Source of the DNA: Rhizomicrobium sp.
GTDB taxonomy: Bacteria > Pseudomonadota > Alphaproteobacteria > Micropepsales > Micropepsaceae
Length of the DNA: 64,000 nucleotides
Reading direction: 5' to 3'
Assembly: GCA_037200985.1 (NCBI GenBank)
Contig: JBBCGJ010000001.1
Location: 906,756-970,755, forward strand
In this document: in pieces, positions 1-64,000 of the stretch
Numbering within the stretch: position 1 is the first letter of the stretch
Layout: every line of letters starts with the position of its first letter
Notes under the pieces: generated by a model
Databases searched by the model: none
Told to the model about the DNA's origin: nothing
Seen by the model: the letters and a program-made list of their open reading frames with translations, nothing else
Translations under genes and position numbers: made by a program

Positions 1-479
1 ATGCCCATCAGGTAGAACCGGGTCTCATCGCTCGCCATGGCGAAGCGGGTCTTGTCGATCAGCCGCTTCAAATCGTCCGCCGCGAGGCGGAAGCGGTGGG
101 GCAGGGCGCCCGCCGCCATCTGCGGGAAGTCTTCCTTGGGCAGGCAGGCGAGCTCGAAGCGCACCGTGCCGGCCGAGACCGCAAGCCGTCCGCCCTCGCT
201 GGTCAGAAGCTCCGCCTGCACCTGCGCGCCCTCCGGCAGCTTGCGCACGATGTCGTACAGCATGTGCGCCGGCGCGGTCGCCGAGCCGTTGCGCAGCACG
301 TCCGCCGGAATGGCTTCCACGATCTCGATGTCGAGATCGGTGGCGGTCAGCTTGAGCTGGCTCTTGCCCGCTTCGATCAGGACGTTGGAGAGGATCGGAA
401 TGGTGTTGCGGCGTTCGACGACACTCTGGACGTGGCTCAGCGCCTTCAGGAAGGCACCGCGTTCGACGTTGATTTTCAT
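1..479 (-). CDS. dnaN: DNA polymerase III beta subunit (sliding clamp), 3'-truncated by window edge
   Basis: This encodes the ring-shaped processivity clamp of the replicative polymerase. The 159 visible residues begin MKINVERGAFLKALSHVQSV and continue through the first clamp domain, with the family phrases RRNTIPILSNVL (about residues 23-34) and LKLTATDLDIEI (about 42-53); the rest lies beyond base 1. The start is the only ATG preceding this conserved N-terminus. It is the third gene of a minus-strand series dnaA, TPR gene, dnaN. The 214 bp gap upstream suggests its own promoter; a TATACT hexamer lies on the minus strand at about 593-598. Identification is secure; only the missing C-terminus cannot be assessed. 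Confidence 0.97.
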   Translation of the reverse strand, partial: MKINVERGAFLKALSHVQSVVERRNTIPILSNVLIEAGKSQLKLTATDLDIEIVEAIPADVLRNGSATAPAHMLYDIVRKLPEGAQVQAELLTSEGGRLAVSAGTVRFELACLPKEDFPQMAAGALPHRFRLAADDLKRLIDKTRFAMASDETRFYLMG

Positions 480-693
480 CGTTCTCGCTGCAAGGTTTTG
501 GGCCGCTGGAAAACCCCGGGCCCGGCCCCTGGGAGGGGGTCTGCAAGCCATTGATTTCCTTGAGCTTCCAGGCGGCCGGGACTCAGGTTTCACAGTATAG
601 CAAAAGCCCCGGAAAGGGCGAAGACATAATGTGCCCGCCGGGACCTTCCGGACAGGCCCGTCGGGGCGCGATTTCCGCCGTATTCCGGTCTCG

Positions 694-2775
694 TCAGGGC
701 AGGATCCCGAAGCGTCGGAGGCGCAGGGCGAGGAACGGATCGAGGGCCGCGCCCAGGGCGCGATCGGCCGCGCCGTCCTCGCCCAGGCGGAGTTTCACCG
801 CCGCTCTGAGCAGAAGCGCCTCGGCGCGGCGCGGCTGCTCGCCGAGGATCGCGTCCAGCGTCGCCAGCGCCGTGTCGAGCCTGCCTTGACGGAACTGGAC
901 GAGTGCCAGCGAGCCGCGCGCGGCCAGGGAATTCGGCCGGTCCTTGAGCGCCGCCTCGCAATCCGCCTGCGCCGCGCCCAGTTCGCGATCCAGCAGGCCG
1001 CGCGTCCAGCACCGGTTGTTGAGCACGATGCCGGCGGCTTCGTCGGGCTGCGCCTGCGCCTTGGCGAGATAGCCGAGCGCTGCGTCATAGTCCTTTTCGT
1101 CCGTCTTGACGCTGGCGAGTTGCAGATAGGCGTCGCCGTCGCCCGCATCGATCGTCAACGCGGCCTCGATGTCGGCCTCGGCGTGGGCATATTGGGCGGT
1201 GTACCAATAGGCCGTGGCGCGTTCGAGATAGGCCGAGGCATAGCCGGGATCGAGCGCGATCGCCCGCGTCTCGTCGTCTATGGCGCCTTGCGGATCGCGG
1301 CACGCCAGATCGGAGAAGCCGCGGTGGTAATATGCCAGCCGGTCCTTGGCATCGGCCGCGATCGCGGCCGAAAAGATCGCGACGGCCTTGCGGCAATCGG
1401 CCCTTGTGCCGTCGAGATCGCCGACTTCGTTCTTCAGCCGCGCCCGCGCATTCAGCCAGCGGCCCTCGCTCGGCGCGGTGGCAACGGCCCGGTCGTAATC
1501 CGCCATGGCCGCGCCGTAGTCGCCGAGCGATTTGTGCAGGTCCGCCCGCGCGACGACGGGCGCCATGTCGTCCGGCGCCAGCGGCACGGCCTTGTCCCAA
1601 TCCGCGAAGGCGTCGGCATAGCGCCCGGAGCTGCGATAGCAGAAGCCGCGGTTGAGCAGGGCGAGCGACGAATTCGGCTCCAGCGCGAGGGAGGCGGTAT
1701 AGTCCTCGATCGCATGGCCGCAATCGTGGCTGGCGGTCCGCGCAAAAGCGCGCATGCGCAGGTCGAGCGCGGAGGGCGCCGCGATCGCGAAGGCGCGGTC
1801 GAAATCGGCGATGGATTGCGGATATTTGCGCTGGCGGAACAGCGCGACGGCGCGGTTGTAGAGCGCGGCGCGGTCGTTCGCGTCGACCCCGAGCGCCATT
1901 GTGTAGTCGGCGATGGCGGCGTCGAGATCGCCTTTGCGCTGATGGACGGTGCCGCGATTGTTGTAGGCGGCCGATTGCGGCTTGAGCGCGATCGCCGCCG
2001 TCAGGTCGTCGATCGCGCCCTGATAGTCCTTCAGCGTCTCGCGCGCCTGCGCCCGGTGCAGCAGCGCGGCGGCGTCCTTGGGATCGCGCGAGGCGACGAT
2101 GCCGAAATCGGCGGCGGCGCCCTGGGTGTTGCCTTGCGCCTCGCGCGCCAGGCCGCGGTTGAAATAGGTGTCGGCGTCGTTGGGATCGGCGGCGAGATAG
2201 GCGGTGTAGTCGGCCTCGGCCTTGTCGAACCGGCCCAGCGCCGCGAAGCTGATGCCGCGCAGCCGGTAGGCCGGCGGATAGTCGGGAAAGCTCGCGAGGA
2301 TGAGGGTGAAATCGTCCACCGCGAGCGCGTTGCGCCCAGCGAGCTGATAGGCCCAGCCGCGCTGGAACACCGCATCGGAATCGGTGGGATCGAGCTCGAC
2401 CGAAGCGCTGAAATCGCCGATCGCCGCGTCGAAATCCCGGGCGTCGAGCTGGAGCAGGCCGCGGTCGTAATGGATCGAGACGGAGTAGGGCTGGAGCTTG
2501 AGCGCCGCCGTCAGGTCGGCCAGCGCGCCGTGCCTGTCGCCGAGATTCTGCTCGGCGCGGGCGCGCAGGGTCAGCGCGTCGGCGCCGCCGCCCTGTTCGA
2601 GGCAGCGCGACGCCGCGTCCTTCGCGGCGCGGAAGTCGGCGCTCCCGTCGCCCGCATGCGTGCGCTCGAGCAGGGAGGTCGCTTCCGCGCAGGCGGGAAT
2701 GACGGACGCGCGGTGCGGCTGCGTCGCGGGCAGCGTCGCCGTGCCGAGGGCCGCGAGGAGGACCATGTGTTTCAT
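694..2775 (-). CDS. Secreted or periplasmic TPR-repeat protein
   Basis: This 693-residue protein opens with a short basic, then hydrophobic segment (MKHMVLLAALGTATLPAT) that looks like a signal peptide. The remainder, from about residue 40 to 680, is a nearly unbroken run of tetratricopeptide repeats of about 34 residues with the usual W/Y..G.....A...A..P pattern (for example NRGLAREAQGNTQGAAADF, NNRGTVHQRKGDLDAAIADY). TPR arrays are protein-interaction scaffolds; no catalytic domain is visible. It sits between dnaA and dnaN, which are usually adjacent, with gaps of 126 bp and 214 bp. The partner and role are unknown. A cell-envelope scaffold is the most that can be inferred from signal peptide plus TPRs. 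Confidence 0.85.
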   Translation of the reverse strand: MKHMVLLAALGTATLPATQPHRASVIPACAEATSLLERTHAGDGSADFRAAKDAASRCLEQGGGADALTLRARAEQNLGDRHGALADLTAALKLQPYSVSIHYDRGLLQLDARDFDAAIGDFSASVELDPTDSDAVFQRGWAYQLAGRNALAVDDFTLILASFPDYPPAYRLRGISFAALGRFDKAEADYTAYLAADPNDADTYFNRGLAREAQGNTQGAAADFGIVASRDPKDAAALLHRAQARETLKDYQGAIDDLTAAIALKPQSAAYNNRGTVHQRKGDLDAAIADYTMALGVDANDRAALYNRAVALFRQRKYPQSIADFDRAFAIAAPSALDLRMRAFARTASHDCGHAIEDYTASLALEPNSSLALLNRGFCYRSSGRYADAFADWDKAVPLAPDDMAPVVARADLHKSLGDYGAAMADYDRAVATAPSEGRWLNARARLKNEVGDLDGTRADCRKAVAIFSAAIAADAKDRLAYYHRGFSDLACRDPQGAIDDETRAIALDPGYASAYLERATAYWYTAQYAHAEADIEAALTIDAGDGDAYLQLASVKTDEKDYDAALGYLAKAQAQPDEAAGIVLNNRCWTRGLLDRELGAAQADCEAALKDRPNSLAARGSLALVQFRQGRLDTALATLDAILGEQPRRAEALLLRAAVKLRLGEDGAADRALGAALDPFLALRLRRFGILP

Positions 2776-2901
2776 GCCATCGACACTACGTCATACGGCT
2801 TGCGGAGACCGCATCCTTAGCGCGGCGGACGGCTCGCGCGAAATGGAAAGCGCCGCGCCCGATGGTCACGATCGGGCGCGATGACGCATTCCACGGTCCG
2901 G

Positions 2902-4323
2902 CTAACGGCTGCGCGCCAGCAGATCCCGCAGGAATTCGACCTCCTGCCGGAAGTTCTTGTCCTCGACGCACAGCGCCTCGACGCGGCGGCAGGCATGCAG
3001 CACGGTGGTGTGGTCGCGGCCGCCGAAACGCCGGCCGATCTCCGGCAGGGAGCGCGAGGTCAGCTTGCGCGACAGGTACATCGCGACCTGGCGCGGCCGC
3101 GCCACGCGGCGGGCCCGCTGCGGCGAGTGGAAGTCGCGCACATCGAGCTTGTAATACTCCGCGGTCTTCCTCTGGATGTCCTCGATCGAGGTTTTGGCGC
3201 CCGGCGCGCTGCGCAGGCCCACCACGTCCTCGATGGTCTCCAGCGTCACCGGCTTCTTGGTCAGGTCGGTATAGGTCGCCAGCTTGGTGAACACGCCGAT
3301 CAGCTCGCGCGGAGAGGCATCGTCCATGTCGGCGATGTGCTCCAGCACGTCGTTGGGCAGCAGGGCTTGCGGCTTGTGCCGCGCGAAATCGGCGGCGCGC
3401 GCCTTCAGGATCGCCAGCCGCGTCGCGCGGTCGGGCTTGTCGAGCGTCACGACGAGGCCGCCGGCCAGCCGCGACTTCACGTCGGCGCCCAGCCCTTCGA
3501 GCGCCGCGGGGGCGCGGTCCGCCGCGATCACCACGCGGCGGCGCAGATCGGAGAACGCGTTGACGGTGTAGAGGAACTCCGACGCCGTCGCGGTGGAGCG
3601 GCAGATATGCTGCAGGTCGTCGATCAGCAGCACTTCGGCGGTGCGCAGCTCCTCCTTGAAGGCCAGCGTGTCCTTGCGATAGAGCGCGCCCAGGAAGTGG
3701 CGCATGAAGTCCTCCGAGCGCAGGAACAGCGCGCGCTTGCCGCGCTTGCGGAATTCCAGCGCCGCGGCGTTCAGCAGATGCGTCTTGCCGAAGCCGAAGC
3801 CGCCATGGATGTAGAGCAAAGTGAGGTCGCTCTGCGCGCCCTCGGAGAAGCTCCGCGCAGCCGACAGGCCGAACTCGTTCGCCGGACCGGCCACGAAGGT
3901 GTCGAAGGTCTGCTGCGGATGCAGCATGCGGGTCCAAAGCCCCTTGGTCGCCTCGGTGACCGGCTCGTCTTCGGCGTGGTCGACGGCGACGCTCTGCGCT
4001 TCGGCGCGCGGAAGCTCGCGCACCAGCCCGCCGCCGACGACCGGCTTGGGCGTGACGAGGATGATGGCGATGGATTGCGGCTCGGCCCCTTCGCCGCGCA
4101 GCGCACGCTCGATGCGGGTGACGTAGCGTTCGGCGACCCAGTTGCGGATGAACGACTTGGTCGTCCCGATCCGGATCTCGTCCTTGTCGAAACCGTCCAG
4201 CGTCAGCGGTCCGATCCAGGCATCGAACACCGCATCGCCCAATTCGCGGCGCAGCCGCTCGCGCGCGCCCGCCCAGGCCGCCGGCCAATCCGGCCGCATC
4301 GGCTTACTCGTCATCTGTCCCAT
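2902..4323 (-). CDS. dnaA: Chromosomal replication initiator protein DnaA
   Basis: DnaA binds DnaA boxes at oriC and opens the origin. The 473 residues show domain I (about 10-80), a short linker, the AAA+ core with Walker [10 protein letters not shown] (174-182) and Walker B LLIDDLQ (about 232-238), and a C-terminal DNA-binding helix-turn-helix with the signature [16 protein letters not shown] (434-449). The Walker A has Phe where the family often has Val and Leu (GGVGLGKTH), a conservative change. The start MGQMTSKPM is the longest option; the in-frame ATG at codon 4 is an alternative. dnaA leads the series dnaA, TPR gene, dnaN. No canonical TTATCCACA box was found around it. Confidence 0.97.
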
Positions 4324-4379
4324 TACTTTACCCGCCTCGCTTGTCCGGCGTCTTATGCGCCGGCGTGCCCTTGTTCGGT

Positions 4380-4427
4380 CCGGGCTTTGCGCCCGGTTCG
4401 TCCTTCACGCGGCCTGTTCTAGGCCGC
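4380..4427 (-). terminator. Two GC-rich hairpins between rhodanese gene and dnaA
   Basis: Two perfect inverted repeats lie in the 143 bp gap downstream of the rhodanese gene: CCGGGC/GCCCGG at 4380-4385 and 4391-4396, and GCGGCCT/AGGCCGC at 4409-4415 and 4421-4427, each with a 5 nt loop. Neither is followed by a T run, so intrinsic termination is uncertain; they could equally be attenuating structures in a dnaA leader. Confidence 0.4.
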
Positions 4428-4466
4428 AATTCCTCGTCGCATACGTCGAACCTCCCCTGCGTTCCG

Positions 4467-4904
4467 TCACGTCTGTTTCCAAGGGAGGCCGGAGGCCTTC
4501 CAACCGTTCTTGAGGCCGCGATGGCGCTCGCCGTCGAGGTCGCCCTCGAAGCCGCCCGCGACGTTGTAGGCCTTGGCATAGCCGGCTCGGGTCATGGCGA
4601 TGGCCGCGGCGCGCGAGCGCGCGCCCGAGCGGCAGAGGAACAGGACCGGCGCGCTCTTGTCGGCGGCGTCCCCCTCGGCCTCGGCTACGAAGCCCGGATT
4701 GACCTGCATGGTGGGGAAGACCTGCCACTGGACCAGCGCGACCTCGCGGCCGAGCTCGCTGAGATCGGGGATGCCGACGAAGTTCCACTCCGCATTGGTC
4801 CGCACGTCGACCAGCCGCGCCCGGGGGTCGCTCTTGAGCAGCGCCCAGGCGTCCAGGACGCTCAAGTCGCCAGCGTAGTCGGAAGAAGGATTATCGGCTG
4901 CCAT
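4467..4904 (-). CDS. Rhodanese-like domain protein
   Basis: A single rhodanese domain of 145 residues. It contains LVDVRTNAEWNFVGIPDL (about residues 31-48) and the active-site loop LFLCRSGARSRAAA (about 89-102), whose Cys is the persulfide carrier in the family. Such proteins move sulfane sulfur between partners; the substrate here is unknown. An upstream in-frame ATG at 4958 would add 18 residues, but the domain starts naturally at MAADNPSSDYAGD, so 4904 was chosen. It is upstream of dnaA on the same strand, separated by two hairpins. Confidence 0.85.
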   Translation of the reverse strand: MAADNPSSDYAGDLSVLDAWALLKSDPRARLVDVRTNAEWNFVGIPDLSELGREVALVQWQVFPTMQVNPGFVAEAEGDAADKSAPVLFLCRSGARSRAAAIAMTRAGYAKAYNVAGGFEGDLDGERHRGLKNGWKASGLPWKQT

Positions 4905-5350
4905 CGGTCGAAGGTCCCGGCAAAATTCCACGCCGACCGGGCAAAGCCCAGTCTGCACGGTCGGAGATTTCAGGAATTCAGTGGTTACAGTATTTGCAGT
5001 CGGTGCTGAAATACTGCGTCGATGTCTCGAATACTGTTCTTATCTTTGGTGATTTGTTCGACATCTTTTTTCTCTTGCCACCGAACGAAGGTTAATCTCA
5101 CGCATTTCCGAATCGCTGGCAAGTGAACGCTTAGAGAACGTTGACGATTCTGTATCACATTGATATCGGCCTAACCCTTTTGTCCGTATAAGGATTTTCG
5201 ACTTCGACACGTTGCCCCACCGAATCAGACACTTAAGCGACAGTTCCGTGTCGCTGCGTCGCAGCAATGCGCCTGTACAAAGAATTTCAGTCTACGGACA
5301 ATAAAACGCCCGCCGCAATGCGGTAACGGAGAATCCTCAAAAGGACTCAG
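4905..5350. other. AT-richer intergenic region between rpsT and rhodanese gene
   Basis: This 446 bp stretch is clearly lower in G+C than its neighbours and holds no convincing gene. It contains an inverted pair CAGTATTT (4988-4995) / AAATACTG (5009-5016) and a third AATACTG at 5030-5036, so three copies of one 7-mer within 50 bp. No TTATCCACA-type DnaA box was seen. It could be promoter DNA for the rhodanese gene, or part of an origin near dnaA; the latter is speculation. Confidence 0.6.
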
Positions 5351-5617
5351 CTATTCGCCGAGCTTGGCGAGCCGCTTGGTGAGGCGCGAGACTTTCCGGG
5401 CGCCGGTGTTCTTGTGCAGGATGCCCTTGGAAACGCCCCGCATGATCTCCGGTTCCGCCGCCTTGAGGGCCGCCTGCGCCGCCGCCTTGTCGCCTTTGGT
5501 CAGCGCTTCCTCGACCTTGCGGACGAAGCCGCGGACGCGCGTCTTGCGCGCCTGGTTGATCTGGGTCCGCTTGGCCGTGGTGCGGACGCGCTTCTTGGAC
5601 GAGGCGATATTGGGCAT
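5351..5617 (-). CDS. rpsT: 30S ribosomal protein bS20
   Basis: S20 binds 16S rRNA in the body of the small subunit. The 88-residue, strongly basic protein starts [17 protein letters not shown] and ends with the conserved [22 protein letters not shown], full length for the family. It is likely a single-gene unit: the epimerase stop lies 60 bp upstream on the same strand, and an AT-rich 446 bp gap lies downstream. rpsT next to dnaA and a crotonase gene is a recurrent alphaproteobacterial order. Confidence 0.98.
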
Positions 5618-5677
5618 CAGGTCTTCCTGCTCGAAATCGGAGGCGGGCGTATAACCCCGTCCGGGTCGGGGGTCAAA

Positions 5678-6568
5678 TCACGAAGGCCGCTTTTCGCGGC
5701 TTTTTTCCGCGAGGCGCTGCATCGCGTCATCCTCGTCCATCGGCTCGGAAAATCCTAGCTCCTTCCGGATGCGGCCGGTGTCGACCGCCATGTCTTGGCG
5801 GTAGTCGAAAGGCGGTGCCAAGCCGCCGCCGCCGCGGCCGGGAAGCCGCGCCAGCCTCTCGCCCATGGTCGGGGTCGCCGCCTCGCCGACATTGTAGGTG
5901 CGGCCGGCCGCCGCCGGATGGCCCGCCGCCAGCGCGATGGCGGCGGCGACATTGTCGACATGGCCATGGGTCCAGCGCCAATGCGGCTGCGACGCGAACC
6001 CGTAGACCGTCGCCAACCCCGCATTGTCTTCCGGCCCATAGACTTTCGGCAGGCGCAGGATCGTCGAGGGCAGGACGGCCTCGCGCAGGACGATCTCGGC
6101 GAGGATCTTCTCGTAGTCCCGGGCATAGGCGCCGAGCGCCGCCGCCTGGGCGCGGTAGGGATAGAGCGCGCCGCGCAACGGGGCATCCTCGGTCAGCGGT
6201 ACCGGATCGGGCGGTCCCGGCTCATGCCCGGTCAACCGCCCATAGGCGCGATAGACGTCGCCGCTGGAGATCAGCACAAGGCGTTCCGTCCTGCCGGTGA
6301 AACAGTCCACTGCCGCCCGCGCATCGGCCTCGCCCATCGTCACCATGAGGACCACGACGTCCCAATCCCGCGCGCGAACCGCTTCGGGATAGGCCGCGAT
6401 GGGATATTCGGCCGACGGATCGCGGATATGCATCACCGGCGGCAGGATCGGATTGTCGGTGGTGCCGCGGTGGAAGACCGTGACCGCGGCGCCCGCATCG
6501 AACAGTCGTCGCGCGACATGGGCGCCGATGAAGCGCGTGCCGCCGACGATCAGGACGCGCGGAGCCAT
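5678..6568 (-). CDS. NAD-dependent epimerase/dehydratase family protein
   Basis: A 296-residue extended short-chain dehydrogenase fold. The N-terminal Rossmann motif VLIVGGTRFIGAHVARRLFDAG (GGxxxxG, residues 5-26) binds the dinucleotide; the segment LISSGDVYRAYGR (about 99-111) holds the strand with the active-site Ser, and a downstream YxxxK is not obvious, so catalysis as a true epimerase is uncertain. The ATG overlaps the TAA stop of the crotonase gene (TAATG), so the two are probably translated together. The substrate cannot be told from sequence; nucleotide-sugar or isoprenoid-type substrates are both possible for this family. Confidence 0.8.
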   Translation of the reverse strand: MAPRVLIVGGTRFIGAHVARRLFDAGAAVTVFHRGTTDNPILPPVMHIRDPSAEYPIAAYPEAVRARDWDVVVLMVTMGEADARAAVDCFTGRTERLVLISSGDVYRAYGRLTGHEPGPPDPVPLTEDAPLRGALYPYRAQAAALGAYARDYEKILAEIVLREAVLPSTILRLPKVYGPEDNAGLATVYGFASQPHWRWTHGHVDNVAAAIALAAGHPAAAGRTYNVGEAATPTMGERLARLPGRGGGGLAPPFDYRQDMAVDTGRIRKELGFSEPMDEDDAMQRLAEKSREKRPS

Positions 6569-7347
6569 TATCTGTCCGTGAAATTCGCCTTCCGCTTCTC
6601 GGCGAAGGCGGCCATACCTTCCTTCTGGTCGGCGGTGGCGAACATGGAATGGAACAGCCGCCGCTCGAAACGCACGCCCTCGCTCAGCGTCGTCTCATAG
6701 GCGCGGTTCACCGCCTCCTTGGTCATCATCACGATGGGAAGCGACTGCTCGGCGATCTTGGCGGCCGCCTTCATCGCCTCGGCCAGCAGATCTGCTGCCG
6801 GCACGACGCGGCTGACGAGGCCGGCGCGCTCGGCCTCGGCGGCGTCCATGTTGCGGCCCGTCAGGCACATCTCCATCGCCTTGGACTTGCCGATGAAGCG
6901 CGTCAGCCGCTGGCTGCCGCCGATGCCGGGCATGACGCCGAGTGTGATCTCCGGCTGGCCGAATTTCGCCGTGTCGGCCGCGATGATGAAGTCGCAGAGC
7001 ATGGCGAGCTCGCAGCCGCCGCCCAGCGCCCAGCCGGCGACGGCGGCGATAATCGGCTTGCGGATCGCCGAAATGCGGTCGTTCGCCTCGGCGAAGAAAT
7101 TCTCCCGGTACATGTCCATGTAGGATTTGGGCGCCATCTCCTTGATGTCGGCGCCGGCCGCGAAGGCGCGCTCCGATCCGGTCAGCACGATGCAGCGCAC
7201 CGCGTCGTCGCGGTCCCAGGCTTCGAGCTGGGTCACCAGCTCGCCGAGCAGTTCGGAGTTGAGCGCATTGAGCGCCTTGGGCCGGTTCAGCGTGACGACG
7301 CCGACCTTGCCCTCGATCGTGGCGACGATGTTGAGATGGTTGGTCAT
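6568..7347 (-). CDS. Enoyl-CoA hydratase/isomerase (crotonase) family protein
   Basis: This 259-residue crotonase matches short-chain enoyl-CoA hydratases, which add water to 2-enoyl-CoA in fatty acid and aromatic degradation. The oxyanion-hole segments [11 protein letters not shown] (about 62-72) and [14 protein letters not shown] (about 103-116) are present. So are both catalytic glutamates, in GGGCELA and in [11 protein letters not shown] (about 131-141). Length is typical of the hexameric bacterial hydratases. It lies 16 bp after a small HTH gene and overlaps the epimerase start, suggesting one transcript. Chain-length specificity is not deducible. Confidence 0.93.
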
Positions 7348-7363
7348 GCCTGGCTCCGTGCTC

Positions 7364-7609
7364 CTATGCGCGCAATCTTACACCGCGGCCGCCGCCGGTG
7401 CTGGCAGTGCCCTCGTTCAGAAGCTCGATCCCGAGTGTTTCCAGCGCCCGCACCAGCTTCATCAGCGAATCGACATTGCCGCGGATCACGCCCTCGCTGG
7501 CCTCCATCCGCTGGATGGTGGGAACCGACAGTTCCGACTTCTCGGCGAGCTGGCGCTGGTCGATGCCGGCCAGCGCCCGGGCGGCTCGCAATTGGGCGGC
7601 GGTGATCAT
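7364..7609 (-). CDS. XRE/Cro-type helix-turn-helix regulator
   Basis: An 81-residue protein that is essentially one HTH_XRE domain: [20 protein letters not shown]...[13 protein letters not shown] (residues 4-40), followed by a helix [16 protein letters not shown] typical of Cro-like dimers. It probably binds its own promoter and may control the downstream crotonase-epimerase pair, which starts 16 bp after its stop. The 80 bp between it and the divergent SulP gene is AT-rich and is the likely shared control region. No toxin partner is adjacent. Confidence 0.85.
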
Positions 7610-7689
7610 GCGACATCCCCTGGTTCCGGCACATAGGTACGTTTACCACGTGTCAAATCCATAAATTGATGTTTAAGACATGACATCTT

Positions 7690-9435
7690 ATGTATGGAAA
7701 GCATATCCGAGTGGTACAAACCGTGGATTCCGCGGCAGATTTCGAGCCTCCCCACAGTGTGGAAACCCCCGCCCCCGCGCAAGGCGGCGGCTGGCATCTT
7801 TTCGTGCCCAAGCTCTACTCGGCCCTGCGGGAAGGCTACCGCCTCGGCGATCTGCGCGCCGACATCTTCGCCGGCCTGACGGTCGCCATCATCGCGCTGC
7901 CGCTGTCTCTGGCCCTCGCCATCGCGAGCGGCGTGTCCCCGGAGCGCGGCCTCTTCACCGCCATCGTCGCCGGCTTCTGCATCTCGGCGTTCGGCGGCAG
8001 CCGCTTCCAGATCGGCGGCCCGACCGGCGCCTTCGTCGTGGTCGTGTTCAACGTCGTCGCCAAATACGGCTATGACGGGCTGGCGGTCGCGACGCTGATG
8101 GCGGGCGTGCTGCTCATGATCGCCGGTCTGGCGCGCCTCGGCTCCTATATCAAATACATCCCCTTTCCCGTGGTGACGGGCTTCACGTCCGGCATCGCGA
8201 TCATCATCTTCTCCAGTCAGGTCGGCGACATCCTCGGCTTGACGCTGCACGGCGTGCCCGGCGACGTCTGGGGCAAATGGCAGGCCTATGCCGGCGCCAT
8301 CGGCACGCTCAACCCGGCGGCTTTCGCGGTGGCGGGCGGTACGCTCGGCCTGATCGTGCTGATGCGCCGCTTCGCGCCGAAACTCCCCGCCTTCCTCGTC
8401 GCGCTGGTCGCGGCGGCGCTCGCCGTCTGGTTCCTCGGCCTGCATGTCGAGACCATCGGCACCCGCTTCGGCCAGTTGCCGAACCTGCTGCCGGCGCCGC
8501 ACCTGCCGCATGTCGGCTTCGCGCAGCTGCGCGAACTGGTGCCCTCGGCCTTCACGATCTTCGTGCTCGGCGGCATCGAGTCGCTTCTGTCCGCCGTCGT
8601 CGCCGACGGCATGACGGGCCGCCGCCACCGCTCCAATGGCGAGCTTGTCGCCCAGGGCATCGCCAACATCGCCAGCGCCTGCATGGGCGGCATCCCCGCG
8701 ACCGGCGCCATCGCGCGCACCGCGACGAACATCCGCTCCGGCGCCCGCACGCCGGTCGCCGGTATCGTGCACGCGCTCGCCATCCTCGCGACCCTGGCGG
8801 CGCTGGCGCCGCTGGCCTCCTTCGTGCCGCTGGCGGCGCTGGGCGCGGTGCTGCTGATCGTGTGCTGGAACATGGCGGAGATCGATTCCTTCCGCCGCAT
8901 CCTGTCGGGCCCCACGGGCGACAAGGTGATCCTGCTCCTCACCTTCGCGCTCACCGTGTTCGTCGACCTCTCCATGGCCATCGGCGTCGGCCTGGTGCTG
9001 GCTTCCTTCTTGTTCATGCACCGCATGGCGGAGGTCGCGGAGACGCGGCTGAACCTGTCGCTGCTGGAGGACGAGATCGACGAGCTGATGCTGCCCGACG
9101 GCACCGCCCTCACGCGCCGCTCGCTGCCGCCGGGCGTCGAGGTGTTCCGCCTGAGCGGCCCGTTCTTCTTCGGCGCCGCGGCGGCGTTCGAGGACGTGCT
9201 GGCGCGCGCCGGCGGACGGCCGAAGACGCTCATCCTCTCGATGGACGCGGTGCCGCTGATCGACGCGACCGGCGCGGCCACGCTGGCGAAGTTCATCGCC
9301 GCGGCGCGCGACCGCGGCACGCGCATCATCCTGAGCGGCCTGCAGCCCGATCCGGCGCATGTGCTCGACCAGATGGACGTCGTCGCGCCCCGCAGCGCGG
9401 ATCTGGGCCAGGCACTCCTGCTCGCACGCGGTTAG
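7690..9435 (+). CDS. SulP (SLC26) family anion transporter with STAS domain
   Basis: This 581-residue inner-membrane protein has the SulP layout: a cytoplasmic N-terminus of about 55 residues, some 12-14 hydrophobic segments (about 58-435) including the family motif FQIGGPTGAFVV (about 99-110), and a C-terminal STAS domain (about 470-575) with ILSMDAVPLIDATGAATL. Bacterial members move sulfate, bicarbonate or dicarboxylates, often with sodium; there is no neighbour such as a carbonic anhydrase or cys gene to choose between them. The start MYGKHIRVV is the first ATG of the frame and lacks a strong Shine-Dalgarno. It is divergent from the HTH gene. Confidence 0.92.
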   Translation: MYGKHIRVVQTVDSAADFEPPHSVETPAPAQGGGWHLFVPKLYSALREGYRLGDLRADIFAGLTVAIIALPLSLALAIASGVSPERGLFTAIVAGFCISAFGGSRFQIGGPTGAFVVVVFNVVAKYGYDGLAVATLMAGVLLMIAGLARLGSYIKYIPFPVVTGFTSGIAIIIFSSQVGDILGLTLHGVPGDVWGKWQAYAGAIGTLNPAAFAVAGGTLGLIVLMRRFAPKLPAFLVALVAAALAVWFLGLHVETIGTRFGQLPNLLPAPHLPHVGFAQLRELVPSAFTIFVLGGIESLLSAVVADGMTGRRHRSNGELVAQGIANIASACMGGIPATGAIARTATNIRSGARTPVAGIVHALAILATLAALAPLASFVPLAALGAVLLIVCWNMAEIDSFRRILSGPTGDKVILLLTFALTVFVDLSMAIGVGLVLASFLFMHRMAEVAETRLNLSLLEDEIDELMLPDGTALTRRSLPPGVEVFRLSGPFFFGAAAAFEDVLARAGGRPKTLILSMDAVPLIDATGAATLAKFIAAARDRGTRIILSGLQPDPAHVLDQMDVVAPRSADLGQALLLARG

Positions 9436-9471
9436 CGTTCGTCGCGATTTCCGGTCGACGTCATTCCACGC

Positions 9472-9501
9472 TTGACATGCAACAAAATGGTTGCATATTA
9501 G
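9472..9501 (+). promoter_or_regulatory. Promoter with overlapping ArsR-type operator
   Basis: A consensus -35 TTGACA (9472-9477) and a -10-like TATTAG (9496-9501) are 18 bp apart. The spacer contains a perfect inverted repeat TGCAAC (9478-9483) / GTTGCA (9490-9495) with a 6 bp centre, ideally placed for an autorepressor to block polymerase. The predicted transcription start falls at about 9507-9509, the ATG itself, so the message is probably leaderless. Confidence 0.75.
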
Positions 9502-9506
9502 GACGC

Positions 9507-9827
9507 ATGAGCACGGATGCGGTTTTCAAGGCGCTGGCGGACAAGAGCCGCCGCCGCCTGCTGGACCGCCTCCACAAAGAAAACGGGCAGACATTGGGTG
9601 AGCTGTGCGAGGGATTGGCGATATCGCGCCAGGCGGTGTCCAAGCATCTGGACATTTTGGAGGACGCCAATCTCGTGGCGACCGAGCGCCGGGGCCGCGA
9701 GAAGCTGCATTTCCTCAATCCGGTGCCGATCTTCGACATCGCCGACCGTTGGATCGGCAAATTCGAGCGCGGCCGCCTGCGTGCGTTGTCGGATCTGAAG
9801 AAGGGACTCGAAAGGGAAGAGCCATGA
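9507..9827 (+). CDS. ArsR/SmtB-family winged-helix repressor
   Basis: A 106-residue winged-helix regulator: AVFKALADKSRRRLLDRL (about 5-22), recognition helix SRQAVSKHLDILEDANLV (about 41-58), then the wing RRGREKLHFLNP. There are no CxC or other metal-thiolate motifs, so it resembles the non-metal ArsR subgroup that partners AHSA1 proteins. The start at 9507 fits the promoter (leaderless or nearly so); longer upstream reading is antisense-type noise inside sulP. Its TGA overlaps the ATG of the next gene (ATGA), forming a two-gene operon likely repressed through the inverted repeat at 9478-9495. Confidence 0.92.
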   Translation: MSTDAVFKALADKSRRRLLDRLHKENGQTLGELCEGLAISRQAVSKHLDILEDANLVATERRGREKLHFLNPVPIFDIADRWIGKFERGRLRALSDLKKGLEREEP

Positions 9828-10264
9828 GCCAATATGTCTACGTCACCTATATCCGCACCACGCCGGAGAAATTGTGGGAGGCGCTCACCAGGCCCGAGTT
9901 CATCAAGCAGTACTGGTTCGGCATGACCCAGGAATCGGACTGGAAGGTGGGAGCCTCCTGGGCGATGAAATTCTCCGACGGCCGCGTCGCGGACGCCGGC
10001 GAGATCCTGGAAGTCGATCCGCCGCGCCGCGCCGTGATCCGATGGCGCAACGAATTCCGCCCCGAGCTGAAGGACGAGGGCTTTGCCATCTGCACTTACG
10101 AGATCGCCGCCGAGGGCGATGTGTGCAAGCTGACGGTCCGCCACGAGAACGCGGTGGAAAAGGATTCCAAGTTCATAGAGGCGGTGTCGGGCGGCTGGCC
10201 GAAAATCCTGTCGAGCCTGAAAAGCCTGCTCGAAACCGGCACGCCCCTGCCGCGGCCTGGGTGA
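9824..10264 (+). CDS. AHSA1/SRPBCC-domain protein
   Basis: A 146-residue START-like beta-barrel of the activator-of-Hsp90-homolog-1 (AHSA1, formerly CalC/AHA1) type. It has the typical opening YVTYIRTTPEKLWEALTRPEFIKQYWFG (about 5-32, written as in the translation) and a C-terminal helix GGWPKILSSLKSLLE. The fold binds hydrophobic ligands; the ligand here is unknown. It is co-translated with the ArsR-type repressor (4 bp overlap), a very common pairing in bacteria, so it is probably induced when the repressor senses an unidentified signal. Confidence 0.88.
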   Translation: MSQYVYVTYIRTTPEKLWEALTRPEFIKQYWFGMTQESDWKVGASWAMKFSDGRVADAGEILEVDPPRRAVIRWRNEFRPELKDEGFAICTYEIAAEGDVCKLTVRHENAVEKDSKFIEAVSGGWPKILSSLKSLLETGTPLPRPG

Positions 10265-10307
10265 TAGCTGGGATTGCCTGCTGCCCTCCCTCAAGGGGAG
10301 GGTAGGC

Positions 10308-11174
10308 TTACCGCTGACACTTCGGGCAATAGAACGTCGAGCGCCCCGCCTGCACGATGCGTTTGATCGTGCCGCCGCCGGGGCAGGGCCCGCCCTCGCG
10401 GCCATAGACCGCGAAATTGTGCTGGAACATGCCGAGCTCGCCGTCGGTCCGCTTGTGATCGCGCAGCGAGGAGCCGCCCGCCTTGATCGCCTCGCGCAGC
10501 ACCGCCTTGATCGCGGGCACCAGCCGCGCGATCTGGTCGGCGCTCACCTTCGCCGCCAGCCGCTTGGGCGACACCCCGGCCCGGAACAGCGCCTCGCACA
10601 CATATATATTGCCGAGCCCCGCGATCACCCGCTGATCGAGCAGCGCCGACTTGATCGGCGTTTTTTTGCCCTTGAGCGCCGCCGCCAGATAGGCCGCGTC
10701 GAAACCGTTCGACAGCGGCTCGATGCCCAGCCCCTGGAACAGCTTGTGCTCCTCCAGTTGCGCGGTCTCGACCAGCAGCATCAGCCCGAAGCGGCGGTGG
10801 TCGTTGAACACGATCCGCGCCGGCGCGTCGGTATCCATCACGACATGGTCGTGCTTGTCCGTCCCGACCGTTGCGTCGCCCAGGTCGTGGACATAGGTGC
10901 CGAGCTTCCTCGCATGGCCCCCGACATGCACGCTCATCCGCCCGCTCATGCCCAGATGGATGACGAGCGTCTCGCCGTCGTCGAGATCGCCCAGGATGTA
11001 CTTCGCCCGCCGCCACAGCCGCGTCACGCGCCGCCCTGTCAGCCGCCCGGCGAAATCGTTGGGGAACGGGACCCGCAGGTCGCCGCGCCGCGTCTCGACA
11101 TGGGTGAAGCGATGGCCCTCCATCACGGGCAAAAGCCCCATCCGGACGGTTTCCACTTCGGGCAGTTCGGGCAT
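10308..11174 (-). CDS. mutM: Formamidopyrimidine-DNA glycosylase / AP lyase with altered zinc finger
   Basis: MutM (Fpg) removes 8-oxoguanine and formamidopyrimidines and cuts the abasic site. The 288-residue protein has the catalytic N-terminus PELPEVETV (Pro1 nucleophile, Glu2 after Met removal), the helix-two-turn-helix region with [16 protein letters not shown], and the C-terminal finger. The finger is odd: the family pattern CxxC...CxxC is here CPGGGT...CPKC, so the second Cys is replaced by Gly (codon GGC) and one residue appears lost. The remaining three cysteines are in place. It is divergent from ubiE, the usual alphaproteobacterial arrangement. Confidence 0.95.
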
Positions 11175-11184
11175 GCATTAATCC

Positions 11185-11287
11185 TGTCATCCCGGCCAGC
11201 GAGCGAAGCGAGCGCGAGCCGGGCCCCATGGCGAAACGTCACAATAGGTCCCGGATCGCTTCGCTGCGCTACGCGTCCGGGATGACA
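11185..11287. repeat. Palindromic intergenic repeat, TGTCAT family
   Basis: The element between mutM and ubiE begins TGTCATCCCGG and ends CCGGGATGACA, so its ends form a perfect 11 bp inverted repeat around a GC-rich centre that holds further self-complementary segments. Related elements with the same TGTCAT/ATGACA tips occur at 27835, 33592, 42200, 53812 and 63496. Transcribed, it would fold into a long hairpin. Confidence 0.75.
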
Positions 11288-11306
11288 ATATTGTATGGTT
11301 CGGTCA

Positions 11307-12065
11307 ATGAGCGACAGCAACACCACCGCCAGCTTCGGATTTCGCGACGTGCCGGAGGCCGAAAAGGAACGCCTCGTGCGCGAGGTGTTTTCCTCCGTCG
11401 CCTCGAAATACGACCTGATGAACGACCTGATGTCGGCCGGCGTCCACCGGCTGTGGAAGGACGCCTTCGTCGAATGGCTCAATCCGCGCCCCGGCTGGCG
11501 CGTGCTCGACGTCGCCGGCGGCACCGGCGACATCGCCTTCCGCATCGCGGACGTCGTGCGCAAGCACGGCGGCGAGGCGGAAATCGTCGTCTGCGACATC
11601 AATGCCGACATGGTGGGCGAGGGCGTCCGCCGCGCCGAAGTGAAAGGCGAGCGCGCCATCGAATGGATCACCGGCGATGCGGAAGCTCTGCCGATCCCGA
11701 GTGCCAGCATGGACGCCTATACGATCGCCTTCGGCATCCGCAATGTGACGCATATCGACAGGGCGCTGGCCGAGGCGCGCCGCGTGCTCAAGCCGGGCGG
11801 ACGGTTCCTCTGCCTCGAATTCTCCCGCGTCGACGCGCCGGGACTCGACGCGCTCTACGACGCCTATTCGCTGAACGTGCTGCCCCGGCTGGGCGCGATG
11901 GTGGCCGGCGACGCCGAGGCCTATCGCTATCTCGCCGAAAGCATCCGCCGTTTCCCGCCGCAGGCGACGTTCGCGAAGATGATCGAGAAAGCGGGCCTCG
12001 CCCAGGTGAAGGTCCGCAACCTCACCGGCGGCATCGCGGCGATGCATTCGGCGTGGAAGATATGA
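11307..12065 (+). CDS. ubiE: Ubiquinone/menaquinone C-methyltransferase UbiE
   Basis: UbiE methylates the ring carbon of demethylmenaquinol and the 2-methoxy-benzoquinol intermediate of ubiquinone using S-adenosylmethionine. The 252-residue protein shows [25 protein letters not shown] (residues about 27-51), the SAM motif [15 protein letters not shown] (about 65-78), and the family block [11 protein letters not shown]. The ATG at 11307 gives [12 protein letters not shown]; an in-frame ATG four codons earlier (11295) is less likely. Its TGA overlaps the ubiB ATG, so ubiE and ubiB are one operon feeding ubiquinone synthesis. Confidence 0.96.
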
Positions 12066-13627
12066 GTGCCTTCGCGGACTATCGCCGCCTCTGGCATGCC
12101 GCCCGTGTGCTCGCGCGCAACGACGCGCTGTTTCCGAAGGAATACGAAGCCCTGCTGCCGCCCTCGGCGCGGCTGGCGCGGCGCCTGCTCGGCAGCGGCC
12201 GCGCGAAGAACGACACCGCACCGCCCGGCGTGCGCCTGGCGCGCGCGCTGGAAAGTCTCGGCCCCGCCTATATCAAGCTCGGCCAGGTGCTCGCGACGCG
12301 GCCCGACATCGTCGGCGAAGACGTCGCGACGGCACTCGAACAGCTCCAGGACCGCCTGCCGCCTTTCCCCACCGCCGAGGCGCGCAAGGTCATCGCCGAC
12401 GCGCTCGACCGTCCCGTCGACAGTCTCTTCGCCGCGCTGTCGGAGCCCGTCGCCGCAGCATCGATCGCCCAGGTCCATGACGGCCTCACCGCCACCGATC
12501 CGCCGGTCCGTGTCGCGGTGAAGGTGCTGCGCCCCAACATCGCCGCCGATTTCGGCCGCGACCTTTCCGCCTTCGCGCTGGCCGCGCGCCTGGCCGAACG
12601 CTGGTTGCCGGACGCCCGGCGCCTGCGCCCCCGCGCGGTGGTGGAAACGCTGGCCGTATCGGTGGCGCTCGAACTCGACCTGCGCATGGAAGCCGCCGGC
12701 GCCTCGGAGCTGGAGGAGCGCACGCGCGCCGATCCCGATTTCCGCGTGCCGCATATAGATTGGAACCGCACCTCCGACCGCGTGATGACCAGCGAATGGA
12801 TCGACGGTATCGGGATCCGCGACCGCGACGCGCTGATCGCCGCCGGCCACGATCCCAAGCGCATCGCCATGCTCGTGATTCGCAGCTTTCTCAACCAGGC
12901 GCTGCGCGACGGCTTCTTCCATGCCGACATGCATCCGGGAAATCTCTTCGTCGACGCGGAAGGCCGCCTCGTCGCGGTCGATTTCGGCATCATGGGCCGG
13001 CTCGACGAGTCCATGCGCCGCTTCATGGCGGAGACGCTGGCCGGGTTCCTCGCCCGCGACTACCGCCGCGTGGCGCAGGTCCATTACGACGTCGCCTTCG
13101 TGCCGGCGCATCATCCGGTCGAGACCTTCGCCCAGGCGCTGCGCGCCATCGGCGAGCCGATCTTCGGCCGCCCGGTGAAGGAGGTGTCGATGGCGCGGCT
13201 GCTGCAGCAGCTGTTCGACACCACGCGCCGCTTCGAGATGGAGGCGCAGCCGCAGCTGCTCCTGTTGCAGAAGACGATGATGGTGGTCGAGGGCGTGGCG
13301 CGTTCGCTCGATCCGGATTTCGACATCTGGGAGGCGAGCCGCCCCGTGGTCGAGACATGGATGATCGAGCGCATGGGTCCGGAGGCGCGGCTGCGCGACG
13401 CCGCCGACGGGCTGACGGCGATGGGCCGCGTGGCGCAGAACCTGCCGCAGCTCCTGCGCAATGCCGAGATCGTCTCGGCGATGCTGGCCGATGGCGGCGT
13501 GCGGCTGCATCCGGATTCGGTGAAGCTGATCGCCGCTGCGCAGGTGTCGCAGACCCGTCACGTCCGCATCGCGATCTGGATCGCCGCCGGCGCGCTGGGC
13601 GTGATCGCGGTGCTGCCGTTTATCTAG
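12062..13627 (+). CDS. ubiB: UbiB/ABC1/ADCK atypical kinase-like protein for ubiquinone synthesis
   Basis: UbiB is an ATPase of the protein-kinase-like fold that supports assembly or lipid access of the ubiquinone biosynthetic complex. The 521 residues include the signature [14 protein letters not shown] (about 77-90), the Ala-rich loop [14 protein letters not shown] (about 135-148), the invariant Lys in VAVKVLRP, the catalytic-loop block [12 protein letters not shown] (about 286-297) and the DFG in [11 protein letters not shown]. Two hydrophobic stretches at the extreme C-terminus (about 500-521) would anchor it in the membrane. It overlaps ubiE by ATGA. Confidence 0.96.
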
Positions 13628-13631
13628 GATT

Positions 13632-13662
13632 GATATATAGAGGTGATATCACTATGATATCG
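13632..13662 (+). promoter_or_regulatory. Repeated GATAT operator in front of antitoxin gene
   Basis: Three GATAT(C) elements are spaced 11-13 bp apart just before the antitoxin start: TGATATAT (13631-13638), the perfect palindrome GTGATATCAC (13643-13652) and TGATATCG (13655-13662). Repeated half-sites on one DNA face are typical of operators for ribbon-helix-helix antitoxins. Confidence 0.6.
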
Positions 13663-13664
13663 CT

Positions 13665-13883
13665 ATGCGCACGCTGGTCGACATCCCGGAAAAGCAGCTC
13701 AAGGAGCTGACGCGTCTTTCGAAGGCGCGCAAAACTTCGCGCGCGGCGATCATTCGCGAGGCGGTGACCGACTATCTCGGCCGGAAGCGTTCCTTCGGCG
13801 AAGACGATCCCGCGTTCGGGCTGTGGGGAGACCGCAAGATCGACGGTCTGGAATATCAGCGCAAGATCCGCTCCGAATGGTAG
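13665..13883 (+). CDS. Ribbon-helix-helix antitoxin
   Basis: A 72-residue protein with an N-terminal RHH/CopG-type DNA-binding domain (MRTLVDIPEKQLKELTRLSK, then SRAAIIREAVTDYLGRK, residues 1-43) and a short C-terminal tail (FGEDDPAFGLWGDRKIDGLEY) of the kind that wraps a PIN toxin. It probably neutralises the downstream PIN protein and represses its own promoter via the GATAT repeats. The PIN gene starts inside its last codons (7 bp overlap), ensuring coupled expression. The ATG at 13665 is the only start that keeps the ribbon strand intact. Confidence 0.9.
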   Translation: MRTLVDIPEKQLKELTRLSKARKTSRAAIIREAVTDYLGRKRSFGEDDPAFGLWGDRKIDGLEYQRKIRSEW

Positions 13884-14242
13884 GCGTGCTTGTCGATACG
13901 AGCATCCTGATCGACTATCTCAATCGCGTTCCGCCGGCGATCGCGGAGCTTTCGCGGCATCCGGGCGCGGCGATAAGCTCCATCGGGTGGATCGAGGTCA
14001 TGGTCGGCGCCACGCCCGCCTCGGAGGTCGGCACGCGGGCATTTCTGGATCGCTTCGAGATTGTTCCACTGGACGGCGCCGTGAGCGAGCGTGCCGTTCG
14101 GCTGCGCAGGGTCTATCGGCTGAAAGTGCCCGACGCGATCTCGCTGGCGTCGGCGCAGGTCACGGGCCGTCTCTTCGTTACGCGCGATGCAAAGGATTTC
14201 GCGAAGATCGATCCGACGATTCGGATTCCCTACAAACTCTGA
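13877..14242 (+). CDS. PIN-domain ribonuclease toxin (VapC-like)
   Basis: A 121-residue PIN domain, the nuclease fold of VapC toxins, which cut tRNA or rRNA using Mg2+. Acidic residues expected at the active site are visible: Asp in LVDTSILIDYL (about 5-15), Glu in GWIEVMVG (about 38-45), Asp in VPDAISLASAQ (about 87-97) and Asp in FVTRDAKDF (about 104-112). The ATG at 13877 overlaps the antitoxin by 7 bp; a longer in-frame ATG exists upstream but lies inside the antitoxin and precedes the fold. The gene ends one base before the convergent secreted-protein gene. Confidence 0.9.
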   Translation: MVGVLVDTSILIDYLNRVPPAIAELSRHPGAAISSIGWIEVMVGATPASEVGTRAFLDRFEIVPLDGAVSERAVRLRRVYRLKVPDAISLASAQVTGRLFVTRDAKDFAKIDPTIRIPYKL

Positions 14243-14668
14243 TCAGACGATCCGCACCCGGCCCGCATCGCAGGCCCGCGTGCCCTTCGCGTCGGTGACG
14301 TAGACCCGCACCTTCACCGTGTGGTTCGCGAGATCGGGAACGTCCGGCACCTCGACCTGCACCGCATGGCGCGCCACGGTCTGCCGCGTCGCCAGCACCG
14401 CCGAATAGCCCGTCGGCGCGTCATTGCCGTCCAGCGACATCACCACGCGCACGTCGGTGCTGCTCGACGCAATGCCGTCGCAGGCGATCGCGAATTGCGT
14501 GCCGCGCGTCATGGTCGGAATCCCGTCGCCGCCCATGTCGGCCGGGGCATAGGTCGTGATGCGGGCCGTGATGGTCGCGATGCCGTTGGCGAAGGCCGGC
14601 GCGGCCGTGGCCAGAAGGACTGCGAAGGCGATACCCAAGGCGCGCATGGCGTATTTCCCGAACCTCAT
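14243..14668 (-). CDS. Small exported protein of unknown function
   Basis: I do not recognise this family. The product is about 141 residues from the chosen ATG (MRFGKYAMRALGIAFAVLL), with a clear signal peptide ending near AAPAFA; ATGs at 14680 and 14647 are alternatives. The mature part has two Cys (ACDG, RACDAG) that could form a disulfide and reads as beta-rich (TVKVRVYVTDAKG), perhaps an immunoglobulin-like or copper-resistance-like sandwich, but that is a guess. It is convergent with the PIN toxin and abuts it exactly. Confidence 0.65.
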   Translation of the reverse strand: MRFGKYAMRALGIAFAVLLATAAPAFANGIATITARITTYAPADMGGDGIPTMTRGTQFAIACDGIASSSTDVRVVMSLDGNDAPTGYSAVLATRQTVARHAVQVEVPDVPDLANHTVKVRVYVTDAKGTRACDAGRVRIV

Positions 14669-14786
14669 CGAATCCACCATACTCCGGTCTTATGAACTTA
14701 CCAATAGTGGTTTGCGGCCCCGGGCCCCGTCCGAGGCGGTAGATAGCGACGTTTCCGCCTGAAACGACCGGCGGAAACGCCGCATC

Positions 14787-16193
14787 TTACCGGCCGCGCG
14801 ACAGGTACCAGAACCGCCAGCACAGCAGCACGGCGGCGACCAGAAGCCCGAAGGCCAGCCCGATCCAGATCCCGAACCCCTGCATCCCGAGGCCGAAGCC
14901 GAGGAAAATGCAGACCGGAAACCCCGCCAGCCAATAGCTCGCGCCCGCGATCCACATCGGCGCCCGCGCGTCCTTCAGGCCGCGCAGGCTGAGCGCCGCC
15001 GCCACCTGTACGCCGTCGAACAGCTGGAACGCCGCCGCCACGTGCAGGAACGTCACCGCGAGCGCCAGCGCCGGCAGGTTCTCCTTTGTCGCCGGCAGGA
15101 TCAGCGAAGCGATCTCGAACGGCCACAAGGCCAGGATCACCGCGCAGAACGACATGAACAGCGCCGCGACGCCGATCGCCGTCCAGCCGGCGCGGCGCAC
15201 CGCCTCCGCGTCGTTGGCGCCGGCGGCCAGGCCGACGCGCACCGTCGCCGCCATCGCCACGCCCAAGGGCACCATGAAGGTGACCGAAGGGATGTTGAGC
15301 GAGACGATATGCGCCGCCAGCACGTCCTTGCCGAGATGGCCCATGATGAAGTTCGAGGAGAAGAACAGCAGCGCCTCGAACAGCATGGTGAACCCGATCG
15401 GCAGGCCCAGCACATAGACCTCCTTGAGCTTTGCCCAGTCCGGCCTCAGCGCGTCGATGAAGATGCGATATCGGTGCAGCTTCGGCGTCACCCGCACCAC
15501 CGCCAGCATGGCGAGGAAGGTGAAGGCGAACGACGTCGCGCTCGCGATGCCAGATCCCATGAGCCCCAGCCGCGGCGCGCCGAAATGGCCGAAGATCAGC
15601 GCATAGTCGAACAGCGCGTTGAACAGCACCGCGAGCGAGACCACGATCAGCGACGCCCGCGGCTTCGACAGCGCCGTCGAATAGTTGCGCAGCACCTGGA
15701 AGCCCAGGCTGAAGGGCAGGCCGAAGCTCAGCGGCACGACGAATTTGCTCGCGGCTTCCGCGAGTTCCGGCGTCTGGCCGAGCAGGATCAGGATCGGCCT
15801 CGCGCACCACAGGAACACCATCAGCGGCGCCGCCACCATCACCACCGACCAGAAGCCCATCCGCGCCACCACGCGCACGTCGCGCGTATTGGTCGGATCG
15901 GCGCCCAGGATATGCGCGATCATCGGCGACACCGCCGCGGTGGGCCCGCTTCCCAGGATCCAGCAGAAATAGAACAGCGTGTTGCCCAGGACCGCGCCGG
16001 CCAGCGCCGTGGTCGAGAACCGCGCCAGCATGGTGGTGTCGGTCACCCCGATCGCCATCTGCGCGAGCTGGGTGAGGATGAGCGGACCGGAGAGCTTCAG
16101 GAGCTCGCGGCCTTCGGCGATCCAGGCGTCGAGGCCGTGCCCCGTTACCGGAAGGCCGGCATGTTCGAGATCGAGTTCGGCGATATCGGTCAT
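14787..16193 (-). CDS. MATE-family multidrug efflux transporter (NorM-like)
   Basis: A 468-residue inner-membrane protein with about twelve hydrophobic helices arranged as two related halves, the mark of MATE exporters that use Na+ or H+ gradients to expel cationic drugs. Helix 1 carries LSGPLILTQLAQMAIGVTDT (about 34-53), close to the NorM signature, and the second half opens LGLPIGFTMLFEALLF (about 257-272). The soluble N-terminus (about 30 residues) is a little longer than usual. It is monocistronic. Substrate is unknown. Confidence 0.93.
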   Translation of the reverse strand: MTDIAELDLEHAGLPVTGHGLDAWIAEGRELLKLSGPLILTQLAQMAIGVTDTTMLARFSTTALAGAVLGNTLFYFCWILGSGPTAAVSPMIAHILGADPTNTRDVRVVARMGFWSVVMVAAPLMVFLWCARPILILLGQTPELAEAASKFVVPLSFGLPFSLGFQVLRNYSTALSKPRASLIVVSLAVLFNALFDYALIFGHFGAPRLGLMGSGIASATSFAFTFLAMLAVVRVTPKLHRYRIFIDALRPDWAKLKEVYVLGLPIGFTMLFEALLFFSSNFIMGHLGKDVLAAHIVSLNIPSVTFMVPLGVAMAATVRVGLAAGANDAEAVRRAGWTAIGVAALFMSFCAVILALWPFEIASLILPATKENLPALALAVTFLHVAAAFQLFDGVQVAAALSLRGLKDARAPMWIAGASYWLAGFPVCIFLGFGLGMQGFGIWIGLAFGLLVAAVLLCWRFWYLSRGR

Positions 16194-16250
16194 GGTACGG
16201 ACTTGTCTTTTTTAGACCCGAACCCGACACGAAGGTGGCAGCAAGCCAAC

Positions 16251-16281
16251 AAAAAACCCTCCGGAGCCGGGCTCGGAGGGT
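16251..16281 (-). terminator. Rho-independent terminator (minus strand)
   Basis: CCCTCCG (16257-16263) pairs with CGGAGGG (16274-16280), and on the minus strand the stem is followed by six T residues (plus-strand A run 16251-16256). It would end a minus-strand transcript crossing 16300-16550. It closely resembles the terminator at 19119-19150 on the far side of the Y RNA locus. Confidence 0.85.
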
Positions 16282-16305
16282 GGACGTCTGCGCCAGGGCG
16301 ATCCC

Positions 16306-16401
16306 CTAGCGCGCGGTTGCCTCGCGAGCGACGAAAGCGGTCTTCCCGCCATTGCGGCGGAAGGGCGCTGTCGTGATGACCTTGAGTACGGAACTGTGCA
16401 T
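16306..16401 (-). CDS. Possible 31-residue peptide between two terminators
   Basis: An ATG-initiated frame of 31 codons (MHSSVLKVITTAPFRRNGG...) lies between the rtcB terminator and the terminator at 16251, so something is transcribed here independently. A GGAGG lies about 15 nt upstream of the ATG, too far to be a convincing ribosome site. The TTGACT on the minus strand at about 16471-16476 could be a -35. The transcript may equally be a small RNA; no family is recognised. Confidence 0.3.
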   Translation of the reverse strand: MHSSVLKVITTAPFRRNGGKTAFVAREATAR

Positions 16402-16548
16402 CAGTCTCGCTCGGTTGCCTCCGCGGGCCCCATGCCCGCGAATGCGTTGGGGTTACGCCCCGAATCTTTCGAAGTCAACACACCGAATTGCGACGCCGCG
16501 CATTGCTGCAATGCGTGGCCATGAAGTCACGTTCGCGGGTGCGAAAAC

Positions 16549-16581
16549 AAAAAAAGCGCCGGCAGCTTTCGCCGCCGGCGC
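16549..16581 (-). terminator. Rho-independent terminator after rtcB
   Basis: GCGCCGGC (16556-16563) and GCCGGCGC (16574-16581) form an 8 bp stem, followed on the minus strand by seven T residues (plus-strand A run 16549-16555). It sits about 60 bp beyond the rtcB stop and marks the end of that transcript. Confidence 0.92.
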
Positions 16582-16642
16582 CATGGAGCGCAACAGGCAA
16601 CCGACTTCGGTTGTGGTAAGTTGCGCGACCAACGAAGAGTCT

Positions 16643-17848
<1,206 letters not shown>

Positions 17849-17906
17849 GTGAATACGCCCGGACGCGTTGTTGGCGCGCCCGGGCCCCTTGTTGTGATGA
17901 TAATGA

Positions 17907-18041
17907 TTAGGACGCCGGCTCTTCGGCGGCCGCGATCCAGTCCAGGATCGCTTCCGAAAAGCCGTTGACCCTCGTCCACGCATCGCTGCCGACGCCGTTC
18001 TGGTAGGACGCGACGTTGATCAGGTAGTTATGCGTGCCGAA
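17907..18041 (-). pseudogene. C-terminal remnant of a Ro60/Rsr (TROVE) protein
   Basis: About 45 codons ending at TAA 17907-17909 read like the end of a bacterial TROVE/Ro60 protein: HNYLINVASYQNGVG followed by W.RVNGFSEAILDWI. From memory, TROVE proteins end their von Willebrand A fold with the same layout (a strand with NxA.Y..G.G, then a helix G[FL]S[ED]A..xxI). The upstream part of the frame is not protein-like; it runs into a palindromic intergenic repeat at 18042-18133 and then the Y RNA array, so roughly nine tenths of a normal gene is missing. The remnant lies 58 bp from rtcB on the same strand. The family call is by recall, not by search; an unrelated small protein is the alternative. 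Confidence 0.6.
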
Positions 18042-18133
18042 CGGTGCTGAGTGAGCGTAGCGAACGAAGCGGAGGGGGCCTGCCCAGCCCTCTCCACCGC
18101 TTCGCGGTCCCCCCGCAACAGCGGGGGAGAAAA
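18042..18133. repeat. Palindromic intergenic repeat fragment (CCTCCCCCGC family)
   Basis: GGTGCTGAGTGAGCG...AAGCGGAGGGGG followed by a GC-rich block and CCCCCGCAACAGCGGGGGAG. The right end matches the ends of the elements at 28862, 34743 and 49431. It abuts the rsr remnant exactly where protein similarity stops, suggesting it marks or caused the truncation. Confidence 0.6.
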
Positions 18134-18187
18134 TTATGGCCCCGACAGCGCAGCAGCATGACGCGGCGCGGTCAAGGCGGAAGCGAT

Positions 18188-18352
18188 CACGCGATCCGGG
18201 AACGGTCGATGCTGAGACGCTTCCGGGCTTTCGCCCTTCGGCTAGCGCTCTATCCGCTGAGCTACGGGCGCATGGAACGCCCGGCGGGATTCGAACCCGC
18301 GACCTCTCGTTTAACAGACGAAGTAACAGCAATCTTCACCACGGATCGCGTG
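18188..18352 (-). ncRNA. Y RNA-like gene with permuted tRNA mimic, unit 4 (last transcribed)
   Basis: Closed by a perfect 10 bp terminal stem (GGATCGCGTG, plus 18343-18352, with CACGCGATCC, 18188-18197). Inside are the shared GUGGUGAAGAU and, on the return strand, AGCAUCGACCGUUCCC; GAU-GCUG pairs with CAGC-AUC around one bulged U. The core is a permuted tRNA: T arm GCGGG-UUCGAAU-CCCGC (plus 18284-18300), acceptor CGGGCG, a 7 nt loop, acceptor CGCCCG, then D arm GCUC/GAGC (18247-18265). A GGGC-GAAA-GCCC hairpin precedes the return strand. Known bacterial YrlA RNAs carry such a tRNA mimic at the end of a Ro60-binding stem. A normal tRNA is excluded because the 3' half comes before the 5' half. 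Confidence 0.8.
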
Positions 18353-18356
18353 TGAT

Positions 18357-18506
18357 AAGGCGCCGGGGAAGGGGAACGGTCGATGCTGTCGCTGCCCGAA
18401 GGCCGAGCTGAGCTACGGCCTCGCGGCCGGCAGGCATTGAACCCTGCGCCTCCGCGCTTTCGCGCGGCGCTCTATCCGAAGTAACAGACATCTTCACCAC
18501 CGCCTT
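18357..18506 (-). ncRNA. Y RNA-like gene with permuted tRNA mimic, unit 3 (broken in the D loop)
   Basis: Terminal stem AAGGCG/CGCCUU (plus 18501-18506 and 18357-18362); conserved GGUGGUGAAGAUG and ACAGCAUCGACCGUUCCCC; GAUG-CUGU pairs with ACAG-CAUC. The tRNA module is opened differently from units 2 and 4. GGAUAGAGC (the 3' half of a D arm, plus 18469-18477) comes first, then a CCGCGC-GAAA-GCGCGG arm in the anticodon position, the T arm GCAGG/CCUGC (18430-18447), the acceptor CGGCC-GCGA-GGCCG, and finally GUAGCUCAGC (the 5' half of the D arm, 18407-18416). The Y stem would therefore leave from the D loop. A GCC-UUCG-GGC hairpin precedes the return strand. Confidence 0.78.
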
Positions 18507-18532
18507 CGCCCTTGCGGGCGAACGGATGAGAC

Positions 18533-18680
18533 ACCGGGGAACGGTCGAGTCCCGTATTGCCTCTTGCGAGGCGATGACGCTCTGCCGCTGAGCTACGCCG
18601 GCGCTTGCGCGCCGCCGGGCGGGTCTCGAACCCGCCGGCCTTCACCGTGGCGATGCAACAGGACTCTTCACCACCGGCAG
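18533..18680 (-). ncRNA. Y RNA-like gene with permuted tRNA mimic, unit 2
   Basis: Conserved CCGGUGGUGAAGAGUCC and GGACUCGACCGUUCCCCGG, with GAGUCC/GGACUC and CCGG/CCGG pairings forming the Y stem. The core is permuted: T arm GCGGG-UUCGAGA-CCCGC (plus 18619-18635), a CGGCGC-GCAA-GCGCCG stem where the acceptor should be, so a GNRA loop replaces the 3'/5' ends, then D arm GCUC/GAGC (18579-18596). UCAUCG after the D arm can pair with CGGUGA before the variable region, rebuilding an anticodon stem. A GCCUC-GCAA-GAGGC hairpin precedes the return strand. The ends are less certain (outer pairing is only 4 bp plus wobbles). Confidence 0.78.
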
Positions 18681-18683
18681 TTT

Positions 18684-18863
18684 GAAAAAGTACGCTGGGG
18701 AACGGGCGATCTCGGCGTTCGACAATCGAAACGCAGGTTCGGCCTTGCGGCTTCCCCGAGACCCGCGACGCACCCGTCTCTCCAGACGGATTCCACGGTA
18801 CGATCGATTGAAGGCGGTTTCCCGCAGGTGGAGAGAAGTATCCGAAATCTTCACCACCAGCGT
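18684..18863 (-). ncRNA. Y RNA-like gene without a recognisable tRNA mimic, unit 1 (first transcribed)
   Basis: Terminal stem ACGCUGG/CCAGCGU (plus 18857-18863 and 18692-18698), conserved GGUGGUGAAGAU near the 5' end and GAUCGCCCGUUCCCC near the 3' end, then a U run (plus 18685-18689) that could terminate the RNA. The middle has a CCGUCU-GGAG-AGACGG hairpin and a GCC-GCAA-GGC hairpin, but no TUCGA-type T loop or D arm. It is either a Y RNA of a second type, comparable to the YrlA/YrlB pairing known in enterobacteria, or a degenerate copy. Confidence 0.65.
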
Positions 18864-19377
18864 TCGCGGAGCCCGCTTCCCGCGGGCAAATCGAAAAACA
18901 AATTCAGTCGCGGCGCTCTGGACAATGTCGCGCCGCCATAGCGAACCCTCTTTGGTTCGCCCTGCCATCGGTGGACCGCGATCGCTCGCGCCGTTCCCTC
19001 CGGCAGGCCCCGCGCTTGCGACGCGCGCGCGTCTTCGCGCGAGCGCCCGGGATCCGGGTCTCCCGTGCCGGCTCGGGGCCGGCGTTTTTGTTTTCGAACG
19101 AGACGCCGCAAAGGAAACAAAAAACCCTCCGGAGCGCGGCTCGGGAGGGTCTGCGGTAAGGCAGATGTCGGCCCGCTTTAAGCGAGGCCGCTCCCATGAG
19201 CCGGGCGTGCGCCGTCAAACGGCCGATAGCCGCTTGGCAGTTTCGCGATGCCATTCCATTCGCGCTGCATGACTTGCTCATGTTCGATTCACGGACACGA
19301 TTGCCCGCGACGACGCGGCTTCTAGGCGCGTGAAAAAACCAAGTCAAGCGACCCGTGAAAAAGAATTCGCGGCGCGA
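18864..19377. other. Intergenic region upstream of the Y RNA array
   Basis: About 510 bp lie between the array and the MFS gene. They hold a 7 bp-arm hairpin GCGAACC/GGTTCGC (18941-18960), a minus-strand terminator (19119-19150), and a minus-strand frame of 30 codons (19178-19270, starting MQREWNGIAKLPSG) that ends just before that terminator. A plus-strand GCCGGC/GCCGGC hairpin with a T run (19067-19089) has no gene in front of it. No clear promoter for the array was found, although it must lie here or within the units. Confidence 0.55.
19119..19150 (-). terminator. Rho-independent terminator (minus strand)
   Basis: CCCTCC (19125-19130) pairs with GGAGGG (19144-19149), extended inward by GAGC/GCTC, with six T residues on the minus strand (plus-strand A run 19119-19124). 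It ends a short minus-strand transcript from about 19150-19300, before the Y RNA array. Its sequence is near-identical to the terminator at 16251-16281. Confidence 0.85.
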
Positions 19378-20619
19378 TTACTTTGCAACGGCGGGCGCCG
19401 TCTCGCGCAGGCCGAAGGCGAGCAGGCCGCCGGCCAGGCACAGCCCGATCATGATCCACAGCGGCGCTGCAAGGCCCCATCCGTCGGCGGCATAGCCGGC
19501 CAGGGCCGGGGCGAGGACGCCGCCGACGATTTCGCCCACGCTCATCACCATCGCGATGGCGGTCGCCATGTGATGCGGCCCGACGGATTCGCTCGGCACC
19601 GTGCCCATGAACAGCGGGAAGAGTCCCGTCAGCACCCAGCCGACCGCGAACAGCGCCGCCAGGATCCAGACCGGGCCGTCGAAGAAGATCGCGCCCAGGG
19701 GCAGGATCACCCCCATGAAGGAGGCGACGATCATCACCGGCTTGCGCCCGAAGCGGTCGGAGATGCCGCTCACCGCGAAGCTGCCGATGGCCGCGGAGAC
19801 GCCGAGGATCGCCATCAGCCAGCCCATCGCCTCCGGCGAGAAGCCGCGTACCGCGGTCAGGAACAGCGGCATGAACGCCCAGCACACCACCAGATAGGAC
19901 ACCAGCAGGATCGAGATCAGCCCGCAGATCACGATGTTGCGCTGGGCGAGGACGAAGCGGAAACGCTCGGCGAAGGTTTCGTCGGACGCGCCTTCATGGG
20001 CCTGCGCCTCGGGCTCGCGCACGAACAGCCACAGCAGCAGCGCCGACACCAGGCCGGGCAGGGCGGTGATGTAGAACGCGGTGTGCCAGCCATAGGCGGT
20101 CGCGAACATCACCAGCAGCACCGGCGCGAAGATCGAGCCGAACAGGTTCGAGCCGAGATTCTGCATGATGCCCATGGCGAGGCCGCGCCGCTCCGGCGCC
20201 ACCGCCAGCGCCGTCATCGATTGCGAGATCGGCGCCACGCCGCCATCGGCCACGCCCATCAAAAGCCGCGCGCCCATCAGCGTCAGGAACGATGCCGCCA
20301 GCCCGCTCAGGACCGAGCAGATCGAGAACGCGATCGTGGCGGCGATCAAGAGCGGCTTGCGCCGCCCGCTGCGGTCGGAGGCGGCGCCGATGACGATGGT
20401 GGCGATCGCCCAGCTGAAGGACAGCGCCGAGGCGGTCAGGCCGACCTCCGTGTTGCTGAGCCCGAGATCGGGCTTCACGAACGGCATCAGGAAATTCAGC
20501 GCGTTGCGGTCGAAGAACAGGATGCCGAAATTCAGGCTGAGCAGGCCGACCAGCAGCACCTGGTACCCCGGGCTTGCCGCCCGCGCCGCCGGCTGGATCG
20601 TGTCGTCGAGTACCGCCAT
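19378..20619 (-). CDS. Major facilitator superfamily transporter
   Basis: A 413-residue inner-membrane MFS protein with twelve predicted helices in two halves. Motif A in the loop after helix 2 reads GAASDRSGRRKPLL (about 77-90) and is repeated in the second half as GISDRFGRKPVMI (about 281-293). FFDRNALNFLMPFVKPDLGL in helix 1 resembles the anion:cation symporter (ACS) group, which takes up organic acids such as hexuronates or aromatic acids. No catabolic neighbour identifies the substrate. It is monocistronic, with 262 bp upstream before the divergent PAS gene. Confidence 0.9.
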   Translation of the reverse strand: MAVLDDTIQPAARAASPGYQVLLVGLLSLNFGILFFDRNALNFLMPFVKPDLGLSNTEVGLTASALSFSWAIATIVIGAASDRSGRRKPLLIAATIAFSICSVLSGLAASFLTLMGARLLMGVADGGVAPISQSMTALAVAPERRGLAMGIMQNLGSNLFGSIFAPVLLVMFATAYGWHTAFYITALPGLVSALLLWLFVREPEAQAHEGASDETFAERFRFVLAQRNIVICGLISILLVSYLVVCWAFMPLFLTAVRGFSPEAMGWLMAILGVSAAIGSFAVSGISDRFGRKPVMIVASFMGVILPLGAIFFDGPVWILAALFAVGWVLTGLFPLFMGTVPSESVGPHHMATAIAMVMSVGEIVGGVLAPALAGYAADGWGLAAPLWIMIGLCLAGGLLAFGLRETAPAVAK

Positions 20620-20881
20620 GAAAGCCCGCTCTCCGTTTTGCGCAGGGCCAAAGTGTGGCGGACGCCGACGGCGTCGACAAGCCGACGCGTTCGCTCACCG
20701 CGTCTTGTTCTTCGCGCGAACTGATCGCGTTCCGCTCGCGAACAAGCGGTGCCAACACGCTCGGCAGGATGCGAAACGCTTTCGCATCCGCACACGCGGA
20801 AAATCGTTGCGGCCGAAGCCGTCACGACTCTGTTATGCTCGCGCGACCGAGCGGTCGTCGATTGTTTGGAGTGGTCCCGCG

Positions 20882-21418
20882 GTGACGCCAGAAGACCGGC
20901 ACAGATATTATTCCGAGCCCGTGCCCGCGGACATCTTGCCGGCCGCGAGCGTCGAAGACGCCAATCTGCGCTTCACGCTCGACTATTGGGGCAGGCTGAA
21001 AGGCGAGCGGCGCATGCCGGCGCGCGCGGACGTCCTGCCCCGGGACATCAAGCACTGCTTGCGCTACATCCACATCTACGACGTGATCGACGGCGGCGCG
21101 GATTTCCGCGCCCGCCTCGTCGGCACCAGCGTGTTCCCCGGCCTCGACGACGACCAGACCGGCAAGCTCGTCTCGCAGCATCCCGATCCCGGCATCCGCC
21201 TGCGCTTCGCGGCCCTGCTGCGCCATGTGGCGGCCACGGGCGAGCCGGCGCGCAGCATCTCGCGGCGCATCACCGGCAGCCTGCTGCACGATCTGTACAC
21301 GGAAGGTCTGTGGCTGCCGCTGGGCGAGGGCGACCGGGTGCGGCACGTCCTGGCGCAGTCCTGCCTGCGCCAGGTCGCGCCGGGCGCCGCGCCGACCGCC
21401 GCCAAATCGCCGTCCTGA
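20882..21418 (+). CDS. PAS-domain protein of the PAS_5 type
   Basis: A 178-residue soluble protein matching a family widespread in alphaproteobacteria (Pfam PAS_5, from memory). It has a lead-in DYWGRLKGERRMPARADVLP (about 31-50), then a PAS-like core with FRARLVGTSV (about 73-82) and a C-terminal strand. No output domain follows, so it may be a free-standing sensor or an adaptor. The start is GTG at 20882; no in-frame ATG fits, and a GGAG lies about 10 nt upstream. A second protein of the same family is at 23018. Confidence 0.75.
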   Translation: MTPEDRHRYYSEPVPADILPAASVEDANLRFTLDYWGRLKGERRMPARADVLPRDIKHCLRYIHIYDVIDGGADFRARLVGTSVFPGLDDDQTGKLVSQHPDPGIRLRFAALLRHVAATGEPARSISRRITGSLLHDLYTEGLWLPLGEGDRVRHVLAQSCLRQVAPGAAPTAAKSPS

Positions 21419-21511
21419 GGGCGCCGACTTCCGCTGCGTCACCGCCCGCTCGACCGCGCGCGCGCCGCCGCGCTACGCTTCGCGCAACCACTATCCCGGA
21501 AGGATGCCGCC

Positions 21512-22783
21512 ATGGACTTCGCCATTCCCGACCACATCAAGACGCTGCTCGCCGACATCGACGCCTTCATCGAGCGCGAGATCGTTCCGCTGCAAAAGCA
21601 GGACGACAACGACCGTTTCTTCGATCACCGCCGCGAATGGGCGCGCACCGATTTCGAGCATGGCGGGCTGCCGCGCAAGGAATGGGAGCTGCTCTTGCGC
21701 GAGATGCGCAAGCGCGCCGATGCCGCGGGTTTCCTGCGCCTGGCGCTGCCCGAGGAATTCGGCGGCAAGAATATCGGCAACCTCGCCATGGCGATCATCC
21801 GCGAGCATCTCGCCGCCAAGGGCCTCGGCCTGCACAACGACCTGCAGAACGAAAGCTCCGTCGTCGGCAATTTCCCGCAGGTTCTCATGTACCGCGACTT
21901 CGGCACGGAGGAGCAGAAGAAGACCCTGCTGCCCGGCATGCTGAACGGCACGATCCGCATCGCCTTCGGCCTCACCGAGCCCAAGCACGGCTCCGACGCG
22001 ACCTGGATGGAGACCCGCGCGGTCAAGGACGGAAACGGCTGGCGCATCAACGGCGAGAAGATGTGGAACACCGGCGTCCATGTCGCGACCCACGACATGG
22101 TGTTCTGCCGCACCTCGGGGCCGGACGGCGACGCGCGCGGCCTCACCTGCCTGATCGTGCCGATGGATGCCGAGGGGGTGAAGATCGAGGAATATATGTG
22201 GACCTTCAACATGCCGACGGACCACGCCCGCGTCAGCTTCACCAATGTCTGGGTGCCCGACAGCGCGGTGTTCGGACCGGTCGACAACGGCCTCGTCCTG
22301 GCGCGCCATTTCGTGCACGAGAACCGCATCCGCCAGGCCGCCTCCGGCGTTGGCGCGGCGCAGTATTGCATCGACGAGAGCATCGACTACGCCAATACGC
22401 GCAAGCCCTTCGGCAAGCCGCTCAGCCGCAACCAGGCGATCCAATGGCCGCTGGTCGAGCTCAACACCGAGGCGGAGATGATCCGCTGGCTGATCTACCG
22501 CACCGCCTGGGAGATGGACCGCATGACCGGACCGGAGATCCAGCTCTATCTCTCCGACAAGGTCTCGATGTGCAACTACCGCGGCAACCGTCTCGTCTGC
22601 GAGGCCGCCGACTGGGCAATGCAGGTCCATGGCGGCTGGGGCTATTCGCGCCACAAGCAGTTCGAGCACATCTACCGCCACCACCGCCGCTACCGCATCA
22701 CCGAGGGCAGCGAGGAGATCCAGATCCGCAACGTCGCCGGCCACATGTTCGGCTTCATCGGCAAGAACCGCAAAGCGGATTGA
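21512..22783 (+). CDS. Acyl-CoA dehydrogenase family protein
   Basis: A 423-residue FAD flavoprotein that introduces a 2,3 double bond into an acyl-CoA and passes electrons to ETF. It has the three-part ACAD fold: helical N-terminus to about residue 150, the flavin-contact segment AFGLTEPKHGSDATWMETRA (about 150-169), and the C-terminal helical domain with MQVHGGWGYSRHKQFEHIYRHHRR and ITEGSEEIQ. The N-terminus is longer than in short-chain enzymes, resembling the ACAD10/11-like or long-chain group. Chain specificity is unknown. A perfect 12 bp hairpin follows. Confidence 0.92.
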   Translation: MDFAIPDHIKTLLADIDAFIEREIVPLQKQDDNDRFFDHRREWARTDFEHGGLPRKEWELLLREMRKRADAAGFLRLALPEEFGGKNIGNLAMAIIREHLAAKGLGLHNDLQNESSVVGNFPQVLMYRDFGTEEQKKTLLPGMLNGTIRIAFGLTEPKHGSDATWMETRAVKDGNGWRINGEKMWNTGVHVATHDMVFCRTSGPDGDARGLTCLIVPMDAEGVKIEEYMWTFNMPTDHARVSFTNVWVPDSAVFGPVDNGLVLARHFVHENRIRQAASGVGAAQYCIDESIDYANTRKPFGKPLSRNQAIQWPLVELNTEAEMIRWLIYRTAWEMDRMTGPEIQLYLSDKVSMCNYRGNRLVCEAADWAMQVHGGWGYSRHKQFEHIYRHHRRYRITEGSEEIQIRNVAGHMFGFIGKNRKAD

Positions 22784-22789
22784 ACGCGC

Positions 22790-22831
22790 CGCGCGGACGG
22801 CATCGGGATATCTACCTAGGCCGTCCGCGCG
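22790..22831 (+). terminator. Hairpin downstream of acyl-CoA dehydrogenase
   Basis: CGCGCGGACGGC (22790-22801) and GCCGTCCGCGCG (22820-22831) form a perfect 12 bp stem with an 18 nt loop, beginning 7 bp after the stop. There is no T run, so it may act as an mRNA-stabilising or Rho-assisted end rather than a strict intrinsic terminator. Confidence 0.55.
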
Positions 22832-23017
22832 ATCCGCATTGCGCCAGCAAGCGCGCGGGTTTCCGCGCGCGGCGCCGCGCCGGACGGGGCGCGATGGATT
22901 CAATTTGACGGCTTGGATTAACCGCCGCCGCCGCGCCATGCGCTATCCTCCGTGGCGCGCCGAAACGCGCCGAGCCCATCGCGCTCGCCCGTATTTTCCA
23001 CGAAAAGGCAGCCGGAC

Positions 23018-23518
23018 ATGCGTTCAGCCTTGCAGCACGCACCGATCGAGGAGAGCGGGCTGGTCAATCACTTCGTGCCGGTTCTTGAGCCGCGCCATCC
23101 CGGTGCCCGGCGGCTGCTCGACTATTGGCAGGCCGTGATGGCGCGGGGCGACGGCTTCGTCGCCGGCCGCGACGTTCCGGCCCGGGCCATCGCCGCGCTC
23201 CTGCGCAACATCATGCTCAACCAGCCGCTGGTGGACGGCACGGACATCAGAGTGCGGCTGGCCGGATCCTCGGTGCGCCGCCGGTTCGCCACCGTCGACC
23301 GGAATACGCTCCTGTCGGCGCTCTTTCCGCCGGAGGATTTTCGCCATCATCTGGCGGCGGCCCTCCAGGTCGTCGCCACGGGACGGCCGCTGGTCGTCGA
23401 TTCCAGCCTGAAACGCGGCGCGGTGGAGGAACTTCACATGGAGCTCATCATCCTGCCGATCCTGGACAGCGACCGCGCGACGCCGCTGCTTCTCGTCGGC
23501 GTCTTCTATTTCGGGTAA
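23018..23518 (+). CDS. PAS_5-like protein, second copy
   Basis: A 166-residue protein with the same plan as the protein at 20882: LLDYWQAVMARGDGFVAGRD (about 33-52), a core with IRVRLAGSSVRRRF (about 76-89), and a final strand LLLVGVFYFG. The start MRSALQHAPIEES at 23018 is preceded by an AAGG; an upstream in-frame ATG at 22952 lies before this and shows no family similarity. The two PAS_5 genes flank the acyl-CoA dehydrogenase. Function is unknown. Confidence 0.68.
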   Translation: MRSALQHAPIEESGLVNHFVPVLEPRHPGARRLLDYWQAVMARGDGFVAGRDVPARAIAALLRNIMLNQPLVDGTDIRVRLAGSSVRRRFATVDRNTLLSALFPPEDFRHHLAAALQVVATGRPLVVDSSLKRGAVEELHMELIILPILDSDRATPLLLVGVFYFG

Positions 23519-23545
23519 AAGCGCGTCTCCCCGAGAGGCAGCGAC

Positions 23546-24484
23546 ATGCCCACCCTGAACTTCGCCCATCGCGGCGGTGCCGGACTATATCCAGAGAACA
23601 CGCTGGCCGCGTTCCGTGACGCGGTGGCGCGCGGCTGCGACGGCAGCGAGCTCGACGTCCAGCTGTCCAAGGACGGCGAGGTCGTCGTGTTCCACGATTT
23701 CCGCCTGAAGCCCGAGATCTGCCGCCTCGGCGGCAAATGGCTGACCAGGCCGACGCCGCGCATCAAGGACCTTACGCTGGACGAACTCACCGCCTTCGAC
23801 ATCGGCCGCCTCGATCCCGCCAGCCCCTATGGCCGGTCGCATCCCCACACCATGCCGATCGACGGCGAAACGATCCCGACGCTGGCGCAGGTGCTCGAGA
23901 TCACGTCCGCCGCGAGGAAGCCGTTCAAGCTCCAGGTCGAGCTCAAGACCTCCTTCGCCGACCGCGACGTCTCCGCCGATCCTATCGCGCTCGCGGAAGC
24001 CACGGTCGCCGTCCTGAAGAAGGCGGATTATCTCGACCGCACCATCTTCGTCGGCTTCGACTGGTCCGGCCTGATCCATGCGAAGAAGATCGCGCCCGGC
24101 GTCGAATGCTGGTTCACCACCATGGAACTCGACACCTTCCTCGGCCCGGCCAGGGAAGGCGACAAGCCGGTCAATATCCTGCTGCGTCATTGGGCTGAGA
24201 CCGGAACATCGCCCTGGGCGGCGGGGTTCGACGCGGTGAATTACGGCGGCTCGATCCAGCGCGCGATCAAGGCGGCGGGCGGCGATGGCTGGTTTCCCGC
24301 GTATATCGATGCGACGCCTGAGGCGGTCGCGCATGCCAGATCGCTCGGCCTCAAAGTCGGCGCCTGGACGGTCGACGATCCCGCCGACATGAAGCGTCTG
24401 ATCGCGCTCGGCCTCGACGGCATCTGCACCGACCGGCCCGATCTCCTGGCCAAGGCCTTGAAAGCCGCGGCACCGACCCCATAA
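23546..24484 (+). CDS. Glycerophosphodiester phosphodiesterase
   Basis: A 312-residue GDPD-family TIM barrel that hydrolyses deacylated phospholipids to glycerol-3-phosphate and an alcohol. Catalytic and metal residues are in NFAHRGGAGLYPENT (residues 5-19, with the first His and Glu), GSELDVQLSKDGEVVVFHD (about 34-52, with the second Glu/Asp and His), and VELKT (about 132-136). The C-terminal GICTDRPDLL is also standard. There is no signal peptide, so it is cytoplasmic (UgpQ-like). It follows the PAS gene by 27 bp and precedes the OYE gene by 31 bp, so one transcript is likely. Confidence 0.93.
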   Translation: MPTLNFAHRGGAGLYPENTLAAFRDAVARGCDGSELDVQLSKDGEVVVFHDFRLKPEICRLGGKWLTRPTPRIKDLTLDELTAFDIGRLDPASPYGRSHPHTMPIDGETIPTLAQVLEITSAARKPFKLQVELKTSFADRDVSADPIALAEATVAVLKKADYLDRTIFVGFDWSGLIHAKKIAPGVECWFTTMELDTFLGPAREGDKPVNILLRHWAETGTSPWAAGFDAVNYGGSIQRAIKAAGGDGWFPAYIDATPEAVAHARSLGLKVGAWTVDDPADMKRLIALGLDGICTDRPDLLAKALKAAAPTP

Positions 24485-24515
24485 GGAATCCAGGTACCAA
24501 CCTCGCGGAGTACGC

Positions 24516-25601
24516 ATGGCCAATCTCTTCGATCCCTTTACGCTGAAAGACGTCACGCTCAAGAACCGCATCGTCGTCGCGCCGATGTGCCAGTACTCCG
24601 CCGACGACGGACGCATCACCGATTGGCATCTCGTGCATCTGGGCAGCCACGCCGTCGGCGGGGCAGGGCTGATCATCGCCGAAGCGACCGCGGTGTCGCC
24701 CGAAGGGCGCATCACGCCGGGCGACACCGGCATATGGTCCGACGATCGCGGCAGCCAATGGGAGCGCGTCGTGCGGTTTCTCAAAGCGCAAGGCGCCGTG
24801 CCCGGCATCCAGATCGCCCATGCCGGCCGCAAGGCCTCCGCCAACCGGCCCTGGGAAGGCGACGACCATATGAAGCCGGATGATCCCCGCGCCTGGGAGC
24901 CCATCGGCCCCTCCGCCGAGGCCTTCGGCGGCAACCTGCCGCGCGTGCCCCATGCGATGACGAAGGACGAGATCGTCCGTGTCCGGAACGATTTCGCCGC
25001 CGCCGCACGGCGCGCCGCCGCCGCCGGCTTCGAATGGCTGGAGCTGCATTTCGCCCACGGCTATCTGGCGCAGAGCTTCTTCTCGCCCATCGCCAACAAG
25101 CGTACCGACGACTATGGCGGCAGCTTCGAGAACCGCAGCCGCTTCCTCCTGGAGACCTTCGCCGCGGTGCGCGAGGTATGGCCGGCGAACCTGCCGCTGA
25201 CCGCGAAGCTCGGCATCTCCGACTTCGTGCCGCAGAGCCAGACGGTGGAGGAATCGATCGAACTGGTTCGCCGCATGAAGGCGCTGGGGCTGGATCTGGT
25301 GGACGTCTCCATCGGCTTCAACACGCCGGACATGTCGGGCGTGCCCTGGGGTCCGGCCTTCATGGTGCCCTTCGCCGAGCGCTTCAAGAAAGAGGCCGGC
25401 ATTCCGGTCGGCGTCGGCTGGTTCATCAATGAGCCGAAGCAGGCCGACGGCATCGTCCGCGACGGTAAGGCCGATCTCATCATGCTGGCGCATGCCATGC
25501 TCGACGATCCGCAATGGGCCTATCACGCGGCGAAGGCGCTCGAGATCAAGGACTACAAATGGACGCTGCCGGCGCCCTACGCCCATTGGATACAGGCGTG
25601 A
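24516..25601 (+). CDS. NADH:flavin oxidoreductase, old yellow enzyme family (NamA/YqjM-like)
   Basis: A 361-residue FMN enzyme that reduces activated C=C bonds with NAD(P)H. It has the thermophilic-like/YqjM features: the redox-tuning Cys in VAPMCQYSADDG (about 21-32), the substrate-binding pair in LHFAHGYLAQSFFSP (about 175-189), and NKRTDDYGGSFENRSRF (about 192-208). Length matches YqjM. Its TGA overlaps the GTG of the next gene (GTGA). Physiological substrates for this family are usually unknown; it may detoxify enals or nitro compounds. Confidence 0.93.
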   Translation: MANLFDPFTLKDVTLKNRIVVAPMCQYSADDGRITDWHLVHLGSHAVGGAGLIIAEATAVSPEGRITPGDTGIWSDDRGSQWERVVRFLKAQGAVPGIQIAHAGRKASANRPWEGDDHMKPDDPRAWEPIGPSAEAFGGNLPRVPHAMTKDEIVRVRNDFAAAARRAAAAGFEWLELHFAHGYLAQSFFSPIANKRTDDYGGSFENRSRFLLETFAAVREVWPANLPLTAKLGISDFVPQSQTVEESIELVRRMKALGLDLVDVSIGFNTPDMSGVPWGPAFMVPFAERFKKEAGIPVGVGWFINEPKQADGIVRDGKADLIMLAHAMLDDPQWAYHAAKALEIKDYKWTLPAPYAHWIQA

Positions 25602-26023
25602 GCATAGAGGTCCGCATGCTGGAGACGGGCGAGGAAGCGATCCTCGCCCATGTCGCGCCGGCCGTGTTCGACAACGACATCGAGCCCGAGCTGGCGCGCG
25701 AATTCCTCGCCGATCCGCATCACCACATCGCGGTGGCGATCGACCAGGGCGTGGTCGTCGCCTTCGCCTCGGGCGTCGACTACATCCATCCGGACAAGGC
25801 GCGCGAATTGTTCGTCAACGAGGTCGGCACCGCGCCGACCCATCGCGGCCGCGGCCTGGGCCGGGCGGTGCTCGGCGCGCTGCTGGACCGCGCCCGCGCC
25901 GTCGGCTGCAAGATCGCGTGGGTGCTGACCGATACCGACAACGCGGCGGCGCGCGGTCTCTACGCCGCGTTGAACGGCAAGGAACTGACGCTGGACACGG
26001 TCCATATCGAATTCGATCTATAA
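25598..26023 (+). CDS. GNAT-family N-acetyltransferase
   Basis: A 141-residue single GNAT domain. The acetyl-CoA pyrophosphate loop is THRGRGLGRAVLGALL (about 84-99, pattern RxxGxG), with the following DTDNAAARGLYAALNG typical of the C-terminal helix. The overall form is like the AAC(3)-I/YjbC-type GNATs, but no resistance role can be claimed. The start was set at GTG 25598, which overlaps the OYE stop and keeps the first beta strand (SIEVRMLE). An ATG at 25616 with a good AGAGG would trim it. The next gene begins 12 bp downstream. Confidence 0.82.
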   Translation: MSIEVRMLETGEEAILAHVAPAVFDNDIEPELAREFLADPHHHIAVAIDQGVVVAFASGVDYIHPDKARELFVNEVGTAPTHRGRGLGRAVLGALLDRARAVGCKIAWVLTDTDNAAARGLYAALNGKELTLDTVHIEFDL

Positions 26024-26035
26024 CGGGGGGAACGC

Positions 26036-26743
26036 ATGATCGAGAAGGACATCGCCTATTCCTGCGGCGACAAGAAGCTCACCGGCTATCTCGCCGACGG
26101 CGCGAACGGCAAACCGGCGCCGGGCATCCTGGTCTGCCACCAGGGCGGCGGCCTGCGCGATCACGAGAAAGAACGCGCCCGCATGCTGGCCGAGCTCGGC
26201 TATATTGCCTTCGCGGCCGATCTCTACGGCGAGGTCGCGACCGAGCGCGACGACGCGATGCGCCTTCTGGGCGGCCTTGTCGGCGACCGGCCGCTCTGGG
26301 CCGCGCGCATGCTGGCCGGCGTCGCGCAATTGAAGGCGCAGCCCAATGTCGACGCGTCGCGCCTCGCCGCCATCGGCTTCTGCTTCGGCGGCATGACGGT
26401 GCTGGAGCTGGTGCGCGTCACGACCGAGGTGAAATGCGTCGTCGCCTTCCATCCCGGCCTGACCGGCTTGCCGGAAAGCGACCCGCGCCCGGTCGCCGGC
26501 AAGGTAATGGTCTGCGCCGGCCAGCTTGACCCGCTCATTCCGGACGCGGCGCGCACGCAATTCCTGAAGCTGATGCGCGACGCCGATGCCGACCTGCAAT
26601 ACATCAACTATTCCGCCGCCGGCCACAGCTTCACCGACAAGTCGGTGGACGCCTTCGGCATCCCGAACTTCAAGTATCACGCGCCGACCGACCGCCGCTC
26701 CTGGGCCGCGATGCGCGATCTGTTCGGCGAGACGCTGACCTGA
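26036..26743 (+). CDS. Dienelactone hydrolase family protein
   Basis: A 235-residue alpha/beta hydrolase. The nucleophile is Cys in IGFCFGGM (about 117-124), the dienelactone-hydrolase hallmark, with Asp in GQLDPLIPD (about 161-169) and His in AAGHSFTD (about 194-201) completing the triad. The family opens dienelactones in chloroaromatic degradation, but many copies, like this one next to housekeeping-type genes, have unknown ester substrates. A good GGGGG-type ribosome site precedes the ATG. It is the last gene of the 23.5-26.7 kb run. Confidence 0.88.
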   Translation: MIEKDIAYSCGDKKLTGYLADGANGKPAPGILVCHQGGGLRDHEKERARMLAELGYIAFAADLYGEVATERDDAMRLLGGLVGDRPLWAARMLAGVAQLKAQPNVDASRLAAIGFCFGGMTVLELVRVTTEVKCVVAFHPGLTGLPESDPRPVAGKVMVCAGQLDPLIPDAARTQFLKLMRDADADLQYINYSAAGHSFTDKSVDAFGIPNFKYHAPTDRRSWAAMRDLFGETLT

Positions 26744-26828
26744 CTCAGCTCCCCCTTGCGGGGCGGTCCAAAAATCGCGCAGCGATTTTGGGGTGGGGGC
26801 GGTGCCGGGCGTCAGCACCACCCTGCGC

Positions 26829-27791
26829 CTACAGCCCCTCGAACAGCGCCGTCGACAGATAGCGTTCCGCGAAGGAGGGGATGATCACCACGATCGCCTT
26901 GCCCGCCATGTCCGCCCGCGCGCCGACCTCCAGCGCCGCGGCGATGGCCGCCCCGGACGAGATGCCGACCGGAATGCCTTCCAGCCGCGCCGCCTTGCGC
27001 GCGGTCTCGAACGCCGTCTCGTTGGAGATCGTGACGACCTCGTCGATCACCTTGCGGTCCAGAATCGCCGGCACGAAGCCCGCGCCGATGCCCTGGATCG
27101 GATGCGCCCCCGGCGGCCCGCCCGACAGCACCGGCGAATCCTCCGGCTCGACCGCGATCATCTTCACGCCCGGCTTTTTCTCCTTCAGCACATGGCCGAC
27201 GCCGGTGATGGTGCCGCCGGTGCCGACGCCGCTGACCACCATGTCGACCTTGCCCTCCGTGTCGTTCCAGATCTCCAGCGCCGTCGTCTTGGCATGGATC
27301 TCCGGATTGGCGGGGTTCTCGAATTGCTGCGGGATCACCGCGCCCGGCGTCGCCGCCACGATCTCGTGCGCCTTGGCGATGGCGGCGCGCATGCCGCCCT
27401 TGGCCGCCTCGGTCAGCACGATCTCGGCGCCGAGCAGGCTCAGCATCTTGCGCCGCTCCAGCGACATCGAATCCGGCATGACGAGGATGAGCTTGTAGCC
27501 CTTCGCCGCCGCGACGAAGGCGAGCGCGATGCCGGTATTGCCGCTGGTCGGCTCGACCAGGGTGGACTTGCCCGGCGCGATGATGCCCTGTTTCTCCAGC
27601 GCCTCGATCATGCCGACGCCGATGCGGTCCTTGACGCTCGACAGCGGATTGAAGAATTCGAGCTTGAGCAGGATGTCCGCGTGGACGCCCGCCTCCTTCG
27701 GCAGGCGGCGCAGCCGCACCAGCGGCGTATCGCCGATGGTCTCGGTGATCGACTCGTAGATACGCCCGCGCCCGGGTTTGCCTTGTTGCAT
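26829..27791 (-). CDS. cysK: Cysteine synthase A (O-acetylserine sulfhydrylase)
   Basis: CysK makes cysteine from O-acetylserine and sulfide with PLP. The 320 residues contain [13 protein letters not shown] (about 13-25), the PLP lysine in [14 protein letters not shown] (about 47-60), the substrate loop [12 protein letters not shown] (about 79-90) and the phosphate loop [11 protein letters not shown] (about 186-196). The start at 27791 ([10 protein letters not shown]) was chosen because the extra upstream codons come from an intergenic palindrome. The Rrf2-type regulator gene lies upstream on the same strand, separated by a palindromic repeat. Confidence 0.96.
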
Positions 27792-27834
27792 ATCAGTCTC
27801 CTGCGGGCGTTGTTGCGGCCCAACCATCAAATTC

Positions 27835-27915
27835 GTCATTGCCCGGCTTGTCCGGGCAACCCAATTTTCTCTCCGCAAAAAGGAAATTGGGTCGCCCGCA
27901 TTCGCGGGCGATGAC
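27835..27915. repeat. Palindromic intergenic repeat, TGTCAT family
   Basis: An imperfect inverted repeat between cysK and the Rrf2 gene. It runs from GTCATTGCCCGG to CGGGCGATGAC, with inner arms CCCAATTT and AAATTGGG around an AT-rich loop. It would fold into a long hairpin in RNA and could separate cysK expression from that of the regulator. Confidence 0.75.
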
Positions 27916-27935
27916 GATGAAAGGAAAAGAAGCGC

Positions 27936-28394
27936 TCATATTGTGAAATCCGCGGCGGTGCCGCCGCCGCAATCGACGCCGGCGGTCCGCGCCCGCTGGC
28001 AAAGGTCCTCGATCGAGATCGCGTCCAGCCGCGCCATCACCTCGTCCTGCAAAGTCTGGATCAGCGGCGCCACGATCCGCACGCCGAGCTCGGAGCGTGG
28101 ATCGATCGGCTCGGCGTCCTCGTCCTCCAGGCTCTCGGCCACCCGCACCACGTCGCCCACCGAGATGCGCCGCCGCTCCTTGGCGAGGCGATAGCCGCCG
28201 CGCGGGCCGCGTACGCCCTTGAGCACGCCGGCGCGGACGAGCTGCTGCATCACCTGTTCGAGATAGCGCTGCGGCACGCCCTGGCGCGCGGTGATCTCCT
28301 TGGCCTGCACCGGCTCGGGCCGCGCATTGAAGGCGATGTCGATCACCGCTTCGAGCGCCAACAGGGTCTTTCGCGAAAGTTTCAGCATCGTCAT
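27936..28394 (-). CDS. Rrf2-family transcriptional regulator
   Basis: A 152-residue winged-helix regulator of the Rrf2/CymR/IscR family. The HTH is [20 protein letters not shown] (about 33-52), followed by the wing [16 protein letters not shown] (about 60-75). IscR and RirA members carry three closely spaced Cys for an Fe-S cluster. Here only two Cys occur, both in the last quarter (LCQRA, VDCGG), so it is more like the cluster-free CymR type, which controls cysteine metabolism. That fits its place just upstream of cysK. Its ATG overlaps the dut stop (ATGA). Confidence 0.9.
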
Positions 28395-28849
28395 GTCGGT
28401 TTCACGGAATGGAGTCCGGTGGAGCCGTGCCCGCCCGCGCCGCGCGCGGTGTCGGACAGTGCGGCGGTCTCGACGAGTTCGACATGCTCGTGGCGCGCGA
28501 TCACCATCTGCGCGATGCGCATGCCGCGCGAAATCCTGAACGGCGCCTCGCCGAGATTGATCAGCACGACCTTGAGCTCGCCGCGATAGTCCGAATCGAC
28601 GGTCCCCGGCGCGTTGAGCACCGTGATGCCGTGATTGGCGGCGAGGCCGGAGCGCGGCCGGACCTGCGCCTCGAAGCCGGGCGGCAATTCGATGGCGATG
28701 CCGGCGGGCACGAGCAGCCGCTTGCCGGGCGCCAGTTCGTAGTCTTCCGGAAGCGCCGCGAGCAGATCCATCCCGGCCGCGCCTTCGGTGGCGTAGGCGG
28801 GCAGCGGCAGGTCGCGGGCATGCGGCAGGCGGAGTACGGGGAGCTTCAT
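28391..28849 (-). CDS. dut: Deoxyuridine 5'-triphosphate nucleotidohydrolase (dUTPase)
   Basis: dUTPase converts dUTP to dUMP, keeping uracil out of DNA and supplying dTMP synthesis. The 152-residue trimeric-type enzyme has motif 1 [10 protein letters not shown] (about 24-33), motif 2 VRPRSGLA (about 63-70), motif 3 with the catalytic Asp in [17 protein letters not shown] (about 82-98), motif 4 RIAQMVIA and motif 5 [10 protein letters not shown]. In motif 5 the usual Phe that stacks on the uracil is His. The start at 28849 (MKLPVLRLP) follows the family. It overlaps the Rrf2 gene by 4 bp. Confidence 0.95.
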
Positions 28850-28861
28850 GTCGACCACTTT

Positions 28862-28979
28862 TTTCCTCCCCCGCTGTTGCGGGGGAGGTGGCACGCCGAA
28901 GCGCAGCGTAGGCGTGACGGAGGGGGCCCCCTCCGCCTCGCTGCGCTCGGCACCTCCCCCGTAACAGCGGGGGAGGAAA
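28862..28979. repeat. Palindromic intergenic repeat, CCTCCCCCGC family
   Basis: A 118 bp element between coaBC and dut. Its ends, TTTCCTCCCCCGC and GCGGGGGAGGAAA, are inverted copies; each end is itself a small hairpin (CCTCCCCCGC...GCGGGGGAGG), and the centre has AGGGGGCCCCCT. Full or partial relatives are at 18042, 34743 and 49431. It has no coding potential. Confidence 0.8.
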
Positions 28980-29006
28980 CGCAATGTATTGGCATGCCAG
29001 ACTCCA

Positions 29007-30209
29007 CTACGCCGCCCCCTTGAGCGCATCGGCGATCCGCGCCGCCAGCCGCGTGCCGACAGCGGTCTTCGCCATCTCCGGCCAGTCCTCGACGCCGCCC
29101 GCCGTCACGATATGCACCGTGTTGCGATCCCCGCCCATGATCCCCGTCGCCGGGCTCACATCGTTCGCCACGATCCAGTCGCAGCCCTTCTTCCTCAATT
29201 TCGCCTGGGCATAGGCGACGACATTGTCGGTCTCCGCCGCAAAGCCGATGACGAGGCGCGGCCGCCGCGCGTGCTTCGACAGCGTCGCCAGGATGTCGGG
29301 ATTCTCCACCAGCCGGATCGAGGGCGTCGCCGCGCCGGCGTCCTTCTTGATCTTGCTGTTGGCCACGATTTCCGGCCGCCAGTCGGCCACCGCCGCCGTC
29401 ATCACCGCGATGTCTGCGGGCAGGGCGCCCTCGCAGGCCGCCAGCATCTCGCGCGCCGTCGTCACTTTGAGCAGCTTCACCCCGGCCGGCGCCGCCAGCT
29501 CCACCGGTCCCGACACCAGCGCCACCTCGGCCCCCGCGCGCGCCAGCGCGTCCGCGATGGCATAGCCCTGTTTGCCCGACGACCGGTTGGCGATGAAGCG
29601 CACCGGATCGAGCGGCTCCTGCGTCGGGCCCGCCGTCACCAGCGCCTTGAAGCCGTCGAGGGCACGCGATCCGGCGAGCGCCCGTTCGACCGCGGCAACG
29701 ATCTCCTCCGGTTCGGCCAGCCGGCCGAGGCCGGTTTCGCCATCCGCCATCTCGCCGTCATTCGGCCCGACGAACGTCACGCCGTCCGCCGCGAGCCGCG
29801 CCACGTTCCGCTGCGTCGCCGCGCGATGCCACATCTGCACGTTCATCGCCGGCGCCATCACGACGGGTTTGTTCGTTGCCAAAAGCGTGGTCGAAGCCAG
29901 ATCGTTCGCCAGCCCGTTCGCCGCCTTGGCGATCAGGTCGGCCGTCGCCGGCGCGACCACGACCAGATCGGCCGAGCGCGACAATTCGATATGGCCCATC
30001 TCCGCCTCGTCGGTCAGGCTGAACAGGTCCTGAAAGACCTTCTCCTTGGTAAGTGACCCAACGGAAAGCGGCGTCACAAATTCCGCTCCGGCCTTGGTCA
30101 GGATCGCGCGCACGCCGATGCCGCGCTTTTGCAGCAGGCGTATCAAGAGCAGGGACTTGTAGGCGGCGATCCCGCCGCCGATGATGAGCAACACGCTTTT
30201 GCCGCGCAT
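29007..30209 (-). CDS. coaBC: Bifunctional phosphopantothenoylcysteine decarboxylase / phosphopantothenate-cysteine ligase
   Basis: CoaBC carries out two steps of coenzyme A synthesis: CTP-dependent joining of cysteine to 4'-phosphopantothenate and FMN-dependent decarboxylation. The 400 residues have the N-terminal flavodoxin-like CoaC domain ([14 protein letters not shown] at about 6-19; PAMNVQMW, the PxMNxxMW motif, at about 120-127) and the C-terminal CoaB domain ([20 protein letters not shown], about 186-205; NSKIKKD with the ligase lysine, about 283-289). The start at 30209 (MRGKSVLL) is favoured over an ATG ten codons upstream. It is divergent from the acyl-CoA ligase gene. Confidence 0.96.
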
Positions 30210-30314
30210 GCGGATGAAACCTCTGCCGGAGACCGGCAATTATACCGGTCCTTGCGGGCAAATATAATGATTCACGGACCCGAAGTGTAGTTCGGGCCGC
30301 CAGGGAGCAAGTCC

Positions 30315-32186
30315 ATGAATATCCAGGTCAAAAACGCCGACCTTCCGCCGTTTCGCCCACTGCCGCAGAAGCCGCCGGCCGTGGATTGGCGCAAAATGCC
30401 CGACGGCACGGTGTACATCGCGCAGACTCACGAACTCGGCGCCATGCACCGCTCCATCGCCCATCTGTTCGCGGATCGGGCCCGGCGCCATCCCGAGCGC
30501 AACTTCATCGGCGAGCGGACGCCGCTCGAAGGCGGCAAGACCGGCGAGTGGCGCTTCATCACCTATGGCGAGATGTACGAACGCGCCCAGGCCATCGCGC
30601 AGGCGCTGCTCAGCCGCTGCCTGAACGCCGACACGCCGCTCATGATCCTGTCGGGCAACTCGATCCGCCACGCCACGATGATGCTGGGGGCGATGTTCGC
30701 CGGCGTTCCCGTCGCGCCGGTCTCCGTCGCCTATTCGCTGATGTCCGGCGATCACTCCAAGCTGAAACACGTCTTCGCCGTCGCCGAGCCCAAGATGATC
30801 TTCGCGGAGCAGGGCCCGCTCTACGCCCGCGCGCTCGCCGCGCTCCCTCTCGAAAAGGTCGAGGTCGTGACCGCGATGCCGGTCCCCGGCCGCGAGACGA
30901 CGTCGTACGAAGACCTGATCCGCACCAATCCCTCACCCGACGTCCCAAAGGCGCTGGATGCGATCGATCACGACACGACGGCGAAATATCTCTTCACCTC
31001 GGGCTCGACCGGCATGCCCAAGGGCGTGGTGCAGACCCATGGCATGATGTGCGCGGTGATCGCGGCGCAGGAGGCGCTGCGCACCGAGCCGCCCAATCCG
31101 GACGAAATCCCGCAGAGCCTGGAATGGATGCCGTGGAACCATATCAGCGCCGGCAATATCGGCTTCAACAACCAGATCAACGCCGGCGGCACGATCTATC
31201 TCGACGCCGGCAAGCCGGTTCCCGGCCTGTTCGACGAGACCATCCGCAACCTGCGCGACATCGTCCCGCTCGGCATCGGCACCGCGCCCATCGCCTTCGG
31301 CTGGCTGTGCGACGCGATGGAGCGTGACGAGAGCCTGCGCGACCACGTCTTCAAGAAGCTGCGCATGGCCGGCTATGGCGGCGCGACGCTCAGCCAGGAC
31401 ATCTATGAGCGCTTCCAGGCCCTCGCCGTCGCCTCCACCGGCGAGCGCATCCCGATGACGACGATGTACGGCGCGACCGAGACCCAGGGCGTCACCGTGG
31501 TCCACTGGATCACCGAGCGCGTCGGGCTGATCGGCCTGCCGCTGCCCGGCATCACGCTCAAGCTGGTGCCCAATGGCAGCAAGCTCGAAGTGCGCGTGAA
31601 AGGCCCCACCGTCACGCCCGGCTATCACAAGCGCCCCGACCTCACCGCCGCTGCGTTCGATGAGGAAGGTTTCTACAGCCTCGGCGACGCCGCCCGCTTC
31701 ATCGATGAAAACGATCCGGCGCAGGGCCTGGTCTTCGACGGCCGCGTGACGGAGGATTTCAAGCTCGACAGCGGCACCTGGGTCAGCGCCGGCACGCTCC
31801 GCGCGCAGGCCGTCGCCGCCGCCTCGCCGCTGATCTTCGACTGCGTGGTCTGCGGCCAGGACAAGCCTTTCGTCGGCCTGCTCGCCTGGCCGGTCGCCGC
31901 CGCGGCGGCCGCGCTCAGCGGCAAATCCGATCCCGCCGAGATCGTGAAGGACGAAAAGGTCCGCGCCTTCGTCGCCGAGAAATTCGCCGCCTATAATCGC
32001 GCACAGACGGGATCGGCGTCGCGCATCAAGCGCGTCATCCTCATGGCCGAGCCGCCTTCGGTCGACGGCCACGAGATCACCGACAAGGGCTATGTGAACC
32101 AGCGCGCCACGATGGATCGCCGCCGCGCGCTGGTCGACAAGCTGTTCGCCGCATCGCCCGATCCCGAGGTGATCGAGATTCCGTAG
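30315..32186 (+). CDS. Feruloyl-CoA synthetase-like AMP-dependent ligase
   Basis: A 623-residue ANL-superfamily enzyme that adenylates a carboxylic acid and joins it to CoA. The P-loop is LFTSGSTGMPKGVVQTH (about 226-242), followed by the adenylate motif MYGATETQG (about 385-393) and YSLGDAARF (about 455-463). The block GRVTEDFKLDSGTWVSAG (about 477-494) is characteristic of feruloyl-CoA synthase (Fcs), where it replaces the usual GR.D..K motif. No vanillin or hydratase genes adjoin, so the true substrate may be another aromatic acid. A TATAAT at 30263-30268 and a CCCGAA/TTCGGG hairpin (30279-30296) lie upstream. Confidence 0.85.
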   Translation: MNIQVKNADLPPFRPLPQKPPAVDWRKMPDGTVYIAQTHELGAMHRSIAHLFADRARRHPERNFIGERTPLEGGKTGEWRFITYGEMYERAQAIAQALLSRCLNADTPLMILSGNSIRHATMMLGAMFAGVPVAPVSVAYSLMSGDHSKLKHVFAVAEPKMIFAEQGPLYARALAALPLEKVEVVTAMPVPGRETTSYEDLIRTNPSPDVPKALDAIDHDTTAKYLFTSGSTGMPKGVVQTHGMMCAVIAAQEALRTEPPNPDEIPQSLEWMPWNHISAGNIGFNNQINAGGTIYLDAGKPVPGLFDETIRNLRDIVPLGIGTAPIAFGWLCDAMERDESLRDHVFKKLRMAGYGGATLSQDIYERFQALAVASTGERIPMTTMYGATETQGVTVVHWITERVGLIGLPLPGITLKLVPNGSKLEVRVKGPTVTPGYHKRPDLTAAAFDEEGFYSLGDAARFIDENDPAQGLVFDGRVTEDFKLDSGTWVSAGTLRAQAVAAASPLIFDCVVCGQDKPFVGLLAWPVAAAAAALSGKSDPAEIVKDEKVRAFVAEKFAAYNRAQTGSASRIKRVILMAEPPSVDGHEITDKGYVNQRATMDRRRALVDKLFAASPDPEVIEIP

Positions 32187-32282
32187 CTTTCCGCGCGCAA
32201 CGCGGGTGCGTAGAAAATGCGTATTTTCGGGCCGGCGCAAAGCATTAACTTGGCGCTCAGGTCTTTCTGCTGAGATGACGCC

Positions 32283-32507
32283 ATGCACGCGACGACCCTT
32301 CTGACGGCCGACGACATGTGCCGCATCGCGGCCGACCTGGTCGACGAGCATGGCACGGGCGCGCGCGACTATGCGCGGCGCGCGGTCCTGTGCTTCGAGG
32401 CCGAAGGCGCCCGCGACCGGGCGCAGTTCTGGCTGGCGCTTTGCGCCTTGCTGGACGACATCGCCGAAAACCGCCTCGATCCGCTCTGCCCGGTGACGCT
32501 GAATTGA
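32283..32507 (+). CDS. Small conserved-looking protein of unknown function
   Basis: A 74-residue helical protein (MHATTLLTADDMCRIAADLV, then DEHGTGARDYARRAVLCFEAEG). Small alphaproteobacterial proteins with this pattern, two helices around a D/EHG..A motif, are common, but no function is known to me. Codon use matches the neighbours, supporting a real gene. It stands alone, about 100 bp after the acyl-CoA ligase and just before a palindromic repeat. Confidence 0.7.
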   Translation: MHATTLLTADDMCRIAADLVDEHGTGARDYARRAVLCFEAEGARDRAQFWLALCALLDDIAENRLDPLCPVTLN

Positions 32508-32510
32508 ACC

Positions 32511-32567
32511 TACCCTCCCCTTGAGGGGTCAGTAGCGCCAGCGTGCGGACCCCTCAAGGGGAGGGTA
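32511..32567. repeat. 20 bp-arm inverted repeat (CCCTCCCCTTGAGGGG type)
   Basis: TACCCTCCCCTTGAGGGGTC (32511-32530) is repeated as its exact reverse complement at 32548-32567, with a 17 bp centre. Single arms of the same sequence type occur at about 10283-10305 and 51930-51950. It follows the small gene by a few bases and may serve as a bidirectional transcript end. Confidence 0.75.
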
Positions 32568-32641
32568 GAGTCCCTCCCACCTTGCGCGGCGCGCGCGCTT
32601 GCCCTCACACTCCCGGTCCGCAACTTGGCACCCGGAACCCC

Positions 32642-33580
32642 ATGCCGCTCGATCCCATCGTCAAGAGCCTTCTCGACCAGATGAAGGCCGCCGGCATGCC
32701 CAAGCTCCAGGAGGTCGGCGCCGTCGCCGGCCGCGAGCAGATGGCCGCGATGATGCAGATGGTCGGCCCGCGCGACGTGCCCGTCGGCAAGACCGAGAAC
32801 GTCACCGTGCCCAGCGCCGCCGGCGGCATTCCCGTGCGCGTCTACACGCCGGTCGCGGCGGGCAAGGAAGCGATGCCGACGCTCGTCTATTATCACGGCG
32901 GCGGCTTCGTCATCGGCAGCGTCGATGTCGTGGACGGCCTCTGCCGCATCATGGCGAACGAGGGCGGCCTGCGCGTGATCTCGGTCGACTACCGCCTCGC
33001 GCCGGAGCACAAATTCCCCGCCGCGCTCGACGATGCCTTCGCCGTCGTCGCCTGGATCGCGGAGAACGCGGCGGAGATCGGCGTCGATGCCAACCGCGTC
33101 GCGGTCGGCGGCGACAGCGCCGGCGGCGCGCTGGCGGCCGAAGTGGCCCAGCTCGCCAAGGCCAGGGGCGGCATCAATCTCGCCGCCCAGATGCTTTTGT
33201 TTCCGGTGGTGCAGGTGGGCGAGGAGACCGCCTCGATGCGTGAATTCGCCGTCGGCTATTTCCTCGAAAAGGACACGCTCGACTGGTTCTATGCGAGCTA
33301 CCTCCCCGCCGACGCCGATCGCAGCGATCCGAGGATTTCGCCCTTGCGCGCCAAGGACCTTTCGGGCCTGCCGCCCGCCTATGTCATGCTCGGCGGCTAC
33401 GACCCCTTGCATGACGAGGGCATGCAATATGCCGACAAGCTGCGTGCCGCGGGCGTGAAGGTCGAGGTCGCCGACTTTACCGACATGGTGCACGACTTCA
33501 TCTATTTCCAGGCGATCCTGCCCCAGGCGCGCGAGGCGCTCGCCGGCGCGGTCAAGGCCGTCGCGGCGATGCTGGGGTAG
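32642..33580 (+). CDS. Alpha/beta hydrolase of the hormone-sensitive-lipase family, copy 1
   Basis: A 312-residue esterase. The HSL-family oxyanion motif is YYHGGGFVIGS (about 83-93), the nucleophile elbow GGDSAGGALAAE (about 157-168), the acid in GGYDPLHDEG (about 250-259) and the base His in DMVHDFIYF (about 280-288). No signal peptide is present, so it is cytoplasmic. The N-terminal cap starts LDPIVKSLLDQMKAAGMPKL. The start at 32642 avoids codons that come from the upstream repeat. It is a close sister of the next gene. Confidence 0.93.
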   Translation: MPLDPIVKSLLDQMKAAGMPKLQEVGAVAGREQMAAMMQMVGPRDVPVGKTENVTVPSAAGGIPVRVYTPVAAGKEAMPTLVYYHGGGFVIGSVDVVDGLCRIMANEGGLRVISVDYRLAPEHKFPAALDDAFAVVAWIAENAAEIGVDANRVAVGGDSAGGALAAEVAQLAKARGGINLAAQMLLFPVVQVGEETASMREFAVGYFLEKDTLDWFYASYLPADADRSDPRISPLRAKDLSGLPPAYVMLGGYDPLHDEGMQYADKLRAAGVKVEVADFTDMVHDFIYFQAILPQAREALAGAVKAVAAMLG

Positions 33581-33591
33581 GGATATATGGA

Positions 33592-33766
33592 TGTCATCCC
33601 CGGCGAGCTTCAGGCGCGAAGCGCATGAAGCGAGGGAAGGGGACCCAGGCGGTGCAAACGTCCGGTGGCGCAGAAGGAATATCGAACCAATTTCCAGCGT
33701 CGCGTTTGTCTCGACCACCTGGGCCCCCTTCCCCTCGCTCACTTCGTTCGCTCGGCGGGGATGACA
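33592..33766. repeat. Palindromic intergenic repeat, TGTCAT family (long form)
   Basis: A 175 bp element between the two HSL-type genes. Its ends are TGTCATCCCCGGCGAG and CTCGGCGGGGATGACA, close to perfect inverted copies, with inner complementary blocks (CACCTGGGCCCCCTTCCCC opposite GGGGACCCAGG). It begins 12 bp after one gene's stop and ends 21 bp before the next start. Confidence 0.75.
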
Positions 33767-33786
33767 GTTTGTTAGGAGATAGATGA

Positions 33787-34734
33787 ATGTCCCTCGACGT
33801 CCATGTCCGCAACATTCTCGACCAGATGGCGGCGCTGAAGCTGCCCAAGCTGCATGAGATCGGGCCGCAGGCGGCGCGCGCCGCGATGCGCGCCAGCATC
33901 TTCCGCGGCGGCGAAACGCCCATCGGCCGCATCGAGAGCCGCGCCGTCCCCGGCCCCGCCGGAGACATCGCGGTCCGCGTCTACACCCCGCTCGGCGAGA
34001 GCGCGGAGGTACTGCCCGGCCTCATCTTCTACCATGGCGGCGGCTTCGTCATCGGCGATCTCGACAGCCATGACGATCTTTCCCGCTGCCTGGCGAACGG
34101 CAGCGGCTGCCGCGTCGTCTCGGTCGACTATCGCCTGGCGCCCGAGCATCCCTTTCCCGCCGCGGTGGACGACTGTTTCGCCGCCACGCGCTACGTCGCG
34201 GCGCATGCATCGGAATTCGGTATCGACCCGAAACGCCTCGCCGTCAGCGGCGACAGCGCCGGCGGCAATCTCGCAGCCGTGGTGTGCCAGCTCGCGAAGA
34301 TCGAAGGCGGGCCACAGATCGCCTTCCAGCTCCTGATCTATCCCGTGACCCAGCTCGGCGCCGCCGCCGAGACGCGTTCGATGCGCGAGAACGCCAGGGG
34401 GTATTTCCTGGAGAAAGAGAGCATGGACTGGTTCACGCGGCTCTACGCGCCCGACGCCGCGCATCGCGGCGACCCGCGCCTCTCGCCCTTGCTGTGCGCC
34501 GACCTGAGCGGCCTGCCGCCGGCCTATGTGGTGACCGCCGGTTTCGATCCCTTGCGCGACGAGGGCAAGGACTACGCCGACAAGCTCGACGCCGCCGGCG
34601 TTGCGGTGACCTATGTGAACTATCCCGGCATGGTGCACGGCTTCTTCAGCATGCGCAGCCTGATCCCCAAGGCCCGCGAAGCGGTCTCCGCCGCCGCGGC
34701 CGCGGTGAAAGAAGGCGTCACCGCGCCGGCGTAA
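33787..34734 (+). CDS. Alpha/beta hydrolase of the hormone-sensitive-lipase family, copy 2
   Basis: A 315-residue paralogue of the preceding gene with the same plan: YHGGGFVIGDLDSHDDL (about 80-96), SGDSAGGNLAAVV (about 154-166), AGFDPLRDEGKDYADKL (about 247-263) and MVHGFFSMRSL (about 280-290). Its N-terminus LDVHVRNILDQMAALKLPKL mirrors copy 1. The two are tandem duplicates that have since diverged, separated only by a palindromic repeat. The ester substrate is unknown. A GGAG-type ribosome site (33775-33778) lies 8 nt before the ATG. Confidence 0.93.
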   Translation: MSLDVHVRNILDQMAALKLPKLHEIGPQAARAAMRASIFRGGETPIGRIESRAVPGPAGDIAVRVYTPLGESAEVLPGLIFYHGGGFVIGDLDSHDDLSRCLANGSGCRVVSVDYRLAPEHPFPAAVDDCFAATRYVAAHASEFGIDPKRLAVSGDSAGGNLAAVVCQLAKIEGGPQIAFQLLIYPVTQLGAAAETRSMRENARGYFLEKESMDWFTRLYAPDAAHRGDPRLSPLLCADLSGLPPAYVVTAGFDPLRDEGKDYADKLDAAGVAVTYVNYPGMVHGFFSMRSLIPKAREAVSAAAAAVKEGVTAPA

Positions 34735-34742
34735 GCCACCTC

Positions 34743-34772
34743 TTTCCTCCCCCGCAACAGCGGGGGAGGAAA
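34743..34772. repeat. Short palindromic element, CCTCCCCCGC family
   Basis: TTTCCTCCCCCGC and GCGGGGGAGGAAA flank a 4 nt loop, making a 13 bp perfect hairpin between two convergent genes. It probably acts as a two-way transcript end. It equals the terminal hairpin of the larger elements at 28862 and 49431. Confidence 0.8.
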
Positions 34773-36443
34773 TTACGGAATCAGCTTCCCCGGATTCATC
34801 ACGCCCTTCGGATCCAGCGCCATCTTCACCGCACGCAGCACGTCGATCCCGAGCGCGCCTTTTTCCTTGGCGATCCACGCCAGGTGATCCTCGCCGACGC
34901 CGTGGTGATGGCTGATCGTGCCGCCATTGGCGACGATCGCGTCCGACGCCGCCGCCTTGATCGCGCGCCATTGCCCGACCTCGTTCTCCAGCGCGCGCGC
35001 GAAGATATAGGTGAAATAGAGGCTCGCACCGTCGGGATAGGAATGGCTGATATGGCATTGCACCACGCCATGCGCGCCGTCGCGCGGCGCGTTCTCGCGG
35101 ATCGCCTTCTCCAAGGCATCGCGCACCGCGACATGCAGCGTCTCGACGTTCGACCAGCGCGTCGCGGTCTCCAGCGTATCGACGCCGACGCCGCGCTCCA
35201 GCATCGGATCGCGCAGATAGGGCCCGTGGAACCGCCCCGCCAGCCAGCGCTTGCCCTGGCCTTCGCCGAGCCTCATCGCGCGATGCTTCTGCACGATGGC
35301 CTCGAACGCTTTGCGCGCGCCGCCTACCGCGGCCTGCGCGCCCTCGAAGCCCGCGATCATTGCGCAGGCCTTGTCGTCGAAACCGCGGGAATCGAGCACC
35401 ATCTGCGCGATCCGGTCGGAGAGCCCGCGCTTCTTGCCCACGCCGCCGAAGGCGCGATAGAACCGCGTCTCCGCCACATCGGAAAGCCGCAGCATGGTGA
35501 AGCCGATGCCGCTCTGCACCGCTTCGCGGATCGCCGCCGCGCCGCCCGCGAAGTCGCGGAAGAGATAGCCGCGATAGTCGCGCACGGCCGGCACCGGGCG
35601 GATGCGCAGCGTCGCCTCCGTCACCACGCCGAACGCGCCCTCCGAGCCGAGCGCCAGATCGACAAGCTGCGGTCCCGCCGCCGAGGACGGAAAGCCGCCG
35701 ACGCTCAGCACGCCGCGCGGCGTCGCGAGCTTGGCGCCCACCAGCCAGTTCTCGCTGCGTCCGTAGCCGCTCGAACTTTGGCCCGCGCCGCGATGCGCGA
35801 TCCAGCCGCCCAGCGTCGAGAATTCGAAGGACTGCGGGAAATGCCCGAGCGTGAATCCCTTGGCCGCCAGCGCCTTCTCCAGCGCCGGGCCGTAGATGCC
35901 GGCCTCGACCGTCGCGGTCAGCGATACCGGATCGATCGCGATCACCCGGTCCATGCCGGTCAGATCGAGCGTCACCACCGATTTGAACGCGCCCTTCGCC
36001 GCCGTCACGCCGCCGACCACGCTGGTGCCGCCGCCGAACGGCACCACGGCGACGCCGAGCTCGGACGCCGCCTGCAGCACGCCCAGAACTTCCTCGGCGC
36101 CGCGCGGATAGAGCACGGCGTCCGGCGCGTTCGACAGATCGCCCGCCCGCAGCCGCACGAGGTCGTGATAGCTCTTGCCCAGCGCGTGGGCGCCGCGCTC
36201 GAACGGCTCGCCCGTGACGCGCTCGGCGCCGACGATGCGGGCGAATCGCTCGGCCGCCTCCGGCGGCAGCCGCGACGGCACCAGCGCGATGCTTTCGAGC
36301 GGCCGCGCCGGCGTCGCCAGCAGCGCCGGCATGCCGAGTTCGCCCGCCAGCCAGGTCCAGACCTCCTCGCGCCCCGCGAGCTCGTCCGCATGCGCCGCCC
36401 AGCCCCAGCCGTTCCAACGGATCCTGCTGCGTTCGATGGTCAT
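34773..36443 (-). CDS. FAD-binding oxidase/dehydrogenase, alkyl-DHAP synthase-like
   Basis: A 556-residue FAD_binding_4 / FAD_oxidase_C protein most like alkyldihydroxyacetonephosphate synthase, which swaps an acyl chain of acyl-DHAP for a fatty alcohol to make ether lipids. Visible are the FAD site VPFGGGTSVVGGV (about 129-141), TLGGWIAHRGAGQSSSGYG (about 205-223), GSEGAFGVVTEATLRIRPV (about 261-279) and the His-rich active-site segment TISHHHGVGEDHL (about 507-519), characteristic of AGPS. It is the third gene of an operon with a lipid kinase (7 bp away) and glpD. A D-lactate or glycolate dehydrogenase role is the alternative, but the HHHGVG motif and length favour AGPS. Confidence 0.82.
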   Translation of the reverse strand: MTIERSRIRWNGWGWAAHADELAGREEVWTWLAGELGMPALLATPARPLESIALVPSRLPPEAAERFARIVGAERVTGEPFERGAHALGKSYHDLVRLRAGDLSNAPDAVLYPRGAEEVLGVLQAASELGVAVVPFGGGTSVVGGVTAAKGAFKSVVTLDLTGMDRVIAIDPVSLTATVEAGIYGPALEKALAAKGFTLGHFPQSFEFSTLGGWIAHRGAGQSSSGYGRSENWLVGAKLATPRGVLSVGGFPSSAAGPQLVDLALGSEGAFGVVTEATLRIRPVPAVRDYRGYLFRDFAGGAAAIREAVQSGIGFTMLRLSDVAETRFYRAFGGVGKKRGLSDRIAQMVLDSRGFDDKACAMIAGFEGAQAAVGGARKAFEAIVQKHRAMRLGEGQGKRWLAGRFHGPYLRDPMLERGVGVDTLETATRWSNVETLHVAVRDALEKAIRENAPRDGAHGVVQCHISHSYPDGASLYFTYIFARALENEVGQWRAIKAAASDAIVANGGTISHHHGVGEDHLAWIAKEKGALGIDVLRAVKMALDPKGVMNPGKLIP

Positions 36444-36450
36444 CGCGTTC

Positions 36451-37389
36451 TCAGCATCGCAAATTCAGCGCCCCCGGCAATATGTCGAACGTCGCCGGCA
36501 GGCGCCCCGCCATTTCGCCGTCGGTCTCGATCCACACCGGCCGCCCGGCGGTCTCCGCAACCGGCGCCGCCACGACATGCGTCCCGCGCACCACATGGAC
36601 GTTCGGCTGGTGCACATGCTCGCCGCTATAGATCAGTTTCAGCCCGGCCAGCGATGCGCCCTTGGGCGCGGCCTGCATCACCACCACGTCGAACAGTCCG
36701 TCGCTCGTCCTGGCGTCCGGCGCCACCCGCATGCCGCCGCCGAAATACTGGCCGTTGGCGACCGCGACGGTGGAGATCGCCGCCTTCGCGTCGTCCGCGC
36801 CGTTCACGATCAGCCGCACCGGCGCGTCGCGGTAGCGCAGCATCCCCAGCACGCTGTGGAACGCGAAGGCGAAGGAGCCGCCGAACAGCTTGGCGATCCG
36901 CGACCGGTTGACGGATTCCACGATCAGGCCCGACAGGCCGAAGGACGCGATGTTGATGAAATAGCGCGTGGTCGGCGCGCCCTTGGCGCTCAGGCACGAC
37001 ACGCGTCCGATATCGACGGCGCGGACCGGCGCCTTGCCCAGCCGCGCCACGGCCGCCTCGGCGCCCGCCGCGATGCCGAAGCTCTTGCGGAAGTCGCCGC
37101 CCGTGCCGCTGGTGACGAAGGCGAACACCGCATCGGGCGCGATCGCCCCCTCGGCGCAGAACATGCCGTTGACCGCTTCGTTGATCGTGCCGTCGCCGCC
37201 GACCGCGACGATCTCCTCATGCCCGTCGTCCAGCGCCTGGCGCACCAGCCGCGTGACGTCGCCGCGTCCCTCGCTGAAGCCGACGCTGAGACTCGGATAG
37301 ACTTGGCGAAGCGCGCGCGCGATGGCCTCCCACTCGCGCCCGGTGCGTCCGTTGGCCGAGCGCGGATTGACCACCGCGAAGGCGCTCAT
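36451..37389 (-). CDS. Diacylglycerol kinase-family lipid kinase
   Basis: A 312-residue DAGK_cat protein. The N-terminal VVNPRSANGRTGREW (about 6-20), the nucleotide loop VAVGGDGTINEAVNG (about 61-75) and TSGTGGDFRKSFGI (about 93-106) are standard for YegS/DgkB-like soluble lipid kinases. Its ATG overlaps the glpD stop (ATGA), and the AGPS-like gene follows by 7 bp. In this setting it could phosphorylate a diglyceride or an alkyl-acylglycerol. The substrate is inferred from context only. Confidence 0.9.
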   Translation of the reverse strand: MSAFAVVNPRSANGRTGREWEAIARALRQVYPSLSVGFSEGRGDVTRLVRQALDDGHEEIVAVGGDGTINEAVNGMFCAEGAIAPDAVFAFVTSGTGGDFRKSFGIAAGAEAAVARLGKAPVRAVDIGRVSCLSAKGAPTTRYFINIASFGLSGLIVESVNRSRIAKLFGGSFAFAFHSVLGMLRYRDAPVRLIVNGADDAKAAISTVAVANGQYFGGGMRVAPDARTSDGLFDVVVMQAAPKGASLAGLKLIYSGEHVHQPNVHVVRGTHVVAAPVAETAGRPVWIETDGEMAGRLPATFDILPGALNLRC

Positions 37390-39014
37390 GTCGACTCGCG
37401 CGTGGCGAAAGAGGGCGCGAGCGCCGCGATCTCCGCCGCCTGCCGCTCCGCGCTCCAGCCCAGTTCTGCGGCCATGATCCGTGCCGCCTCTTCCAGCGCT
37501 TCGGGCGGCGGCGCGCCGATCTGGCCCATGCAGGTGCGCCGCATCACGACATCGGACAGCGTCAGCGCCATCTCCTCGCGCACCGCGAACAGCACCTGCG
37601 CCCCGATATCGCCGGCCCTGCCGATGGCACCGCGCAGCTCCGGCCGGTTGTTCGCCTCCGCCAGCATGTCGGGCAGCCGCGTCCCGTACATCCGCGCCAG
37701 GTGCTCGATGCTCGGCAGGTCGCCATGCTCTTTCTTCTGCGCCGCCAGGAAATCGGCGAAGCGTCCGACATCGCCGCCCGCCGTCGGCTCTTCGTCGGTC
37801 TCGCACTCCGCCGCCTTCAGCGACAGTTTCTCCACGATGGTGTCGACCACGCCCCGCGCCAGGTCGCGCGAGGTGGTCCATTTGCCGCCGATGGCGGAGA
37901 ACAAGCCGTCCATCCCGTCGCTTGTCCCGTGATCGACCAGTTCGGCGCGGCGGCTCGCGCCATAGGTGTCGCCGGACCCGTCGTCCACCAGCGGCCTGAG
38001 GCCCGCGTAGAAATGCTCGACCTCGCCGCGCACGAGTTTCGCGCCGGGCAGGTATTTGTTGATGAAGGCGAAGAAGCCCGCGATGTCGCCCTCGCTCACG
38101 CCGACCGAGCCGGGCTCGCTCTGGAACGCCGTATCGGTGGTGCCGAGCAGGGTATGGCCGTGCCAGGGCAGCACGAAGAAATGCCCGCCGCCGGCCGCGA
38201 CCGTCAGCGCATTGGTCTTGGTCATCGTCGGCACCAGCACATGGATGCCCTTGGAGCGCAGCAGCTTGTGCGACGCCGGCCTGCCCAGCGCCTGTTCCAG
38301 GAAAATGTCCGCCCAGGGTCCTGCCGCGACCAGCGTCGCCTCGGCGCGCACGTCGAACGCGGCGCCGCCGACCGTATCGCGCACCGTGCAGCCTTCCACA
38401 TGGCCGTCGCGCACAAGGATCTTCTCCGCCGCGACATAGTTCGCGATGGCCGCGCCCTCGTCGTCCGCGTCGATCAGGCAATCCAGCGCCAGCCGCTCCG
38501 GCGCGTACATCTGCGCATCGTAATAGCGGTAGGCTCCCATCAGCCCCGGCCCCTCCAGCACCGGCTCGGCGGCGAGCGCGTCGCGCCGGTTCAGCCAATC
38601 GTGATTGGGAAGCCGTTGGTCGGGATCGCTCAGCCATCCCTTGTCGAATGAGAGTATATCGTACAGCGTCAGCCCTGCGCCGAGCGTCGCGCGCGCCTGG
38701 AATCCGCCGCCATAGAGCGGCACCAGGAAGGGCAGGGGATGGACCAGATGCGGCGCGATGCGCTGCCAGATGCGCCGCTCCTTCAAGGACTCCCGCACCA
38801 GCCCGAGCTCGAAATTGCGCAGATAGCGCAGCCCGCCATGCACCAGCTTGGAATTGTGCGCGCTGGTCGCGCCGGCGAAATCGTTCTTCTCGACCAGGGC
38901 AACCTTCAGCCCCCGCATCGCCGCGTCGCGCGTCACGCAGGCGCCCGTCACCCCGCCGCCGACGATCAGCAGGTCGAAAGTCTCGTTGGCCAGTCTGTCG
39001 AGGGCGCGGCGCAT
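37386..39014 (-). CDS. glpD: FAD-dependent glycerol-3-phosphate dehydrogenase
   Basis: A 542-residue membrane-associated flavoenzyme oxidising glycerol-3-phosphate to dihydroxyacetone phosphate and reducing quinone. The dinucleotide motif is LLIVGGGVTGACVTRDAAMRG (about 15-35, GxGxxG), followed by the GlpD block TSAHNSKLVHGGLRYL (about 50-65). A C-terminal alpha-helical domain (from about 390) completes the usual length. The product, DHAP, is the precursor that an alkyl-DHAP synthase pathway would use, matching the third gene of the operon. It is the promoter-proximal gene and is divergent from the hydrolase at 39113. Confidence 0.92.
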   Translation of the reverse strand: MRRALDRLANETFDLLIVGGGVTGACVTRDAAMRGLKVALVEKNDFAGATSAHNSKLVHGGLRYLRNFELGLVRESLKERRIWQRIAPHLVHPLPFLVPLYGGGFQARATLGAGLTLYDILSFDKGWLSDPDQRLPNHDWLNRRDALAAEPVLEGPGLMGAYRYYDAQMYAPERLALDCLIDADDEGAAIANYVAAEKILVRDGHVEGCTVRDTVGGAAFDVRAEATLVAAGPWADIFLEQALGRPASHKLLRSKGIHVLVPTMTKTNALTVAAGGGHFFVLPWHGHTLLGTTDTAFQSEPGSVGVSEGDIAGFFAFINKYLPGAKLVRGEVEHFYAGLRPLVDDGSGDTYGASRRAELVDHGTSDGMDGLFSAIGGKWTTSRDLARGVVDTIVEKLSLKAAECETDEEPTAGGDVGRFADFLAAQKKEHGDLPSIEHLARMYGTRLPDMLAEANNRPELRGAIGRAGDIGAQVLFAVREEMALTLSDVVMRRTCMGQIGAPPPEALEEAARIMAAELGWSAERQAAEIAALAPSFATREST

Positions 39015-39112
39015 CGTATCCGTGGGCGTTGGGGCCGCAACCTCCGGTCCGCCCCGCCACTTGTCAAGGAACGCATCGCCGCTAAGCTTCTTCGAAATAT
39101 CGGGAGGGACGC

Positions 39113-40018
39113 ATGGCCAGGATCCGCGCCAACGGCATCGAGATCGAATACGAGGACACCGGTCCGCGCGACGGCATTCCCTTCCTTTTCATCAACGGCT
39201 TCGGCAGCCAATTGACCTCCTGGCCGGAGGAATTCCACAAGGGCCTGGAGGCCGCCGGATTGCGCGTCATCCGCTTCGACAACCGCGACGTCGGCCTGTC
39301 GCAGAAATGGCACGGCATCCTGCCGGATGTCCGCGCCGCCGCGCGCGCCGGCAACAAGCCCGACGTGCCCTACACGCTGGCCGACCTGGCGTCCGACGCG
39401 GCGGGATTGCTCGATGCGCTCGGCATCGACAGCGCGCATATCGCCGGTGCCTCGATGGGCGGGATGATCGCGCAGCTCGTGGTGCTCGATCATCCGAAGA
39501 AGGCGCGCTCGCTGATCTCGATCTTCTCGACCACCTCCGATCCGTCGCTGCCGCCGTCGAGCCCCGAGGCGATGGCGGCGCTCACCACGCCCGCGCCGGC
39601 GACCGACCGCGCCACGGTGATCGCCCATGCGCTGAAGGGGCGGCGCAGCTACGCCTCGACCGCCTGGCCGTTCGACGAGACGCAGCTCGGCGAACTCATC
39701 GGCCTCAACTACGACCGCAGCTTCTATCCGGAAGGCTCAAGCCGCCACTACGCCGCGATCGTGACGAGCCCGCCGCGCACCGAGCGGCTCAAGACGCTGA
39801 AGCTGCCGGCGCTGGTGATGCACGGCACCGCCGACATGCTGATCAAGGTGGAGGCCGGCCGCCACACGGCCAGCGTCATTCCAGGCAGCGAATACAATGA
39901 GATCGAAGGCTGGGGCCACGACCTGCCGCTCGGGGTCATCCCGACGGTCGCCGGCACCATCGCCGGTTTCGTGCAGCGGGTGGAAGTGGCGCGCGGCGCG
40001 AAGGCCGCGGCGGAATAG
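39113..40018 (+). CDS. Alpha/beta-fold hydrolase
   Basis: A 301-residue alpha/beta hydrolase with oxyanion segment FLFINGFGSQLTSW (about 24-37), nucleophile elbow IAGASMGGMIAQLV (about 110-123), acid in MHGTADMLIK (about 238-247) and His in EGWGHDLPLGV (about 264-274). The pattern resembles AclJ/DhaA-like or aclacinomycin-methylesterase-type hydrolases, all of uncertain substrate. A GGGAGG ribosome site precedes the ATG. It is monocistronic and convergent with rpmG. Confidence 0.9.
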   Translation: MARIRANGIEIEYEDTGPRDGIPFLFINGFGSQLTSWPEEFHKGLEAAGLRVIRFDNRDVGLSQKWHGILPDVRAAARAGNKPDVPYTLADLASDAAGLLDALGIDSAHIAGASMGGMIAQLVVLDHPKKARSLISIFSTTSDPSLPPSSPEAMAALTTPAPATDRATVIAHALKGRRSYASTAWPFDETQLGELIGLNYDRSFYPEGSSRHYAAIVTSPPRTERLKTLKLPALVMHGTADMLIKVEAGRHTASVIPGSEYNEIEGWGHDLPLGVIPTVAGTIAGFVQRVEVARGAKAAAE

Positions 40019-40021
40019 GCG

Positions 40022-40189
40022 CTACTTGATCTTGCCTTCGTTGAACTCGACATGCTTGCGCAGCACTGGATCGTATTTCCGGATCTTGAACTTCTCGGTC
40101 ATGGTGCGCGTGTTCTTCTTGGTCACGTAATAGAATCCCGTGCCGCCGCCCGAATTGAGCTTGATCTTGGCCGTGGTGGGCTTCGCCAT
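40022..40189 (-). CDS. rpmG: 50S ribosomal protein bL33
   Basis: A 55-residue protein that would be missed by longer ORF cut-offs. It reads [16 protein letters not shown]..., then [16 protein letters not shown] and [18 protein letters not shown], which is the full alphaproteobacterial L33 without the zinc-binding Cys pairs of the C+ form. AGGAG sits 7 nt before the ATG on the minus strand. It ends four bases from the convergent hydrolase stop. The Cys-free form means it is not zinc-regulated in the usual way. Confidence 0.96.
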
Positions 40190-40246
40190 GGGAAACTCCT
40201 GGTGGTCCGTCGAAGGGCCGGGAATTTAGCCGCCAAGGCCCCAATG

Positions 40247-41443
40247 TCAAGCCGCGCGGTGCCGCCGGACCATAAGAAAGGCCAGATAAATCAGGCTGAT
40301 GCCGGCCAGGGCGGCCGTCAGCCCGGTCGGATTCCAGCCATCCAGGGCGAATCCCTCGACCGTGGGCCCGGCCAGGAGGCCCACCGCATAGAGCATTACA
40401 TAGGCCGCGTTGGCGCTCGCGAGCTCCGTACCCCGGAAGCGCTCGCCCACCAGGGTCAGCCCGATCGTGTAGACGCCCATCACCAGCCCGCCCCAGACGA
40501 ACAGCAGCGCATAGGTCGCGGCGGGCAGGGCGATCACGAAAGGCGTCGCCGCCGCGCCGACGACCCCCGCGCCGACGCAAACCATCAGCAGCGCGCGGCG
40601 GTCGAAGCGGTCGGCCAGCATCCCCAGCGGATACTGGAACGCCATGCTGCCCAGCGAGGTCGCCGCCACGGCGAGCGCCGCATGCGCCTCGCTGTAGCCC
40701 GAGCGCACCGCATAGACCGGAAACAGGCCGTAGAGCCCCGCGTCCAGCATCCCGAACACCAGCGCCGCCGACAGCAGCGCCGGCGCCGCCCGCACCGCCC
40801 CGAGCACGCCGGCGCCTTTCTCCTCATGCAGCTGCGGCGCTTCCTTGCGCGCGATCAGCACCGGCACGAGCGCGAGCAGCAGCATGGCCGAGCCGGCCGC
40901 GAAGGGCGCGACGCCTTGCGTCCCCATGACATAGAGGATCGCCGGCCCCACGCCGAACCCGCCCGAGATCGCGATGCCGTAGAGCGCGACATAGCGGCCG
41001 CGATTGGTCTCGTCGGCGAGCTGGTTGATCCAGAATTCGCTAGCGACGAACAATCCGTTGAGCCCCAGGCTCAGCACGAAGCGCAGCGGAAACCAGAACC
41101 ACAGCGACGGCGCGGCATAGAGGCCGATCAGCGCCAGGGCCGAAATCGCGAGCGAGCCGCAGAGATAGGGCGCGGTCCCGAAGCGGCGCATCAGGCGCGG
41201 CACTTGCGGCGTGATGACGAAGGCGGCGAGGCCGGCGGTCGCCAGGTTGAGGCCGTTGACCGTCCCCGGGAAGCCGCGCCGCTCGAGGATCAGCGACAGA
41301 AGCGGCAGCGTCAGCCCGATCCCGACCGCGAATGCGCCGCAGGTCGAGAGGATGGCGAGCAGGCTCAGCCGCTTGTGGGATTCAGCCATCATCGCGGGCG
41401 AACGCATCGGGGTCGGTAGCGGCAGCGTGTCGACGGGCGGCAA
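40247..41443 (-). CDS. Major facilitator superfamily transporter (YcaD-like)
   Basis: A 398-residue MFS protein with twelve helices. The first half has LVPRLMRRFGTAPYL-like motif A (seen as VPRLMRRFGT, about 79-88) and FVASEFWINQLADETNRGR (about 131-149), a phrase typical of YcaD-type transporters. The second half has MLADRFDRRALLM. The N-terminus is uncertain: ATG codons at residues 1, 13, 18 and 19 are all in frame, and the helix starts only after MAESHKRLS, so the protein may begin near 41389. The substrate is unknown. Confidence 0.9.
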   Translation of the reverse strand: MPPVDTLPLPTPMRSPAMMAESHKRLSLLAILSTCGAFAVGIGLTLPLLSLILERRGFPGTVNGLNLATAGLAAFVITPQVPRLMRRFGTAPYLCGSLAISALALIGLYAAPSLWFWFPLRFVLSLGLNGLFVASEFWINQLADETNRGRYVALYGIAISGGFGVGPAILYVMGTQGVAPFAAGSAMLLLALVPVLIARKEAPQLHEEKGAGVLGAVRAAPALLSAALVFGMLDAGLYGLFPVYAVRSGYSEAHAALAVAATSLGSMAFQYPLGMLADRFDRRALLMVCVGAGVVGAAATPFVIALPAATYALLFVWGGLVMGVYTIGLTLVGERFRGTELASANAAYVMLYAVGLLAGPTVEGFALDGWNPTGLTAALAGISLIYLAFLMVRRHRAA

Positions 41444-41458
41444 TGCGTTCGCCCGCCA

Positions 41459-42151
41459 TTAAATATGCACCAGCGACGGCTTGCCGCGCGCGAAGCGGTA
41501 GAACGGCACCGGCCGCGCCGTGTCGCCGGCGATCCGCGCCTCGACCTCGTCCATCACCGTGCGTGTGATGCTCGGCAGGTCCAGCGCGCGCGCCTCGTCC
41601 AGCGTCAGCCAGGTCGGCTTGAGCAATTCCTCGTTCTCGGCCGCATCGATCTGGTGCGCGATGACGTCGGCGTCGGCCATGAAGAACCGCGCGTCGAAGC
41701 GGCGCGTGCGGTTGGGCGGCGTGATCGCGCGCGCGATCATCTCCAGCGCATCGAGCCTTGGCATCACCTTATGGGCGAAGAACCTGGCCCAGGCCGGCGC
41801 GCGCGTGCGCGGCGTTTTCTCGGCGCGCTCGCCCACCAGGATGCCGGTTTCCTCGAAGGTTTCGCGGATCGCGGCCAGCGCCAGCCCGCGCGCCCGCGCC
41901 GGCCCGACGCCGGCCCGCGCCGCGACCTCGGGGCGAAGCTCCGATGCCGAACGGATGCGAAGGTCGCCGGGATCGATCCGCCCGCCGGGAAACACATATT
42001 TGTTCGCCATGAACGCCATGGAGCCGGGACGCAGCCCCATCAGCACGCGTGGGCTGCCGCCGCCGCGCTTCACCAGGACGAGCGTCGCCGCATCCTTGGG
42101 ACGCAACGGCTGCTGGGTGATCTTCTCATTGTCGGAATCGAAAATGGCCAT
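41459..42151 (-). CDS. NUDIX hydrolase family protein
   Basis: A 230-residue protein of the larger NUDIX type related to peroxisomal coenzyme A diphosphatases (NUDT19/7-like). The Nudix box is split by an insertion: GGRIDPGD (about 56-63) is followed some 25 residues later by AAIRETFEETGIL (about 92-104), which carries the metal-binding REx2EE. The entry strand is AATLVLVKRGGGSPRVLMGLR. The long C-terminal half is helical. The nucleotide substrate is unknown. It lies 15 bp upstream of the MFS gene on the same strand. Confidence 0.88.
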   Translation of the reverse strand: MAIFDSDNEKITQQPLRPKDAATLVLVKRGGGSPRVLMGLRPGSMAFMANKYVFPGGRIDPGDLRIRSASELRPEVAARAGVGPARARGLALAAIRETFEETGILVGERAEKTPRTRAPAWARFFAHKVMPRLDALEMIARAITPPNRTRRFDARFFMADADVIAHQIDAAENEELLKPTWLTLDEARALDLPSITRTVMDEVEARIAGDTARPVPFYRFARGKPSLVHI

Positions 42152-42199
42152 GGAAATACTCTAAGGCATTTTCCGAACGCTTTTCACACAGCCCCCAAT

Positions 42200-42324
42200 T
42201 GTCATGGCCCGCGAATGCGGGCCACCCAGTTGAAAGCGGTAAAGCGCCGGTGGGTTCGTCCACGTCACCGCCTGAGAAAGGATGCCGGTGTCACCTGGGT
42301 GGCCCGCATTCGCGGGCCATGACA
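42200..42324. repeat. Palindromic intergenic repeat, TGTCATGGCC form
   Basis: A perfect 30 bp inverted repeat: the arm at 42200-42229 begins TGTCATGGCCCGC and is exactly complementary to 42295-42324, with a 65 bp centre. Each arm also contains its own GGCCCGC...GCGGGCC hairpin. It fills most of the gap between rnr and the NUDIX gene. Confidence 0.85.
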
Positions 42325-42344
42325 GCTCTGGAATTGAAGGAACG

Positions 42345-44561
42345 CTACCGCCGCTTCCGGCCGCGATGCTGCGTCTTGAACCGCGGCGTCTGTCCGCGTG
42401 GCGCGGTTGACGCTTCGGCAAGATCGAAGCGCAGCCCGCCGGTCAAGGGCGCCGCTTCCGCCAGCCGCACGGCCACGATGTCGCCGAGCTTGTACGCCGT
42501 GCGCGTGCGGTCGCCGACGAGGGCATGCGCCTTCTCGTCATGCTTGAAGAACTCCGCGCCCAGCGCCCGGATCGGCAGCAGGCCCTCGGCGCCGCAATCC
42601 GCCAGGCGAACAAAAAGCCCGAACCGCGTCACGCCCGTGATGCGCGCATCGAACTGCGCGCCCACCCGGTCCTGCATGAACGCCGCGACATAGCGGTCGG
42701 TCGAATCCCGCTCCGCCGCCATTGCCCGCCGCTCGGTCATCGAGATGTGCTCGGCGATCTCGCCCAGGCGTGCTTCCTCGCGGTCGGTCAGCCCGCCCTC
42801 GCCGAAGCCATGCGCCTTCACCAGCGCGCGATGCACGATGAGATCGGCATAGCGCCTTATCGGCGAGGTGAAATGCGCGTATTTCGCGAGATTCAATCCG
42901 AAATGCCCGACATTCTCGGGCGCATAGACGGCCTGCGCCTGGGTGCGCAGCACCACGTCGTTCATCACCGCCTCGTGCGGCCCGCCCTTGGCCTGGCCGA
43001 GGATGCGGTTGAACACGCCGGGCCTCAGCACCTGGCCCTTGGCGAAGCCGAGCCCGATGGTGCGCAGGAAGTCCGAGAAGCCGAACAGCTTCTCCTGCGA
43101 CGGCCGGTCGTGGACGCGGTAGATCAGCGGCGTCTTGCGCTGCTCCAGAACCTCGGCCGCCGCGACATTGGCGAGCACCATGAACTCCTCGATCAGCTTC
43201 ATCGATTCGAGTCGTTCGCGGAACGCGATCGACGCAACCTTGCCGTCCGGCCCGAGCACGATGCGCCGCTCCGGCAGGTCTAGATCGAGCGGATCGCGCT
43301 GCTTCCGCTCCTGCGTCAGCACCTGATAACAAGCCCACACATCCTTCAACGTCGCCTTGGCGATGGCCGACATCGCCGCATCCGGCTTGCCGTCGAAGGC
43401 AAGCTGCGCCTGCCGGTAGGTCAGCCGCGCCGCCGAGCGCATCACGCCGCGGATGAATTCCTGCCGCCGCTTCTTGCCGTTTTTGTCGAAGGTCATCCGC
43501 ACCGCGAGGCAGGCGCGATCCACGCCCTCCTTCAGCGAGCACAGATCGGCCGAAAGATGTTCCGGCAGCATCGGCACGACGCGGTCGGGGAAGTACGCCG
43601 AGTTGCCGCGCTTATAAGCCTCGCGGTCCAATGCAGAACCCGGGGTCACATAGTGTGCGACATCGGCGATGGCGACGAGGGCGATATAGCCGCCCGGATT
43701 CTTCGGATCGTCGTCCGGCCCCGCCCACACCGCGTCGTCGTGATCGCGCGCGTCCTCCGGATCGATGGTGACGAGCGGAATGGCGCGCAGGTCGGTGCGG
43801 GTACGCGGATCGGGCGGCGTCGCGGCCTTCGCCTCGTCGATCACCTCTTTCGGAAATTCCGTCGGAATGCCATGGGCGTGGATCGCGATCAGGCTGACGG
43901 TCCTGGGCGCGTTCATGCTGCCCAGCCGCTCGAGCACTTTCGCGCGGGGAAACCCCGAGGCGCGTCCGGCCAGCGGCTCGGCCAGCACGAGTTCGTTGTG
44001 TTCGGCCCCGCCGCGGTCTCTGGTCTCCACCGCGAAATCCGTGCGGCTCTTGCGGTCGATCGGCGCGATGCGCAGCCCTTCCGGCCGCACATGCAGCACG
44101 CCCAGCACACGGTGCACGCTGGCGCCCAGCCGCTTGATGACCCGCGCCTCGTAGCCGTGCTCGGCGCGTTCCAGCCGCGCCAGCACGCGCTCGCCGGCGC
44201 CTAGAGCGGGACCTTTGTCGTCCCGCGCGGGCACGACATAGATCGTCGGCGGCTCCTCGTTGGATTCCCATTTCTGCGGCCGCGCCAGCAGCTCGCCATC
44301 GGCATCCTGGCCGGTGATCTCCAGCACCGCGACGTCCGGCAGCGAGCCCGGCGGGGCATAGCCGCGGCGGCGATTGCCCGCGATGGCACCGTCCTCTTCG
44401 AGCTCTTTGAGGATGCGCTTGAGCGCGATGCGGTCCGAGCCCTTCACGCCCAGCGCGCGCGACAGGTCGCGCTTGGTGGCGTTCGGCGTCTCGTTCAGAA
44501 GCGCGAGCACCCGCGCCTTGTCGAGACGAGGCGCGTTGCCGGGCTGTGGTTTCTTCGCCAA
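42345..44561 (-). CDS. rnr: Ribonuclease R
   Basis: RNase R is a 3'-5' exoribonuclease that can degrade structured RNA. The 738 residues show an N-terminal winged-helix region (about 12-60, LLNETPNATKRDLSRALGV), cold-shock domains, the RNB catalytic domain with PLVTIDPEDARDHDDAVWAG (about 248-267, four metal-binding Asp), and a C-terminal S1 domain (about 620-710). The tail is short and moderately basic. It ends the run topA, rnr on the minus strand, with only 3 bp between the topA stop and the rnr start. Confidence 0.96.
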   Translation of the reverse strand: MAKKPQPGNAPRLDKARVLALLNETPNATKRDLSRALGVKGSDRIALKRILKELEEDGAIAGNRRRGYAPPGSLPDVAVLEITGQDADGELLARPQKWESNEEPPTIYVVPARDDKGPALGAGERVLARLERAEHGYEARVIKRLGASVHRVLGVLHVRPEGLRIAPIDRKSRTDFAVETRDRGGAEHNELVLAEPLAGRASGFPRAKVLERLGSMNAPRTVSLIAIHAHGIPTEFPKEVIDEAKAATPPDPRTRTDLRAIPLVTIDPEDARDHDDAVWAGPDDDPKNPGGYIALVAIADVAHYVTPGSALDREAYKRGNSAYFPDRVVPMLPEHLSADLCSLKEGVDRACLAVRMTFDKNGKKRRQEFIRGVMRSAARLTYRQAQLAFDGKPDAAMSAIAKATLKDVWACYQVLTQERKQRDPLDLDLPERRIVLGPDGKVASIAFRERLESMKLIEEFMVLANVAAAEVLEQRKTPLIYRVHDRPSQEKLFGFSDFLRTIGLGFAKGQVLRPGVFNRILGQAKGGPHEAVMNDVVLRTQAQAVYAPENVGHFGLNLAKYAHFTSPIRRYADLIVHRALVKAHGFGEGGLTDREEARLGEIAEHISMTERRAMAAERDSTDRYVAAFMQDRVGAQFDARITGVTRFGLFVRLADCGAEGLLPIRALGAEFFKHDEKAHALVGDRTRTAYKLGDIVAVRLAEAAPLTGGLRFDLAEASTAPRGQTPRFKTQHRGRKRR

Positions 44562-44564
44562 GGT

Positions 44565-47204
44565 CTACTCGCCGGCCACCGGTTCGGGCTTCTTCTTCGG
44601 CGCGGCCTTCTTCTTCGGAGCCGCCGCCGGTTTTTCCGCCTTGGCCTTCGGCTCCTTCTTCGCCTTCGCCTCTTTCTTCGGCTTGGCGGCGGCCTTGGCG
44701 GGTCTCTTCTTCTTGCCGCCGCCTTTGGCGGCACGATCACTGATCAGCGCCAGCGCCTGTTCCAGCGTGATGGCCTCGGCATTGTCGGCATCGGGCACCG
44801 TCGCATTGACCGAACCGTCGGTGACGTAAGGCCCATAGCGGCCCTTCATCAGCTTGATCTCCGTGCCCGAGGCGTCCTTGCCGAGCTCCTTCAGCGCTTG
44901 CGGCCCGCGGCGCTGGCGCGGATTGTTCTTCTTCTCCGCGATCAGGTCGACGGCGCGGTTGATGCCGACGGTGAACACGTCCTCCGGCGCTTCCAGTGAG
45001 GCATACATCCCGTCATGCGCGACGTAAGGCCCGAAGCGGCCGAAATTCGCGGTGATCGGCTTGCCGCTCTCCGGATGCAGACCCACCTCGCGCGGCAGCG
45101 CCAGCAGCTTCAGCGCATAGGGCAGGTCGACGTTTTCGACTTCCGTGCCCTTGGGAATGCCGGAGCGTTTCGGCTCCTTGCCTTCGCCGAGCTGGACGTA
45201 AGGCCCGAAGCGGCCGCTGCGCAGCGACACCTTCTCGCCGGTCTCGGGATCGAGCCCCAATTCGCGCGGCTGGGCGGCCGCCGCCGCCTCGTTGCTCTGG
45301 CCGAGCTGCCGGGTGAAGCGGCACTCCGGATAGTTCGAGCAGCCGACGAAGGCGCCGAAGCGGCCGAGCTTGAGGCTCAACTCGCCCTTGCCGCAACTCG
45401 GGCAGACGCGCGGATTGGAGCCGTCGGCGTTGGGCGGGAAGATATGCGGCCCCAGGATCGCGTTCATCTCGTCGATGACGTTCTTGATCTTGAGGTCCTT
45501 GGTTCCGCCGACCGCCGCCGAAAAGTCGCGCCAGAAATCGCGCAGCAGCTGTTTCCAGTCGAGCTCGCCGGCCGAGACCTCGTCGAGCTGCTCTTCGAGA
45601 TCGGCGGTGAAGCCGTATTCGACATAGCGCGGGAAATAGGTCGCGAGGAACGCCGTCACCAGCCGCCCCTTGTCGTCCGGATAGAACCGCCCGCGGTCCA
45701 GCCGCACATAATTGCGGTCGCGCAGCACAGACAGGATGGTCGCATAGGTCGAAGGCCGGCCGATGCCGAGCTCCTCCAGCTTGCGCACCAGGCTCGCCTC
45801 GGAATAGCGCGGCGGCGGCTCGGTGAAGTGCTGCGCCGAGGCGACGTTCTCGATTCTGGCCGGCTCGCCGGCCGCGACCTTCGGCAACCGCGACCCATCC
45901 TCATCGGACTCGTCGTCCTTGCCCTCCTGGTAGAGCGTCAGGAAACCGTCGAACAGCGTCACCGTGCCGGTGGCGCGCAGCACGATCTTCTTGTCGGCGC
46001 TCGCGACGTCGACCGTGGTGCGCTCCAGCTCGGCGCTTTCCATCTGGCTCGCGATGGCGCGCTTCCAGATCAGCTCGTAGAGCCTGGCGGCATCGCCATC
46101 GATGTATTTCGAAACCTCTTCCGGCGTGCGCTCGAACAGCGTCGGGCGGATCGCCTCATGCGCTTCCTGCGCGTTCTTGGCCTTGGAGGTGTAGAGACGC
46201 GGCGCGCTCGGCACATATCTCTGGCCATAGCGCGAACCGATGGTCGCGCGCGCTTCGGCGACGGCCTCGGGCACCATCACGATGCCGTCGGTGCGCATAT
46301 AGGTGATGAGGCCCACGGTTTCGCCGCCGATGTCGACGCCTTCGTACAGCCCCTGCGCGATCTGCATCGTCCGCTTGGCGCCGAAGCCGAGCTTGCGCGA
46401 GGCCTCCTGCTGCAAGGTCGATGTGATGAAGGGCGGGGCCGGGTGGCGCTTGACCGGCTTGCTCTCGACGCTCTCGATCGCGAAGCGCTGCGCGTTGATC
46501 GCCGCCACCGCGGCGCTCGCCTCGGCCTCGGTCTTCAGCGACAGCTTGTCGAGCTTCTCGCCGCCCAGCTGCGTCAGCCGCGCCTTGAACGTCCCGTTCG
46601 GCACCAGCACGTCGGCGTCGATGCTCCAATATTCCTGCGCCTTGAACGCCTCGATCTCGACCTCGCGGTCGACCACGAGCCTGAGCGCCACCGATTGCAC
46701 CCGCCCCGCCGAGCGCGCGCCCGGCAGCTTGCGCCACAGCACCGGCGACAGCGTGAAGCCGACGAGGTAGTCGAGCGCCCGGCGCGCCATATAGGCGTCG
46801 ACCAGCTCGGCATTGATCTCGCGCGGATGGGCGATGGCCTCCAGGATGGCGGACTTGGTCACGGCGTTGAACGCGACGCGCTCCACCTTGGCGTGGCCGA
46901 GCGCCTTCTTCTGCTTCAGGACCTCCAGCACATGCCAGGAGATCGCCTCGCCCTCGCGGTCCGGATCGGTGGCGAGGATCAGCTTGTCCGCGCCCTTCAC
47001 GGCGTCGGCGATGTCCTTGATGCGCTTGGCGGCCCGCTCGTCGACCTCCCAGATCATGGAGAAATCGTCGTCCGGCTTCACCGACCCGTCCTTGGAGGGC
47101 AGGTCGCGGATATGCCCGAAGCTGGCCAGGACCTTGTAGCCCGCGCCCAGGTACTTGTTGATCGATTTGACCTTGCCGGGGGATTCGACGACGACGACGT
47201 TCAT
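44565..47204 (-). CDS. topA: DNA topoisomerase I (type IA)
   Basis: TopA relaxes negative supercoils through a transient 5'-phosphotyrosine. The 879 residues begin with the TOPRIM motif MNVVVVESPGKVKSI and DPDREGEAISWHV (about 105-117). The active-site Tyr is in the segment VGLITYMRTDG (about 300-310). Zinc-finger-type and topoisomerase C-terminal repeats follow, including CPSCGKGELSLKLGRFGAFVGCSNYPEC (a Cys4 finger) and several GRFGPYV repeats without Cys. The last 60 residues are a Lys/Ala/Pro-rich tail, a known nonspecific DNA-binding feature in high-GC bacteria. It is upstream of rnr. Confidence 0.97.
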   Translation of the reverse strand: MNVVVVESPGKVKSINKYLGAGYKVLASFGHIRDLPSKDGSVKPDDDFSMIWEVDERAAKRIKDIADAVKGADKLILATDPDREGEAISWHVLEVLKQKKALGHAKVERVAFNAVTKSAILEAIAHPREINAELVDAYMARRALDYLVGFTLSPVLWRKLPGARSAGRVQSVALRLVVDREVEIEAFKAQEYWSIDADVLVPNGTFKARLTQLGGEKLDKLSLKTEAEASAAVAAINAQRFAIESVESKPVKRHPAPPFITSTLQQEASRKLGFGAKRTMQIAQGLYEGVDIGGETVGLITYMRTDGIVMVPEAVAEARATIGSRYGQRYVPSAPRLYTSKAKNAQEAHEAIRPTLFERTPEEVSKYIDGDAARLYELIWKRAIASQMESAELERTTVDVASADKKIVLRATGTVTLFDGFLTLYQEGKDDESDEDGSRLPKVAAGEPARIENVASAQHFTEPPPRYSEASLVRKLEELGIGRPSTYATILSVLRDRNYVRLDRGRFYPDDKGRLVTAFLATYFPRYVEYGFTADLEEQLDEVSAGELDWKQLLRDFWRDFSAAVGGTKDLKIKNVIDEMNAILGPHIFPPNADGSNPRVCPSCGKGELSLKLGRFGAFVGCSNYPECRFTRQLGQSNEAAAAAQPRELGLDPETGEKVSLRSGRFGPYVQLGEGKEPKRSGIPKGTEVENVDLPYALKLLALPREVGLHPESGKPITANFGRFGPYVAHDGMYASLEAPEDVFTVGINRAVDLIAEKKNNPRQRRGPQALKELGKDASGTEIKLMKGRYGPYVTDGSVNATVPDADNAEAITLEQALALISDRAAKGGGKKKRPAKAAAKPKKEAKAKKEPKAKAEKPAAAPKKKAAPKKKPEPVAGE

Positions 47205-47439
47205 GAGGTGTGGGGTACTCGGCCTGTTCGCCCGGCAGCGCCGGATCGTGAAATACCTGCCAAATCGGGGCCCGGCCCCGAAAGGCGGCGGGACACTGAT
47301 AGGAGCGGCGGACGAGTGTCAACGCCGGACATGCCCGAGCGATGAAACCGAAGGTTGTGAAACTGGCAGATATTGGCGTTGATAAATACTATAAGTTGCA
47401 ATATCGGCGACGCCTCCCTAGTCTCTGCGGGCCCGCAGA

Positions 47440-47658
47440 ATGCGCGATCCCATGGCCTCCTATGTCCGGGGCGGCAGGCCTCCACCCGGCCTGACGCCCT
47501 CCCAAGTCAGTCCGGAAGAATCCGCGCGTTACACCCGCGAGATGCTTGAATCGCTTAGGAAAATCGCGCTGAGCCAGGGCCAGGGCCTGCTCGCCCATCT
47601 GCTGGGGCTGGCGGCCATCGAGGCCAAGCATCTGGGCGGTCAGGCCCAGGACACCTGA
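47440..47658 (+). CDS. Small hypothetical protein
   Basis: A 72-residue soluble protein (MRDPMASYVRGGRPPPGLTP, then EMLESLRKIALSQGQGLLAHLL). It reads as a proline-rich start followed by two helices, with codon use like its neighbours. I do not recognise the family. A second in-frame ATG at 47452 is possible. A perfect 16 bp palindrome ends at the base before the first ATG. The last 19 bp overlap the convergent dprA gene. The promoter region upstream is AT-rich. Confidence 0.65.
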   Translation: MRDPMASYVRGGRPPPGLTPSQVSPEESARYTREMLESLRKIALSQGQGLLAHLLGLAAIEAKHLGGQAQDT

Positions 47659-48740
47659 TTGCCCGGATGGCGGACGATTCTGCCCGCCAGTTCCATTTCC
47701 AGCAAAATAGTCAGAACCGCCGCCACCGGCGCCCCGCAAATCCGCACCAGCTCGTCCACCGGGACGGGCGCCGGCCCCAGCGCCTCCTCGACTTTGGCCC
47801 GGACCTTGTCGGCCTCCGCCTCGCTCGCGGCGGGCGGCGGCGCCGGCTCCCCGCGGCCCGGTTCGCGGAAATCGTGGCCCAGGATCGGGCGTAGCCCGGC
47901 CAGCACATCCTGCGCACTTTCGGTCAGCGTCGCGCCCTCGCGCAGCAGCCGGTTGGCGCCCTTGGCGCGCGGATCGAGCGGCGAGCCCGGCACCGCGAAG
48001 ATCTCGCGGCCCTGTTCCAGCGCGAAGTTCGCGGTGATCAGCGAACCGGATCCCTCCGCCGCCTCAACCACGACGACGCCGCGCGAAAGCCCCGAGATGA
48101 TGCGGTTGCGGCGCGGGAAGTGCCGCGCCTGCGGCGCCTGGCCGAGCGGCATCTCGGAGACGATGCAGCCCTGCGCCCGGATGGCCTCGTAAAGCCTGGC
48201 GTTCTCCGGCGGATAGATATTGTCGACGCCGCCCGCGACCACCGCGCAGGTGCCGCTGTCCAGCGTGCCCTCATGCGCTGCCGCGTCGATCCCGCGCGCC
48301 AGCCCCGAGACGACGACGAGACCGGCCTTGCCTAAGTCGTGCGCCAGCGTGCCGGCGAACCTACGCCCCAGCGCCGAAGCATTTCGTGCCCCGACGATCG
48401 CGACCGCCTCGCGGCCCAGCAGCGTCGCGTGACCCAGCACCGAAATGATCGGCGGCGGCGGGTCGGCCGCGGCCAGTCCGCGCGGAAATTCGCTCTCGCC
48501 GCTCGCGATCATGCGCCCGCCGAGCTTCGCCAGCGCCGCGATCTCGCGCGATGCTTCGTCGATGCTTGGCACCCGGAGGCTCTCGCCGCCGCCGCGCCTG
48601 ACGAGGCGTGGAATCTCCAGGAGTGCCGCGCTCGCGCTGCCGAAGCGCGCGATGAGCTGCGCGAAGGTGACGGGTCCGACATTCTGGGTGCGCGCCAGGC
48701 GCAGCCACGCCAGCCGCTCCGCGTCGGTAAGCGCCGTCAC
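47640..48740 (-). CDS. dprA: DNA processing protein DprA/Smf
   Basis: DprA binds incoming single-stranded DNA and loads RecA during natural transformation. The 366 residues include a short helical N-terminus, the Rossmann-like core with AIVGARNASALGRRFAGTLA (about 114-133) and VVSGLARGIDAAAHEGTL (about 141-158), and a C-terminal winged-helix domain (about 305-366). Its start overlaps the plsY stop (ATGA). DprA is broadly conserved, so it does not by itself prove competence. Confidence 0.95.
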   Translation of the reverse strand: MTALTDAERLAWLRLARTQNVGPVTFAQLIARFGSASAALLEIPRLVRRGGGESLRVPSIDEASREIAALAKLGGRMIASGESEFPRGLAAADPPPPIISVLGHATLLGREAVAIVGARNASALGRRFAGTLAHDLGKAGLVVVSGLARGIDAAAHEGTLDSGTCAVVAGGVDNIYPPENARLYEAIRAQGCIVSEMPLGQAPQARHFPRRNRIISGLSRGVVVVEAAEGSGSLITANFALEQGREIFAVPGSPLDPRAKGANRLLREGATLTESAQDVLAGLRPILGHDFREPGRGEPAPPPAASEAEADKVRAKVEEALGPAPVPVDELVRICGAPVAAVLTILLEMELAGRIVRHPGNQVSWA

Positions 48741-49357
48741 GCCGGCTTGCTTTGGCCGATACGCGGCTCCTCGCCGCGCAACAGGCGGCGGATGTTTTCG
48801 TGATGGATGGCGAGGACGAGCACCGCGAGCAGCGCGGTCAGCACCGTCTCATGCGGGCGATGGAACAGGGCCATGTAGACCGGCGTGACGATGGCCGCGA
48901 CCAGCGCCGAGAGCGAGGAGATGCGGAACACCGCCAGCACCGCGCCCCAGCTCGCGAGGCCCAGCAGCGCCACCGGCCAATAGAGTGCCAGCAGGATGCC
49001 GAGCGACACCGCCACGCCCTTGCCGCCCTTGAAGCCGAGCCAGACCGGAAAGAGATGGCCGAGGAACGCGCCGAGCGCCGCGAACAGCGCCGCGTCCGTG
49101 CCCCACAGATCCTGCGCGATCAGGACCGGCGCGGCGCCTTTCAGCGCGTCGAACAGCAGCGTCAGCCCCGCCGCCGCGTAGTTGCCGGTGCGCAGCACAT
49201 TGGTGGCGCCGATACTGCCCGATCCGATCTTGCGCACATCGCCGGCGCCGAAGAGATAGCTGAAGATCAACCCGAACGGGATCGAGCCCAACAGATAGCC
49301 GACGCCCAGCGCGACGACGGCGCTGGTCCAGGTGACGGCGAGTTCGGAGAGGGGCAT
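48737..49357 (-). CDS. plsY: Acyl-phosphate glycerol-3-phosphate acyltransferase PlsY
   Basis: PlsY moves an acyl chain from acyl-phosphate to glycerol-3-phosphate, the first step of phospholipid synthesis. The 206-residue integral membrane protein has five to six helices and the three conserved loops: GSIGATNVLRTGNY (about 46-59), GHLFPVWLGFKGGKGVAV (about 98-115), and the C-terminal loop RHHENIRRLLRGEEPRIG (seen as IHHENIRRLLRGEEPRIG). The C-terminal half is typical. It overlaps dprA by 4 bp. Confidence 0.96.
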   Translation of the reverse strand: MPLSELAVTWTSAVVALGVGYLLGSIPFGLIFSYLFGAGDVRKIGSGSIGATNVLRTGNYAAAGLTLLFDALKGAAPVLIAQDLWGTDAALFAALGAFLGHLFPVWLGFKGGKGVAVSLGILLALYWPVALLGLASWGAVLAVFRISSLSALVAAIVTPVYMALFHRPHETVLTALLAVLVLAIHHENIRRLLRGEEPRIGQSKPA

Positions 49358-49430
49358 GGATCGCTGCGCGTGATGTGCGACGAACCTTAGCGCAGAAGTC
49401 GCCCGTCGAAAACGGCACTTGCAACCCCGC

Positions 49431-49578
49431 TTTCCTCCCCCGCGTTTGCGGGGGAGGTGCCGAGCGCAGCGGCGCGTAGCGACAGCGTGCGCGCGAGGGG
49501 GCGCGCGCGCCGGCCCCCTCCGTCACGCCTCCGCTGCGCTGCGGCGTGCCACCTCCCCCGCAACAGCGGGGGAGGAAA
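49431..49578. repeat. Palindromic intergenic repeat, CCTCCCCCGC family (long form)
   Basis: A 148 bp element between pyrC' and plsY. Its ends are TTTCCTCCCCCGCGTTTGCG and GCGGGGGAGGAAA, each a hairpin, with a centre of GCGC-rich sequence. It matches the element at 28862 in both ends and in part of the centre (CCGTCACGCCTCCGCTGCGC vs its inverse). Confidence 0.8.
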
Positions 49579-49580
49579 AC

Positions 49581-50876
49581 TCAACGCTTTCTCTCGAACA
49601 CGCAAACCCCGCCCACGAACGTCATCACCGCCCGCCCATGGAATCTCCGTCCCTCGAACGGCGTATTCCTCGCGCGCGAGCGCAGCTCCGCCTCGCGCAC
49701 CGTGAACGGCTCGTCGGGATCGATCAGCACCAGGTCGGCCGGCGCGCCCTTGGCCAAGGTCCCTGCGTTCAGTCCGAAGATCTTCGCCGGCGACGCCGTC
49801 AGCGCCTTCAGCACATGCGCAAGATGCGCCCGCCCGTCGTGATGCAGCCCGAGCGCCACCGGCAGCAGCGTCTCCAGCCCGATGGCGCCGAACGCGGCCT
49901 GCGCGAAAGTCTGCCGCTTGGTGTCCGCCGCCTGCGGATCGTGGCTCGAAACGACGATATCGATCAGCCCCGACGCCACGCCTTCCACCATCGCCGCGCG
50001 GTCGGCCTCGGAGCGCAGCGGCGGCTTGACCTTCATGAAGGTCAGGTACGACGCGACGTCCAGTTCGTTCAGCGCCAGGTGATGCGCCGCGACCCCGCAG
50101 GTCACCGCCACGCCGCGCTCCTTGGCCGCCGCGATGGCGTCGAGCGCGGCGCGCGTCGAGATCTGCCCGAAGTGATAGCGCGCGCCCGTCATCTCCACGA
50201 GGCGGATGTCGCGCTCGACCACGATGGCCTCGGCCGCGGCCGGCGCCGCGGGCAGGCCGAGGCGCATGGCGAATTCGCCCTCGGTGACGGCGGCGCCCTC
50301 GGTGAGGTCCGGGTCCTCGGCATGGCCGACGATCAGCGCCCCGAAGGTCGAGGCATAGGCGAGCGCCCGGCGCAGCACCCGCGCATTGGAGATCGTGCGG
50401 TCGCCGTCGGTGAATGCCACCGCGCCGGCCTCTTTCAGAAGTCCGATCTCGGTCATCGTTTCGCCGCCGAAGCCCTTGGTCAGCGCCGCCATCGGCGCCA
50501 CGCGGACCTTGGCGGTCGCCGCGGCGCGGCGCAGGATGAAATCGACCAGCGACGGCTCATCGATCACCGGCTCGGTGTTCGGCATGACGACGATGGTCGT
50601 GATCCCGCCCGCCGCCGCCGCCTGGCTGGCCGATTCCAGCGTCTCGCGATACTCGCTGCCCGGCTCGCCGGTGAACACCCGCGCGTCGATCAGCCCCGGC
50701 GCCAGCACCAGGCCTTTGCAGTCGATCACTTCGGGATCGTTCGGCTCGGCGTCGTTGAACAGGCGCGGGCCGACATCGGCGATGCGCCCGTTCTCGACCA
50801 GGAGGCCGCCCTTCACATCCAGCCCGCTCGCCGGGTCGATCAGCCGCGCATTGCGGAAGGCGATGCGTTTGGTCAT
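49581..50876 (-). CDS. Dihydroorotase-like protein lacking the HxH metal motif (PyrC' type)
   Basis: A 431-residue amidohydrolase of the type I dihydroorotase group, co-transcribed with and overlapping pyrB (ATGA). Active dihydroorotases have PG..D.HVH.REPG; here the segment reads [19 protein letters not shown] (about 58-76), so both His of HxH and the substrate-binding Arg are gone. In Pseudomonas a catalytically dead PyrC' is a structural partner of PyrB in the aspartate transcarbamoylase dodecamer. The same role is likely here, and the cell should then need another, active pyrC elsewhere. Confidence 0.85.
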
Positions 50877-51844
50877 GGCGCGTTGCGCCCTTCGATGGCG
50901 AGGCCCCGCGACAGCGCGTCGAGCACCGCCATGCGGATGGCGACGCCCATCTCGACCTGTTCCTGGATGACGCTGACCTCAATGTCGTCGGCGACCGCCG
51001 AGTCGATCTCCACGCCGCGGTTCATCGGCCCCGGATGCATGACCAGCGCGCCCGGCTTGGCGGCTTTCAGCTTCTCGTGGTCCAGGCCATAGAAGCGGAA
51101 ATATTCCCGCGTCGAGGGCACGAAGGCGCCCGACATCCGCTCGATCTGCAGCCGCAGCATCATCACGATATCGGCGCCGGCAAGGCCTTGTTTCATGTCG
51201 TGGAAAATCTCGACCCCGAAGCGGTCGGCATCGGCGGGCAGGAGCGTGCGCGGCGCGACGAGCCGCACCCGCGCGCCCATCTTGAGCAGCAGATGGATGT
51301 TGGAGCGCGCCACGCGGCTATGCAGCACGTCGCCGCAGATCGCCACGATGAGGTTCTCGAACCCGCCGCGCCGCCGCCTTATCGTCAGTGCATCGAGCAG
51401 CGCCTGGGTCGGATGCTCGTGGCTGCCGTCGCCGGCATTGACCACGCAGCAATCGAGCTTGCGCGACAGCAATTCCGCCGCGCCGGAATCCTGATGCCGC
51501 ACCACCAGGATGTCGGGCCGCATGGCGTTCAGCGTCGTGGCGGTATCGATCAGGGTCTCGCCCTTGGAGACCGACGAGGTCTTGACGCTCATGTTCATGA
51601 CGTCGGCGCCGAGCCTTTTGCCGGCCAGCTCGAACGAGCTCTGGGTGCGGGTGGAGGCTTCGAAGAACAGGTTGATCAGGGTGCGGCCCTTGAGCAGGTC
51701 CGTCTTCTTCCGCGCCGAGCGGTTGAGCGCGGCATAGGATTCGCCGAGATCGAGCAGGGCGCCGATCTCGGGCACCGACAGGTGCTCGATGCCAAGCAGA
51801 TGGCTGGATTTGAGGAAAGGATCGGCGGAGGCCGGGCTGGTCAT
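50873..51844 (-). CDS. pyrB: Aspartate carbamoyltransferase catalytic subunit
   Basis: PyrB condenses carbamoyl phosphate and aspartate, the committed step of pyrimidine synthesis. The 323 residues carry the carbamoyl-phosphate motif [20 protein letters not shown] (about 60-79), the SVSKGE loop (about 90-95), [15 protein letters not shown] (about 138-152) and [10 protein letters not shown] near the C-terminus (about 276-285). The start at 51844 ([10 protein letters not shown]) was preferred over an in-frame ATG 13 codons upstream that lies in less protein-like sequence. It overlaps the inactive dihydroorotase gene. Confidence 0.96.
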
Positions 51845-51940
51845 CAAAGATCGGTGTATAGGCAAGCGGGCCGGCAGGGGCAAGGCGCGGCCGCAGATTG
51901 TTGTGGAGCGCCGAAGAATTGCCTGCCTGCTTCCCCGCCC

Positions 51941-52417
51941 TCAAGGGGAGCGTGGGATGCGCCTGAGCCGCTCCAGCGCCCCCTGCAGGATGTACGCCGC
52001 CGCCATCTTGTCCACGACCTCGCCGCGCCGCCGCCGCGAAGCATCCGCGTCGAGCAGCGTCCGCGTCACCGCCGCGGTCGACAGCCGCTCGTCCCACATC
52101 AGCACCGGCAGCGGCGAGCGGCCGGCGAAATTCCGCGCGAAGGCCCGCGCCGATTGCGCGCTGGGCCCGTCGCTGCCGTCCATGTTGAGCGGCAGCCCGA
52201 CCACCAGTCCGCCGGCGCCCTGTTCGGCCGCGATCGTCTCGATCCTGGCGGCGTCGGCGGAGAACTTGCCGCGCTTCAGCGTCTCCATCGGCGTCGCGAC
52301 GGTGAGCAGCGTATCCGACAGCGCGATCCCGATGGTCTTCTCGCCGAGGTCGAGCCCGATCAGGCGCGCCCGCGCGGGCAGAGCGGCTCGCAGCTCTTCG
52401 ATGGTGACGACGGGCAT
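51941..52417 (-). CDS. ruvX: Holliday-junction resolvase-like protein RuvX (YqgF)
   Basis: A 158-residue RNase H-fold protein. The first acidic residue is in [17 protein letters not shown] (about 19-35), the second in WDERLST (about 107-113), and a third in [12 protein letters not shown] (about 135-146), the standard YqgF active site. It is annotated across bacteria as a putative resolvase and functions in 16S rRNA 5'-end processing in E. coli. The start [13 protein letters not shown] at 52417 excludes codons that come from the upstream palindromic repeat. It sits upstream of pyrB on the same strand. Confidence 0.94.
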
Positions 52418-52420
52418 GAT

Positions 52421-52550
52421 TACCTCTCCCGCTCGCGGGAGAGGTCGGAAATGCGAAGCATTTCCGGGTGAGGGCCTGTCTGCCGCGGGCACGCCCTCAC
52501 CCGAAATTCGCTGCGCGAATTTCGACCTCTCCCGCGGGCGGGAGAGGTTA
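52421..52550. repeat. Palindromic intergenic repeat, CTCTCCCGC family
   Basis: A 130 bp composite of nested inverted repeats. TACCTCTCCCGC at the left is mirrored by GCGGGAGAGGTTA at the right, and inside are GAAATGCGAAGCATTTC and GAAATTCGCTGCGCGAATTTC hairpins. Short copies of the outer hairpin also occur at about 57490-57510 and 62805-62827. It lies between ruvX and the VOC gene. Confidence 0.75.
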
Positions 52551-52568
52551 TCGAAAGCGACACCGCCC

Positions 52569-52943
52569 TCACCTTTGCCCGATCTCGATCCGGTTCCCCG
52601 CCGGATCGCGCACGAAGAACCGGGCGAGCCCCTCCGCCACGCTCTCCTCCTCGATGGCCACGCCGGCGCGCAGCACCGCCGCCTTGGCCGCCGCCAGATC
52701 CTCGGTCAGGAAACAGATATGCCGCTTGCTTCGGGGGCTCGCCTCCGGATCGATCCCGACATGCATCTGCAGCGCGCCCACCTGGAACCACGCCCCGCCG
52801 CGCGCCTTCAGCTCCGGCGGCTTCTCCAGTTCGGCAAAGCCGAACACTTCGCGATAGAATGCCAGGCACTGCGCCTCCAGCGCGCGCGGCACGGCGATCT
52901 GGACGTGATCGATACCGGTGATTCCGAGCGGCATAGCCGTCAC
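52569..52943 (-). CDS. VOC (glyoxalase/bleomycin-resistance) superfamily protein
   Basis: A 124-residue single VOC domain built from two beta-alpha-beta-beta-beta halves. The first strand [10 protein letters not shown] (about 11-20) gives one metal His; others expected are His in RHICFLTED and Glu in PAGNRIEIG. It is like lactoylglutathione-lyase-type enzymes or small-molecule resistance proteins, but the reaction is unknown. It is divergent from gatC. The second ATG (residue 4, MPLGITG) is an alternative start. Confidence 0.85.
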
Positions 52944-53029
52944 GCACCTCTTGCGGCCTCACGATCCTTGCCAGTGAGCCCCCCGGTTGCTAGCAAGAAC
53001 CTCGGTTTCTCAAGCCTATAGGCCGCCCC

Positions 53030-53317
53030 ATGACCGTCGGCAAGGACGACGTTCGCAAGATCGCAAAGCTCGCCCGGCTCGCACTCGACGAGGGCCGCGT
53101 CGCGCCCATGGTCGAGGAGCTGAACGGCATCCTCAAATGGGTCGAGCAGCTCGATGAGGTGAATGTCGAGGGCATAAAGCCCATGACCAGCGTGGTGGCG
53201 CAGACGCTGAAGATGCGCGACGACGTCGTCACCGATGGCGGCGCCGCCGACGCGCTGATGGCCAACGCGCCCGAAGGCGTCGATCATTTCTTCGTGGTGC
53301 CGAAGGTGGTGGAGTAG
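53030..53317 (+). CDS. gatC: Aspartyl/glutamyl-tRNA amidotransferase subunit C
   Basis: GatC is the small structural subunit of GatCAB, which turns Glu-tRNA(Gln) and Asp-tRNA(Asn) into the amidated forms. The 95 residues have VRKIAKLARLALDEGRV (about 6-22), LNGILKWVEQLDEVNVEG (about 29-46) and MRDDVVTDGGAAD, the usual family pattern, followed by FFVVPKVVE. Its stop is 3 bp before a GNAT gene, which separates it from gatA and gatB. Confidence 0.96.
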   Translation: MTVGKDDVRKIAKLARLALDEGRVAPMVEELNGILKWVEQLDEVNVEGIKPMTSVVAQTLKMRDDVVTDGGAADALMANAPEGVDHFFVVPKVVE

Positions 53318-53320
53318 GTC

Positions 53321-53782
53321 ATGGCCGTCACCATCGCGGTCGAGAGCCCGCTCGCCGACGACGTCCGCGCCCTGATCGCCGCGCTGAACGCGGCGCTGCT
53401 GGAACTCACCCCGCCCGAGCACTGCTATCACATGACGGCGGAGGAGATGGCGGAACCGCACACCACCGTCTTCGTCGCGCGCGAGGACGGGCGTGCCGTC
53501 GCCTGCGGCGCGCTGCGCCGGCACGGCGGCGGCATCGCCGAGGTCAAGCGGATGTACACGATCCCCGCCGCCCAGGGCCGCGGCATCGGCGGCCGGATCC
53601 TCGGCCGCATCGAAGACCTCGCGCGGCGCGAAGGCATCGAGCGCCTGGTGCTCGAGACCGGCGACCGCCATCCCGCCGCCTGGCGGGTCTATGAGCGCGG
53701 CGGCTTTGCCCGCTGCGGCGCGGTGCTGGATTATCCGGACACGACATGGTCCGTCTTCTACGCGAAGGCGCTCGCGGCATGA
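53321..53782 (+). CDS. GNAT-family N-acetyltransferase within the gatCAB operon
   Basis: A 153-residue GNAT with acetyl-CoA loop IPAAQGRGIGGRILGRIEDL (about 77-96) and the C-terminal HPAAWRVYERGGFARCG block. Its phrase EVKRMYTIPAAQGRGIG resembles PanZ/YsnE-type GNATs that act on small molecules. It begins 3 bp after gatC and is followed by a palindromic repeat and gatA, so it is a passenger in the tRNA amidotransferase operon. No link to tRNA amidation is implied by sequence. Confidence 0.85.
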   Translation: MAVTIAVESPLADDVRALIAALNAALLELTPPEHCYHMTAEEMAEPHTTVFVAREDGRAVACGALRRHGGGIAEVKRMYTIPAAQGRGIGGRILGRIEDLARREGIERLVLETGDRHPAAWRVYERGGFARCGAVLDYPDTTWSVFYAKALAA

Positions 53783-53811
53783 GCGGCAAACTCTGTATAT
53801 CGATAAAAAGG

Positions 53812-53897
53812 TGTCATGGCCCGCGAATGCGGGCCGCCCAGGTGACGTCTTGTAGAGCAAGGGCGACCTGGGTCCGCCGCATTCGCGGCGGATGACA
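53812..53897. repeat. Palindromic intergenic repeat, TGTCATGGCC form
   Basis: An imperfect inverted repeat from TGTCATGGCCCGCGAATGCG to GCGGATGACA, with inner arms GGTGACGTC... and GCGACCTGGGT around a short loop. It lies between the GNAT gene and gatA, inside the operon, and could modulate readthrough into gatAB. Confidence 0.75.
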
Positions 53898-53923
53898 GAG
53901 ATGAAGGTTTCAGGCCGGGCAGC

Positions 53924-55411
53924 ATGAGCAATCTCACCGATTTCACCCTCGCAGAGGCGCGGGACGCCGTTCACAAGAAGAAGGTGTCCTCGAAGGAGCT
54001 GACAACGGCCTTCGTCAAGGCCATCGCCGATGCGCGGCCGCTGAACGCCTTCGTGACCGAGACGCCCGAGCGCGCGCTGGAGATGGCCATCGCCTCGGAC
54101 GTTCGCATCGCCCATGGCGACATCCGCCCGCTCGAAGGCCTGCCGCTCGCGATCAAGGATCTGTTCTGCACCAAGGGCGTGCGTACCACCGCCGGCAGCC
54201 GCATCCTGTCGTCCTTCGTGCCGCCTTACGAATCCACCGTGACGCAGAACCTCTGGGACGCCGGCGCGGTGATGCTCGGCAAGACCAATATGGACGAGTT
54301 CGCCATGGGCTCGTCCAACGAGACCAGCCATTTCGGCGCGGTGTCCAATCCCTGGCGGGCGCGCAATTCGAACGCCAACCTCGTGCCCGGCGGCTCGTCG
54401 GGCGGCTCGGCGGCCGCGGTCGCCGCCCATCTCTGCCTCGCCGCCACCGGCACCGACACCGGCGGCTCGATCCGCCAGCCCGCCGCCGTCACCGGCACGG
54501 TCGGCATCAAGCCGACCTATGGCCGCTGCTCGCGCTTCGGCATCGTCGCCTTCGCCTCCTCGCTCGACCAGGCCGGGCCGATGACCCGCACGGTCCGTGA
54601 CGCCGCCATCCTGCTGAAGCACATGGCGAGCGTCGATTCGAAGGACTCCACCAGCGTCGATACCCCCATTCCGGACTACGAGGCGGACCTGGAGAAGAGC
54701 ATCAAGGGCCTCCGCGTGGGCATCCCGAAGGAATACCGGGTCGCCGGCATGCCGCCCGAGATCGACGACCTGTGGCTCAAGGGCCAGACCTGGCTGAAGG
54801 AGCACGGTGCCGAGATCGTGGAGGTCTCGCTGCCCCACACCAAATACGCCCTTCCCACTTATTATATAGTGGCGCCGGCGGAGGCGTCCTCGAACCTCGC
54901 CCGCTATGACGGAGTGCGGTTCGGCCACCGCGCCGGGCACGCCCGCGACATCACCGATCTCTACGAGAGAAGCCGGGCGGAAGGCTTCGGCACCGAGGTC
55001 CAGCGCCGCATCATGATCGGCACCTATGTCCTCTCCTCGGGCTATTACGACGCCTATTATCTGCGCGCCCAGAAGCTGCGCACCCTCATCGCGCGGGATT
55101 TCGACGAGGCCTACAAGACCTGCGACGTGCTGCTGACGCCCGCGACGCCCGGCCCCGCTTTCGGCATCGGCGAGCAGACCGCCGACCCGATCTCGATGTA
55201 TCTGAACGACGTCTTCACCGTCACCGTGAACCTCGCCGGCCTTCCCGCCGTCGCGGTGCCGGCGGGAACCGACATCCACGGCCTGCCGCTGGGCCTGCAG
55301 ATCATCGGCAGGGCGTTCGACGAGGCGACCGTTCTGCGCGCCGCCCGCGCCATCGAGCGGAACAGCGAATTGCGCCACAAGCCGACGCCCTGGTGGAGGA
55401 CCGCGCCATGA
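53924..55411 (+). CDS. gatA: Aspartyl/glutamyl-tRNA amidotransferase subunit A
   Basis: GatA is the amidase that releases ammonia from glutamine for transamidation. The 495 residues include the amidase signature: the catalytic Lys in [11 protein letters not shown] (about 74-84), the cis-Ser and nucleophile Ser in [13 protein letters not shown] (about 155-167, GGSSGG), and [23 protein letters not shown] (about 180-202). Its TGA overlaps the gatB ATG (ATGA). The N-terminus [16 protein letters not shown] is standard. Confidence 0.97.
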
Positions 55412-56901
55412 GTGCGACGCTTCTCAAAGGCACGACCGGCGATTGGGAGATCGTCATCGGCATGGAGGTCCATGCCCAGATCCTCTCGGAGTCCAAGCTG
55501 TTCTCCGGGGCCGCGACCGCGTTCGGCGCCGCGCCCAACAGCCAGGTTTCCTTCGTCGACGCCGCGCTGCCGGGCATGCTGCCGGTGATCAACCGCAAAT
55601 GCGTCGAGCAGGCGGTGCGCACCGGCCTCGGCCTGAAGGCGAAGATCAATCTGACGAGCGTGTTCGACCGCAAGAACTACTTCTATCCCGACCTGCCGGC
55701 CGGCTATCAGATCAGCCAGTACAAAAGCCCCATCGTCGGCGAGGGTGAGATCCTGCTCGACATGAAGGACGGCGAAACGATCCTCGTCGGCATCGAGCGC
55801 CTCCATATGGAGCAGGACGCGGGCAAGAGCCTGCACGACCAGCATCCCGATCATTCCTATGTCGATCTCAACCGCGCCGGCGTGGCCCTGATGGAGATCG
55901 TGTCCAAGCCGCATATGCGCTCCGGCGAGGAGGCGGCCGCCTTCCTGCGGAAATTGCGCGCCATCGTGCGCTATCTCGGCACCTGCGACGGCAATATGGA
56001 CGAAGGTTCCATGCGCGCCGATGTCAACGTCTCGGTCTGCCGCGTCGGCGGCTATGAAAAGTTCCGCGCCGACGGCGACTTCAGGCATCTGGGCACGCGT
56101 TGCGAGATCAAGAACGTCAATTCGATGCGCTTCGTGGCGCAGGCGGTGGATTACGAAGCCCGCCGCCAGGTCGACCTGATCGAGGACGGCGGCGCCGTGG
56201 TGCAGGAAACCCGTCTCTACGACGCCCGCGAGGGCAAGACGCGCTCCATGCGATCCAAGGAAGAAGCGCATGATTACAGGTACTTCCCAGATCCCGACCT
56301 GCTGCCGCTGGTGCTCGAACAGGCCTTCGTGGACGGGATCGCCAAGTCGCTGCCGGAGCTTCCAGACGAGAAGAAGGCGCGGCTGATCGCGGCCGGCCTG
56401 TCGCCCTACGACGCCTCCGTCCTCGTCGCCGAGAAGGAGAATGTCGATTATTTCGAGGAGATGATCGGCGCCGGCGCCGAGACCAAGGCCGCCGCCAACT
56501 GGCTCAACAACGAATATTTCGGCCGCCTCAACAAGGCCGGTGCCTCCATCGCGGACGGTCCGGTGAGCGCCAAAGCCAACGCCGCCATCGTGAAGATGGT
56601 CGCCGCGAACACGATCAGCGGCAAGATCGCGAAGGATGTCCTCGACATCCTGTGGACCGAAGGCGGCGATCCGGAACAAATCGTCGAGGCGCGCGGCCTG
56701 CGCCAGGTCACCGACGCGGGCGCGATCGAGAAGGCCGTCGATGCCGTGATCGCCGCCAACCCCGACAAGGTCGAAGAGGTGAAGGCCAAGCCGAAGCTCG
56801 CGGCATGGTTCGTCGGCCAGGTGATGAAGCAGACCGGTGGCAAGGCGAACCCGCAAGCGGTCAACGCGATCCTCAAGCAGCGACTCCAACTGCCCGACTA
56901 G
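55408..56901 (+). CDS. gatB: Aspartyl/glutamyl-tRNA amidotransferase subunit B
   Basis: GatB phosphorylates the mischarged aminoacyl-tRNA and accepts ammonia from GatA. The 497 residues show [20 protein letters not shown] (about 15-34), the conserved [15 protein letters not shown] (about 97-111), the [20 protein letters not shown] block (about 160-179), the zinc or tRNA-binding region, and a C-terminal YqeY-like domain (about 400-497). The start at 55408 overlaps the gatA stop; an in-frame ATG five codons upstream lies inside gatA. Confidence 0.97.
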
Positions 56902-57266
56902 GCGCGCGCGCGACGTGTCGCCGATCGGAACACCGGTTTGCGGCGCATGATTTCGAAAATCGGCACGGCCGGAGACGGCATCGCACGGCGCGCGCGAATC
57001 CGAATCACATCGCGCATCGGCGGTGATTCGCACAATTTCGCGAAATCGGGCTTGACGCGCGGAAAATCGCGGTCTGAATATCCGTGTACGGATCGATCAA
57101 TATAAGCCAATGAAATCGGGGCTTTTGTGAACTTTGCGTGAATCGCGCGATTCACGCAACACCGCCACGTATTGCAATTGAAAATGCAACCCACTCATAT
57201 TGCTTACGTTTTGGGGGGTGATGCGAATCATCCGACCTGAACGAAACGTTAGAGGAGTCACATCTC
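56902..57266 (+). promoter_or_regulatory. Palindrome- and GANTC-rich regulatory region ahead of the Lys-rich gene
   Basis: A 365 bp gap of lower G+C. It holds six GANTC sites in 234 bp (56996, 57002, 57025, 57140, 57149, 57225), the recognition sequence of the cell-cycle methylase CcrM. A 26 bp perfect palindrome spans 57134-57159 (half-site TTGCGTGAATCGC) and contains two of them. GAATCAC (57002-57008) pairs with GTGATTC (57023-57029). CCGTGTACGG at 57082-57091 is almost repeated at 57515. A TTGACG at 57052 and a TATAAG at 57101 are promoter-like but do not have ideal mutual spacing. Confidence 0.6.
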
Positions 57267-57332
57267 ATGCCGAAGGCAAAGAAGAAGAAGGTCGTCAAGA
57301 AGAAGGCCAAGAAGACGAAGAAGAAGAAGTAA
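57267..57332 (+). CDS. 21-residue lysine-rich micro-protein
   Basis: A very short gene with good signals: AGAGGAG at 57251-57257, 9 nt before an ATG, then 21 codons and TAA, followed by a strong terminator at 57461. The product is MPKAKKKKVVKKKAKKTKKKK, with 14 lysines (nearly all AAG), no acidic residue and a predicted charge of about +14. It looks like an isolated histone-H1-type or nucleolar-type tail and probably binds DNA, RNA or acidic lipids. I know of no named family. The extreme composition argues that it is either a real nucleic-acid-binding peptide or, less likely, a ribosome-stalling leader. Confidence 0.65.
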   Translation: MPKAKKKKVVKKKAKKTKKKK

Positions 57333-57460
57333 GCGGCGTTGATCAGGTCAACGCTGTCGCTATCGGAGGGGACGGTCGGCTGACCGTTCCTCCGCCTGCG
57401 AGGCAAGGCCGCGGCTCGGATGCCTTGAACATTCGCCGCGGCCCAGCCCGCCCTCCAAGA

Positions 57461-57483
57461 CCGCCCCTCGGGGCGGTTTTTTT
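57461..57483 (+). terminator. Rho-independent terminator after the Lys-rich gene
   Basis: CCGCCCC (57461-57467) and GGGGCGG (57470-57476) enclose a 2 nt loop, followed by seven T residues (57477-57483). Upstream, at about 57365-57390, a second hairpin (ACGGTC/GACCGT with GGAGG/CCTCC) is also present. Together they define a short plus-strand transcript from the 57.0-57.3 kb promoter region. Confidence 0.93.
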
Positions 57484-57540
57484 ACCCCTCCCGCTTCGCG
57501 GGAGAGGTGTTAATCCGTACACGGACCGATCGCCTAAGGG

Positions 57541-57577
57541 GTTAACCCTATATTAAAATCAGGGTTAACGCCGTTAA
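57541..57577 (+). promoter_or_regulatory. CtrA-like TTAA site and inverted repeat upstream of the Sel1 gene
   Basis: TTAA (57542-57545) N7 TTAA (57553-57556) matches the CtrA consensus of alphaproteobacteria exactly. It is part of a 9 bp perfect inverted repeat GTTAACCCT (57541-57549) / AGGGTTAAC (57561-57569), and one more GTTAAC follows (57573-57578). CtrA is the cell-cycle master regulator in Caulobacter relatives. Confidence 0.6.
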
Positions 57578-57657
57578 CTCTGGCTTAGCTTCTCCTGCGC
57601 GACGATCGGAAGCGCGCGAGGGGTGTCTCCTTCGCAACCGAGGAGATCAAACGTGTC

Positions 57658-57930
57658 ATGGCGTGCATAGATGTTGATGCCTTGTCGCAGTTCGAGACCG
57701 AAGCCAGAACCGGCCGGCCGGACGCGATGTACAATCTGGGCCTGGCTTATTCGACCGGGCAGGGGGTCGAGGTCGATTTCATCTCGGCCCACAAATGGTT
57801 CAACCTGGCGGCCCTGAAGGGCAGCGACGAGGCCAAGTCCTGGCGCGCCTCCATCGCCCGCGAGATGAACACCAGCCAGATCGCCGAGGCCCAGCGCCTC
57901 GCCCGCGAATGGCTGTCGGTTTTCCGCTGA
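57658..57930 (+). CDS. Small Sel1-repeat (SLR) protein
   Basis: A 90-residue protein with one complete Sel1-like repeat, GRPDAMYNLGLAYSTGQGVEVDFISAHKWFNLAALKG (about 19-54, alpha/alpha hairpin related to TPR), then a C-terminal helix. No signal peptide is seen, so it is cytoplasmic. SLR proteins are adaptors in signalling or envelope processes. The GAGGAG ribosome site lies about 14 nt before the ATG, and the control region has a CtrA-like TTAA site, so cell-cycle regulation is plausible. It converges on slt. Confidence 0.82.
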   Translation: MACIDVDALSQFETEARTGRPDAMYNLGLAYSTGQGVEVDFISAHKWFNLAALKGSDEAKSWRASIAREMNTSQIAEAQRLAREWLSVFR

Positions 57931-57959
57931 ACGACTCGGCGCGGCAGCGCCGCTTTTGG

Positions 57960-58023
57960 CACGCGGAGCCGCGGAGAACGCGGAGTTCTTTATGAACCTC
58001 CGCGTTCTCCGCGGCTCCGCGTG
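57960..58023. terminator. 26 bp-arm inverted repeat between convergent genes
   Basis: A perfect 26 bp stem: 57960-57985 (starting CACGCGGAGCCGCGG) is complementary to 57998-58023, with a 12 nt AT-rich loop. It sits between the convergent Sel1 and slt genes and should end transcripts from both sides. It does not belong to the other repeat families in the window. Confidence 0.75.
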
Positions 58024-58045
58024 AGTCGATCCTTCCGCGAAGACG

Positions 58046-60172
58046 CTATCCGGGATAAGGCGAAATCACCTTCACGGCCGGCGCGTTCGGCGCATAGAGA
58101 TCGATCAGGATGCGCGTCTGCACGTCGCGCCCGGCCAGCCGGCCGCGATAGATCTGCGAATTCTCCAGAACCCGCATTACATAGTTCCGCGTCTCGTTGA
58201 ACGGGATCGTCTCGATCCAGTCGATCGGATCGACGCCCGGGCTCCTGGGATCGCCGTTCGCCGCGATCCATTTCTTCACATTGCCCGGCCCGGCATTGTA
58301 CGCCGCGATGGCGAGCACCAGCGAGCCGCCGAAATCGCTCACATCGCCCTGGAACTCGGTCATGCCGAGCTGGATGCTGTAATTGGGCACCAGAAGATCG
58401 TTCGGCCGGTAGGGTATGCCCGCCCGCGCCGCCGCCGCCCGCGCCGAGCCCGGCATCATCTGCATGATCCCGCGCGCCCCGGCATGGCTCACCGCGTCGG
58501 GATCGAATTCGGTCTCCTGGCGGATCAGCCCCAGCACATAGGCCGGCTCCGGCGCGGTGCCGGCGCCCGGATAGGGCGGCAGCAGAATGACCGGATGGGT
58601 GAAGGCGAGGAACGTCGTTCCCGTATAGCTCGCGGTCTTCGCAACGCGCACCGCCGCGGCGCGGAAGCCGAGATCGGTCAGCGTCTGCGCCAGGTATTTC
58701 ACCCGCTTGGGTTCGGGGTGTAGTTCCTCGTCGCGCAGCGCGAAGATGCGCACGAAACCCACCTGGCCGAGATCGGCCAGCACGCGGATCGGCCGCGACA
58801 GCGGATCCTTCTCGAAATCGTCGGCCGCGTCCCGCGCGTCGATCGAAAGGTCGTTGACGTGCAGCACCGGCGTCGCGTCGATCCGCGCCAGCGCGACCTG
58901 GCCGTAGAAGCTTTCCGGCACCTGCGACGCGAGCTTGTATTGCGCATAGGCATCCGCCGCATTGCCCTGTGCCTCGAAGCAGCGGCCCTTCCAATAGCGC
59001 GCCCGCGCCAGGCTGATCGGGCGCGACACGCCGGCCTCCAGCTTGCGGAAATGCGCCAGCGCCGTCGTCGGCCGGTTCAGGTGCCGAAGCGCGATCCATC
59101 CCGCGAGGAACTCGGATTCGGAGAACTCCGTCCCGCTCGACAGCCCCGTATCGTCGATCACGTCATAGGCGCTTCTGTAGTTTCCGCTTCCGATCAGGCC
59201 GCGCACGACGAGATTCGCCTCGGTCCACCACCGCGTCGGATGCGCCATCGCGAAGGCCTTGAGCGGCCCGCGCTGCAGGAGCGCGCCCGCCGCCGCATTG
59301 TCGCCCGCCCGCCGCGCCGCCCGCGCCCGGTCGAACAGAAGGTCCGGATCGTTCGCGAGGCTTGGCGGCAGGGCGGCCGCCAGCCGCTCCCCCGCCGCGC
59401 GGCTGGTGCGCAAGGCGAGCCGCGCCCGCCCCAGCTTCTGCACGTCGTCCTCCACCCGCGACAGCTCGCGCTGCGCCGCCGCCGCGTCGTCGCGCGAGAT
59501 CAGACTGGAGAGCCGCGCCCGGTCGATGTCGGGAGTTAGTATCCCGCCATCCTTGCGCACGATCGCCAGCTCCTGGTCCGGCTGGAAGTCGCCGACGATC
59601 CAGCCCTTCTGCACCAGGTCGCGTCCCGCGGCGCTGCGTCCCGTCGCGATCATCGCATCGCCCAGTCGCACCATGCCGAGGCCGGTGACCGGATTGCGCC
59701 CGCCATACCAGGCGATCACCGCCTGCGGCGTCGTGGCGGGGTCCATCGCGGCCTCGGCGCGGGCGAGCAGCGTGTCGTGCAGCGGCCAGTCCGGATTGTT
59801 CTTCAGAAAGCCGTCGATGTCGGAAAAGCCCGCGCCGCTGTTCTTGTCCAGCAGGTAGCGCCAGGTGATAAGCCGCGTCGCCGTCGCATCATGGCCCTGC
59901 TGAGCGAGGCCGCGCGCCGCGGTCCAGTCGCCCCGGTCGGCCGCGTCGAAGGCGCGGCTGTAGACGTCGTGGTCGCCGGCGCTCAGCACGCGGATCGCGC
60001 TCGGATGGCGCTCGCGGTCGGGCGTATAGCCGGCGTCGGTCGAGCCGTCCGGGATTGGCTGCATCATGATCACGCCGCCCGATTGCGTCAGGCCGCCGGG
60101 CAGGGTGGTCTGGGCGGCCGCGGCGGCCAGCGGCATTGCGATCACGAACAGGGCGGCCCTGGCAAAAGTCAT
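58046..60172 (-). CDS. slt: Soluble lytic murein transglycosylase (Slt70-like)
   Basis: A 708-residue periplasmic enzyme that cleaves peptidoglycan glycan strands, leaving 1,6-anhydroMurNAc ends. It has an N-terminal signal peptide (MTFARAALFVIAMPLAAAAA), a long helical superhelix (about 60-530) and a C-terminal lysozyme-like domain (about 540-690). The domain carries the catalytic Glu in LGLIRQETEFDPDAVSHAGA (about 549-568) followed by RGIMQMMPGSA and AIAAYNAGPGNVKKW. Length and order fit Slt70. It is divergent from dapA across a 162 bp gap. Confidence 0.95.
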   Translation of the reverse strand: MTFARAALFVIAMPLAAAAAQTTLPGGLTQSGGVIMMQPIPDGSTDAGYTPDRERHPSAIRVLSAGDHDVYSRAFDAADRGDWTAARGLAQQGHDATATRLITWRYLLDKNSGAGFSDIDGFLKNNPDWPLHDTLLARAEAAMDPATTPQAVIAWYGGRNPVTGLGMVRLGDAMIATGRSAAGRDLVQKGWIVGDFQPDQELAIVRKDGGILTPDIDRARLSSLISRDDAAAAQRELSRVEDDVQKLGRARLALRTSRAAGERLAAALPPSLANDPDLLFDRARAARRAGDNAAAGALLQRGPLKAFAMAHPTRWWTEANLVVRGLIGSGNYRSAYDVIDDTGLSSGTEFSESEFLAGWIALRHLNRPTTALAHFRKLEAGVSRPISLARARYWKGRCFEAQGNAADAYAQYKLASQVPESFYGQVALARIDATPVLHVNDLSIDARDAADDFEKDPLSRPIRVLADLGQVGFVRIFALRDEELHPEPKRVKYLAQTLTDLGFRAAAVRVAKTASYTGTTFLAFTHPVILLPPYPGAGTAPEPAYVLGLIRQETEFDPDAVSHAGARGIMQMMPGSARAAAARAGIPYRPNDLLVPNYSIQLGMTEFQGDVSDFGGSLVLAIAAYNAGPGNVKKWIAANGDPRSPGVDPIDWIETIPFNETRNYVMRVLENSQIYRGRLAGRDVQTRILIDLYAPNAPAVKVISPYPG

Positions 60173-60334
60173 GGATGAATCGCCTCGGGTTGGATCGGCT
60201 CAGGGACCACAGCCATATGGCGAAGTCGAGGCCGGGAGGCCTTTATACGTTACGCCTGTGGTTCATGGCGGTTCCCGCCTTGCGGCTGGCGCTGGCGGCC
60301 CTGTAGTTTCGCCACGATCAACCGGCAGGCCGTC

Positions 60335-61225
60335 ATGGCGTTCACGCGCGAAAGCATCAAAGGCTCCATCCCCGCCCTCATCACGCCCCTGCGCGGCGGC
60401 AGGGTGGACGAGGCCGCGTTCCGCCGGCTGGTGTCCTGGCAGATCGCCGAGGGCAGCCACGGCCTGGTGCCCTGCGGCACGACCGGCGAATCCCCCACGC
60501 TCAGCCATGAAGAGCACATGCGGGTGATCGAGCTCTGCGTCGAGGAAGCGAATGGCCGCGTGCCGGTCATCGCCGGCGCCGGTTCCAATTCTACCGACGA
60601 GGCCATCGCGCTCACCCGCCACGCCAAGAGCGTCGGCGCCGACGCGGTGCTCTCCGTCACCGGCTATTACAACAAGCCGTCGCAGGAAGGCATGTACCGC
60701 CATTTCGCGGCGATCGCGGAAGCCGTGGACATCCCGATCCTGCTCTACAACATCCCCGGCCGCGCCATCGTCGACATTTCGGTGGAGACCATGGCCCGCC
60801 TCTCCCGGATCGCCAACGTCGTCGGCGTGAAGGACGCGACCGCCAATCTGATGCGCCCGACGCGCGAGCGCGCCGCCTGCGGGCTTGGCTGGCGCCTCCT
60901 CTCCGGCGAGGACGGCACGGCGCTCGGCTACATGGCGCATGGCGGCCATGGCTGCATCTCGGTCACCGCCAATGTGGCGCCCCAGCTCTGCTCGGAGTTC
61001 CAGACCGCCTGCATGCAGGGCGCCTTCGCGCGCGCGCTGGAGATCCAGGACCGCCTGATGCCGCTGCACGACGCGATGTTCTGCGAGCCGAGCCCCGCGC
61101 CGGTCAAATACGCCGCCTCGCTGCTCGGCCTGTGCACCGACGAAGTCCGCCTGCCGCTCGTCGCGGCCACCGACGTCGCGCGCGAACGCGTGCGCGCCGC
61201 CTTGCGCGCCGCATCGCTCATCTGA
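60335..61225 (+). CDS. dapA: 4-hydroxy-tetrahydrodipicolinate synthase
   Basis: DapA condenses pyruvate with aspartate semialdehyde, entering the lysine and diaminopimelate pathway. The 296-residue TIM barrel has [19 protein letters not shown] (about 45-63), the conserved Tyr in [17 protein letters not shown] (about 108-124), and the Schiff-base Lys in [14 protein letters not shown] (about 157-170). It begins the plus-strand run dapA, lipoprotein gene, smpB, a common alphaproteobacterial order apart from the inserted lipoprotein. Confidence 0.96.
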
Positions 61226-61246
61226 CCGCAGCCACCGGAGTCATCC

Positions 61247-61573
61247 ATGTCGAAATCCCTCATTTCCGCTCTCGTCCTGTTGTCCGCGCTCTCTCTCGGT
61301 CTTTCGGGCTGCGAAAAGAAGCCGCAACCGGGCGACGAGTTCCTCGGCCGCTGGGTGTCGCCGACCCACAGCCTCGAGCTCGACATCGCGCGGAAGGACG
61401 ACAAATATCTCGTTCACGCCAAGAGCGATGGCGGCCTGCTGCACGGCGACTTCCCATCGACCTACGAGGACGGCAAGCTCAACCCGCACAACATGTTCGG
61501 CGATATCGTGTACGACAAGAACGCCGACGCGCTCTACTGGGCCGGCACGCATCTGAAGCACGACAAGAAATAG
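61247..61573 (+). CDS. Small predicted lipoprotein
   Basis: A 108-residue protein with a lipoprotein signal: MSKSLISALVLLSALSLGLSGC with the lipobox LSGC (Cys22), so the mature form should be lipid-anchored in the envelope. The rest (about 86 residues) is hydrophilic, with GRWVSPTHSLELDI and HAKSDGGLLHGDFP suggesting a small beta-rich domain that tests or holds a ligand. I do not recognise the family. It is 21 bp after dapA and 18 bp before smpB, so it is in the operon. Confidence 0.78.
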   Translation: MSKSLISALVLLSALSLGLSGCEKKPQPGDEFLGRWVSPTHSLELDIARKDDKYLVHAKSDGGLLHGDFPSTYEDGKLNPHNMFGDIVYDKNADALYWAGTHLKHDKK

Positions 61574-61591
61574 CACCGGGCAGAAGGCCGC

Positions 61592-62065
61592 ATGGCGAAG
61601 AAGAAAGACGACGGCACGAAGATCGTCGCCGACAACCGGAAGGCGCGCTACGCCTATGCCATCGACGAGACGCTCGAGGCGGGGATCATGCTCGTCGGCT
61701 CGGAGGTCAAGTCGCTGCGCAGCGGCAAGTCGACGATCTCGGAATCCTACGCCCACGCCAAGGACGGCGAGCTTTTCCTCGTCAACGCCTATATCCCCGA
61801 ATACACCCAGGCCAGCCGCTTCAACCACGAGCCCAAGCGCTCGCGCAAGCTCCTGGTGCACAAGCGCGAGGCGGCGAAGCTCGCCGCCGCGATCCAGCGC
61901 GAGGGCATGACGCTCATCCCGCTCAGGCTCTATTTCAATCCGAAGGGCGTCGCCAAGATCGAGCTCGGCATCGCCAAGGGCAAGAAGCTCCACGACAAGC
62001 GCGAGACCGAGAAGCAGCGCGACTGGCAGCGCGACAAGGCGCGCCTGATGCGGGACAAGGGATAG
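61592..62065 (+). CDS. smpB: SsrA-binding protein SmpB
   Basis: SmpB delivers tmRNA to stalled ribosomes for trans-translation. The 157 residues contain [22 protein letters not shown] (about 9-30), [21 protein letters not shown] (about 33-53) and [25 protein letters not shown] (about 65-89). A basic C-terminal tail ([25 protein letters not shown]) inserts into the ribosomal decoding path. It is full length. No tmRNA (ssrA) gene was seen in the window. Confidence 0.97.
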
Positions 62066-62134
62066 CGAGTAGCGAGTAGAGTCGGTCCTGCCCCCCTCTC
62101 GCCATTCGCTACTCGCCTATGGCATCCTCGCCGC

Positions 62135-62803
62135 ATGAGCGACGACGACCCCACGCTCCTCGGCAAGATCAAGGACAAGCTCATCCGCTCCAAGCAGGAC
62201 TGGGCCGCGCAGGGCCGCCTCATCACCGGCCGCCCCGACCTCGGCCACGTCAACCGCCTGCCGCCCGGCCAGAAGGAAGTGAAGACCTGGCCCGTCCTCG
62301 ACCTCGGCGTGCAGCCCGACGTCAAGCCGGAGAAATGGCGCCTCCAGATCATGGGCCTCGTGGAAAATCCCGTCGCGCTGACGCTCGAACAGTTCAAGGC
62401 GCTGCCGCAGGAGGACATCGTCAGCGATATCCATTGCGTGACGTCGTGGAGCCGCTTCGACAATCACTGGCAGGGCGTCGCGTCCAGGACGATGCTCGAT
62501 CTCGTCAAGCCGAAGGCCGAGGCCAAGCACATCGTCTTCCACGCCTATGACGGTTACACCACCAATGTGAGGACGGACGTCTTCGCCGATCCCAATGTGC
62601 TGCTGGCGCATTCCTGGGAGGGCAAGCCGATCCCGCGCGATCACGGCGGCCCGGTGCGCGTCGTGGTGCCCGACTGGTATTTCTGGAAGAGCGCCAAATG
62701 GGTGACGCGCATCGTCTTCCACGCCGAGGACCGCCCCGGCTTCTGGGAAACCCGCGGCTACAACAACGAAGGCGATCCGTGGAAAGAGGAGCGGTATTCC
62801 TAG
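62135..62803 (+). CDS. Sulfite oxidase-like molybdopterin oxidoreductase
   Basis: A 222-residue protein with a single Oxidoreductase_molyb domain. The conserved segment DIHCVTSWSRFDNHWQGV (about 97-114) has the Cys that ligates molybdenum in the sulfite-oxidase fold, and DHGGPVRVVVPDWYFWKSAKWV (about 169-190) is the family's second block. It lacks a Tat signal and the dimerisation domain, so it resembles the cytoplasmic YedY-like/putative sulfite oxidase group of unknown substrate. It is downstream of smpB by about 70 bp. Confidence 0.88.
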   Translation: MSDDDPTLLGKIKDKLIRSKQDWAAQGRLITGRPDLGHVNRLPPGQKEVKTWPVLDLGVQPDVKPEKWRLQIMGLVENPVALTLEQFKALPQEDIVSDIHCVTSWSRFDNHWQGVASRTMLDLVKPKAEAKHIVFHAYDGYTTNVRTDVFADPNVLLAHSWEGKPIPRDHGGPVRVVVPDWYFWKSAKWVTRIVFHAEDRPGFWETRGYNNEGDPWKEERYS

Positions 62804-62829
62804 CCTCTCCCGCGAGCGGGAGAGGTAAG

Positions 62830-63468
62830 TCACAGCGCGTGCAGCGCCGCGATCTTCGCTTCCTTCACCGCCGCGTCGAACATCTCCGTCGTCAGGACGC
62901 CGGTGTTCGTGTTGTAGCGCGAGCAGTGATAGCTCGACACCAGCGCGATCTTGCCGATCTGATAGGCCCCGCCGTGGCGGAACGGATGCGCCGATTTCTT
63001 CGCGCCCAGCGTGTCGCACACGCTGTCATGCGCGATCTTGCCGAGCGCCAGGATCGCGCGCAGATGCGGCATCGCCGCGATCAGCGCGATGAGGAACTGG
63101 CGGCAGGTCCTGATCTCGACCGGCAGCGGCTTGTTCTGCGGCGGCACGCAGCGCACTGCGTTGCTGATCGCGCAATGCACCAGCTCCAGCCCGTCGTCCG
63201 GCCGCCGGTCGTACACGCCCTTCGCCAGCCCGTGCTTCAGCAGCGTCGCGTAGAGCAGGTCGCCCGCATAATCGCCGGTGAACGGGCGCCCGGTGCGGTT
63301 CGCGCCGTGCAGCCCCGGCGCCAGCCCCACGATCAGGAGCCGCGCGTCGCGGCTCCCGAAGGTCGGCACCGGCGCGTTGAAATAGTCGGGATAGGCGACG
63401 CGGTTCTCGGCGCGGAAATCCGCCAGCCGCGGGCACAGCGGACAAGTCTTCGGCGGTTCGGATGTCAT
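62830..63468 (-). CDS. Uracil-DNA glycosylase, family 5-like (UdgB)
   Basis: A 212-residue glycosylase of the UDG fold. An Fe-S ligand pair near the start (CPLCPRLADFR, about 9-19) is followed by motif 1 LIVGLAPGLHGANRTGRPFTGD (about 45-66). Two more candidate Cys lie in RCVPPQNKPLP and TCRQFL, and motif 2 is SSYHCSRYNTNTG (about 182-194). This arrangement fits family 4/5 iron-sulfur UDGs; the GANRTGR tail of motif 1 points to family 5 (UdgB), which also acts on xanthine and hypoxanthine. It is convergent with the sulfite-oxidase-like gene. Confidence 0.88.
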   Translation of the reverse strand: MTSEPPKTCPLCPRLADFRAENRVAYPDYFNAPVPTFGSRDARLLIVGLAPGLHGANRTGRPFTGDYAGDLLYATLLKHGLAKGVYDRRPDDGLELVHCAISNAVRCVPPQNKPLPVEIRTCRQFLIALIAAMPHLRAILALGKIAHDSVCDTLGAKKSAHPFRHGGAYQIGKIALVSSYHCSRYNTNTGVLTTEMFDAAVKEAKIAALHAL

Positions 63469-63495
63469 GGCGGGCGATTCCCCATCGCCTCAATC

Positions 63496-63595
63496 TGTCA
63501 TGGCCCGCGAATGCGGGCCACCCAGTCGAGACGTGCGAACCGTTGCCGGCAATAGGGCACGCCATCTCGAAGGCCTGCCTTCGCGGGCCGTGACA
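63496..63595. repeat. Palindromic intergenic repeat, TGTCATGGCC form
   Basis: An inverted repeat from TGTCATGGCCCGCGAATGCG to CGCGGGCCGTGACA with a central spacer of about 60 bp. The right arm has decayed relative to the left (CTGCCTTCGCGGGCC). It is the sixth TGTCAT-type element of the window and lies between udgB and the NYN gene. Confidence 0.75.
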
Positions 63596-63611
63596 GTCGT
63601 GTCGTCACCTC

Positions 63612-64000
63612 TTACGCGGTCTGCGCGTAATGCGGGCTCGAACCCGCGGCGGCGTTCGCGGCGGCCGAGCGCGGCCCGCCCTCGCGCGCGATCTGCGGCT
63701 TCAGCTCTTCCAGCTCGATGAAATTGTCGGCCTGGCGCCGCAGCTCGTCCGCCGCCATAGGCGGCTGGGTGCGCACCGTGGAGACCACGCTGACGCGCCG
63801 TCCCTTCCGCTGAGCCGCTTCCACCAGGCGGCGGAAATCGCCGTCGCCGGAGAAGATCACGATGTGGTCGACCTGCTCGGCCATCTCCATCACGTCGATC
63901 GCGAGCTCGATGTCCATGTTGCCCTTCACGCGGCGGCGGCCCTGCGCGTCGGTGAATTCCTTGAGCGGCTTGGTCACCACCGCGAAGCCGTTGTAGTCGA
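63612..64000 (-). CDS. NYN-domain (LabA/DUF88-like) putative nuclease, 5'-truncated by window edge
   Basis: The visible 129 codons run from beyond base 64000 to the TAA at 63612. The frame continues upstream of the first ATG (DYNGFAVVTKPLKEF), so the start lies outside the window. VDHIVIFSGDGDFRRLVEAAQRKGRRVSVVS contains the SGDGDF acidic motif of the NYN/PIN-like nuclease fold, and MDIELAIDVMEMAE holds another acidic pair. LabA-type proteins bind or cleave RNA; the target is unknown. The C-terminal 40 residues are Ala/Gly-rich. Confidence 0.85.
   Translation of the reverse strand, partial: DYNGFAVVTKPLKEFTDAQGRRRVKGNMDIELAIDVMEMAEQVDHIVIFSGDGDFRRLVEAAQRKGRRVSVVSTVRTQPPMAADELRRQADNFIELEELKPQIAREGGPRSAAANAAAGSSPHYAQTA

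Follow-up and report, generated by a model that had tools for sequence, protein, structure and literature searches.

Bacterial Y RNAs are small RNAs in which an imitation tRNA is borne on a stem, and the locus described here raises the question of whether the tRNA mimics of a single array are all attached to their stems at the same point. In the window (the whole 64,000-nucleotide stretch of Rhizomicrobium sp. DNA that was analysed), four YrlA-type Y-RNA units lie in tandem on the minus strand at 18190-18863, with (G)GUGGUGAAG as their common 5' motif and GUUCCC as their common 3' motif. The initial annotation had claimed that the permutation point differs between units, the tRNA being opened at the anticodon side in units 2 and 4 and within the D loop in unit 3. 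The units are listed below, where R1 is a covariance model built from an alignment, A2, of 20 D-loop-open units.

18690-18863, minus strand: unit 1, a Y stem with a divergent head (R1 30.9 bits; fold z-score -0.3)
18529-18680, minus strand: unit 2, a Y RNA with an anticodon-side opening and the D arm intact at 18579-18596 (Rfam YrlA 26.8 bits, below gathering threshold)
18364-18506, minus strand: unit 3, a Y RNA with its tRNA-like module open in the D loop (R1 127 bits, unit 3 being itself a member of the R1 training set; 19 homologues aligned)
18190-18348, minus strand: unit 4, a Y RNA with an anticodon-side opening and the D arm intact at 18247-18265 (Rfam YrlA 42.1 bits, below gathering threshold)

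Scanning the window with the Rfam YrlA model (RF02553) gave no match at the gathering threshold, and unit 3 was absent even at E-values up to 1, so it falls outside this model and was identified as a Y RNA by its context and parts. Unit 1 mimics a tRNA only poorly. The D arms of units 2 and 4 are intact as claimed, and the anticodon-side opening is refined for unit 4, which from its sequence seems to be open at the D/anticodon junction and to retain a small anticodon-position hairpin (TCGT-CTGTTAA-ACGA in the window, TCGA-CTGTTAA-TCGA in the relative G022). The tRNA-Asn(GTT) called by ARAGORN at 18258-18347 was rejected as a false call on unit 4, made because this unit has the anticodon-like loop CTGTTAA. 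Promoter and terminator scans at the array were uninformative.

In unit 3, the two D-arm halves, GGAUAGAGC and GUAGCUCAGC, form the two ends of the tRNA-like module and enclose the anticodon-position, T and acceptor arms. Read from 5' to 3', the unit consists of the Y stem, a linker, GGAUA-GAGC, G, CCGCGC-GAAA-GCGCGG, AGG and the T arm, followed by CGGCC-GCGA-GGCCG, UA, GCUC-AGC, a small UUCG hairpin and the Y stem. Its parts are as follows.

18469-18477, minus strand: 3' part of the D arm, GGAUAGAGC, with G18 G19 and then the D-stem 3' strand GAGC at 18469-18472 (read from the sequence; conserved in homologues)
18452-18467, minus strand: anticodon-position arm, CCGCGCGAAAGCGCGG, 6 bp with a GAAA cap (5 of 6 pairs changed on both sides among homologues)
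18430-18447, minus strand: T arm, GCAGG-GUUCAAUG-CCUGC, with an 8-nt loop in this genus (read from the sequence; GCGGG/CCCGC in G022)
18416-18429, minus strand: acceptor-position stem, CGGCC/GGCCG, with a GCGA cap (read from the sequence; covarying pairs)
18407-18415, minus strand: U8 A9 and the 5' part of the D arm, GCUCAGC, with the D-stem 5' strand GCUC at 18410-18413 (read from the sequence; conserved in homologues)
18394-18403, minus strand: extra hairpin, GCC-UUCG-GGC, separating the D half from the Y stem (pair types co-vary in homologues, helix 8)

The initial annotation had placed GGATAGAGC at 18469-18477 and GTAGCTCAGC at 18407-18416, with a GAAA-capped arm in between; these positions, like those of the intact D arms of units 2 and 4, are all correct on the minus strand. 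When the D halves of the homologue consensus were joined, as GUAGCUCAGUU followed by GGUAGAGCGCC, the result was a D arm of the ordinary tRNA kind, severed between positions 17 and 18. Around these positions the D loop of natural tRNAs can vary in length.

Folding was performed on unit 3 both rejoined and intact. After the Y stem and acceptor cap had been trimmed off and the D halves linked, the minimum free energy structure was a complete cloverleaf (-34.6 kcal/mol); among 500 shuffled sequences, 4 gave any cloverleaf and 5 were equally stable. The intact unit folded singly lacked the D stem in its lowest-energy fold, with a probability near 0, and the corresponding probability was 0.13-0.20 in close relatives, 0.5-0.84 in some others and near 0 in several homologues. 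Since single-sequence folding ignores tertiary contacts, these values were given little weight for or against the D stem, and because the method misses the D stem of the window it was left out as support.

The homologues lie next to rsr, the gene for the Ro60 orthologue Rsr. Within the window's family, 17 of the 96 genomes have Rsr (TROVE) with a Y array directly upstream, and rtcB lies downstream of rsr in most of the Rsr-bearing genomes, in the same operon order as in the window. In named genomes, 80 Rsr loci were found. The D-loop-open order recurs beside rsr in 24 loci besides the window, in three alphaproteobacterial groups; such units were found in the window's family, Bradyrhizobium, Hyphomonadaceae and a Hyphomicrobiales MAG. 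R1 scored them at 94-158 bits. Orthologues lacking the D arm reached 77-91 bits, and units open on the anticodon side about 45-75 bits; visual inspection added one D-open unit of greater divergence (L052, 75 bits). R1 hits in unrelated alphaproteobacteria, at about 30-39 bits, were disregarded as probably tRNA genes or chance matches.

The helices of unit 3 are conserved as pairs. In A2, whose 20 units share the order, 93.5% of cells are paired, and 19 of 37 pairs changed on both sides, compared with a shuffled mean of 7.1 and none of 500 shuffles as high; the pairing was destroyed when partners were slid. RNAalifold predicted the D stem unprompted from the homologue alignment. About 18 Bradyrhizobium orthologues of unit 3 (L072, L078, L080, L097 and other loci, at about 5520-5650, plus strand) have lost both D-arm halves together and kept the other arms, whereas L104 keeps the D 3' half with a damaged 5' half. 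The outer and inner Y stems also covary, as parts of a long terminal stem that joins the 5' and 3' ends and has a conserved internal (Ro-binding) region. Within A2, the window's subtype, the D stem is nearly invariant, so D-stem covariation was taken from more distant canonical units.

The canonical Rsr operons (Rsr of 515-519 aa, Y motif GGCGAAUGC) hold about 20 D-open units, often two or three each, adjoining anticodon-side-open units. Examples are found in Rhizobium etli CIAT 652 plasmid pA, Shinella sp. WSC3-e, Methylosinus trichosporium OB3b pOB3b_01 and Novosphingobium sp. THN1 pTHN. A first regular-expression classifier made many false calls and was replaced by a finder combined with reading by eye; the finder returned 36 D-open matches and 47 matches to both orders, compared with 7 and 0 in shuffled sequence, and many of the real-sequence matches were still false. 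In the canonical units the D-stem pairs change in step: besides GCUC/GAGC and GCGC/GCGC there is GCUG/CAGC in a viral contig, and tRNA-Leu-like units, whose variable arm is long, have GCG/CGC. The D stem was fully paired in 37 of 41 units, a count in which the halves of three special units were entered by hand and the GCTT/AAGC units of L201 and L273, with an unclear acceptor arm, were left out; none of 20,000 reshufflings of the 3' halves did as well. The count made on the alignment agrees (0 of 500 as high). This D-stem covariation rests on a small number of independent changes, about three. Covariation in homologues, which the initial annotation had named as a check, is thus present in the A2 helices and, for the D stem, in the canonical units, and the homologues together with the D-stem covariation back its claim that unit 3 is opened within the D loop.

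A viral contig with Rsr (L229) carries a D-open Y RNA around 4792 that ARAGORN calls as tRNA-Arg(CCU) once rejoined; unjoined, or without the D 3' half, it gave no ARAGORN tRNA call. A 7-nt anticodon-like loop is kept in this unit and in one other D-open unit (L202, 3706-3835).

Some further units of these loci were recorded. At L202 3480-3611 (minus strand) and L258 6175-6285 (plus strand), the D-open unit has a long variable arm of class II (tRNA-Leu-like). The GCTT/AAGC units, at L273 from 4739 (plus strand) and L201 from 6343 of the reverse strand, have no capped acceptor, and in L273 TGTCT..AGACA crosses GGTCC..GGACC, a possible pseudoknot. Anticodon-side-open units of unrelated genomes share an identical insert, GCAGCCGCCACACCAACCCTGC, in the acceptor-cap loop (L064 5560-5692, minus strand; L262 from 5831 and L263 from 5380, plus strand), which is perhaps a small mobile element.

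The window's own locus contains the following genes.

17919-18047, minus strand: remnant of rsr, its last ~42 codons only (profile E 1.9e-13; 63% identity to residues 397-438 of G028 Rsr)
16643-17848, minus strand: rtcB RNA ligase, downstream of the array (Pfam RtcB 8.3e-127; operon order same in relatives)

About 100 bp of G+C-rich repetitive sequence lies at the rsr break; the Y array and rtcB remain, and rtcB looks intact. A TROVE gene search of the genome (one contig, estimated 100% complete) found nothing beyond the rsr remnant, and RtcR was sought in this genome and not found. Compared with G028, the window lacks 105 bp at 18370/18371, a stretch that in G028 comprises a short Y unit and the outer 3' strand of unit 3, CCGCC; the strand in the window is CCUUCCCCGGCGCC, so the outer (Ro-binding) stem of its unit 3 is altered in its 3' strand. 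The 105 bp were probably lost through recombination between GUUCCCC repeats, and a deletion in the window's lineage is likelier because the window retains the tail of the short Y unit. As rsr is gone from the genome, the window's unit 3 is probably an orphaned relic; with rsr deleted and the outer stem altered, function is best sought in relatives keeping rsr.

The gene order, the permutation, the covariation and the phylogenetic spread, all observed directly, lead us to the reading that unit 3 belongs to a distinct, conserved subtype of Ro60-associated Y RNA of the YrlA kind, whose head is a permuted tRNA opened in the D loop, and that each subtype most likely tethers or screens Rsr with its own tRNA-binding proteins (probability roughly 0.75). 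For Rsr binding, the tertiary fold, the partners and the function, we infer the following arrangement. The head of unit 3 would be a circularly permuted tRNA with its opening at roughly positions 17/18, and the Y stem, the Rsr-binding end, would therefore leave from the elbow side. The anticodon-position arm and the capped acceptor-position arm would stay free, with the elbow placed beside the Y stem; since unit 3 retains G18-G19 and the T loop, contact at the elbow may still be possible. In units 2 and 4, which represent the usual subtype and have an intact D arm, the Y stem would exit at the anticodon side. It follows from tRNA geometry that a D-open Y RNA plausibly presents a different face of the tRNA to its protein partners, and the most likely function of the rsr-Y RNA array-rtcB operon would be to tether or screen Rsr, through the two subtypes, with different tRNA-binding proteins.

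The D-loop opening may instead be real and functionally neutral, the array turning over by duplication, recombination and loss while both topologies do the same job. Closely related Bradyrhizobium switch between D-open, D-less and absent states, with 24 changes on the Rsr tree, at least five of them forced for the D-less state; such frequent changes show that Y-RNA units turn over, and unit number and order also vary between genomes. A neutral origin through this turnover is a serious rival. However, both topologies usually stand side by side in one array with the arms conserved in both, which suggests separate roles, and we consider neutrality possible and somewhat doubtful.

It is very improbable that unit 3 arose by decay or shuffling of a unit opened on the anticodon side, with the upstream GAGC a leftover that does not pair with GCUC. 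The window's lowest-energy fold without a D stem and the damaged locus with its deleted rsr would fit such an origin, but the orthologues are conserved in many genomes with covarying arms, the D stem shows compensatory changes in canonical units, and its two halves are lost jointly. The more specific idea that unit 3 is a degraded unit 4, which the initial annotation had named as a possible refutation, is contradicted by conserved orthologues of unit 3 itself in several alphaproteobacterial lineages. The idea that unit 3 is a circularly permuted tRNA gene of the kind known in red and green algae, yielding a functional tRNA on processing, was rejected as scarcely credible: the gene order fits a tRNA permuted in the D loop and an RNA ligase gene, rtcB, lies downstream, but the acceptor-position stem is just 5 bp, GCGA-capped and without a CCA end, a GAAA tetraloop occupies the anticodon position, and the unit, which has neither free acceptor ends nor an anticodon, sits inside a Y stem adjoining rsr in relatives.

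The reading of unit 3 as a D-loop-open Y RNA can be compared with known systems. The basal stem of YrlA binds Rsr, and DusA and TruB act on its tRNA-like head, which is also linked to PNPase (PMC8394870); the circular permutation of YrlA relative to tRNA is already known (PMC11472068). Like YrlA (RF02553; Salmonella structure 6CU1), the array adjoins rsr and rtcB in relatives and has a long terminal stem, and the arms of the unit 3 head (T, D and capped acceptor-position) are permuted in order. Unlike YrlA, unit 3 is opened in the D loop, not at the anticodon side, has a separate anticodon-position arm and is missed by the Rfam model. The algal type I circularly permuted tRNA genes likewise have their junction in the D loop (20/21; PMC3978253), whereas unit 3 is a tRNA mimic inside a Y stem and not a tRNA. 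The two-piece (permuted) tmRNA of Caulobacter and others (PMC3978253) is also a permuted bacterial tRNA-like RNA; it differs in having another junction and no Ro association, and unit 3 has no mRNA-like part. No description of D-loop attachment of the Y stem appeared in the literature searched, which did not extend to the primary Y-RNA papers, where an earlier description is possible; the D-loop-open Y RNA is a conserved form that is apparently undescribed so far.

The Salmonella rsr-yrl-rtcBA operon responds to damaged tRNA, and its authors suggested that the YrlA head might competitively inhibit an anticodon nuclease (PMC7790460). A bolder proposal, which we rate as rather unlikely, is that Ro60 operons keep parallel Y-RNA sets showing opposite faces of the tRNA. 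The D-loop-open set would expose the anticodon arm, which in some units has a complete 7-nt loop, and would act on anticodon-arm enzymes as a tether or a decoy, for instance on nucleases making the breaks that RtcB, encoded alongside, repairs.

The tRNA mimic of the bacterial Ro RNP has two different attachment points, often within one operon, and these offer a direct test of how the face of the tRNA relates to the protein recruited (PNPase, tRNA modification enzymes, anticodon nucleases). The D-open subtype as a whole is probably missed by RF02553 and by surveys that rely on this model; its units occur on plasmids of familiar strains, among them Rhizobium etli CIAT 652 and Methylosinus trichosporium OB3b.
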